A DNA stretch of 36,133 nucleotides. Source: Candidatus Endomicrobium labiotermitis. Lineage in GTDB: Bacteria > Elusimicrobiota > Endomicrobiia > Endomicrobiales > Endomicrobiaceae. The notes beneath the pieces were generated by a model, which made no database searches, was not told the DNA's origin, and saw only the letters and a list, made by a program, of their open reading frames with translations. Numbering within the stretch: position 1 is the stretch's first letter; each line of letters starts with the position of its first letter. This document shows positions 1 to 36,133 of this stretch, in pieces. Where the stretch lies: NCBI GenBank assembly GCA_009778965.1, contig WRFE01000009.1, positions 1 through 36,133 on the forward strand, written 5' to 3'. Position numbers and translations under genes: made by a program.

Positions 1-1
1 G

Positions 2-1324
2 CCTGTAAATATATCAACTCTTGCCGAACTCGGAAATTTTTTAATAGATTTTCACAATCAGGACGCAAAACATTCGCTTCTAGATGTAAATACCCAGCTA
101 AAAATATTAGATAACGAAACAGAAGACATTATTCCCCTGCTTGAAAAATCAAATATTTTATATGAAGAGTTAAAAGATATTAAATCCAAACTTGAAGACA
201 TAAATCTTTCAGACGCGGAAAGAGCAAGAAAGATAGACTTATATTCATTTCAGTTAAAGGAAATAGATGATGCGAATCTCCAGCCGCATGAAGAAGAAAA
301 ACTTGAAGACGAACTTCCGAAGCTAAAAAACGCCGAAAAAACAATTACTTTCGCTCAGGAAATTGTATCTTTACTTTATTCTGATGATAATGCCGCATTA
401 AACAGGATTTTAAGGGCTAAAAAGAATATAGAACAGATAAACTCTTATAATTCCGACGCTGCGGAAGCTTTGTCGCTTATTGAGCAGTCTTATTATCAGA
501 CAGAAGAAGCTTATAGAGAAATTGAGAATATTCTTTCAAAAACTGACTTAAATCCCGAAAAATTAAATGAACTTCTTGAAAGAGTAGAACTTATAAAAAA
601 ATTAAAGAAAAAATACGGGGCGAACATCGAAGAAATTTTAAATTATAAAAATAAAATAGAACAGGAATTAAAAATACTTAACGATTATCAGGACAATACC
701 GAAAAACTTGAACATGAACTTAAAGATAAAACAAAAAAACTAGATGAAGTCTGTGAAAAAATAAGCAAAAAGCGCAAAAAGGCGTCTCTTTCCTTTTCTG
801 AAAAAGTAAAAAACAATTTGACCGAACTTGATATTAAAAACGCTGTTTTTGAAGTTAACTTTGACAAAAAAGAAGCATCCGCAAACGGCTTTGACTCAAT
901 AGAATTTATGTTTTGCGCCAATAAAGGCGAAAAAATACTCCCGCTCAGAAACTCTGCTTCCGGCGGAGAATTATCAAGAGTTCTTTTAGCTATGGAATTA
1001 TCTTCAAAGCTTGAAACAGATCAGACGACTATATTTGATGAAATAGACACAGGTACGGGCGGCAAAACCGGCGAAAAAATAGGTTCAAAACTTGCGCAGC
1101 TGGCGGACAAAAAGCAGGTTTTTTCAATAACCCACCTTGCCCAAGTCAGCGCTTTTGCTAAAACACATGTAAAAATATACAAAGAAACAAAAAATTCCAG
1201 AACTTACACAAACGCAAAAATACTTTCAGAAAACGAACATATAGAAGAAATAGCAAGAATGATCTCCGGCGAAAATATTACCCCGCATGCGTTAAAACAC
1301 GCAAAAACTTTAATACACTCATAA
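2..1324 (+). CDS. recN: DNA repair protein RecN (5'-truncated by window edge)
   Basis: RecN is an SMC-like ATPase that acts at double-strand breaks during recombinational repair. The reading frame is open from base 2 and stops with TAA at 1322-1324, giving about 440 C-terminal residues; the Walker A end lies outside the window. Early residues DFHNQDAKHSLLD fit the GQH-like segment of RecN. A long charged coiled coil follows, then the ABC signature SGGELSRVLLAMEL, a Walker B TTIFDEIDTGTGG and the ITHLAQVSAFA switch region. The order signature, D-loop and His-switch is complete, so the catalytic C-terminal half looks intact. It is the only plus-strand gene in the window and converges on the prepilin gene, with a hairpin between them. 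Confidence is high for the family; only the N-terminus is unseen. Confidence 0.95.
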   Translation, partial: PVNISTLAELGNFLIDFHNQDAKHSLLDVNTQLKILDNETEDIIPLLEKSNILYEELKDIKSKLEDINLSDAERARKIDLYSFQLKEIDDANLQPHEEEKLEDELPKLKNAEKTITFAQEIVSLLYSDDNAALNRILRAKKNIEQINSYNSDAAEALSLIEQSYYQTEEAYREIENILSKTDLNPEKLNELLERVELIKKLKKKYGANIEEILNYKNKIEQELKILNDYQDNTEKLEHELKDKTKKLDEVCEKISKKRKKASLSFSEKVKNNLTELDIKNAVFEVNFDKKEASANGFDSIEFMFCANKGEKILPLRNSASGGELSRVLLAMELSSKLETDQTTIFDEIDTGTGGKTGEKIGSKLAQLADKKQVFSITHLAQVSAFAKTHVKIYKETKNSRTYTNAKILSENEHIEEIARMISGENITPHALKHAKTLIHS

Positions 1325-1366
1325 TAAAAAGCTGTTTGAGGCTTTAAGATTTTAGGCGAAACAAAG

Positions 1367-1420
1367 AAAAAGCAAGGCGCAGTGTGCGAAAGTGAAACGG
1401 CACATAAGCCTTGCTTTTTT
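1367..1420. terminator. Bidirectional hairpin terminator between recN and prepilin
   Basis: A perfect 12-bp inverted repeat (AAAAAGCAAGGC at 1367-1378, GCCTTGCTTTTT at 1408-1419) encloses a 29-nt loop. It lies between two convergent genes, and each strand ends in a run of T, as expected of a terminator used from both sides. The loop has a weaker inner pairing (GTGTGC/GGCACA). The layout resembles the larger palindromes at 4847-5012 and 26990-27100, so it may also belong to that dispersed family. Confidence 0.7.
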
Positions 1421-1467
1421 AAAGTTGCAGCCAAAATATTAAAAGCCGATATAAAAAAATATTCTGA

Positions 1468-1857
1468 TTAATAACCTGCCTCTTTTATCACCGGCTGTTC
1501 TGCAATATTACCTGTCAAAGAAAGCGATATCCTTGACGCCTTTCCCGTACCGGTTGTAGCGGCGGCAAATGATGTCGAATTTACCGTAACGCTAAAACTT
1601 GTAAAATATTTGTTTCCTCTCGCGTCAATATCAAGGTCGGTATTAACCGATGTTTCCGGAACAGCTAAAAAAGAACCGTGTTCCGCAAAATGAATTTTTT
1701 GCGCGGTATTAACTAAAGCCAGCAGCGCTTTTCCTTCAGTAGCCATTGCCCTTCTTGTGTTGCTTTTATACATAGGCACGGCAATAATTGTCAAAACACA
1801 TATAATAACGAGAACTATTATGAGTTCCACCAGCGTAAAACCTTTTGCTTTTTTCAT
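1468..1857 (-). CDS. Type IV prepilin (PilA/GspG-like, 129 aa)
   Basis: This is a pilin-like subunit of a type IV pilus or type II secretion pseudopilus, processed by prepilin peptidase and inserted in the inner membrane before assembly. The leader KKAKG is followed by FTLVELIIVLVIICVLTIIA, the standard class III signal with Gly(-1), Phe(+1), Glu(+5) and a hydrophobic helix. The 129-residue length suits a small pilin; the C-terminal half is Thr/Ser/Ala-rich and has no Cys pair. AGGGGAA sits 6-8 nt before the ATG, and the gene has its own promoter and a downstream hairpin, so it is probably monocistronic. No assembly genes are adjacent, as is common when pilins are scattered. Whether it is a major or minor pilin cannot be told. 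Confidence 0.9.
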   Translation of the reverse strand: MKKAKGFTLVELIIVLVIICVLTIIAVPMYKSNTRRAMATEGKALLALVNTAQKIHFAEHGSFLAVPETSVNTDLDIDARGNKYFTSFSVTVNSTSFAAATTGTGKASRISLSLTGNIAEQPVIKEAGY

Positions 1858-1897
1858 TTATTTCCCCTTTTAGAGTTTATTATTGAACTGTTACGGG

Positions 1898-1927
1898 ATT
1901 ATACCAAAATTCATCAGCACTCGTAAA
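1898..1927 (-). promoter_or_regulatory. Sigma70-type promoter of the prepilin gene
   Basis: On the minus strand a TATAAT -10 box (1898-1903) is preceded by TGG, an extended -10. TTTACG (1922-1927) lies 18 nt upstream as a -35 box. It falls just after the rfbA stop and about 40 nt before the prepilin ATG. Confidence 0.6.
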
Positions 1928-1930
1928 TTC

Positions 1931-2800
1931 CTAATTAGCGATTGTCTTTAAATATCCGGCATATTCTTCAGGCAAATCTTTAATAAGCTCAAGAAGTTCT
2001 TCTTTAGTTATATAACCGTTTTTATAAGCTATTTCTTCGGGACATGATATCATTATTCCCTGCCTTTCTTCTATTGTTTTGATAAACATGGAAGAATCAA
2101 GCAAAGATTCGTATGTTCCGGCGTCAAGCCAGCTGAATCCTCTGCCTAAAAGTTCAAGATTAAGCTTTCCCTGCTTAAGATAAACGTCATTAACTTCGGT
2201 TATTTCAAGTTCACCGCGTTTTGACGGTTTCACGTTTTTCGCTATTTCTATGACTCCATTATCATAAAAATAAAGTCCTGTAACAGCCCAATTCGATTTC
2301 GGATTTGAAGGCTTTTCTTCAATAGAAACGGGTTTTCCGTTTTTATCAACTTCAACTATCCCGTAACGTTGAGGATCTTTTACATAATAACCGAAAACAG
2401 TTGCCCCTTCTTCCCTTGAAACGGCGTTTTGAAGAAATTTAGACATCCCGTGACCATAAAAAATATTGTCGCCCAGTATCAAAGCGACATTATCATCGCC
2501 TATAAATTTCTCGCCGATTATAAAAGCTTCGGCAAGACCGTTCGGTTTTTCCTGCAACGCATATTCTATATTTAATCCGAGTTTTTTTCCATCGCCGAAT
2601 AGCTTTTTCAATGACGGCAAAGTATCGTCATTGGATATAAGAAGAATATCCTTTATGCCGGCAAGCATAAGAACCGAAAGCGGATAATAAATCATCGGTT
2701 TATTATAAACCGGCAGCAATTGCTTGCTGACCGCTTTAGTTACCGGATAAAGCCTTGTCGCTTTTCCCCCTGCCAAAATAATTCCTTTAGTTTTTTTCAT
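1931..2800 (-). CDS. rfbA: Glucose-1-phosphate thymidylyltransferase (RmlA)
   Basis: RmlA joins dTTP and glucose-1-phosphate to give dTDP-glucose, the first step of dTDP-L-rhamnose and related sugars for surface polysaccharide, in the cytoplasm. The 289 residues match the family length. The N-terminal nucleotidyltransferase loop reads [11 protein letters not shown], followed by [45 protein letters not shown] and [10 protein letters not shown], all family landmarks. The loop has K-A where most homologues have S-G, a small departure; the G, T, R and the catalytic-site Lys of EKP are kept. AGGAG lies 7 nt upstream of the ATG. It is the last gene of the run that begins with the secretin, starting 18 nt after the TadG-like gene. 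No rmlBCD is present here. Confidence 0.94.
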
Positions 2801-2818
2801 TTTGCTCTCCTGTTAATT

Positions 2819-4018
2819 TCAGTTATTTTCATTTTGTTCATTTTCAGATGACTTGTAAGGCACCAAATGCGCCCCCCATCCGCCTTCCTTAGCATCATTA
2901 TACGCATTAATAGGATTATTTTTATTCTTAAAAGCCTTCAAATAACGGGCATACCTTTCTGCCGTTATTGCCGCTGCAACAACGCCTATTATTTTCGGCG
3001 GAACTTTCGCCTTGTGCAAACTTTTTATAAACTCTCCGGTTTTAGCTAAAAACAATACATTATAAGACATTCGAACCATACTGTCCGGAATCCCGGTATT
3101 AGTGTCCTCTTTATCAGGGAACATAGTTCCTTTGGTATTATATATCGCGGCGGCAGAATAAACGGTCATAGCCTGAGGATAAACAATCTTCAAAAGTCCG
3201 GAAAACAACGGTTTATCGGATTTATCTTCCTTATATTTCGTCATTGAAATCTTAATTTTTTGCTTATAAAAATTTTCTTCATCAACAACATACCACGAAT
3301 AAGGCTTTTCGTAATGTTTTTTCTTAGGCACATATTCATTATATAAATTACCAAGTTCCGATAAAACCTTTGCCGCGGGAAAAATATCTTTCAGAACATC
3401 CTGCAGAGCCGAGTCTGCAAACGCCGGATAAGGATTATAAACAATATGAATCTTGTTTATAGTTGTATTAACGGTTTTAAGATATTTTATTCCTTTCTTA
3501 TTTCTTTTAATCCCGAAATATTTCTCGGCGCTTTCAAGAGAAAAATCCGAGTAAGCTCCTGGCATTTTCAGAAAATATCCCTTAAAAAGATTTTCCGTGA
3601 AAATAGCCTTTCCGTATGCCAGATGTAATTCTAAGGCTTCCTCTTGAAGATCTTGTAATTTATCAACCCAGCCTTTAAGCCTTGCGACATCTTCATCTTT
3701 TTCTTTATGAAATCCGCTTGCCAAATCTCCGGTTATATAAGCGGCGATTATGTCTGTATTATAAGACGGCATCTGAACCAAAAACGGATCTGTTCCAAGA
3801 GAAAGAAGCGACCCGATTAAATAATTGACGTTTCCCACAAAATTCATTGTTCTGGCTTTATGAACAGCCAAAGAAAGAGCCGCATTATCAACAGCATTCT
3901 GCATTGCCATTCTGTCTCTTATAAGCTTGGCAATGTTTAGCATCATAGCCCAGCTTATTACGAGTATCAGCGTGAAAACAAGAAAATAATATAAAGTCTG
4001 CCCTCTGTTATTCATCAA
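2819..4018 (-). CDS. TadG-like pilus-assembly/secreted protein (399 aa)
   Basis: This appears to be a membrane-anchored protein of the Flp/Tad type. The start MMNNRGQTLYYF leads into one hydrophobic helix (about residues 10-30), and then DRMAMQNAVDNAALSLAV, the hallmark of the Tad N-terminal domain in TadG-like proteins. The remaining 350 residues are predicted extracytoplasmic and show no recognised domain; they are Lys/Tyr-rich with hydrophobic stretches. Unlike its two upstream neighbours it has Tyr rather than Glu at position +5 after the Gly, so it may not be cleaved by prepilin peptidase. Its start overlaps the end of the TadE-like gene by 11 nt, which suggests coupled translation. Its job in the pilus is unknown. 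Confidence 0.7.
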   Translation of the reverse strand: MMNNRGQTLYYFLVFTLILVISWAMMLNIAKLIRDRMAMQNAVDNAALSLAVHKARTMNFVGNVNYLIGSLLSLGTDPFLVQMPSYNTDIIAAYITGDLASGFHKEKDEDVARLKGWVDKLQDLQEEALELHLAYGKAIFTENLFKGYFLKMPGAYSDFSLESAEKYFGIKRNKKGIKYLKTVNTTINKIHIVYNPYPAFADSALQDVLKDIFPAAKVLSELGNLYNEYVPKKKHYEKPYSWYVVDEENFYKQKIKISMTKYKEDKSDKPLFSGLLKIVYPQAMTVYSAAAIYNTKGTMFPDKEDTNTGIPDSMVRMSYNVLFLAKTGEFIKSLHKAKVPPKIIGVVAAAITAERYARYLKAFKNKNNPINAYNDAKEGGWGAHLVPYKSSENEQNENN

Positions 4019-4658
4019 AATTCCTGGCTCCGGGATAGGCTTTATAATAATAATCTGAATCCGGCGAAGGTACCATTCTGCTTCTTGACGATAAATATCG
4101 CCTGTTTCCTCTTGATGTATCTTTTGCTACAAGAGAGCCGAACATTACTCTTGTATAATAATAAATTTTTGCCGTATGCGGACGAATTATATTTCCTGAA
4201 TAATCTTTATCCCAATCTATCTGTTCCGCAGCTTTTTTTGACCTTGTATACACTTTAAATGCTTCAGAAGCATTATTCTCTGACTCAATTTCCTCTTCTT
4301 CATCTGGCTCTTCATCGGCAGGATTGCCGTTTTTCCTATAAAACTCCCAAACCGTTTTTTTATCGGAATAACCAAAATTGCTTTTATCTAACAGTTTTTC
4401 AATATTTGAAAAAGGATTCAAAGAAGAATAGTACGGGCGCAAATAATTTTTCGCCCATTTTTCCGCTTCTTTAACTTTATCCTTACTGTCTCCTTTTGTA
4501 ACTGATACCGAACGCATTGCAACAAAAGCCGCTTCATTAAGCGTCATATCGTCAACAACCATTATGCAGATCTGCAAAAACGCAAACATAATAATTGTCG
4601 TAAAAACAACCACAAAAAGCGCTTCAATCAAAGATTGTCCGGAGGAATTCTTTATCAT
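4008..4658 (-). CDS. TadE-like prepilin/pseudopilin (216 aa)
   Basis: The N-terminus KNSSGQSLIEALFVVVFTT is a TadE-type class III signal: Gly(-1), Glu(+5), then one membrane helix to about residue 33. DDMTLNEAAFVAMRSVSV follows, which fits the TadE segment after the helix. The rest is hydrophilic, with an acidic stretch near residues 115-128 and many Ser/Tyr/Arg at the end. It overlaps the next gene by 11 nt and the previous one by 4 nt (ATGA), so the three genes are surely one transcript. A role as minor pseudopilin is inferred from family and context. Confidence 0.72.
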   Translation of the reverse strand: MIKNSSGQSLIEALFVVVFTTIIMFAFLQICIMVVDDMTLNEAAFVAMRSVSVTKGDSKDKVKEAEKWAKNYLRPYYSSLNPFSNIEKLLDKSNFGYSDKKTVWEFYRKNGNPADEEPDEEEEIESENNASEAFKVYTRSKKAAEQIDWDKDYSGNIIRPHTAKIYYYTRVMFGSLVAKDTSRGNRRYLSSRSRMVPSPDSDYYYKAYPGARNFDE

Positions 4659-4846
4659 TTGACGTAACCGTCGTTTTTAGATATTACACCTTGAACGCTT
4701 GAAGGCAAGCCTGCCGACTCTTTCGTACGGTCATATCTTGATTTCCATGCTTTTTTATACAATTGAAAAGCGCCTGCGGTTACGGCAAGCAAAACCAAAA
4801 AGACAAGCAAAAATTCAACTAAAGTCTGACCTTTAATTGATTTCAT
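4655..4846 (-). CDS. Small TadE/Flp-like prepilin (63 aa)
   Basis: This 63-residue protein has KSIKGQTLVEFLLVFLVLLA, with Gly(-1) and Glu(+5) before a single hydrophobic helix, then a short basic tail. It is the right size for a Flp-type pilin, but the sequence GQTLVEF is closer to TadE. It could be the main fibre subunit or a truncated TadE. It ends in a 4-nt overlap with the next gene. Its ribosome-binding site (AGGA) lies inside one arm of a 27-bp inverted repeat that starts at the base before the ATG, so translation may be controlled by RNA folding. Confidence 0.7.
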   Translation of the reverse strand: MKSIKGQTLVEFLLVFLVLLAVTAGAFQLYKKAWKSRYDRTKESAGLPSSVQGVISKNDGYVK

Positions 4847-5012
4847 ATGGACGTCCTGAAAAACCCTGATGTTTTAGATTTGCTGCGAATTTTACGACAA
4901 TGCGAGGCGTAAAAACGCAGGGCGTATCCGAAGATACGGACAAGTTTTTTAACGAAGCAGTGCCGCTAAAGGCGCCGTGAAGATGAACGTCAGGGTTTTT
5001 CAGAACGTCCAT
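4847..5012. repeat. 166-bp palindromic element with 27-bp arms
   Basis: The arms 4847-4873 and 4986-5012 are inverted copies that match at 25 of 27 positions. The centre carries GCGAGGCGT...ACGCAGGGCGTATCC and a small GTATCCGAAGATAC hairpin, so the RNA could fold into one long branched stem. It fills the whole gap between the secretin stop and the next ATG. A 60-codon open frame across it is made of repeat sequence and is not called as a gene. Confidence 0.8.
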
Positions 5013-5015
5013 CAT

Positions 5016-5726
5016 TTATTCCGCGATAACTTTTGTGGTTACAAAAATCAAAACGTTAGTTTTCGTTTCGTAAGTTTTATTTACGGAAAACAAAGCGCCT
5101 AAGACAGGAATATCGCAAAGGAATGGAATGCCTTCGACAGTTTTTCCTTTCGTAGTTTCGATAAGACCCGCCAAAACCATAGTTTCGCCGTCTTTAATGC
5201 GCAAATGCGACGAAGCTTCCCTTTTGGCAATGGAAGGATAACTTGAACCCGGAGCATTATGGTCAAGCCTTGAAAGTTCCGTTCTTATTTCTATATCTAT
5301 TTTGTTATCTTTTACAACAGTCGGAATAATTTCCATCATTATACCATACGGCTTCCATTGAATCTCATTAGTTCCGATTGCCGTAGTCGGACCGGGAAAC
5401 GGAAATTCACCCCCGACCATAAACTTTGCCTTTGTTCCGGACTTTGTAATAAGTTTCGGTTTTGAAAGAACTTTTGCCGCGCCGTTTGTCTCCAATGCTT
5501 TTATTGTAGCCGAAAACGCAGTCATCCTTTCCCAGGCGCCTGATTCTATTATAGACGGAATTGACGACTCAACAAGCCTGATTTCATCAGGCAGTTTAAT
5601 CCCGAGTTCTCTGGACTTATTTTCATTGATTTCAGTAATTTCAACGGAAATTTCAACCATTTGATCGCTGTATGATAAAGACGCAAAAAACAAACATACC
5701 ATAAAACATAAAATAATCTTTTTCAC
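5016..5726 (-). CDS. Minimal secretin-domain protein (CpaC/GspD-like, 236 aa)
   Basis: Secretins form the outer-membrane gate of type II, type III, type IV and Tad systems. This protein has a signal peptide (residues 1 to about 20, MKKIILCFMVCLFFASLSYS), then directly the secretin core: VEISVEITEINENKSRELGI, KVLSKPKLITKSGTKAKFMVG, the gate region GEFPFPGP, IKDGETMVLAGLIE, and the signature PFLCDIPVLGALF near the end. The usual N0/N1/N3 domains and the BON domain of CpaC are absent, so it is about half the family length. The start is GTG with AAAGGA 9 nt upstream. It leads the Tad-like gene run, and context supports a pilus-exit role. Whether such a short form can build a pore, or works with another secretin, is open. 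Confidence 0.85.
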   Translation of the reverse strand: MKKIILCFMVCLFFASLSYSDQMVEISVEITEINENKSRELGIKLPDEIRLVESSIPSIIESGAWERMTAFSATIKALETNGAAKVLSKPKLITKSGTKAKFMVGGEFPFPGPTTAIGTNEIQWKPYGIMMEIIPTVVKDNKIDIEIRTELSRLDHNAPGSSYPSIAKREASSHLRIKDGETMVLAGLIETTKGKTVEGIPFLCDIPVLGALFSVNKTYETKTNVLIFVTTKVIAE

Positions 5727-5764
5727 TTTTATCTATCCTTTAATGCTTTTCTGAACTCGCCGTT

Positions 5765-5802
5765 ACTCAACATCTCATCATCTCATTTGCCCATCTTCTG
5801 TC
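5765..5802. repeat. Pyrimidine-rich dispersed repeat at the gcvT 3' end
   Basis: The plus strand carries ACTCAACATCTCATCATCTC and then CCCATCTTCTGTC, matching the arms at 15671-15706 and 31748-31788. It covers the gcvT stop codon and its last few codons. Confidence 0.55.
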
Positions 5803-6856
5803 TTTTATATATCGGTTTTTCAACAATATTTATTTTTCTTTTATTTCCGTGAATTTCAACCTCTAAATCACCGTTAACCGCATCCGAATCAATCAATGCT
5901 AAACCAATTGCTTTTTTAAATATAGGCGAAAATGTACCGCTTGTTACAACACCGGCTTTTTTATCTCCCAAATAAACAGCATTACCGTTTCTGGCAATAC
6001 CCGCAAGGCATTCAAAAGCTATTGATTTTCTTAAAGGATTATCTTTGAAAGGAAGCAAAGCTTCTTTACCTATAAAATCATTATCCCAGTTTATAGTCTT
6101 TTGAAATCCGGCATCCAAAGGATTAATATTTTCATCAATCTCATGCCCGTGCAAAGGCATACAGGCTTCAAGCCTTAAAGTATCGCGGCAGCCAAGCCCG
6201 CACGGCTTTACCGATAAACTTATAAGCTTTTCCCAAAGAACTGCAGCGGATTCTTTGGATATAAAAATCTCAAAACCGTCCTCTCCCGTGTAACCCGTTC
6301 TTGCTATTTTCAGAAACGCCGCTGAAATATCTTTCAATTTCAAATCAGATACGCTGAAATATTTCATGTTTAAAATATCAGTTTCGCAAATACTCTGTAA
6401 AATTTCGGCAGTTTTTGGTCCCTGCACAGCCAAAAGACATATTGAGCTGCTTATATTCTTTATTTCTACATCATCCGGTTTATGACTGTTAAACCACTCA
6501 AAATCTTTTTCAAGATTTCCGGCGTTTACAACAACCATGTATCTGCCGTCAGTTTTATAAACTATTATATCGTCTTTTACTCCGCCGTTTTCGTTTAAAA
6601 TCATCGTATATCTGGCCCTGTTTTCGTTAAGCCCTGAAATATTACCGAGACTAACTTTATTTAAAAATCCTTCGGTATTATTGCCTGAAACTATAAAGGT
6701 TCCCATGTGCGAAGTATCAAACATCCCGGCAGCACTTCTTACTGAGTTGTGTTCGTCCATAATAGACGAATACTGAACAGGCATTTCCCAGCCGCTAAAC
6801 TCGGTAAATTTAGCGTTAAGCTTTTTATGTTCTTCGTATAGAGGAGTTTTTTTCAT
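5783..6856 (-). CDS. gcvT: Glycine cleavage system T protein (aminomethyltransferase)
   Basis: GcvT takes the aminomethyl group from the lipoyl-H protein and gives 5,10-methylene-THF and ammonia. The 357 residues fit the family. Landmarks are KTPLYEEHKKLNAKFTEFSG, WEMPVQYSS, GMFDTSHMG, ARYTMILNENGGVKDD, RTGYTGEDGFE, GLGCRDTLRLEACMPLHG and the C-terminal GVVTSGTFSP. The start has AAGGAAT 6-10 nt upstream, inside the end of lpdA, and the genes are 2 nt apart. GcvH and GcvP are not in the window. The last residues (KRQKMGK) are encoded by a copy of a dispersed pyrimidine-rich repeat, so the C-terminus may have been changed by repeat insertion. Confidence 0.96.
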   Translation of the reverse strand: MKKTPLYEEHKKLNAKFTEFSGWEMPVQYSSIMDEHNSVRSAAGMFDTSHMGTFIVSGNNTEGFLNKVSLGNISGLNENRARYTMILNENGGVKDDIIVYKTDGRYMVVVNAGNLEKDFEWFNSHKPDDVEIKNISSSICLLAVQGPKTAEILQSICETDILNMKYFSVSDLKLKDISAAFLKIARTGYTGEDGFEIFISKESAAVLWEKLISLSVKPCGLGCRDTLRLEACMPLHGHEIDENINPLDAGFQKTINWDNDFIGKEALLPFKDNPLRKSIAFECLAGIARNGNAVYLGDKKAGVVTSGTFSPIFKKAIGLALIDSDAVNGDLEVEIHGNKRKINIVEKPIYKRQKMGK

Positions 6857-6858
6857 TT

Positions 6859-8190
6859 TTAGATATTCCTTTTGTTAATTGCCGGTTTTTCCGTGCATTT
6901 TCCAAGCGCGTCTTCATAAGCGTTAAATAAACATTCGCTTAATGACGGATGAAAAAACATTTCCCTTGAAGGCGTTTCGCCTTTTTTCAGAATTTGTGCT
7001 GCAGTATTTATAAGTTCATCGGCATGAGCGCCTATAATCCAAAATGCCAGCGGTTTTTCCGTGTTTTTATCAACAGTGCATTTTATAAATCCGGAACGTT
7101 CATTTTCTATAAAAGCTCTTCCGCTTGCTGTAAACGGAAATTTCCCAAAGAGCGCATCTTTATAGTTTTCAAAATCATTAAGCTTAACCGAAGCTGCCGG
7201 AGGCATTGAGAAAACAACTTTAGGAACAATATAATTATCAGCCGCCAAATTACCGTTTTTAATTGCGTTTTCGGCTGCGACAGCACCCTCATTTTGCGCC
7301 GTATAAGCCAGCATATTTTTCCCTGTTATATCTCCTACGGCATAAATATTTTTAATATTTGTCTGGCAGACTTCATCTGTTATTATAAAACCTCTGTTAT
7401 CTGTCTTAATTCCCGCATTCTCAAGATTTAAGTCTTTATAAACTCTGCGGCCGGTAACTATCAAAACTTTTTCATAATTACCGATATTTTCAAGTGCATT
7501 AATGCATGAAGTTAATACTTCAACTCCCTGTCTTTGCAGATTTTTAGAAATTTCCGCTGATATTTCGGTATCTTCCGAAGGAAGTAAAAAGTCCGCGCAT
7601 TCGGCAAGCGTTACGCAGCTGCCAAAACCAGCTAAAATCGCAGCCATTTCAATGCCTATTGCCCCGCCGCCGATAATCAAAATGCTTTTAGGAATTTCTT
7701 TTAAATTTAAAACATCCGTGGAACTTATTATCTTTTCACCGTCAAAATCAAAACCTTTAATTGACGCCGGAATTGTCCCCGCGGAAATTATAATTTTATC
7801 CGCAAAAATTTCTTTATCGCTGACAGTTAAAACATTTGTATCTTTAAAAGAAGCGCTGCCTTTGATAACATCTATAGGATATGAAGACAAAATTAATTCC
7901 ATGCCTTTGCGTATATTGGCTATGGTTTTATCTTTTTTAGATATTATGTCTGCAAAAGAAAAAGGCTCTAAGTTAGCCTTAAAGCCGTATTCGTTAGATT
8001 TTTGTATTTTTTGTTTTGTTTTCAGCGCCTGCCATAAAAACTTCGTAGGCATACAGCCGCAGTTCAAACAGGTTCCGCCGATTTCGGATTTTTCTATCAA
8101 CACGGTTTTGGCGCCAAGCTGCGCGGCTCTCACCGCTGCGGTAAACCCTCCGGGACCGGAACCTATAACGGCAATATCGTATTTATTCAC
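6859..8190 (-). CDS. lpdA: Dihydrolipoyl dehydrogenase
   Basis: This FAD enzyme reoxidises dihydrolipoyl groups (E3/L protein) with NAD; beside gcvT it most likely serves glycine cleavage and perhaps 2-oxoacid dehydrogenases. FAD loop: IGSGPGGFTAAVRAAQLG (residues 9-26). Redox disulfide: GGTCLNCGCMPTK, with C41 and C46 as the canonical pair and an extra C44 between them. NAD loop: ILIIGGGAIGIEMAAILAGF. A second FAD segment is YAVGDITG, and the catalytic dyad is HPSLSE near the end. The length of 443 is slightly below the usual 460-470. The start is GTG (MNKYDIAVIG) with AAGG about 9 nt upstream. A mercuric reductase is less likely because its N-terminal and C-terminal Cys motifs are missing. 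Confidence 0.94.
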   Translation of the reverse strand: MNKYDIAVIGSGPGGFTAAVRAAQLGAKTVLIEKSEIGGTCLNCGCMPTKFLWQALKTKQKIQKSNEYGFKANLEPFSFADIISKKDKTIANIRKGMELILSSYPIDVIKGSASFKDTNVLTVSDKEIFADKIIISAGTIPASIKGFDFDGEKIISSTDVLNLKEIPKSILIIGGGAIGIEMAAILAGFGSCVTLAECADFLLPSEDTEISAEISKNLQRQGVEVLTSCINALENIGNYEKVLIVTGRRVYKDLNLENAGIKTDNRGFIITDEVCQTNIKNIYAVGDITGKNMLAYTAQNEGAVAAENAIKNGNLAADNYIVPKVVFSMPPAASVKLNDFENYKDALFGKFPFTASGRAFIENERSGFIKCTVDKNTEKPLAFWIIGAHADELINTAAQILKKGETPSREMFFHPSLSECLFNAYEDALGKCTEKPAINKRNI

Positions 8191-8216
8191 AATAGTTAAC
8201 CTTTTGTATATTATTC

Positions 8217-8258
8217 CCCTTTTGGAAAAAGGGTGGACGCAAAGCGGACGGAGTATTT
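8217..8258. repeat. Left inverted repeat flanking the DUF559 gene
   Basis: CCCCTTTTGG with AAAAAGGG forms a small hairpin, followed by GTGGACGCAAAGCGGACGGA and GTATTT. The stretch from AAAGGG to GTATTT aligns with the reverse complement of 8621-8655 with few differences. It lies 5 nt from the stop codon of the DUF559 gene. Confidence 0.7.
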
Positions 8259-8262
8259 GCCT

Positions 8263-8541
8263 TTAATTTTTATGATCCTTTAAAAACTCTATAACACCGT
8301 CAAGATTTTGCATAACGTCTTTTGCCGATACTCTAATAACAAATAACCCTAATGATTCTAAATATTCATCTCTCTTTGTGTCGTTATTCTGTTTTGCCTC
8401 ATTATCATGTGAATAACCGTTTATTTCTATAACAACTTTATTTGACGCATTAAAAAAATCAACAATATAATTACCTATAATTTTTTGACGCGTCCAATCT
8501 AATCCGTTAAGTTTTTTGTGTTTTAATTGTTGCCAGAGCAA
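8263..8541 (-). CDS. DUF559 (Vsr/endonuclease-like) domain protein, start uncertain
   Basis: The protein ends WTRQKIIGNYIVDFF, KVVIEINGYSHD, DTKRDEYLESLGLFVIRVSA, the core of DUF559, a small PD-(D/E)XK-like nuclease family related to very-short-patch repair endonucleases. The Asp of DFF and the Glu of IEINGYSH are likely active-site residues. The only standard start is TTG at 8541, but the frame stays open to 8638 and encodes YNSKLKEVARKLRKAGILHE directly upstream, which is the normal DUF559 N-terminus. No ATG, GTG or TTG lies in that extension; only ATT or ATA codons do. So the gene either uses a rare start or has lost its start. Inverted repeats flank it on both sides, which suggests a mobile or repeat-associated cassette. 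Function on DNA is not established for this family. Confidence 0.75.
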   Translation of the reverse strand: MLWQQLKHKKLNGLDWTRQKIIGNYIVDFFNASNKVVIEINGYSHDNEAKQNNDTKRDEYLESLGLFVIRVSAKDVMQNLDGVIEFLKDHKN

Positions 8542-8620
8542 AACTTCATGTAAAATTCCGGCTTTTCTTAGTTTACGAGCAACTTCTTTTAATTTTGAAT
8601 TATAAGATAATGTTTTTATT

Positions 8621-8655
8621 AAAATACCCCGTCGCTTTCAGCGACACCCCTTTAT
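8621..8655. repeat. Right inverted repeat flanking the DUF559 gene
   Basis: On the minus strand this reads AAAGGGGTGTCGCTGAAAGC then GACGGGGTATTTT, with an inner GTCGC/GCGAC hairpin. It is the inverted partner of 8217-8258 and overlaps the 5' end of the open frame of the DUF559 gene. Confidence 0.7.
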
Positions 8656-8674
8656 AAAAACGGCGAAATTTTAA

Positions 8675-10384
8675 CTACTTATTATATATTTTCAATATTT
8701 CGGCAACGGCTTCTTCGGGTTTTAACAGCTTTATTCCATCTTTACCGTCTTTTCTTGCTTTAAGTTCAATATTGCCGTTTACAAGATTCTTTTCGCCTAT
8801 TGTTATTCTGTAAGGAATTCCTATCAAATCCGCATCCTTAAATTTTATACCGGCGCGCTCATCTCTGTCGTCAATTAAAACATCAAGACCTTTTGAAGTA
8901 AGTTCATCGTATATTTTTTGCGTAACTTCTTTAGTTTTTTCGTCTGCAAAATTTACGGGAACAATTATAACTTCAAACGGAGCTATATTATCAGTCCAGA
9001 TTATTCCGTTTTCATCGTGAGACTGCTCAATAGTTGCCGCTAGAATTCTTGTTACGCCTATACCGTAACAGCCCATTACCATTAAATTTTCTTTGCCGTT
9101 TGTATCCAAATATGTAGCTTTCATAGAATCAGAATATTTCGTTCCAAGCTTAAAAGTATGCCCTATTTCTATGCCTCTTGAAAAATCAATTTTGCCTTTT
9201 TTGCATCTCGGGCATATATCGCCTTTTACTATCTTTCTTAAATCTGCGGATTCGTCATATTTATAATCTCTGCCTGCATTAACATTTTTTAAATGATAAT
9301 CTTTTTTGTTCGCTCCGGTAACGGCATTATTAATATTGATTACCGATAAATCTGCAATAATTCTGATTTTCTTTTTCAAATTGACAGGACTCGCAAAACC
9401 GCATGGTGCGCCTGTAATATCAGCTATGGTATTTTCATCTGCTAAAAATACTTCCGTTGCTCCCAAATAAGACTGAAGTTTAATTTCATTAATCTCAAAA
9501 TCGCCTCTTACCAAAACAGCCAAAGACTTGCCGTCGGCAATGTAAATCATAGTTTTTATAAATTTTTCGGGACTTGCGCCTAAAAACTTTGACACGCTTT
9601 CAACCGAACCTATATCAGGAGTTAAGACTTCTTCTAAAGATAAAGTTTCCTCATTGTAAGAATTAAAAGGCAGACATTCCGCTTTTTCCGTATTCGCGCC
9701 GTAACCACACTCGCAATGCGCTATTTCTTCTTCTCCTGTTTCCGCAAGAACCATAAATTCGTGAGAAAAAGAACCGCCAATGGCTCCGGACGCAGCTTCA
9801 ACCGCGCGAAATTTAAAACCGCATCTCTTACAGACATTACTGTAAGCCTCAAACATAATTTTGTAATATTTTTCCAAATCAGCTTCGTTAACGTGAAATG
9901 AATAACCGTCTTTCATTAAAAACTCACGCGCACGCATAATACCGAAACGAGGGCGGATTTCATCTCTGAATTTCGTGCCGAACTGATACAGCATTAAAGG
10001 AAGCTGTTTGTATGAACTTATATTTTTCCTTACTAAATCCGTTATTCCTTCTTCCGCCGTCGGCGCAAGACAAAACTCAGCTTCTTTTCTGTCTTTAAGC
10101 CTGAAAAGTTCTTTACCGTAAACATTCCATCTGCCTGTTTCCAGCCACAATTCTTTAGGAAACATAAGTGGGAGAGTTACTTCCTGTCCGTCCGCAGCGT
10201 TCATTTCTTCACGGATTATTTTTTCGACTTTTCTTAAAGCCTTCAAGCCTAGAGGCAAAAATTCGTAAAGACCCGAAGCGAGTTTGCGTATCATCCCCGC
10301 TCTTATCATAAGTTTTGCCGAAATGATATCAGCGTCGGAAGGCGCTTCTCTCAAAGTCGGAATTAACATTTTTGAAAAATACAT
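8675..10384 (-). CDS. proS: Prolyl-tRNA synthetase (bacterial type, with editing domain)
   Basis: ProS charges tRNA-Pro. The 569 residues match the bacterial type. Class II motif 1 region: MIRAGMIRKLASGLYEFLPL. Motif 2: FRDEIRPRFGIMRAREFLMK. An insertion of about residues 225-400 is the YbaK-like editing domain (AVLVRGDFEINEIKL, GATEVFLADE). Motif 3: GCYGIGVTRILAATIEQ. The C-terminal anticodon domain has VIIVPVN and DRDERAGIKFKDADLIGIPY. GAGGTTA sits about 6 nt before the ATG. It has its own promoter at 10519-10548 and a leader of about 125 nt that contains a palindrome. It precedes the DUF559 cassette. A tRNA-Pro(CGG) gene is found elsewhere in the window. Confidence 0.97.
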   Translation of the reverse strand: MYFSKMLIPTLREAPSDADIISAKLMIRAGMIRKLASGLYEFLPLGLKALRKVEKIIREEMNAADGQEVTLPLMFPKELWLETGRWNVYGKELFRLKDRKEAEFCLAPTAEEGITDLVRKNISSYKQLPLMLYQFGTKFRDEIRPRFGIMRAREFLMKDGYSFHVNEADLEKYYKIMFEAYSNVCKRCGFKFRAVEAASGAIGGSFSHEFMVLAETGEEEIAHCECGYGANTEKAECLPFNSYNEETLSLEEVLTPDIGSVESVSKFLGASPEKFIKTMIYIADGKSLAVLVRGDFEINEIKLQSYLGATEVFLADENTIADITGAPCGFASPVNLKKKIRIIADLSVININNAVTGANKKDYHLKNVNAGRDYKYDESADLRKIVKGDICPRCKKGKIDFSRGIEIGHTFKLGTKYSDSMKATYLDTNGKENLMVMGCYGIGVTRILAATIEQSHDENGIIWTDNIAPFEVIIVPVNFADEKTKEVTQKIYDELTSKGLDVLIDDRDERAGIKFKDADLIGIPYRITIGEKNLVNGNIELKARKDGKDGIKLLKPEEAVAEILKIYNK

Positions 10385-10404
10385 TTTTTAACCTCGTTAT
10401 AAAA

Positions 10405-10507
10405 ACAATTACGAATTCAAAATTACGAATTACGAATCAAAAGCAAAAAACATAATAGCTTAGTCGCGCCGTTAATTCGTAATTGGTCATTCGTAATTTG
10501 TAATTGT
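10405..10507. repeat. ATTCGTAATT-type palindrome in the proS leader
   Basis: The left part (10405-10436) is built from ACAATTACGAATT and ATTACGAATTACGAAT; the right part (10472-10507) is the inverse, AATTCGTAATT, ATTCGTAATT and TGTAATTGT. The two can pair over roughly 30 bp with small bulges around a 35-nt centre. The same short string recurs at 32276-32312, 33551-33560, 33698-33712 and 36015-36089. Confidence 0.7.
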
Positions 10508-10518
10508 TATTTTTAGTT

Positions 10519-10548
10519 ATTATACTAAAAGGCGGGTTTTGTAGTCAA
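10519..10548 (-). promoter_or_regulatory. Sigma70-type promoter of proS
   Basis: On the minus strand TTGACT (10543-10548) and TATAAT (10519-10524) are separated by 18 nt. Transcription would begin near 10512, giving a leader of roughly 125 nt before the proS ATG that includes the palindrome. Confidence 0.65.
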
Positions 10549-10551
10549 AAT

Positions 10552-11439
10552 TTAATCAATGCTAAATATTTCTTTCATATCATCGGGCAACGGAGCGGCG
10601 AACTCAACTGTTTTTGAAGTTCCGGGATGGGTAAATTCCACGCTGTAGGCATGGAGCATTTGTCTTTCGTAAGTTTTGCCGTTTATAGTTTCGGGACCGC
10701 CGTACTGCTTGTCTCCGACTACCGGGTGGTTTATGTATTTCATATGGCTTCTTATCTGGTGGGTTCTGCCTGTAATAATGCGGACTTCAACCAAAGTGAA
10801 ATTTTCTTTTCTGGCAATAACTTTAAATTCGCTTATAGCCATTTTTGTCGCCAAAGGATTTACTGACATTAATTTTCTGTTTTCGGGAGAACGGCCCAGC
10901 GGCGCTTCTATTCTGCCTCGGTTTTCAACTATAGTGCCTTTGACTGCAGCATAATATATTTTCTTTACGGTTCTGTTTTGCAGCTGCTTTGAAATGCTTA
11001 TTTTGGATTTTTCGTTCTTCGCAAACATTATAAGCCCTGACGTATCTTTATCAAGCCTGTGAACAAGATACGGATTATATTTTCCTTTTGAATGCGCAGT
11101 TAAAGCGTTTAAAAGAGTGCCTGACGGATGACCGTAAGAAGGATGAACCACTATGCCCGGCTGTTTGTTTACTATTATTATGTCGTCGTCTTCATATATT
11201 ATATCGAGTTTTATTTCTTCGGGAATTATGTCGAGTTTAACTTCTTTTTCAAATTCTGCTTCGACAATATCTCCGCGTTTAAGTTTATGGCTTGGTAAAA
11301 CGGGTTTATCATTTACCAAAACCTTATTTTTCGCCGCAAGTTTTTGAAAATAAGAACGGGAATAGTCTTTATAATGGTCTGCCAAAAAAGAATCAACTCT
11401 TTCCCTTTCAAATTTTGAATATTCAATTTTTTCCTGCAT
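10552..11439 (-). CDS. rluD: RluD-type 23S rRNA pseudouridine synthase
   Basis: This enzyme turns uridines into pseudouridine in RNA; the RluD branch modifies helix 69 of 23S rRNA (positions 1911, 1915 and 1917 in E. coli). An S4 RNA-binding domain covers about residues 13-75 (RVDSFLADHYKDYSRSYFQK...VLVNDKPV). The catalytic domain shows DDDIIIVNKQPGIVVHP, the active-site motif HRLDKDTSGLIMFAK and RTHQIRSHMKYINHPVVGD. Length 295 fits RluD/RluC. AAGG lies about 9 nt upstream of the ATG. It starts 13 nt after lgt ends and is probably the last gene of the ileS-lspA-lgt-rluD run. Exact target position cannot be fixed from sequence. Confidence 0.92.
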   Translation of the reverse strand: MQEKIEYSKFERERVDSFLADHYKDYSRSYFQKLAAKNKVLVNDKPVLPSHKLKRGDIVEAEFEKEVKLDIIPEEIKLDIIYEDDDIIIVNKQPGIVVHPSYGHPSGTLLNALTAHSKGKYNPYLVHRLDKDTSGLIMFAKNEKSKISISKQLQNRTVKKIYYAAVKGTIVENRGRIEAPLGRSPENRKLMSVNPLATKMAISEFKVIARKENFTLVEVRIITGRTHQIRSHMKYINHPVVGDKQYGGPETINGKTYERQMLHAYSVEFTHPGTSKTVEFAAPLPDDMKEIFSID

Positions 11440-11452
11440 TTTTATACCTTTA

Positions 11453-12229
11453 TTATTTGTTAGTTATTATTCGTCTTTTTATTACCACTATTAAAGCTAG
11501 TCCGGAAATAAACAGAATCAACGATATAATCTGCGATATGGACAAGCCTAAATAATATTCCCCTCTGAAATCTCCCCTGAAAAACTCTACCGTAAACCTC
11601 ATTACCGCGTATATAATCAGATAAAAAGCTAAAGTCATTCCTGACGCATGTTTTTTCTTATTATAAAAATGCAAAAATACGAATAAAGCTATATTTGCGA
11701 ATGCTTCATACAATTGAGTCGGGTGCACATGAACGTGTTGAACAGCCAAAGAATCCGAATTAGTAAAAGCGACAGACCACGGCAAAGCGCACTCTTTTCC
11801 GTAACAGCATCCCGCGAAGAAACAGCCTATACGCCCAAAAAAATGACCTAACGCTAAAGCAGGCGCAACAATGTCGCTCATTTTAAGAAACGATTTCTTT
11901 GTTTTGAAAGCGTATAGAATAAAAAAGGCAATGGCAGCTATAAAACCGCCGTAATATACAAGACCGCCCTGCCATATTTTAAAAATATCAAGCGGTGAAG
12001 CAAGAAAAGCGTTAAAATTAACTAAAATATATAAAATTCTCGCGCCGGTAATCGCCGATATAATCAATCCGAAAAACAGATTGTAAAGTTCGTCCCGGGT
12101 AAGTACGCCAGATTTTGTTTGTTTTAAAATATGCGAAACATACGATATCGCCGCTATAAAACCAACAGCAATAAAAAAACCGTAAGTATATACCGTAACT
12201 TTTCCGAAACTGAAAAGGATTGGATACAT
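11453..12229 (-). CDS. lgt: Prolipoprotein diacylglyceryl transferase
   Basis: Lgt is an inner-membrane enzyme that moves diacylglycerol from phosphatidylglycerol to the lipobox Cys, the first step of lipoprotein maturation. The 258 residues contain about seven hydrophobic helices. The Lgt signature reads GHFFGRIGCFFAGCCYG, with HPTQLYEAF later and RFTVEFFRGDFRGEYYLG near the end; the catalytic Arg and essential His candidates are present. It is followed 13 nt later by rluD and lies downstream of lspA, so the first two lipoprotein-processing enzymes are next to each other. The ribosome-binding site is weak (TGGGG). Confidence 0.96.
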   Translation of the reverse strand: MYPILFSFGKVTVYTYGFFIAVGFIAAISYVSHILKQTKSGVLTRDELYNLFFGLIISAITGARILYILVNFNAFLASPLDIFKIWQGGLVYYGGFIAAIAFFILYAFKTKKSFLKMSDIVAPALALGHFFGRIGCFFAGCCYGKECALPWSVAFTNSDSLAVQHVHVHPTQLYEAFANIALFVFLHFYNKKKHASGMTLAFYLIIYAVMRFTVEFFRGDFRGEYYLGLSISQIISLILFISGLALIVVIKRRIITNK

Positions 12230-12243
12230 AAAACCCCAGAACT

Positions 12244-12340
12244 ACAATTAATAATTAACAATTAATAAATAACGACTATACACTACAGAAAATATATTTT
12301 GCTTTCAGTAAAACTCCAAAATTATTAATTATTATTTATT
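12244..12340. repeat. AT-rich inverted repeat between lspA and lgt
   Basis: ACAATTAATAATTAACAATT (from 12244) and AAAATTATTAATTATTATTT (from 12319) form imperfect inverted arms around a 45-nt centre. The string AATTAACAATTAATAAATAA also occurs at 27187-27206, next to tRNA-Arg, so it is dispersed. The right end runs into the last codons of lspA. Confidence 0.5.
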
Positions 12341-12811
12341 CTTTGCTGTTATTTGTTCTTTGCTTCTAAACATGTCTATTATAATCAATCCGGCGGCTAT
12401 ACATATGCAGGAATCGGCAATGTTAAACGCAGGCCATCTTAAATAATTTATTCCGAAATCAAAAAAATCTACAACAGCGCCTCTGAAAATTCTGTCGGTT
12501 AAATTCCCTAACCCTCCTGCAAATATCAAAGCAAAAGCATATCTTTGCAGGATTGTAATTTTATTTGCGTTAAAATAAAGCCATACTGCGACTGCCAATA
12601 AAATAACTGCTATAAGTACCGTAAAAGCAAAATTGTAGCCTTGCAATATACTAAAAGCCGCGCCGGTATTACTGACGTGTGTGATATTAAAGAAGTTGAA
12701 AAACGGAATTACTTTTATTACCGCTCCGTAAGAAACAAAAGAAGCGATTATATATTTAGACAATTGATCCGCTATAAACAAAACAAAAGTTAAAATTAAA
12801 GGCTTTTTCAT
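12332..12811 (-). CDS. lspA: Lipoprotein signal peptidase II
   Basis: LspA is an inner-membrane aspartyl protease that removes the signal peptide of diacylated prolipoproteins. About 159 residues contain four hydrophobic helices. Motifs: NTGAAFSILQGYNF, then GGLGNLTDRIFRGAVVDFFD with the first catalytic Asp, and FNIADSCICIAAGLI with the second. I chose the start MKKPLILTFVLFIADQLSKY at 12811. Its ATG overlaps the ileS stop as TAATG and has GAGG about 10 nt upstream; a longer TTG start at 12841 would lie inside ileS and adds ten unlikely residues. Coupling to ileS is a common bacterial arrangement. Confidence 0.95.
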   Translation of the reverse strand: MKKPLILTFVLFIADQLSKYIIASFVSYGAVIKVIPFFNFFNITHVSNTGAAFSILQGYNFAFTVLIAVILLAVAVWLYFNANKITILQRYAFALIFAGGLGNLTDRIFRGAVVDFFDFGINYLRWPAFNIADSCICIAAGLIIIDMFRSKEQITAKNK

Positions 12812-15597
12812 TACTTTAAAGCCTCGGCGCATCTGGGACAAAGCCCGTTTTTAATACCAAAAATGTGTCTCCAGCATCTTTCGCACTTTTCGTATTCGGA
12901 TTTTAACGCCTCAACGGAAATAATATCGTCTTCGGCAACCTGTTCCAAAGTTAAATCCCAGCTTCCCAAAGCCAGAGCTATCAGATTTTTGTCTTTGAAA
13001 ACTTCCGCATATTTTTCAGAATATTTTATTTTAAGGGCTGCTTCTAAATTCGAACCTATACTTTTTTCCTGTCTTAATTTTTCGTATCCCAAAAGCGCCT
13101 GACCGCGCGCTTCAAGAATTTTCTCCCACTTTTCAAGAGTTTCCGCCTGCAAAATATTTTTGCTGTTCATAATCGGAAAATCCGTAAGAAAAACCGACTG
13201 AGGAACGTTCGGAGATATTTTTACTATTTCTTTCCACGCCTCGTCAGCCGTAAAAGAAAGTATAGGGGCTGTAAGCCTTATCAAAACCGAACATATTTCA
13301 AACATAGCAGACTGCGCGCTGATTCTTTCGGGAGTGTTTTTCTTATCGCAATACAGTATGTCTTTCAAAGCGTCAAGATAAAAACCGCTTAAAAACACCG
13401 TGCAGAAATTATTTATCGCCGTAGCGGCTTTATGAAATTCATAACTCTCAAACGCCGCGGTAGTATGGTTTATAAGATCCTGCAAGCGGCTTAAAGCGTA
13501 CTTATCTATTTCCTGCATATCTTTAAACTGCAGGACGTTTTTAGCGTCAAAATCGCCTATATTCCCGAGCAAAAATCTTATTGTATTTCTGATTTTTCTG
13601 TACGCGTCGCTTAAACCTTTTATAATTTCTTCAGAAATTCTTATATCTTCCCTGTAATCGCTGAACGCTATCCAAAGACGTAGAATATCGGCTCCGTATT
13701 TATTTACAAGCTGCTCGCTGGAAGTAACATTGCCGAGCGATTTGGACATTTTTTTGCCTTGCCCGTCAACAACAAAACCGTGAGTCAAAACGTTTTTATA
13801 CGGCGCAGTTTCGTTTATCGCGACGCACGGAATCAAAGATGTCTGAAACCAGCCGCGATGCTGGTCGCTGCCTTCAAGATACAAGTCCGCTGGAAATTCC
13901 AAATCTTTATAATTGCCGCTTGATAAAACAGCTTCGTATGATACGCCGGAATCAAACCAGACGTCTAAAATATCTTCTTCTTTTCTGAAATTTTTAGAGT
14001 GACAAGACGGACATTCCGCGTTCGTTCCTTCCAAAAGTTCGGTTTCGCTTAACTCAAACCAAATATCCGATCCTTTTTGTCCGAACAATTCGGATATTTT
14101 ATATATGATTTTCGGATCTATTAACGCTTCTCCGCAGTCCTTGCAGTAAAATACCGGTATAGGAACGCCCCATAAACGCTGGCGGCTCAAACACCAGTCA
14201 GGACGGCTTTCAATCATTCCCGTTATTCTGTTTTCGCCGTATTTGGGAATCCAGTTTACTGTTTTTATGGAATCTAAAAGTTTTTTTCTTAAATTGTTCT
14301 GTTCAACGCTTAAAAACCACTGAGGAGTCGCTCTTAAAATTACGGGTTTCTTGCATCTCCAGCAATGCGGATAAGAATGCTCCAGTCTGAATTTTCCGAG
14401 CAGCTTTCCTTCTCTTTCGAGTTTTTCTATTATCAAAGGATTTGCTTTAAATATATTCTGCCCTTCAAATTCCGGAACTTCTTTCGTAAACTGCCCTCTG
14501 TCATTAATCGGAGATATAACTTCCAGACCGTATTCCAGACCTGCCTGATAGTCTTCCACGCCGTGTCCCGGAGCAATATGCACTATTCCGGTTCCGTCTT
14601 CCATACTTACGAAATCCGCAAGTATCCCGCGCGACAATCTTTCAACTACGGGATTTTGACACTGAATATTTACAAAATCAACGCCTTTGGCATCTGCAAC
14701 AACTTCGTAATTTACGGCTTTTATTTTTTCTTTTAAGCTTTCTGCAAGCGGTTTTGCGACTATAAGTTTTTCTTCCCTGCCGTCTTCAAATTTATAAACC
14801 GCGGCAATATATTCCGCGTCTCCGTTAAACGCTAAAGCGACGTTTGCGGGAAGAGTCCACGGAGTAGTTGTCCATATTAAAACCGAGAAATCTTTAAGTT
14901 TAAGCTCTTTTGATTTTAACGCTTCGGGAAAAGAAACTATTTTAAATTTGACCAAAATAGAATCCGACGAATGGTCTGCGTATTCGACTTCGGCGTCCGC
15001 CAAAGCGGTCTCGCAGGATATACACCAGTAAACCGGCTTTTTTTTGCGGTAAATATAGCCTTTTTCGGCAAGCTGTCCGAAAACTTTTACTATTGAAGCT
15101 TCGTATTTAGGGTCTAAAGTTAAATACGGGCTGTTCCAGTCCGCTATTACTCCGAGACGCTTAAATTCTTCTTTTTGTATTCCGGCAAACTTTCTCGCGA
15201 AATCCGCAGCCTGTTTTCTAAAAACTTTTCTGTCAACTTTGCTTTTATCGGTTTTAAGTTCTTTTAAAGCAAGCTGTTCTATAGGAAGCCCGTGGCAGTC
15301 CCATCCGGGAGTAAACGGAACATAATTACCCATCATCGAGCGGTATTTTAAAATAAAATCTTTTAAAACTTTGTTCAAAGCCGTGCCTATGTGTATATGC
15401 GCGTTGGCATAAGGAGGACCGTCATGAAAAATAAATTTTTCTTTGTCTTTATTCTTCTCGCATATTTTGGCGTATAAATCTTCTTTGTCCCAATTCTCAA
15501 TGAAAGACGGTTCTCTTTGCGCGAGATTGGCTTTCATCTGAAAATCGGTTTTTGGAAGATTTACTGTTTTTGAATAATCTTTTTTCTCTGTGTCCAT
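12811..15597 (-). CDS. ileS: Isoleucyl-tRNA synthetase (type 1)
   Basis: IleS charges tRNA-Ile and edits valine. The 928 residues fit the bacterial type. The HIGH motif is in FHDGPPYANAHIHIGTALN. The CP1 editing domain carries LIWTTTPWTLPANVALAFN and GTGIVHIAPGHGVEDY. The catalytic site has GWFQTSLIPCVA and KMSKSLGNV. The C-terminal zinc finger is CERCWRH...LCPRCAEALK, typical of the mupirocin-sensitive type 1 enzymes. AAGGA lies 11 nt from the ATG. The gene shares its stop with the start of lspA. The 129-nt gap to yggU upstream contains a purine-rich inverted repeat, and I see no clear promoter or T-box there. Confidence 0.97.
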   Translation of the reverse strand: MDTEKKDYSKTVNLPKTDFQMKANLAQREPSFIENWDKEDLYAKICEKNKDKEKFIFHDGPPYANAHIHIGTALNKVLKDFILKYRSMMGNYVPFTPGWDCHGLPIEQLALKELKTDKSKVDRKVFRKQAADFARKFAGIQKEEFKRLGVIADWNSPYLTLDPKYEASIVKVFGQLAEKGYIYRKKKPVYWCISCETALADAEVEYADHSSDSILVKFKIVSFPEALKSKELKLKDFSVLIWTTTPWTLPANVALAFNGDAEYIAAVYKFEDGREEKLIVAKPLAESLKEKIKAVNYEVVADAKGVDFVNIQCQNPVVERLSRGILADFVSMEDGTGIVHIAPGHGVEDYQAGLEYGLEVISPINDRGQFTKEVPEFEGQNIFKANPLIIEKLEREGKLLGKFRLEHSYPHCWRCKKPVILRATPQWFLSVEQNNLRKKLLDSIKTVNWIPKYGENRITGMIESRPDWCLSRQRLWGVPIPVFYCKDCGEALIDPKIIYKISELFGQKGSDIWFELSETELLEGTNAECPSCHSKNFRKEEDILDVWFDSGVSYEAVLSSGNYKDLEFPADLYLEGSDQHRGWFQTSLIPCVAINETAPYKNVLTHGFVVDGQGKKMSKSLGNVTSSEQLVNKYGADILRLWIAFSDYREDIRISEEIIKGLSDAYRKIRNTIRFLLGNIGDFDAKNVLQFKDMQEIDKYALSRLQDLINHTTAAFESYEFHKAATAINNFCTVFLSGFYLDALKDILYCDKKNTPERISAQSAMFEICSVLIRLTAPILSFTADEAWKEIVKISPNVPQSVFLTDFPIMNSKNILQAETLEKWEKILEARGQALLGYEKLRQEKSIGSNLEAALKIKYSEKYAEVFKDKNLIALALGSWDLTLEQVAEDDIISVEALKSEYEKCERCWRHIFGIKNGLCPRCAEALK

Positions 15598-15620
15598 TTT
15601 ATTTTATATCCTTTTTAAAA

Positions 15621-15706
15621 AAGAAGATGAGATGCTGAGAAGGTGAGAGGTTGGGCAACGGCTTCGTCTTTACTCATCTTCCCATCATCCCATCTTCTCA
15701 ACTTCT
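15621..15706. repeat. GATGAGATG-type inverted repeat between yggU and ileS
   Basis: A purine-rich arm (AAGAAGATGAGATGCTGAGA from 15621) faces a pyrimidine-rich arm (15671-15706, ending CTTCTCAACTTCT) across a loop with CAACGGCTTCGTCTTT. A sister copy at 31696-31788 has the same arms and a related loop (CAACGTCTTTT). It may end the yggU transcript or only be a dispersed repeat. Confidence 0.6.
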
Positions 15707-15726
15707 AATCTTCGGTCTTTGTCTTT

Positions 15727-15990
15727 TTAGGGTATTGTGTCTAAAACTTCGTCTAATTCTTCTTCAGAACGTCCGCTTATTTCAATTGTTTTTTCTCTGC
15801 CGCGTTCGCCTTTTCTTAAAAACACCATAGATCTTTTCACGTCAAAAAAATCCGCAAGAAACTCGCAAAGTTCTTCATTGGCTTGTCCTTCGACAGCCGG
15901 CGCGGAAATCTTAACTCTTAAAATAGAGCCGATTCTGCTCACAACTTCGTTTCTTTTGGAATTAGGAATAACTCTTACCTTTATAACCAT
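15727..15990 (-). CDS. yggU: UPF0235 (YggU/DUF167) family protein
   Basis: An 87-residue protein of the YggU family, function unknown. The pattern VIKVRVIPNSKRNEVV, LRVKISAPAVEGQANEELCE, LADFFDVKRSMVFLRKGERG, REKTIEISG is the full family fold (two helices packed on a sheet). GGGGGAA lies near -8. It follows proC by 22 nt and yggS before that; the yggS-proC-(yggT)-yggU order is widely conserved near division and proline genes, which supports the call. YggT itself is not seen. Confidence 0.9.
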   Translation of the reverse strand: MVIKVRVIPNSKRNEVVSRIGSILRVKISAPAVEGQANEELCEFLADFFDVKRSMVFLRKGERGREKTIEISGRSEEELDEVLDTIP

Positions 15991-16012
15991 TAACCGTTCC
16001 CCCTTCTGGGAG

Positions 16013-16825
16013 TTATTTGCTCAGCTCTTTAGATCTTTTGGCAGCTTCCTGCATTGCTTTTAAGACTATAGACGAAAGATTCTGAGATTCAAAATATTTT
16101 AAAGCTGCTTCCGTAGTACCGTTTGGAGATTTCACAATTTCTTTAAGAGCCTTGGCAGGCGTTTTTGTTGTTTCAAGCATTTTTCCGGAACCGTAAACAG
16201 TCTGAACTGCAAATGCTTCGGCAACTTCTTTTTCAAGCCCCATTTCTTCGGCGGCTTTCTGCATCAGCTCGCACAAATAAAAAACATATGCGGGACCTGA
16301 ACCCGAAAGAGCAGTAATAACGTCAAATTTTTCTTCCGGTACTATTACGGTTTTACCTATCGCAGAAAATAGAGATTTTACTCTCCTAAGCCTGTCTTCT
16401 GAAACAAACCGCCCTTTGCATAAAGCGGTAGAGCCTTCAAGAACAAGAGCGGGAGTATTAGGCATTGCTCTTATAACGGCAACTTCTTTGCCGATACTGT
16501 CTTCAATAAACTTTGTAGTAATTCCGGCTGCTATCGAAATTATTATCGCGCCTTTTTTTACAAACTGTTTTATTTCATCAAAAACTCCGGGCATATTTTG
16601 GGGTTTGACCGACAAAAATATAATATCGGAGCCTATTATTGCTTCGGCTTTATTTTCAGCAATTGAAACGCCGTACTTTTCCGATAAAGCGACAACTTTT
16701 TCTTTTACGACGTCATTGCATACTATATTTTCGGGTTTAACAAGTTTAGACTGCAAAAGACCCGAAATAATAGCTCCCGCCATATTGCCCGAACCGATAA
16801 AAAAAAGCTTTTTACTTATTTCCAT
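16013..16825 (-). CDS. proC: Pyrroline-5-carboxylate reductase
   Basis: ProC reduces 1-pyrroline-5-carboxylate to proline with NAD(P)H in the cytoplasm. N-terminal Rossmann loop: KLFFIGSGNMAGAIISGLLQ. Other landmarks: FLSVKPQNMPGVFDEI, IISIAAGITTKFIED, VIRAMPNTPALVLEGSTALC and the active-site region ITALSGSGPAYVFYLCELM. The end has TVYGSGKMLETTKTPAKAL and VKSPNGTTEAALKYFE. The ATG at 16825 is preferred because GGAG lies 9 nt upstream; a TTG at 16840 would give five more residues. It overlaps the end of yggS by 14 nt. About 270 residues is the normal length. Confidence 0.96.
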   Translation of the reverse strand: MEISKKLFFIGSGNMAGAIISGLLQSKLVKPENIVCNDVVKEKVVALSEKYGVSIAENKAEAIIGSDIIFLSVKPQNMPGVFDEIKQFVKKGAIIISIAAGITTKFIEDSIGKEVAVIRAMPNTPALVLEGSTALCKGRFVSEDRLRRVKSLFSAIGKTVIVPEEKFDVITALSGSGPAYVFYLCELMQKAAEEMGLEKEVAEAFAVQTVYGSGKMLETTKTPAKALKEIVKSPNGTTEAALKYFESQNLSSIVLKAMQEAAKRSKELSK

Positions 16826-17510
16826 AATCTCTGTCTCCAAAAATAGATGAGCCTATACGCACCATATTCGCGCCTTCCTCAACAGCTATTTTATAATCGC
16901 CTGACATTCCCATAGACAAAATATTAAAATCTGTATTATCTCTTTTCAAATCACAAAACAAAGAACGAACCTGCTTAAAATAAACTCTGGCGTCTTCCGG
17001 ATTTTCAACTATCGGCGTTATAGTCATAAGTCCCTTTATTAAAATATTAGGGATTTTAAGACATTCCGAATAAAATTCAACCGCATTTTCCGGAGCAATA
17101 CCGCTTTTTGAAGCTTCGTGCGAAACTTTAACTTCTATAAGACAATTTTGTACTTTATTTATATTTTTCGCGTGTCTGCCAATATCTTTTGCAAGGTCAA
17201 TACTGTCTAAAGAATGTATTAAGTCGAAATTTTCAACGGCTTTTTTGGCTTTATTAGACTGCAAATGTCCTACAAAATGCTTTGTTATGCCGTTAAGATT
17301 CTCGCCAAGCTGCGCAAACTTCGGAAGAGCTTCCTGAATCCTGCTTTCCCCTATATGTTTTACTCCGCATTTCAACGCTTCTAAAACATCCTGATAAGGA
17401 AAAGTTTTTGTAACGGCAATGATTTCAACGGATTTTTCTTCCGTTGACGCATTTTTTATTGAATTTATAATGTTTTTTATTAAATTTATATTACCGCAGA
17501 TATCTTTCAT
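16812..17510 (-). CDS. yggS: YggS-family PLP homeostasis protein
   Basis: YggS/PLPBP carries pyridoxal phosphate without known enzymatic activity and affects vitamin B6 and amino-acid balance. The PLP Lys is in IIAVTKTFPYQDVLEALKCG. HIGESRIQEALPKF, KHFVGHLQSNKAKKAVENFD, LIHSLDSIDLA, LIEVKVSHEASKSGIAPENA, IKGLMTITPI and LSMGMSGDYKIAVEEGANMVRIGSS complete the family pattern. The 232 residues are standard. A sigma70-type promoter with an extended -10 lies 25-50 nt upstream. The gene starts the yggS-proC-yggU run. Confidence 0.94.
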   Translation of the reverse strand: MKDICGNINLIKNIINSIKNASTEEKSVEIIAVTKTFPYQDVLEALKCGVKHIGESRIQEALPKFAQLGENLNGITKHFVGHLQSNKAKKAVENFDLIHSLDSIDLAKDIGRHAKNINKVQNCLIEVKVSHEASKSGIAPENAVEFYSECLKIPNILIKGLMTITPIVENPEDARVYFKQVRSLFCDLKRDNTDFNILSMGMSGDYKIAVEEGANMVRIGSSIFGDRDYGNK

Positions 17511-17534
17511 TGTTATAATTAAAAATTAGCTGTA

Positions 17535-17563
17535 ATTATAGCATATTTTTGTATTTTTTGGAA
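17535..17563 (-). promoter_or_regulatory. Promoter of the yggS-proC-yggU run
   Basis: On the minus strand TATAAT (17535-17540) is preceded by TGC, an extended -10, with TTCCAA (17558-17563) 17 nt upstream. It lies in the 122-nt gap after the giant gene. Confidence 0.6.
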
Positions 17564-17632
17564 ATTTAGCGTAAAAACGGAAAAACGGCATAACACAGGC
17601 CGGATAATGGATTGAACAACAAAAAGAAGTTT

Positions 17633-20600
17633 TTATGCGGAAACTAATATTGCCTTTGCAGACTCAAATATTTTGTTAAATTCTTTTTTGGGAATTGTCA
17701 TTTTAATGCCGGAATCGTTAAAAGCGTCAAATAGCATTGCAAAATATGCCGCAGAAACCGGATCTCTAAAATTTCCGCCGGCGGCAAATCCGTCTTTTCT
17801 GACAAAAAATTCCGGCAATGTAAGATTTTCCTCAATATAAAAACTGAGCGTTTCAAGAATATGGCTTTTCTGTGAGTAAGGAATAAACAAAGAATAATAA
17901 TACAAATAATACGGATAGGCTTTCCCGTTTTTAACACCTCCGAAAGCGTTTAATGAATACCGGGCAAAATCTTTAGCAACACTGTTTCTGTCTTCTTCTT
18001 TAAAAACTCCGTTAAGCCTGCTTAAAGAAAATAATAGAATAATATCCGGATTAAAATCTTCTTGAGAACTAAAATATTTTTCACTCAAGGCACTTGTTTC
18101 ATCGGCAATTTCTTGTTCAAGCAGTAAAACTTTCGGCTGATTTCTGGCAAGTTTATTGAAATCGCGGCAAACATTTAAGGCGTTTAAATATAAAGCGTCA
18201 ATTTCAACGGAGTCCCAAGCCGACTCACCGCATATATCAATAATTTCATTTAAATAAGAAACAAATCTGGAAGAGAATTCATATTTTTCCGGAACATCCA
18301 AATCATTCATAAAAAGAGAGGCCTGTTCAACAAGCCATAACAACGCGGCAATGTTATCATTACTTCCTTTATCATATATAATTTCCCAGTGTTTAAAATA
18401 TTCACGCAGCTTCAATGTAAAATTTTCTTTATCCTTAGTTCCGAGATAAAGACCGTATAATGACATTGTATCTTTTGTATTCGGAATAAAATTTAAAAAA
18501 TTATTTTTTATACAAAACGAATCCGCAAAAGCCGACAGCTTTGCTTTAAATAAAGACCGGGCTGAACCATATTTATGATGTATGACCCCGTTCATAAATC
18601 CCATAAGCTGCATATTATATAAATGTCTTTCATCCTTCGATGCGGATTTATTTCTCAATTCAAGATTATCTATGTAACGCATTAACGGAGAACTTGCCTC
18701 GAAGCCTTTCAAATGTTTTTTAGCCAATGCAAACAGAGCTCCGCTCTCGGACAGATAGCCTAAAAGTTCCTTTTCTTTAGCGGTATTAGTCCTGATATAA
18801 GAATATAAAGCGCTAAAAATTAAGATGCCTTTAGCGGTTATTCTGTAAACGGAATCTTCTTCATCGGATATTGTAATTTTTTCAGATTCAGCGGCAAGTT
18901 TTTTGTTTTTAAGAGCGTCTTCATATCCTTTAGCATAATATTGAGATGAATTCACGTAAGCAGACTTTAATATATCTTTTTTGCCTGCTCTTATGGCGTC
19001 AAATTTCATTCCTGCGTCTCCCGCAAACGACAAAGGAATATTTATACGCTCGGAACCGTGTTTTTTAACAGTTTCCATCAATTCTTCAACACTTGAAGAA
19101 TCGGTCAAAACGGTTTTTATAATAATATTTTGGTTTTCAGAAACTCCGGAAGCAAGCAAATAAGTATTTTCAGCGGCAGGATAAGCATTTATATCTTCAT
19201 CTTCAAAAATTAAAATCATTTTACCTGTTATGCCATTTTGGAGTCTCTTTCGCAAATAAGCGGATATACGCTGCTTGCTATGATATGAATCTATATTTGC
19301 GATCAAAAATCCGCCAGCTGACAAATAATCCCTTAAATATTCAAATTGTTCCATAAAGTAAAAGTTCTCGGGATTTGAATTATATTCAGGTAAAACAGCA
19401 GCTTCCCCGTCATTGCTTATTTCAAAAAAGCCGTCGTTAAAATCAACGGAATCTTTAAGAAACATTAGGTTTGCTCTTATAATAACGGTTATTCCTTTGG
19501 ACTTTAATTTCTTAGAATCTTCTTCCAGCTGTTTGAATACCACAAATTCCATATATTTTACCTGCTCTAAAGCGGCATTCCATTTTTGCGCGTTAGCGGA
19601 TTTTATTTCAGAAAGTTCGTCTTCCGTTACAATAGTTCTGCCGCTCAGAATTAAGGCGGTTATATATTCAAAAGATTTTTCGCCTTTAACGGCAAATTTA
19701 CTTTTTTTGAATTCTTCAAATTTGTCTGTCCCGCCTTTTTTTGCCTTTAAATATTCCAACAGCATTCCGGCGGCGAAAAATCTCGGCACAATGCTTTTCC
19801 ATGTTTTTAAATCCGCTTTTTCATCAAACAGCATATTAAAAAAGCTATTTTCTGCATATCCTATTTCCGCCGCTTCTCTGCGCAAGTCTGCAAGCATAGG
19901 ATTAAAAACATTCCCTATAACGCATCCTTTTTCGGTTTGGGCAAATAAATTTGAAATAACCACCGAGGTTATTACTTTTGTATCAACAAGATTCTCAAGA
20001 GCGGATATATCCGAAATCGTATTAAGCGTTAATGAAGGCGTTATTTTTCCTATAATTCCCGTATTGGCAGAATCATTATGAATATTTTCGGATTTCTTTA
20101 ACGACAAGTTGTTTATAAGCTCAAACAGATTACTTACGTATTGTTTCGCGTCGGCATAAAAATTACTTCTGTCAAGCCTTATAAGCTTATATTCTTCGGA
20201 GTCAATACTCGCGGTAACGCTTCTGTTAAAACTCAAAAGAAAAGAAGCGTCTGAAAACAACGCGGACAATAATCCCACATGCAGTTTATTGTCCGTAAAA
20301 ACATTAAAACGCTCGGTATCCTCGGAAAGCCTCAAAGCTGTTTTAGCATCCGGATTTAACGAATAAACATCTCCGTTTATATCTTTATTTACGTACAAAC
20401 TGCAAAAATTTATTTTAGAAAAAGTTTCATCATTATAAAAACGGTCGTCTACAATCTCCGGAAACGCAAAAACCCCGCTGCCGTCCATTGAAACCACGGA
20501 AATTAAATTATCTTTTAAAGAACGGCTGATTATTTTTTCGACGCCTTTTAAATCTTTTCTGCAGGATTCGGCTTCTTTTATAAAAGCAAGCATAGCTCTG

Positions 20601-23600
20601 CCGAGAAACATTTTTTTCCTTAAAGCGTCTTCGCCGGTTTCGTATTCCGGAGATAAAATACTTTTTATTATAATGTATTCCTTATCGCTTAAAATCCCCT
20701 CGTATAACGGCGTAAAATTTACGACAAACGATTTGTCGGAATTTCTGCTTACCGAAGCTTTCGCCGATATAACAACATCTTCTAACGGAACATTTATTAT
20801 TATTTCCGATTCCGGCGGATTTACAAAATCGCCGTCAAGAGCCGAGCATATTGAATTTACCCCGGCGTCGCCGGACGCAGACGCGTGCTTTATATAATCC
20901 GGAGTGAGATTAGGCGTTAAAAAAATAAAAGTTTTTGTTTTTGATTTTAAATTTTCCGTAATTTCATTTGCAATAACATTTGAAAAAGAAATGGGATTTA
21001 CGGAAGCCTTAACCGCGGAAACAGCCGCTCCCGCAGAAACTTTCAAAATGTCTTCCGATGAGTCTTTCGGCATCTCAATTTTTTGATTTTCCGTATTATC
21101 TAAAAATTCTTTTACTGACAGGTAATACTTATCTTCAGGTTTAGCTCGGCTCATAAGAGATTCCGGAGGATGAACGATATTTACAGTTAATTTTTCTTCA
21201 TGATTTTCATAAAAACGCTTTTGTATTTCAAAAATCTTATCAAAAAAATCGTAATATTCTTTCCTTGTTTCTCTGTCGCTTATGCCGGATATCATTTTCG
21301 CAAGATATGTATCAATATTTTCGCCGTTTTTCATCATCACGTACGGTATCATTATGTGGCTGAAAAAATCTATTTTAAATTTTCTGCCGTGATAATTCGA
21401 TATAAATGACCGCAGCTCATTCATATAATCCGAAAGATATTCCATTTTAGCATCATCCAGAGAGAGAGAAGAAATCCCGGAAAATGATGAAAATTGCTCG
21501 CTGGTTCCCTGCCTGTTTAAAATATTCTCAAGAGTTGAGCGCAAAAGAATATTCGAAATTTTTTCGACGTCGAGAGTCTTATATATTTTCCTTACCAGAC
21601 TTTCCCCGGGTCTTTGCTCTCCCGCTTCACCGCTTATAAAAGCCGGAATATCCTGCGATTGTATCTGTCTGTAATCGGAATCCGCGCTTAATAATGTTAT
21701 ATTCCCGGAGGAGTCAGCTAAATTTCCTAAATACAAATACGAAGGGTCAGCTAATACTATATTTCCGTTTTTATTGCTATTTTGTATTAAACCTACCGCA
21801 TTTATAAGAGAAACTTCAAAAGGCGTAGTTTTTTCGCCGCCTATTGAAACCGAATCAAATATATTCTCATAATCGGATTCATCTATATGCATAATTACCG
21901 CATTGATTTCCGAATTTTTTTTCACGGCGATTCCGGGATATTCCGATTTAAAATCTTCCGAATTTATATGTGAAAAAACTTCTATAACGGCGTTGCCGTC
22001 TCCTATATCATTTTTCGCGATATATTTTACCGTAAGATTTTTCATATTGCCTTTATTTTTTACGCCGGATATAAATGTTTTAATGTAACTCATTTTATCT
22101 TCCGGAAGGTCAGCAGAAATAAAAATAATATCAGGCATTTTACCGAAAGGAATTTTCCCGAATAAATCTCCGGCTTTCGATTTTATTATTCTATTTCTAA
22201 AAGATTCTATATCGTTCCTTTTCAATTCTTTGACCAATTTCCTGTCTCTTATAATATCTTTAAACCAAGAGTAAATTACCGGAATTATCGGTATCCAGTG
22301 CATGGCTACGGAAAGTCCGACGCCTGTTACTAAAGAACTGACCATATTAAAAGGAGTATTGAAAAGAATAGGATGTATCACTATATTTAAAGCAAAAATA
22401 ACCAGCGGCAGCGTCCTTGCAAGCATTTTTCTTACTTTCCAATGTTCGCTTATACCTATATTAAAACGTTCCGGGCGCTTTTTCGACTCCATATATTTTT
22501 CGGAAAAAAACATAAGATTTTTTTCATCGTATAATCCCGGGATAAGCCTGTTTCCGTGATAAATAATATTACGGACGCTGTTGATAAATCCTTTTTGCGA
22601 AAAATATATCCCCGCGTTTATACCCATAATAGATCTGACAATCTTAAGAACACCTGTTTTTTCAAGAAAAAAGAAAAACATTCCTTTTGAAACCCTGTAG
22701 CCGTTTAATATATCGGCGTTTAGCGCGTAACTTAAAACGTTATAATACGATTGCGCGTATTTACCGGCTTCCTCAAAATTCTTTATTTCTAACTCATATT
22801 TTTCCTTTTCATCATCTGGCATCTGTTTTATTTTTTTCATACTGAGTTTATGAAGTTTTATAAAATCCTGAATTATGGAAATAATCTGTTCTTTATTGTT
22901 AGAATTAAAAGAGTCTTGCGAGAAAAAAGTTATTCTTATAAGCTGTAACGCGTATTTTCTTATTATTTCCATATTATTCGCGTCAAAATCTTTTGAATCT
23001 AATACATTTTTCCATTTTATTAAATATGCAGCAGCCGATTCTTCCATACTTCTTTTAATAATATCCGGTAATTCTTCTCTATTGCCCGTATTTTCAAAAT
23101 GAAAATCATTGTCTATTTTTAAATTTAAATAAAGGTTTTCAAAATATTCTCCGCCGGAAGAAAAAAGATCTTTTATTTTGGCGTTGTAAAATGAATTACG
23201 TTTGCCTATAAAAATCATAAACCTATGTAAAAATATAGAAAGCCCTATTCCGGTAAAAACAGAATATATTATTTTAGAAATTGACGAAGTTGAACTGGCT
23301 GTTATAACTGCCGGAAGAGTATTAGATACAGCAAGAAATAAAGATAATATCCTGTGTATCGCCTTTCTGGTACTCCAGCTCTTTTCTATGCCAAGAGATG
23401 TTTTTTCGCCTGGAAATTCTTTTTCTTTTATATATTCTTCAATATCGCTTAAAAGCGCGTTATAATCATACATAGAATCATTTATATTATTCCCTAAAAC
23501 ATAAAGTTTATATGCCTGCCGGCGAAGTTTTTCTTTTTCTCTTTGAAAGTTTCTATGCATGCCGAAAATAAATCTGTTAAACGGCATTATTTTCAAACGC

Positions 23601-26600
23601 TCAAAAAGAGACGTCTTCGGAAATATATAGCCGCCAAGCACTGAAATATTTTCAAAACTGTCTAAAGTCCTTATGTATTCAAGAGCGTAATATTCCAGCG
23701 AAACAAACAAATTTCTAAGATTTTCAAGAATTTTCCTGTCGTTAAAATCAATTTCGGAATGATTTTCAAAATAATTATTTATACGTTTTATATCATATGA
23801 GCTTTTTTCGGCAATATTCTTATATAAAGAAACCGAATCTTTTCTTTCCAATGAATAATATTTTTTCTGAAGCCTGCTGTTAGATACTTCCAAAAAGAGC
23901 TCTTTGTAAGCTGATTCTACGGAATGCACAAAAAAATTATCGCTGATATCACCATAGTCAATTCTATTGATTAAATTTTGCCTGTAAATACCTTCCGGCA
24001 AAACAGGATTATTTGCCGAGGCATAATACGAATAAGGCTGGGTATAAGTTTTCAATGACAGATTTTCTATTATTTTTTGAAATTCTTTATTAATAGACGA
24101 ATCGAAAAAAGATGAATATCTGTCGTAAAATTCTCCGAATACGTCGTCAATGCCCATTTTCGTAAAATATGACAAAGAATCTTCGCCATTTTTCATTCTA
24201 AGGATAGGAATAAGAATATGCTGTATAAAATCTATGGAAGGAGGATCTATGCCGGATGAAGAATTCGTGTAAATATGTTTATATAGCTGCGAAATTCTTT
24301 CAAAAAAAGAAGAATACAATAAATCATCTTTAAAACTGAATAAAATATTCCCGGTAGTAGTCTCAAATTGCCTGAAATCACGGTTCTCGAGATTATCCAT
24401 TCTATCTAAAATGCCTTTTTTCTCAAGTTTATCCTTTATTTTCTCGCTGTCAAACATGTAATACATTTTTTTAATATCGCCTTGTTCGCTTATTATCCAT
24501 GGCATTTCATAATTCAAAATATCGCCGTAACTTTCCATTGAAGTTATTACCGTTATTTCTCCTTCCGAAATCATATTACCGACATAAATATTTTCAGGAC
24601 TCATTAAAGCAAGCCCGCCTTGACGGCGGCCAAAGGATTGGCACGCCCTTATTCCGTTTAACAAACTTAATTCAAACGGGGTTATTCTTCTCCCGTTAAA
24701 CTCAAACGGAATTTCTTTTCCCGTAACTTCCTTGCTTAAACCGTCAATATTAATCGCGCATATCTTCAGATCCTGCCATTTCTTATCTTTTAAATTTTGA
24801 AATTCATTTCCGGTTTTAATCGAATTCACATATTCTGAAATAGTTATAAAAGATGATCCCGTACCGTTATCAGATGTAGTAATAAATTTAATATTTGTAT
24901 TTGCCAAATGGGGCATATTTTCTATTATGCTCTTATAAAATTGAATATCTTCTTTATTTTTTAAACTGACAAGGATAATATCCGGCATTTTTCCGTTCAA
25001 AGAACGCAATGTTTTCAAATATTCGCCCGCGATAATTTCTTCTTTTGTTAAATCTTCTTTTACAACAGCCTTTTTACGACTGAATAACTTTTTAAAAAAA
25101 CGTTTTACGGTATCTTTAAAAGAAATCTTCTTATCTGGTTCTATTTTTTTAAAAATTATCTGATGTTCTTTTCCGATTGAAACCCTGAACGCAATATTTT
25201 TTTCAGAAAACCAGCCGTTTACCGACTGAACCGCCTGTTTTGAATAAATATTGCCAAAAGACGACCAAAAATCTATAAGAGCGTTTATTTCATTATTCTC
25301 AACTCCCGCGCTTAGCAAAGGCGGAGCCAAAGCCGAAGACGACAAACGTATAATATCTTTATAAACATTTTTTTGAGATTCTTTCATGACCGGGATTAAA
25401 GATATGAATGATATTTCATCTTCATTAAATAAATTAGCCGTATTTTTATGAAAACCGCCCATAATAGTGACATTAACGCTGCTGTATGTTTTCCCGCCAA
25501 AAACTGCTTTATTATCCGCTTTCATGTTTGCAATATTTTTCTTTATATTCTCGTAAAAAATAAGATTTCTTTTAATATTGTTTTCATAATAACGCAATAA
25601 ATTATTATCGGATAAAAGCTTTGCTACCTTCGCATAATCTTTTTCCGGAAAATATTTAAAAACGGTTTTTAAAATCAAATTTCTGTTTCTTAATAAATCG
25701 TTAAATTCTTCTTCTGAAACTGCAAGAGAAGCATATTTATCCAAAAGTTCAAAGAAAAAGTACAAGGCGGCTAGTTCTCTGTCTGATGACAGCGAAATAT
25801 TTTCAATAATATTGTTTTTTAGAAGAGAGGTTTGATATATCAGTGTTTTAGGATTTGAAGCATATTTAAGTTCGTTCAAATATAGCAATTCGGTCAAGGC
25901 TGAATGATCTGCCAAAACATTGTTAAAACGCTTTTTTAAAAGCTCAAAAAATTCAGACAAAAACTCTTCGCTTCCTGATTTCGAATATTTATCCGTAATA
26001 TAAATAAATTCTTTGTAAGGAATATTTGATTTTAAAAACTCAAACACCGAATATATATCTTTTTGTGCGGCTTTTTCATCCAGTCTTTTTTTTAAACCTG
26101 CTATTTTCAAATATTTATCTATTTCATCGTAATTTTGGACGACCGTACTATAACTGTTATCTTTACTTAACCCCGACTCGTTCAGATTATGTAATTCCGA
26201 TATTTTTTTTACCGTATCGCGCATCTCTTTGCTGAAATTATCATATAAATTTTCTTTTATATCAAAAAAACTGTTATTTGAATTATATATTCCGGCGGCA
26301 ATTTTTAAATTTTCCAGATATATATTCCAATCCTCTATGCCATAGATATCCTTAAATCCTTTATTTACGGCAAAAACTTCAGCCCCGCTTACCAAGCCGG
26401 ATAATAAAAGCGAATCTATTATTTTTTTCCGTTTTTCATAATCAGGCTGTAACAGACTAGAAATATCAATTTTTTCAGCCGGAGCTCCTTCGGTAAATAC
26501 CTGCGATAATATTCCATCAGAGTATAAACGCTCCAGGGTTTTATAAATTAATTGCTGGACTTGCGGATCTGAATGTAATTCGTTGATAAAAATTATAAGA

Positions 26601-26770
26601 GGCGTACCCGGTTTATACGATGAGTTTATTATTCTAAAATTATCAAGGATTTCAAAAGATTGAGAAGCATTGTGGTTATAATTTTTTGACGCATATACAG
26701 CGTCAAAAAATAAACTTATTAACAAACATAAGGAAACAATCAAAGATATTATCTTTTTTAATTTAAGCAT
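17633..26770 (-). CDS. Giant exported protein, 3,045 aa, with TraB/ChaN-like N-terminus and internal duplication
   Basis: I do not recognise the whole protein. Residues 1 to about 27 are a signal peptide (LIVSLCLLISLFFDAVYA). Residues 55-460 resemble the TraB/ChaN/EreA-like group seen in very large proteins of Omnitrophota and relatives: PLIIFINELHSDPQVQQLIY, FTEGAP, YGIEDWNIY and VTIMGGFHKNTANLF. Two copies of a module (about 594-925 and 1545-1880) share GKMPDIIxxS, TPFExSLxN, xxYxGNxxxxxxIT and IDFxxHIxIP..MKNGE. Between them lie two copies of another unit that ends in a pair of membrane helices (1136-1190 and 1447-1502), each preceded by a W-x-x-RK motif. Residues 1990-3045 are unassigned, helical at the end. 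The reading frame is uninterrupted. The ribosome-binding site is weak (GAG), and I find no convincing promoter. The gene sits alone between tRNA-Arg and yggS. Location is inferred as cell envelope. Confidence 0.85.
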   Translation of the reverse strand: MLKLKKIISLIVSLCLLISLFFDAVYASKNYNHNASQSFEILDNFRIINSSYKPGTPLIIFINELHSDPQVQQLIYKTLERLYSDGILSQVFTEGAPAEKIDISSLLQPDYEKRKKIIDSLLLSGLVSGAEVFAVNKGFKDIYGIEDWNIYLENLKIAAGIYNSNNSFFDIKENLYDNFSKEMRDTVKKISELHNLNESGLSKDNSYSTVVQNYDEIDKYLKIAGLKKRLDEKAAQKDIYSVFEFLKSNIPYKEFIYITDKYSKSGSEEFLSEFFELLKKRFNNVLADHSALTELLYLNELKYASNPKTLIYQTSLLKNNIIENISLSSDRELAALYFFFELLDKYASLAVSEEEFNDLLRNRNLILKTVFKYFPEKDYAKVAKLLSDNNLLRYYENNIKRNLIFYENIKKNIANMKADNKAVFGGKTYSSVNVTIMGGFHKNTANLFNEDEISFISLIPVMKESQKNVYKDIIRLSSSALAPPLLSAGVENNEINALIDFWSSFGNIYSKQAVQSVNGWFSEKNIAFRVSIGKEHQIIFKKIEPDKKISFKDTVKRFFKKLFSRKKAVVKEDLTKEEIIAGEYLKTLRSLNGKMPDIILVSLKNKEDIQFYKSIIENMPHLANTNIKFITTSDNGTGSSFITISEYVNSIKTGNEFQNLKDKKWQDLKICAINIDGLSKEVTGKEIPFEFNGRRITPFELSLLNGIRACQSFGRRQGGLALMSPENIYVGNMISEGEITVITSMESYGDILNYEMPWIISEQGDIKKMYYMFDSEKIKDKLEKKGILDRMDNLENRDFRQFETTTGNILFSFKDDLLYSSFFERISQLYKHIYTNSSSGIDPPSIDFIQHILIPILRMKNGEDSLSYFTKMGIDDVFGEFYDRYSSFFDSSINKEFQKIIENLSLKTYTQPYSYYASANNPVLPEGIYRQNLINRIDYGDISDNFFVHSVESAYKELFLEVSNSRLQKKYYSLERKDSVSLYKNIAEKSSYDIKRINNYFENHSEIDFNDRKILENLRNLFVSLEYYALEYIRTLDSFENISVLGGYIFPKTSLFERLKIMPFNRFIFGMHRNFQREKEKLRRQAYKLYVLGNNINDSMYDYNALLSDIEEYIKEKEFPGEKTSLGIEKSWSTRKAIHRILSLFLAVSNTLPAVITASSTSSISKIIYSVFTGIGLSIFLHRFMIFIGKRNSFYNAKIKDLFSSGGEYFENLYLNLKIDNDFHFENTGNREELPDIIKRSMEESAAAYLIKWKNVLDSKDFDANNMEIIRKYALQLIRITFFSQDSFNSNNKEQIISIIQDFIKLHKLSMKKIKQMPDDEKEKYELEIKNFEEAGKYAQSYYNVLSYALNADILNGYRVSKGMFFFFLEKTGVLKIVRSIMGINAGIYFSQKGFINSVRNIIYHGNRLIPGLYDEKNLMFFSEKYMESKKRPERFNIGISEHWKVRKMLARTLPLVIFALNIVIHPILFNTPFNMVSSLVTGVGLSVAMHWIPIIPVIYSWFKDIIRDRKLVKELKRNDIESFRNRIIKSKAGDLFGKIPFGKMPDIIFISADLPEDKMSYIKTFISGVKNKGNMKNLTVKYIAKNDIGDGNAVIEVFSHINSEDFKSEYPGIAVKKNSEINAVIMHIDESDYENIFDSVSIGGEKTTPFEVSLINAVGLIQNSNKNGNIVLADPSYLYLGNLADSSGNITLLSADSDYRQIQSQDIPAFISGEAGEQRPGESLVRKIYKTLDVEKISNILLRSTLENILNRQGTSEQFSSFSGISSLSLDDAKMEYLSDYMNELRSFISNYHGRKFKIDFFSHIMIPYVMMKNGENIDTYLAKMISGISDRETRKEYYDFFDKIFEIQKRFYENHEEKLTVNIVHPPESLMSRAKPEDKYYLSVKEFLDNTENQKIEMPKDSSEDILKVSAGAAVSAVKASVNPISFSNVIANEITENLKSKTKTFIFLTPNLTPDYIKHASASGDAGVNSICSALDGDFVNPPESEIIINVPLEDVVISAKASVSRNSDKSFVVNFTPLYEGILSDKEYIIIKSILSPEYETGEDALRKKMFLGRAMLAFIKEAESCRKDLKGVEKIISRSLKDNLISVVSMDGSGVFAFPEIVDDRFYNDETFSKINFCSLYVNKDINGDVYSLNPDAKTALRLSEDTERFNVFTDNKLHVGLLSALFSDASFLLSFNRSVTASIDSEEYKLIRLDRSNFYADAKQYVSNLFELINNLSLKKSENIHNDSANTGIIGKITPSLTLNTISDISALENLVDTKVITSVVISNLFAQTEKGCVIGNVFNPMLADLRREAAEIGYAENSFFNMLFDEKADLKTWKSIVPRFFAAGMLLEYLKAKKGGTDKFEEFKKSKFAVKGEKSFEYITALILSGRTIVTEDELSEIKSANAQKWNAALEQVKYMEFVVFKQLEEDSKKLKSKGITVIIRANLMFLKDSVDFNDGFFEISNDGEAAVLPEYNSNPENFYFMEQFEYLRDYLSAGGFLIANIDSYHSKQRISAYLRKRLQNGITGKMILIFEDEDINAYPAAENTYLLASGVSENQNIIIKTVLTDSSSVEELMETVKKHGSERINIPLSFAGDAGMKFDAIRAGKKDILKSAYVNSSQYYAKGYEDALKNKKLAAESEKITISDEEDSVYRITAKGILIFSALYSYIRTNTAKEKELLGYLSESGALFALAKKHLKGFEASSPLMRYIDNLELRNKSASKDERHLYNMQLMGFMNGVIHHKYGSARSLFKAKLSAFADSFCIKNNFLNFIPNTKDTMSLYGLYLGTKDKENFTLKLREYFKHWEIIYDKGSNDNIAALLWLVEQASLFMNDLDVPEKYEFSSRFVSYLNEIIDICGESAWDSVEIDALYLNALNVCRDFNKLARNQPKVLLLEQEIADETSALSEKYFSSQEDFNPDIILLFSLSRLNGVFKEEDRNSVAKDFARYSLNAFGGVKNGKAYPYYLYYYSLFIPYSQKSHILETLSFYIEENLTLPEFFVRKDGFAAGGNFRDPVSAAYFAMLFDAFNDSGIKMTIPKKEFNKIFESAKAILVSA

Positions 26771-26862
26771 AGACGGTCTCGTTTTTTCAATATAATAAGA
26801 AAAAGTTATTAAGACCGTATAAATTTTAAGTTAAAATTGAGTTAAGGAAATAATAAGTGCAG

Positions 26863-27100
26863 GCATTTGAAGTTTTTAGAGGTATTTTGTGTTTAGACGA
26901 AGCTCGACGCGAGGAAATATATATATTTGCGAAGTGTTTTTTGATTTTAGCGAAGAGTTTTAAATTTAGATTTTTACAAAGTATTTGGAGTTTTTGCGAA
27001 GTATTTTGTGTTTATACGAAACGCGGCGCGAGGAAGTTTACACTCAAAGGTAAATGACGAGCGCCGCAATGAAGTATAAACGCAAAAGACAAAGTAAAAA
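26863..27100. repeat. Direct and inverted repeats upstream of the giant gene
   Basis: The 454-nt gap between the giant gene and apt holds this element and tRNA-Arg. ATTTGAAGTTTTTAGAGGTA at 26865 and ATTTGGAGTTTTTGCGAAGT at 26983 begin two direct copies of about 52 bp that both end CGCGAGGAA. The second copy is also the left arm of a palindrome whose right arm (27060-27100) reads GCGCCGCAATGAAGTATAAA and on. The same string ATTTTGGAGTTTTTGCGA appears at 31303-31320. No gene is visible; a 66-codon plus-strand frame here is made of the repeats. Confidence 0.65.
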
Positions 27101-27174
27101 CGTCCTCGAGAGGAGTTGAACCTCCAACCTTATCCTTAGGACGGATCTGCTCTATCCAGTTGAGCTACGAGGAC
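27101..27174 (-). tRNA. tRNA-Arg (CCT)
   Basis: A 74-nt cloverleaf on the minus strand: acceptor GTCCTCG/CGAGGAC, D-arm GCTC/GAGC, anticodon stem closed by ATCC/GGAT, loop GTCCTAA with anticodon CCT reading AGG, and T-arm GGAGG/CCTCT with loop TTCAACT. The first anticodon-stem pair (G-A) is a mismatch. CCA is not encoded. Confidence 0.95.
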
Positions 27175-27183
27175 AAAATAACG

Positions 27184-27213
27184 ACAATTAACAATTAATA
27201 AATAATAATTAAC
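27184..27213. repeat. AT-rich ACAATTAACAATTAATAA string
   Basis: This string lies between apt and tRNA-Arg and shares about 20 bp with 12252-12271. No promoter could be assigned with confidence. Confidence 0.4.
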
Positions 27214-27224
27214 GGCAACAGCTA

Positions 27225-27767
27225 TTAGTATTTTAGTATAGAAAAAACTTCAATATTTTGGTTTGCGTTTGATATATTGTTTCTTCCGGACAGAAATCCG
27301 AGTTCCACAACAAAAGCCGCGGCAACAGGATTTCCTTCAAGTTTCTTTATCAATTCAATAGCGGCATTTGTGGTTCCGCCAGTGGCAAGCAAGTCGTCTA
27401 TAATTAAAACATTTTCTCCGGAATTTACCGCGTCTTTATGCATTTCTATAGAAGCCTGCCCATATTCAAGACTATAAGTAACTTCAACTGTTTCAGCAGG
27501 AAGTTTCCCTTTTTTTCTTACGGGAATAAAAGGAATACCCATTTTTAAAGCTAAAGGCATTCCGAATATAAAACCTCTTGATTCAACTCCCGCTATTTTG
27601 TCTATTTTATAATCTTTAAACTTATCGGCAAGCCCATCTATAACTTCTTTAAAAAGAGAAATATCCTGCAAAACAGGCGTTATATCTTTAAAAACTATTC
27701 CTTTTACGGGAAAATCCAAAACATCTCTAATTGTTTTTTCAAGTTTTTTTGACGTTTCTGTTATCAT
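27225..27767 (-). CDS. apt: Adenine phosphoribosyltransferase
   Basis: Apt makes AMP from adenine and PRPP in purine salvage. The 180 residues are the normal length. The N-terminal part has IRDVLDFPVKGIVFKDITPV; the core shows IAGVESRGFIFGMPLALKMG, IPFIPVRKKGKLPAETVEV, and the PRPP loop VLIIDDLLATGGTTNAAIEL. It starts one base after the stop of the sigma factor gene, so the two are co-translated from one message. No terminator is obvious downstream, where an AT-rich repeat and tRNA-Arg follow. Confidence 0.96.
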   Translation of the reverse strand: MITETSKKLEKTIRDVLDFPVKGIVFKDITPVLQDISLFKEVIDGLADKFKDYKIDKIAGVESRGFIFGMPLALKMGIPFIPVRKKGKLPAETVEVTYSLEYGQASIEMHKDAVNSGENVLIIDDLLATGGTTNAAIELIKKLEGNPVAAAFVVELGFLSGRNNISNANQNIEVFSILKY

Positions 27768-27768
27768 A

Positions 27769-28713
27769 TTAAACCCTTCTGTCTTTTTTTCTTCTGTCTT
27801 TGACTTTAGATACTTTTTTCTCCAAGTGCCGTCTGTCTTTCTTTCGGGATCTGCTGTCGAGCATCATTCTAGCCGCTTCGTCTTTATCTACAAAGCCGTA
27901 TCTTACAAAAATTCCTTTAAGCCTTTTAAAAGCCTTTAACTCAAGCTGACGAACCCGCTCTCTGGATACTCTTAAAACTTTTCCTATCTCTTCAAGCGAC
28001 ATAGGTTTTAGTCCGCCGATTCCGAAACGCATTCTGACGACTTCCATTTCTCTGACGGGAAGATAATTTAAAGCTGTCCCTATATCGGCGTTTGTTCTTA
28101 TTATTTCCGTAACTGATTCCGGAGATTTCACTTTTTCATCGATAATTATGTCTTTTATGAAAATTTCTTCTTCTTCATCTATCGGAGTTTCAAGAGAACT
28201 TGTTCCGTTAAATACCGCTGCGGATTTCAAAATATTTTCAGTCTGTTTTTTATTGAGTTTAAGTTTCTTGGAAACTTCGGCAACGGAAGGCTCTCTTCCG
28301 AGTCTATCCCTTAGAGTTGTCCATGTTTTCATCCAAAGATTAAGTGAGTCCCATACATGAGACGGAATTCTTATTGTTTTGGTCTGATTTTCTATTGCTT
28401 TGCGGATGTATTGTTCTATCCAATAAACCGCGTAGGTGGAAAAAGCCGTATTTTTTTTAGGATCGTATTTTTCAACTGCTTTGATAAGACCCATATTGCC
28501 TTCTTCAATAAGATCCATAAAATCAATGCCTTTTTTTATGAATCTTTTGGCAATAGGCACTACAAGACGGTAATTTTGCTCGACAAGTTTATCGAAAATT
28601 TTCTTATTCTTTTTTGACTTCTTCCATAAATCGCTCATTTCTTGACGGGACAAAGGCTTTATTTCGCTTATCGCTTTGAAGTACAATTTAAGAGGATCAT
28701 ATTGCGAGTACAT
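27769..28713 (-). CDS. Group-2-like sigma70 family sigma factor with basic tail
   Basis: This is an RNA polymerase sigma factor without region 1.1. Region 1.2 is near residues 5-26 (DPLKLYFKAISEIKPLSRQE). Region 2 has RLVVPIAKRFIKKGIDFMDL, IEEGNMGLIKAVEKYDP and AFSTYAVYWIEQYIRKAI. Region 3 has RLGREPSVAEVSKKLKLN. Region 4 has LPVREMEVVRMRFGIGG, MSLEEIGKVLRVSRERVRQL. At 314 residues it matches group 2 or a compact primary-like factor such as RpoS. After region 4 it carries an unusual basic extension, residues about 285-314, with three KKDRR/KDRRKKDRR-type repeats. AGAGGTG lies just before the ATG. tRNA-Pro lies directly upstream and apt directly downstream. Which regulon it serves is unknown. 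Confidence 0.9.
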   Translation of the reverse strand: MYSQYDPLKLYFKAISEIKPLSRQEMSDLWKKSKKNKKIFDKLVEQNYRLVVPIAKRFIKKGIDFMDLIEEGNMGLIKAVEKYDPKKNTAFSTYAVYWIEQYIRKAIENQTKTIRIPSHVWDSLNLWMKTWTTLRDRLGREPSVAEVSKKLKLNKKQTENILKSAAVFNGTSSLETPIDEEEEIFIKDIIIDEKVKSPESVTEIIRTNADIGTALNYLPVREMEVVRMRFGIGGLKPMSLEEIGKVLRVSRERVRQLELKAFKRLKGIFVRYGFVDKDEAARMMLDSRSRKKDRRHLEKKVSKVKDRRKKDRRV

Positions 28714-28748
28714 TTTACACCTCTTGAGTCAGTAGTCTCGTAAAAGAA

Positions 28749-28822
28749 TCGGGGCGACTGGACTTGAACCAGCGACCTCACGGTCCCGAACCGAGCGCTC
28801 TAGCCAACTGAGCGACGCCCCG
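28749..28822 (-). tRNA. tRNA-Pro (CGG)
   Basis: A 74-nt cloverleaf on the minus strand: acceptor CGGGGCG/CGCCCCG with discriminator A, D-arm GCTC/GAGC, anticodon stem CTCGG/CCGTG, loop TTCGGGA giving anticodon CGG (codon CCG), T-arm GCTGG/CCAGT with loop TTCAAGT. CCA is not encoded. Confidence 0.95.
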
Positions 28823-28855
28823 AAAGATTTTTACGGAAAGTTATGTCTGTCTATG

Positions 28856-29197
28856 TCAAGAAACTTTAATGCATTTATTATTTTTATCTACAAAAACGTG
28901 TTTAGCGTCGATAGGTTTATCGGAAAGCTTAAAACCCATTATTATTATTTCTTCGCCTTTTTTAATAAGGTGTGCCGCGGCGCCGTTCATGCAAATAACG
29001 CCGGAGCCGGGCTTTCCGGGGATAACATAAGTCTCAAGGCGCGCTCCGCTCGTGTTTGACACAACAAGGACTTTTTCGCCTATCCACAATCCTGCTTTAT
29101 CGCAAAGATCCGTGTCTATGGTTATGCTTCCTTCATAATTAAGATTCGCTTCCGTAACGGTCGCTTTAAATATTTTAGAACTAAGAACAAACTTCAT
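28856..29197 (-). CDS. panD: Aspartate 1-decarboxylase
   Basis: PanD makes beta-alanine for pantothenate and CoA. It is made as a proenzyme that cleaves itself between Gly and Ser to form a pyruvoyl group. The cleavage site is in [58 protein letters not shown] and the end [10 protein letters not shown] match the family, and 113 residues is a normal length. GGAG lies 6-7 nt before the ATG. No panB or panC is nearby. It is followed by tRNA-Pro. Confidence 0.95.
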
Positions 29198-29247
29198 TTA
29201 TTTCTCCGTAACAAATCGACAAAAACAAGTTTTATTTTCACTCTTTT

Positions 29248-29320
29248 GTCATCCCCGAATGTCTCTGTCGGGGATCCATTTTAACTAGTAACGTGGATTC
29301 CCGCTTTCGCGGGAATGACA
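29248..29320. repeat. Paired-hairpin dispersed repeat (GTCATCCCCGA / TCCCGC...GGGAATGAC)
   Basis: Two hairpins face outward: GTCATCCCCGA..TCGGGGATCCA and TGGATTCCCGC..GCGGGAATGAC, with a short spacer. It lies between dksA-like and panD. A perfect 14-bp direct repeat, AACAAGTTTTATTT, flanks it at 29224-29237 and 29331-29344. The GCGGGAATGAC half is a type of REP-like hairpin known from many bacterial genomes. Confidence 0.8.
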
Positions 29321-29338
29321 ACACTAAACGAACAAGTT

Positions 29339-29689
29339 TTATTTCCTAGGTCTTTCGGCTTCTTCCTGGCATTGAATGCAGTATCTGCCCCACGGAATAG
29401 CTTTAAGTCTTTCAATGCTTATTGCGCCGTTGCAGCAAGCGCATTTTCCGTATTTGCCGTTTTCTATTTTAGCCAGCGCTTCATTTATAGCGTCAAGCGT
29501 TATTTTATCGTTTGCGGCAAGTTCAAAATACATTTCTTTCTCGCTGTTTATGCTTGCCGTGTCTATCTCGTCTCCGACAGTATCAGAATCGCTTTCCAAT
29601 TCTTTCTGGATATTGTTGACCTTGTTTAAAAGTTCGGTTTTTTTCTGAAGAAGAATCTTTTTAAAGAATGCCAAATCTTTTTTGTTCAT
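29339..29689 (-). CDS. DksA/TraR C4-type zinc-finger protein
   Basis: This looks like a small regulator that binds the RNA polymerase secondary channel or a related zinc-finger protein. A coiled-coil region spans about residues 5-75, followed by GKYGKCACCNGAISIERLKA and IPWGRYCIQCQEEAERPRK, a C4 zinc site with CxxC pairs and the standard RL-x-A-x-P spacing. The DxxDxA coiled-coil-tip motif of DksA is not clear; SDTVGDEIDTAS lies where it would be, so it may be a DksA-like paralogue of the YocK/TraR group. GGAGG is strong at -8. It is 29 nt from the decarboxylase gene upstream. Confidence 0.88.
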   Translation of the reverse strand: MNKKDLAFFKKILLQKKTELLNKVNNIQKELESDSDTVGDEIDTASINSEKEMYFELAANDKITLDAINEALAKIENGKYGKCACCNGAISIERLKAIPWGRYCIQCQEEAERPRK

Positions 29690-29718
29690 ACGAGCCTCCG
29701 TGAAAATATTTTTTTAAT

Positions 29719-31191
29719 TTAGTTTGTAAAAATCTTGACGGTTCTAAGCTTATCGCCTTCCTGGCCGCTTATTCTTATGTTTTTAGACGACATATCCATA
29801 AGATAATCGCATATCTCTTTAGTTATTCTTTCTCCGGGAATTAAAACAGGAATTCCGGGAGGATAAGGAGTAAGGGTTTGCGCCGCTACATGTCCGACAG
29901 CTTTATTTAAAGCCACTCTTTTTGTGCTGTTTGAAAGAAAAACTTCCCTGGGAACCATAACCATTTCGGTCGAAAGCGACGGTATCTGCAAACTCCAGTT
30001 TTTCTGTTTACCGTGATATTTTTTATTTATTTCTTTTAAGGCGGTCACAAAAGACTCTACATCGCTTTTGTTCGATCCTATGCCCATTATTGCGACCAGA
30101 TTAAAAATATCGGAATAATCAACTTGAATATTATATTCTTTTGCCAATATATTGTCTATTTCATATCCGGAAAGACCGGTTTTTGTAACATTCACTGTTA
30201 GCTTAGTTACATCCAAATCATATCCGCGGGCTTGAATATCTTTTCTTGTAAAACATTTCATGGAACTTATGTTGGAATTTATGTAAGTTCTTCCCCATTC
30301 AGCAGCTTTAATTACATTATCAAACATTTCGCTGCCGTTTAAAACAGCCTGTCTTCTTGCCAAGTCCATACTTGCAAGCGTAAGGTAATTAGGACTTGTA
30401 GTCTGCAGCATTGAAACAACTTTTTTAACCCTGTTTACATCAATAAGCTTTGAATTAAAATGCAACACCGAAGCCTGTGATATAGCCGAAAGAATTTTAT
30501 GCGTGGACTGAACGCATAAATCCGCTCCCGCGTTTACCGCGGATTCCGGAAATTGTTTATTAAAAACTAAATGAGGACCGTGCGCTTCGTCAACTAAAAC
30601 TATTTTTTTACGTCTGTGGCAAAGATCTATTATTTTTCTTAACTCTGTAGTTATTCCGTTATATGTCGGATTTGTTATAAAAACCGCTTTCGCTTCGGGA
30701 TAACGGTCTAATGCGTCTTTTATTTGTTCGTAACTTGAATTAAAAAACAGGTCCAGATTTTGATCAATTTTAGGCTGAATCCAAATAGGCCACACGCCGG
30801 ACAAAATAACGCCTGCCATAATAGACTTGTGAGAACTTCTTGAAACTATTATGGAATCTCCCGGTTCGCATGCCGCAAGAAACATCGCAATATTGCCCAC
30901 GGAAGTTCCGTTGACTAAGAAAAACGAATTTTTAACGCCGTAAGCTTCTGCCATAAGTTCTTGCGCTTTTTTTATAGGACCTACGGGATCATGGAGGGAA
31001 TCGACTTCATCAAAAACAGTTACGTCAAATTTGAAAACTTCTTCGCCGGTATAATTTTTAAGGTCTTTATCTATACTTCTGCCGTTTTTATGACCGGGGC
31101 AGTGAAAAGAAACTACATCTCTCTTCGCATGCGCCATAAGCGTATCAAAAAGAGGAGCCTTCGATTGTAGTGTTTTAAATTTATTTTTCAT
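29719..31191 (-). CDS. speA: Orn/Lys/Arg decarboxylase (probable arginine decarboxylase, SpeA-like)
   Basis: This is a PLP enzyme of the aspartate-aminotransferase fold that decarboxylates a basic amino acid, most likely arginine for polyamine synthesis. The 490 residues match the short, YaaO/SpeA-like form without the N-terminal wing domain. HCPGHKNGR, EEVFKFDVTVFDEVDSLHDP, SFFLVNGTSVGNIAM, VDEAHGPHLVF and the PLP Lys motif CVQSTHKILSAISQASVL are present. C-terminal AQTLTPYPPGIPVLIPGERI is the family end. Lysine or ornithine cannot be excluded. There is no clear ribosome-binding site before the ATG (ATTAAATA), which is unusual in this window. Confidence 0.88.
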   Translation of the reverse strand: MKNKFKTLQSKAPLFDTLMAHAKRDVVSFHCPGHKNGRSIDKDLKNYTGEEVFKFDVTVFDEVDSLHDPVGPIKKAQELMAEAYGVKNSFFLVNGTSVGNIAMFLAACEPGDSIIVSRSSHKSIMAGVILSGVWPIWIQPKIDQNLDLFFNSSYEQIKDALDRYPEAKAVFITNPTYNGITTELRKIIDLCHRRKKIVLVDEAHGPHLVFNKQFPESAVNAGADLCVQSTHKILSAISQASVLHFNSKLIDVNRVKKVVSMLQTTSPNYLTLASMDLARRQAVLNGSEMFDNVIKAAEWGRTYINSNISSMKCFTRKDIQARGYDLDVTKLTVNVTKTGLSGYEIDNILAKEYNIQVDYSDIFNLVAIMGIGSNKSDVESFVTALKEINKKYHGKQKNWSLQIPSLSTEMVMVPREVFLSNSTKRVALNKAVGHVAAQTLTPYPPGIPVLIPGERITKEICDYLMDMSSKNIRISGQEGDKLRTVKIFTN

Positions 31192-31332
31192 TATTTAATA
31201 TGCCGGACATATAGCCTATTTGGAACTAAATACCACAAAGCTACAATCTAACTTAAAAAATCTAACGAAATTTATTGGTTGTTATAATTTTATTTTTGCA
31301 ATATTTTGGAGTTTTTGCGACGCTTATAATTC

Positions 31333-31398
31333 GTCATGCTGAACTTGATTCAGCATCTCATCCTTAAAAGTCAGATTGCGGATCAAGTCCGCAATGAC
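31333..31398. repeat. Paired-hairpin dispersed repeat (GCTGAAC / TGCGGATC stems)
   Basis: GTCATGCTGAACTTGATTCA continues into GCATCTC, and the partner GATTGCGGATCAAGTCCGCA is followed by ATGAC. Two outward-facing hairpins keep the GTCAT/ATGAC ends but use different stem sequences. It lies in the 597-nt stretch 31192-31788 between the speA-like and ribH genes, which otherwise holds two tRNAs, a promoter and another repeat; no protein gene is seen. Confidence 0.75.
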
Positions 31399-31452
31399 GT
31401 CATAAATGAGCCGTTGTATAAGGAAGCAAAAAATTCAAAAGTGAAGCAAAAA

Positions 31453-31526
31453 TGCCCGGTAGAAGACTCGAACTTCTGACCCCTTCCATGTCAAGGAAGT
31501 ACTCTAACCAACTGAGCTAACCGGGC
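31453..31526 (-). tRNA. tRNA-Val (GAC)
   Basis: A 74-nt cloverleaf: acceptor GCCCGGT/ACCGGGC with discriminator A, D-arm GCTC/GAGT, anticodon stem CTTCC/GGAAG, loop TTGACAT with anticodon GAC, T-arm AGAAG/CTTCT with TTCGAGT. CCA is not encoded. It follows tRNA-Cys by 42 nt. Confidence 0.95.
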
Positions 31527-31568
31527 AAAAACAACAATTTCATTTGTAATTAATAATTGCCTTTAATA

Positions 31569-31640
31569 AGGTGCGGGTGGGAATTGAACCCACGAATAAC
31601 GGTTTTGCAGACCGATCCCTTACCACTTGGGTACCGCACC
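31569..31640 (-). tRNA. tRNA-Cys (GCA)
   Basis: A 72-nt cloverleaf: acceptor GGTGCGG/CCGCACC with discriminator T (U73, as expected for Cys), short D-arm CCC/GGG, anticodon stem TCGGT/ACCGT, loop CTGCAAA with anticodon GCA, T-arm GTGGG/CCCAC with TTCAATT. CCA is not encoded. Confidence 0.95.
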
Positions 31641-31656
31641 GAAAAACTGATGTATG

Positions 31657-31685
31657 AGTATATAAAAATACCTTTCTTTAGTCAA
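31657..31685 (-). promoter_or_regulatory. Sigma70-type promoter of the tRNA-Cys/tRNA-Val unit
   Basis: On the minus strand TTGACT (31680-31685) and TATACT (31657-31662) are 17 nt apart. Transcription should begin about 10 nt before tRNA-Cys and run into tRNA-Val. Confidence 0.75.
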
Positions 31686-31695
31686 GCAAAACTAC

Positions 31696-31788
31696 AGAAG
31701 ATGAGATGATTAGATGTTGAGAAGTTGAGTAACCTCAACGTCTTTTCTTCTGCTCACCTTCTCATCTTCCCACCTTCCCAACCTCTGC
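31696..31788. repeat. GATGAGATG-type inverted repeat after ribH
   Basis: Purine-rich AGAAGATGAGATGATTAGAT (from 31697) faces a pyrimidine-rich arm (31748-31788) across CAACGTCTTTT. It is a sister of 15621-15706, and the right arm abuts the ribH stop codon. It may end the rib transcript, but it lacks a clean T-run. Confidence 0.6.
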
Positions 31789-32250
31789 TTATATTTGAGA
31801 ATACAGCGAAACCATCTCTATTGCGCTTACTGCCGCATCTGCGCCTTTATTACCGGCTTTTGTTCCTGCCCTTTCTACTGCCTGTTCAATTGTGTCGGTA
31901 GTTAAAACCCCAAAAATCACGGGGACTTTGCTTTGAAATCCTACTGAAGCTACTCCTTTTGATACTTCCGCGGAAACATAATCAAAATGAGGAGTCGCTC
32001 CTCTTATTACACAGCCCAAACATATAACCGCGTCAGCTTTACCGCTTTCGGCGATTTTTTTCGCAACAGCCGGAATTTCAAATGCTCCGGGTACCCAAAC
32101 CAGTGAAATATTTTCGTCCGCAACTCCGTGTCTTTTTAGCATATCTTCCGCTCCGCCGATAAGTTTGTTCGTAATAAACTCATTAAATCTTGAAACAACT
32201 ATCGCGAATTTTTTTCCGTCGCCTTTCAACTGACCGTTTACAATTTTCAT
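31789..32250 (-). CDS. ribH: 6,7-dimethyl-8-ribityllumazine synthase
   Basis: RibH condenses the ribityl-pyrimidine with the butanone phosphate made by RibB to give lumazine, the penultimate step of riboflavin. The 153 residues are standard. Landmarks are [77 protein letters not shown] and the final [23 protein letters not shown] is 8 nt upstream. It is the last gene of the rib operon, 66 nt after ribBA. Confidence 0.97.
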
Positions 32251-32275
32251 TTTTCTCTCCTGTTTAGTAATGACA

Positions 32276-32312
32276 ATTTATTCGTAATTCGTAATTTGTC
32301 ATTCGTAATTGC
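32276..32312. repeat. ATTCGTAATT string between ribBA and ribH
   Basis: The plus strand reads ATTCGTAATTCGTAATTTGT then CATTCGTAATTGCCG. The last part, ATTCGTAATTGCCGTTT, also ends the ribE gap at 33700-33716, so both copies abut a gene end. Confidence 0.55.
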
Positions 32313-32316
32313 CGTT

Positions 32317-33531
32317 TTAAACTGTCTTTAAAATGTGTCCCATTTTTTCTTTTTTCGTTTTTAAATATCTTTTACTTGATCTTGTCGGCTTAATTTCAAG
32401 AGGAACTCTTTTTGAAATTTTAAGACCGTAACCCTCAAGCCCGACAATTTTACACGGATTATTAGTCATAAGATTTATACTTTTCATGCCAAGTTCCGAC
32501 AAAATCTGCGCGCCGATACCATAATCCCTTAAATCCGGCGCAAAACCCAAAGCAATGTTTGCTTCTACTGTATCCATACCTCTTTCCTGCAAGTGATAGG
32601 CTTTGAGCTTATTTGCAAGACCTATTCCCCTGCCTTCCTGATGCATATATAAAACTACGCCTTGTCCGGCTTTTTCAATTGTTATTAGTGCCGCTTCAAG
32701 CTGCTCACCGCAATCGCATCTTAATGAATGAAAAATATCTCCGGTTTCGCAAGATGAATGAACTCTTACGCAAACATTCTTCTTTCCTTTTATCTCGCCT
32801 TTTATTATTGCAAGATGAGTATCTTTCGTTACGGAATCTTCAAAAAGAGTAAGTTTAAAATGTCCGTATTTAGTCGGAAGATCTACGCTCACTACTTCTT
32901 TTACGAGTTTTTCAGTCTGCCTGCGATAATGTATAAGCTCTTCTATAGTTATAACTTTTAGTTTATGTTTTTCAGCAAATTTCAGTAAGTCCGGCATTCT
33001 GGACATAGTGCCGTCATCATTCATAATTTCGCAAATTACGCCTGCAGGATAAAGACCCGCAAGTTCCATTAAATCAACAGCCGCTTCGGTATGCCCTGTT
33101 CTCACTAAAACTCCGCCCTCTTTGTAACGCAGCGGGAATATATGTCCGGGACGGGCAAAATCTTCCGGAAAAGCGGTTTCTTCTATCAGCTTTTGAACTG
33201 TCATTGCTCTATCGTAAGCAGAAATACCGGTGGTAGTGCCTATACGGTAATCAACGGACACAGTAAAAGAACAGCCCTTTTTTTCTGTCGGGTTTTCTAC
33301 CATATTTCCTATTTCCAGCTCTTCAAGCCTTTCGTTTTTCATCGGTACGCATATAAGACCTCTCGCGTATTTTGTCATAAAATTAATTATTTCAGGCGTA
33401 ACTTTTTGCGCGGAACATATTAAATCGCCCTCGTTTTCACGACCGGGATCATCAACAACTATGACCATTTTACCCGCTTTAATGTCTTTTATCGCGCTTT
33501 CTATACTTGCAAAACATTTGTTTGATTTCAT
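32317..33531 (-). CDS. ribBA: Bifunctional DHBP synthase / GTP cyclohydrolase II
   Basis: Two activities feed riboflavin: the N-terminal half (about residues 1-205) makes 3,4-dihydroxy-2-butanone 4-phosphate from ribulose 5-phosphate, and the C-terminal half opens GTP. DHBP part: [70 protein letters not shown] and [12 protein letters not shown]. Cyclohydrolase part: [20 protein letters not shown] (zinc Cys), [28 protein letters not shown] and [10 protein letters not shown]. Both active sites look complete. AAGGATG is in place. It follows ribE by 184 nt. Confidence 0.97.
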
Positions 33532-33581
33532 TTTTCATCCTTTATATTTCTCGTAATTCGGCTTCTCCAAACCACCTGTCT

Positions 33582-33657
33582 GTGTCACTCTGAACTTGTT
33601 TCAGAGTCTGCTGTTAGTTTTTAAAGACTAGATGCTGAAACGAGTTCAGCATGACAC
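33582..33657. repeat. Paired-hairpin dispersed repeat between ribE and ribBA
   Basis: GTGTCACTCTGAAC..GTTTCAGAGTCT and AGATGCTGAAACG..GTTCAGCATGACAC face outward with a 20-nt spacer. Stem bases differ between the halves but pairing is kept. It sits inside the rib operon message. Confidence 0.75.
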
Positions 33658-33715
33658 ACTTTTAATAAAACTATTTTTTTGGGATTTCAAGACACCCAAT
33701 TCGTAATTGCCGTTT

Positions 33716-34333
33716 CTAAAATCCGTTATCTTTCAGCATTTCCAAAGTTATTCCGTTACTGTTTTTGCTGTTTGTAAATTTCTCAATATATTTTGCCAAA
33801 ATGTCGGTTTCTATATTTACAGTGTCTCCCGCTTTTTTGTATTTTAAAACGGTATTGTTAAATGTTTCGGGAATTATGTAAACCTCAAATCCGTAAGAAT
33901 TTACGGTTGATATTGTAAGGCTTATACCGTCAACGGCTATAGAACCTTTGTCAACGCAATACTTAGTCACATTTGCGTGGCATGAAAAAATTATTCTAAA
34001 AAATCTGTCTGTTTTTTCAATCTTTTCTATTTTTGCCGCACCATCAACATGACCGCTTACTATATGCCCGCCAAGACGGGATGAAAGCTGCAAAGCCCTT
34101 TCAAGATTTACTTTTGAATTAGGTTTAAGTAATGATAAATTGGTTATTTTATCGGTATGCGGACTGTAATCGGCGGTAAAATCTCCAGAAGTTACGCAAA
34201 CAGCGGTAAGACAAACCCCGTTTACGGAAATACTATCGCCAATAGCAATTGAATCCAGTTTTGTTTCAATCATAATCTGCGATTGCGATATACTTTTAAC
34301 TGTTCCGATATCTTCTATAAGTCCCGTGAACAT
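33716..34333 (-). CDS. ribE: Riboflavin synthase, alpha chain
   Basis: RibE (ribC in some species) dismutates two lumazines to riboflavin. It has two tandem barrel domains: the first starts MFTGLIEDIGTVKSI, with ISVNGVCLTAVCV and DYSPHTDKITNLSLLKPNSK; LERALQLSSRLGGHIVSGHV starts the second, with DKGSIAVDGISLTISTV and YIIPETFNNTVLKYKKAGD. The 205 residues are normal. AAGGAAA lies 6-8 nt upstream. It follows ribD by 118 nt that hold two repeats. Confidence 0.96.
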   Translation of the reverse strand: MFTGLIEDIGTVKSISQSQIMIETKLDSIAIGDSISVNGVCLTAVCVTSGDFTADYSPHTDKITNLSLLKPNSKVNLERALQLSSRLGGHIVSGHVDGAAKIEKIEKTDRFFRIIFSCHANVTKYCVDKGSIAVDGISLTISTVNSYGFEVYIIPETFNNTVLKYKKAGDTVNIETDILAKYIEKFTNSKNSNGITLEMLKDNGF

Positions 34334-34350
34334 TCTGTTTCCTTTTTCTT

Positions 34351-34442
34351 GTCATTCCCGTGAAAACGGGAATCCATTTTTACTATTTACTTGCCCCCTC
34401 ACCCTGCCCTCTCCCTGACAAGGGAGAGGAGAAAGGCTAGGG
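34351..34442. repeat. GTCATTCCCG hairpin plus CCCTCACC hairpin between ribD and ribE
   Basis: GTCATTCCCGTGAAAACGGG then AATCCA (34351-34376) is one half of the paired-hairpin family. CCCCTCACCCTGCCCTCTCC and its partner GGGAGAGGAGAAAGGCTAGG (34394-34442) form a second hairpin, seen again at 36030-36076. Both repeat types are transcribed within the rib operon. Confidence 0.7.
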
Positions 34443-34451
34443 AACTAAAAA

Positions 34452-35558
34452 TTATTTCAGCTTTCCGGTTATCAATAAATCCGGTCCGATTTTTTTAACT
34501 TTCATATTTTTTGTATTTACCGCGTCTTTTATTTTAGCAACGCCTTTTCCGCCGACAACCGAAACGGCGTCTTTCCCGCCAATAATTTTTGGCGCTACAA
34601 AAAAATAAATATCATCAACAACATTTGAAAACAACGAGGAAGAAATAATATCTCCGCCGCCTTCAATTAATATTTTTTTCAAAGACATACCTGCAAGCTT
34701 ATCAATAATAATCTTAAAATCTTTTTTCGCGGCATTCATATTCACGCCGGCCAAAATAATACCGTCTTTTTTTAGATATTGCGGAATAGTTTTTATATTC
34801 TCGTCATAAATAACAACTGTTGAAACAGAACCGTCAAGCAAATGATGATTTTTCGGCAGTTTAAGTTTAGAATCAATTACTACTCTTACGGGATTTCTTC
34901 CTTTATTATGCGACGTAAGAAAAGGATTGTCTTTCATCGCCGTATTTGTTCCGACTAAAACAGCATCATATTTGCTTCTGAGCTTATGGACATAATCCCT
35001 TGATTTTTCTGATGTTATCCATTTTGAGTCATAATTGTATGTTGCTATTTTTCCGTCTAAAGTCATTGCCGCTTTAACAGAAACGTTTGTTTTTTCTTTT
35101 AAATGAACAAAATAATCTTTTATTAATTTTTTTGCCTTTTTTGATAAAAGCCCGTAATGGACTTCAACACCGTTTTTTCCCAAAGTTTTCCGACTTCCTA
35201 AAACATTAGGATCTTTTACTGCCGCAAAAACTCTTTTTATTCCCGCTTTTATAATACCCCGGGTACACGGAGGTCTTTTGCCGTAAGCATTACAAGGCTC
35301 AAGAGTCACATACATATCGGAACCTTTCGCGTTTACTCCGGCGCTTGCAAGCGCGTTTATTTCAGCGTGATTACCTCCGAAATACTCGTGATATCCTTTG
35401 CCTACAACTTTCCCGTTTTTAACTATAACGCAGCCTACTTTGGGATTAGGAAAAACTCTCCCCTCTCCTTTTTCGGCAAGCTCTATGGCAATTTGCATAT
35501 ATTTTTTCTTTCTGTCATCCCCGAAAATCTTAATCGGGGATCCATTTTTGCTAAACAT
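34452..35558 (-). CDS. ribD: Bifunctional riboflavin deaminase/reductase
   Basis: RibD deaminates and then reduces the first pyrimidine intermediate of riboflavin synthesis. Deaminase domain (residues about 20-145): GRVFPNPKVGCVIVKNGKVV, GNHAEINALASAG, and zinc-binding PCNAYGKRPPCTRGIIKAG. Reductase domain (about 150-368): VSVKAAMTLDGKIATYNYDS, KYDAVLVGTNTAMKDNPFLT, RVVIDSKLKLP, ILIEGGGDIISSSLFSNVVD. The start at 35558 has AAGGA 8 nt upstream. Residues 3-13, SKNGSPIKIFGDD in context, are encoded by a copy of the dispersed GTCATCCCCGA hairpin repeat, and the usual homologous start lies only a few residues before YMQIAIELA. First gene behind the FMN riboswitch. Confidence 0.96.
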   Translation of the reverse strand: MFSKNGSPIKIFGDDRKKKYMQIAIELAEKGEGRVFPNPKVGCVIVKNGKVVGKGYHEYFGGNHAEINALASAGVNAKGSDMYVTLEPCNAYGKRPPCTRGIIKAGIKRVFAAVKDPNVLGSRKTLGKNGVEVHYGLLSKKAKKLIKDYFVHLKEKTNVSVKAAMTLDGKIATYNYDSKWITSEKSRDYVHKLRSKYDAVLVGTNTAMKDNPFLTSHNKGRNPVRVVIDSKLKLPKNHHLLDGSVSTVVIYDENIKTIPQYLKKDGIILAGVNMNAAKKDFKIIIDKLAGMSLKKILIEGGGDIISSSLFSNVVDDIYFFVAPKIIGGKDAVSVVGGKGVAKIKDAVNTKNMKVKKIGPDLLITGKLK

Positions 35559-35623
35559 TTATTTATTCCTTATGTCTTTTAAATACCAACTTGGATTCCC
35601 GATAACAAATTTCGGGAATGACA
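35513..35623. repeat. Paired-hairpin dispersed repeat spanning the ribD start
   Basis: GTCATCCCCGAAAATCTTAA followed by TCGGGGATCCA (35514-35545) and TTGGATTCCCGATAACAAAT followed by TTCGGGAATGAC (35591-35622) are the two outward hairpins. The spacer between them holds the ribD ribosome-binding site and ATG, so one hairpin is in the 5' leader and the other in the coding region. Confidence 0.75.
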
Positions 35624-35642
35624 AAACGAGGGCAAAATAAAA

Positions 35643-35674
35643 AAATCCCGAGCGTAAAAATATCTTCGGGATTT
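35643..35674 (-). terminator. Riboswitch-controlled terminator of the rib operon
   Basis: On the minus strand AAATCCCGA (from 35674) pairs with TCGGGATTT (ending 35643) and is followed by a T-run. Nine bases of its 5' arm, CCCGAAGAT (35662-35670), are also an exact complement of the 5' strand of aptamer stem P1 (35831-35839), the expected antiterminator. Confidence 0.8.
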
Positions 35675-35691
35675 ATAATAAACTTTATTAT

Positions 35692-35840
35692 TATCTTCTC
35701 TCATCCGGACTTTACCGTCGGCATCCGATTCTCGCGGATTCAGTCTGTTTTTAAAACAGAGTCGCAGGCTTAAAAGCTTTAGGCTTTTTCACTGCCGGCA
35801 AGGAATTAAGAGCATTGCTCTTTCACCTTCCCCGAAGATT
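35692..35840 (-). promoter_or_regulatory. FMN riboswitch (RFN element)
   Basis: The minus-strand RNA carries the conserved RFN blocks in order: ATCTTCGGGG (P1), AAGGTGAAA, AATTCCTTGCCGGCAGT, AGCCTGCGAC, GACTGAATCCG, GATGCCGACGGTAAAGTCCG and GATGAGAGAAGAT (P1 closing strand). It senses FMN and lies upstream of ribDE-BA-H. FMN binding should close P1, free the terminator arm and stop transcription. Confidence 0.96.
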
Positions 35841-35877
35841 CGGCAAATTTTTCAATCTTGCCGTTAAATGTGTGTTA

Positions 35878-35906
35878 ATTTAACCATTTTTTAGTATTTA
35901 TGTCAA
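35878..35906 (-). promoter_or_regulatory. Sigma70-type promoter of the riboflavin operon
   Basis: On the minus strand a perfect TTGACA (35901-35906) and TTAAAT (35878-35883) are 17 nt apart. Transcription would start near 35871, about 30 nt before the aptamer. Confidence 0.75.
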
Positions 35907-35947
35907 ACATACTACAAGAGATGAGATGATATATAGTTAGTTAGGTT

Positions 35948-35974
35948 GTCATTGCGTACTTGATACGGAATGAC
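35948..35974. repeat. Single GTCAT...ATGAC hairpin
   Basis: GTCATTGCGTACTTGATACG then GAATGAC is a short palindrome with the same ends as the paired-hairpin family. A GATGAGATGAT string lies next to it at 35919-35930. In the stretch 35559-36097 there is no protein gene apart from these regulatory and repeat elements. Confidence 0.55.
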
Positions 35975-36029
35975 AGACAAAACTTTGTACTTTGTTAATT
36001 ATTCTTTGCTGTTGATTCGTAATTCATAA

Positions 36030-36076
36030 CCCTCACCTTTATCCTCTCCCTAGTCAGGGAGAGGGCTGGGTGAGGG
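36030..36076. repeat. CCCTCACC...GGTGAGGG hairpin
   Basis: Arms CCCTCACC and GGTGAGGG enclose CCTCTCCCT and AGGGAGAGG, a long stem around a 4-nt loop region. ATTCGTAATT lies on both sides (36015-36024 and 36080-36089). It may act as terminator for the OmpA-like gene. Confidence 0.65.
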
Positions 36077-36097
36077 TGAATTCGTAATTGTCTTGCC

Positions 36098-36133
36098 TTA
36101 CTCTACAAACACTTCCGTTCTTCTGTTTTGCGC
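36098..36133 (-). CDS. C-terminal end of an OmpA-family protein (cut by window edge)
   Basis: The minus strand reads AQNRRTEVFVE and a TAA stop (36098-36100). The pattern A-x-NRR-x-E-V is how OmpA/Pal peptidoglycan-binding domains end. Only eleven residues are visible, so the call rests on one motif. The rest of the gene lies to the right of the window. Confidence 0.5.
   Translation of the reverse strand, partial: AQNRRTEVFVE

Follow-up and report, generated by a model that had tools for sequence, protein, structure and literature searches.

A predicted exported giant protein of Candidatus Endomicrobium labiotermitis and its family of N-domain giants in Elusimicrobiota

Elusimicrobiota and Omnitrophota often encode huge proteins (PMC11573180, PMC10066038), Elusimicrobiota are rich in huge proteins that lack a COG assignment (huge-protein survey, PMC11573180; Seymour 2023, PMC10066038; lipocone survey, PMC12419801), and the giants of Omnitrophota mix polysaccharide enzymes, peptidases, and transmembrane (TM) segments (PMC12419801). 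The protein family described here resembles these giants in its very large size, in the presence of TM segments, and in combining polysaccharide enzymes with signalling domains and peptidases; unlike in our family, no Tiki/ChaN-like N-terminal domain (N-domain), common C-terminal tail, or small upstream partner is described in the passages compared, and most N-domain members (1,500-5,000 aa) fall under the 5,000-aa limit of the survey, as given there. A search of the open literature, as distinct from subscription papers and preprints, found no description of the N-domain/tail frame.

A conserved 9.1-kb reading frame

The window analysed, 36,133 nt in length, is contig 9 of a 1.89-Mb genome that is 99.97% complete. 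Its largest feature, P0001, runs unbroken on the minus strand from an ATG at 26770 to a stop at 17633 (3,045 codons) and fills 25% of the window, just as the first-pass annotation had stated for a frame "intact for 9.1 kb", with the strand left unnamed. The features of P0001 are as follows.

17633-26770, minus strand: complete ORF, 3,045 aa plus stop (ORF call; full-length orthologues)
26690-26770, minus strand: signal peptide, residues 1-27, ending ...FDAVYA/SK (hydropathy, sequence)
25151-26638, minus strand: N-domain, residues 45-540, probably Tiki/ChaN-like with a large helical insertion (alignment, PF04187 in intermediates, model)
24011-25048, minus strand: A1 domain, residues 575-920, most likely sugar-1-phosphate nucleotidyltransferase-like (FKP GDP-fucose pyrophosphorylase fold; Foldseek 9iis)
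23051-23893, minus strand: B1 domain, residues 960-1240, with a hairpin at residues 1130-1195 (23186-23383; hydropathy, homologue alignment)
22091-23044, minus strand: B2 domain, residues 1243-1560, a diverged B1 repeat, with a hairpin at residues 1445-1512 (22235-22438)
21071-22063, minus strand: A2 domain, residues 1570-1900, a diverged A1 repeat (phmmer)
19901-20923, minus strand: C1, residues 1950-2290, tentatively a GT-B/phosphorylase-like remnant (PF00343 in L048 and L049; weak GT-B Foldseek matches)
18671-19903, minus strand: GH77-like (4-alpha-glucanotransferase) domain, residues 2290-2700, with RxDH changed to N-I-D-S at 2492-2495 (Foldseek, PF02446 in homologues, hhalign)
17681-18658, minus strand: GDE_C-like (amylo-1,6-glucosidase, alpha/alpha) domain, residues 2705-3030 (hhalign, alignment)
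17636-17650, minus strand: conserved tail ILVSA-COOH, residues 3041-3045 (family C-terminus comparison)

The conserved full-length homologues that the first-pass annotation had proposed to look for were found: proteins of 3,143-3,150 aa in three independent genomes (G003, G015, and G027) were colinear with P0001 over the full length, at 50-71% identity depending on the region, and the homologue in G030 was truncated by a contig edge. A contig scan with P0001 returned the E. embiratermitis orthologue as the sole match. Compared with that orthologue, at a dS of about 1.2 that makes the values approximate, dN/dS was 0.19 for the gene as a whole and 0.12-0.27 for each of its large segments; all segments are under purifying selection. 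The very large size of P0001 and the degeneracy of its enzyme modules might raise the suspicion of an assembly fusion, an alternative that had been named at the outset, or of a pseudogene in decay. Assembly fusion is excluded because full-length orthologues of the same length and module order occur in independent assemblies, and with an open frame free of internal stops and the low dN/dS an artefact is already refuted, its remaining probability being negligible. The gene is real and maintained.

Flanking genes differ between the orthologues, and the gene neighbourhood gave no functional clue. Near P0001, at 2819-5726 of the window, lie TadE/TadG-like pilus-type ORFs and a secretin-domain protein (PF00263, 5e-44), and in E. 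embiratermitis the giant orthologue is directly beside the same cluster. Upstream of P0001 are apt, across a 458-nt gap, and an RpoD/RpoS-like sigma factor (27769-28713).

Module architecture of P0001

P0001 alone yielded no significant match in Pfam, NCBIfam, or PDB sequences, and the absence of any Pfam or NCBIfam hit agrees with the earlier view that it is not an adhesin repeat protein, NRPS, or PKS. Residues 7-25 form a hydrophobic, signal peptide-like stretch (KD 2.6), and hydrophobic helix pairs at residues about 1130-1195 and 1445-1512 form two hairpins that are conserved across 16 homologues, so that the signal peptide and membrane-helix pairs of the first-pass annotation were confirmed and its proposal of an exported, envelope-associated protein gained support. 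Because of the signal peptide and the conserved hairpins, we infer that P0001 is anchored in the inner membrane with its modules outside the cytosol.

The N-domain was analysed with a 34-row alignment profile covering the 530 residues that follow the signal peptide. Twelve positions were invariant in 34/34 rows: H66, Q72, E94, G95, G144, E146, R401, F405, G438, G439, H441, and P460 (P0001 numbering). The Tiki/ChaN/TraB superfamily is marked by the motif set ExH, E, R-N, and GxxH/GGxH, and a set of this type (H66, E94, E146, R401, and G438-G439-x-H441) was present in all 34 rows. P0001 itself did not match PF04187 ("Tiki superfamily, ChaN"); this family matched the N-domain region up to GGFH in all six giants examined from distant Elusimicrobiota families, with E values of 6e-6 to 6e-5 and scores of 23.6-26.8 bits, just short of the 27.7-bit cut-off, in the whole-ORF scan, and some distant giants exceeded the cut-off in the genome search. 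Direct profile comparison of the N-domain with ChaN or TraB was not significant (hhalign probability about 1 or less). The AlphaFold model, with mostly high pLDDT, showed an alpha/beta core and a long helical insertion, and the EreA-like structure 3b55 appeared among its Foldseek matches only at E 1.6. We consider the N-domain probably Tiki/ChaN-like. With the Tiki/TraB/ChaN group (EreA-like; PF04187/PF01963) it shares x-E/D-x-H at the first strand, a Glu past the second strand, an R(N/D)-x-x-M/F helix motif, and a GG-x-H strand near the end; unlike that group, it contains the helical insertion of about 250 residues, and the first Gly of GxxH is N/Q. A self-processing polyprotein, in which the N-domain would act as a metalloprotease cutting the exported chain into separate enzymes, would suit both the invariant H/E/GGFH set and giant interiors that resemble enzymes strung together; we regard it as quite unlikely, given that Tiki membership is itself only probable and that an unsystematic look noticed no conserved cleavage motif between domains.

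Behind the N-domain the modules are ordered A1-B1-B2-A2, followed by the C-terminal third. The A1/A2 (about 330 aa) and B1/B2 (about 170-280 aa) repeats were detected by phmmer with an A1-B1 query and were missed by BLASTP self-comparison, which fits the earlier description of repeats as few, long, and diverged. Foldseek comparison of a model of residues 31-1230 returned a single PDB match below 0.001, the FKP GDP-fucose pyrophosphorylase 9iis (E 2.1e-4, probability 1.00); judged by size and fold class this match should belong to A1, and on the strength of this one match to a modelled structure the A1 fold is most likely that of a sugar-1-phosphate nucleotidyltransferase. Identity to FKP is only 11%, and unlike FKP, P0001 has a duplicated A domain whose copies flank membrane hairpins. 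No Pfam match to A1 was obtained in any of the 16 homologues, and its GxG motif is weak, with G-x-G variants only partly kept among them. A likeness of B1/B2 to degenerate CPBP proteases (E-x-W-x-x-R and an H motif) was supported by no tool and was rejected, and a large block of viral methyltransferases among the Foldseek matches, none better than E 0.06, was taken as noise. Another reading considered for B1/B2, that they might belong to the Skillet clade of lipocones, came from PMC12419801.

A profile of the C-terminal region gave only a weak trail, with 4-alpha-glucanotransferase at E 0.037 followed by other alpha-glucan enzymes. The identity of this region could be resolved because intermediate relatives carry recognisable GH77 and GDE_C domains. 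The N-domain is common to two of these, L048 of G059 and L035 of G049, the latter of which has the A-B-B-A module as well; a third (L049 of G064) matches the C-terminal profile of P0001. In the corresponding region a phosphorylase piece (PF00343) occurs in L048 and L049, GH77 (PF02446) in all three (3e-39 in L048, 2e-14 in L035), and GDE_C (PF06202) in L048 (2e-101) and L035 (9e-41). The model of the P0001 C-terminal region, of moderate confidence (pLDDT 67), matched amylomaltases (6m6t, E 5e-4, probability 1.00; 5jiw, probability 1.00) and (alpha/alpha)6 glycosidases (probability 0.99) in Foldseek, with GT-B folds among the weak matches. By hhalign, the last 300 residues matched GDE_C with a probability of 98.5 (E 3.5e-15, 286 columns), and GH77 was matched with a probability of 96.6 (E 6e-10) when intermediates were included; PF02446 reached only E 0.32 without intermediates, and the comparison of the GH77-like region with true MalQ sequences only was not significant. 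From the domains of the relatives together with the model and hhalign matches, residues 2290-3030 thus derive from a GH77 + GDE_C unit, and residues 1950-2290 are tentatively a GT-B/phosphorylase remnant. Eukaryotic-type GDE likewise has a glucanotransferase-like domain (GH77 in P0001) followed by a GDE_C-like one at the C-terminal end. Unlike that enzyme, P0001 is predicted to be exported, is fused to nucleotidyltransferase-like and membrane modules, has GH77 rather than a GH13-like GT domain, and has lost key catalytic residues. The first-pass annotation could name no family for most of the length; that statement no longer holds, now that the N-domain (probably), A1/A2, and the GH77-like and GDE_C-like parts can be assigned.

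The amylo-1,6-glucosidase of CgGDE requires D1241 and E1492 (PMC4837477), and by analogy with Glu179 of glucoamylase we place D1241 in the ADGSLW motif. This general-acid Asp is lost in P0001, where the motif reads AALLW (within NIAALLW, 2806-2812), and the position is non-acidic in three aligned orthologues (VALLW, TMLLW, and VLLLW); the acidic form, (A/E)DGSLW, is kept in a stand-alone enzyme and in G049, G050, and G059. All aligned sequences keep the TLPE glutamate (2987 in P0001), and neither P0001 nor its close orthologues have retained the GYPWF-WGRD loop. The GH77-like domain has GH77 fold and homology and lacks the RxDH nucleophile motif, which reads R-V/I-D-H in true MalQ, N-I-D-S in P0001, N-I-G-S in E. 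embiratermitis, and N-I-D-A in orthologues. The GDE_C-like domain appears on sequence grounds to be a GH133 descendant rather than a functional member. The alpha-glucan module is intact in order- and class-level relatives and lacks key catalytic residues in P0001. A match of most of P0001 to known enzymes, which the first-pass annotation had considered, holds in fold and ancestry, and the lost residues mean that the protein is not simply a known enzyme. An active secreted polyenzyme, combining phosphorylase, glucanotransferase, and amylo-1,6-glucosidase in a single chain to degrade glycogen or alpha-glucan, might be proposed for the same architecture, since the GDE_C domains of G059 and G050, and in G059 also the GH77 and phosphorylase domains, seem intact; the missing Asp equivalent to CgGDE D1241 (PMC4837477), the lost GYPWF-WGRD loop, and N-I-D/G-S/A in place of RxDH make it very unlikely for P0001 and its close orthologues. 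Because these residues were lost while dN/dS stayed at 0.14-0.17 in the GH77-like and GDE_C-like modules (approximate, with dS about 1.2), the best reading is a selected pseudoenzyme.

Sibling giants, common tail, and upstream partner

P0001 had been taken for a single protein, and it proved to be one of 14 N-domain proteins in its genome, with frames of 705-4,557 aa, some truncated by contig ends, that sum to 36,399 aa or about 5.8% of the genome. The profile search found the N-domain in 69 of 341 Elusimicrobiota genomes, in frames of up to 11,894 aa; it found none in G002, a genome from the same genus that consists of one 1.6-Mb contig, and the domain is often missing from the many small genomes of genus g8. 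One copy in G312 contains five stops and one in G034 several, which suggests that some lineages are losing the family. Sibling interiors in the genome of P0001 comprise Metallophos and LMW-phosphatase, PGM, PGM+ADK+PFK, NDK+GNAT, SF1 helicase+GT2, and M48+ABC1 kinase. The following sibling giants have SF1 helicase, PGM+ADK+PFK, NDK, M48+ABC1 kinase, and phosphatase domains with apparently intact active-site motifs.

L132: 2398-16065
L127: 3-6905
L128: 3147-16604
L133: 1823-8866
L123: 916-9960

By eye, the motifs were kept in NDK (H), PGM (TASHNP), LMW-PTP (CxxxxxRS), Metallophos (GDLH, GNHD), M48 (HEIEH), and the helicase (GPPGTGKT), and most cytosolic-type enzyme domains of the siblings thus appear to have intact active-site motifs. 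Among distant N-domain giants (L248 of G087 and L251 of G235), triosephosphate isomerase (2e-34) and, separately, a response regulator with a weak sigma-70 region 4 were observed. A giant truncated by a contig end (L126: 1-2085) has an EEFVFR motif that recalls CPBP (CAAX-like) intramembrane proteases, a family for which Pfam makes no call.

A C-terminal tail of the form [IVL]L-x-x-[AS] ended 25 of 35 distinct complete family C-termini and, among the 129 other ORFs (300 aa or longer) in the same loci, just one (Fisher p 2e-20, a value that ignores kinship among the sequences). It was present in all nine N-domain giants of the P0001 genome that have a complete C-terminus, is common to giants with unrelated interiors, and was strict in 7 and near in 3 of 12 same-class giants examined later. 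Genome-wide, I-L-[S/T/A]-A-A-stop occurred at eight sites, seven of them the ends of large proteins, two of which the N-domain search had missed, their fronts being cut by contig ends. The more distant families f18 and f20 have other endings (ILSRQA and VIAQQA), and a looser nucleotide pattern gave forward counts similar to the control in 30 genomes and was set aside in favour of the ORF-level comparison.

Directly upstream of 18/61 non-redundant N-domain gene starts lies a small ORF (165-224 aa) with an N-terminal signal and a C-terminal TM helix, which in several is followed by LPRG[IV]P. These ORFs were scored by an automatic test with a gap of -40 to +56 nt, and that of L127 fell narrowly below the hydropathy cut-off. 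They are absent from the P0001 locus in the window and occur at 13 loci in other genomes and at the positions below.

L034: 7862-8401
L123: 9960-10490
L125: 12195-12824
L126: 2081-2608
L127: 6945-7448
L128: 16649-17185

The shared N-domain and tail would imply a common processing, docking, or quality-control step. A bolder proposal, which we offer as speculative and rather doubtful, is that Endomicrobia have a dedicated system for display: an enzyme of any kind, active or not, would be exported as long as the Tiki-like N-domain precedes it and the tail follows it, often with the help of the small bitopic upstream partner, and the tail would be a previously unrecognised C-terminal signal for sorting or quality control.

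Proposed explanation and meaning

We think it reasonably probable that P0001, one of a multigene family of giant exported mosaic proteins, is an envelope-anchored mosaic (pseudo)enzyme that binds rather than processes glycans. The family plan consists of a Sec-type signal peptide, the shared N-domain, and a variable middle drawn from copies of ordinary cytosolic enzymes, to which Endomicrobia add the shared (I/V/L)L-x-x-A/S tail. In P0001 the variable part is the A1/A2 pair around the two hairpins and then the decayed alpha-glucan module. After export of the chain by Sec, the hairpins would hold it in the inner membrane, with the A, B, and C modules exposed to the periplasm or the outside. Delivery to the outer surface is uncertain because Endomicrobiaceae are without LptD and BamBCD (PMC11257099). 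Alpha-glucans or nucleotide-sugar-like glycans may be bound, without being processed, by the degenerate glucan-enzyme folds, and the shared N-domain and tail may serve in folding, docking, or processing. P0001 would then probably be a glycan-binding or sensing protein, our best guess being that its decayed glucan module binds glycans; the host-interaction role raised by the first-pass annotation is one that it might have.

An inert giant coat, with enzyme modules serving as well-folding bulk of no ligand specificity in a surface layer or shield, would accord with the lost catalytic residues of P0001 and the highly varied, unrelated sibling interiors, and it has a precedent in the coat proposed for the giant ORF of Velamenicoccus, Omnitrophota (PMC10066038). 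We judge it unlikely, as module order is retained across order-level distances, the decayed modules are still clearly under purifying selection, and many sibling domains have kept their active-site motifs.

The glycan-binding mosaic remains our preferred reading, and the findings suggest a common, so far undescribed way of building very large envelope proteins. Where few annotated domains had been described for known giants of Elusimicrobiota and Omnitrophota, there are here coherent, testable family parts: the family can be defined by the front domain and tail that its members have in common, by a partner gene that often accompanies them, and by interiors whose descent from named enzymes can be traced. 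The occurrence of cytosolic-type enzyme domains inside exported proteins is its strangest aspect, and concrete questions follow as to what binds the tail, whether the front domain is a protease, and why NDK, PFK, and debranching-enzyme folds would be exported. The N-domain profile offers a means of annotating such giants across the whole phylum, and the intermediates document, inside one protein family, an enzyme module decaying to a conserved pseudoenzyme.
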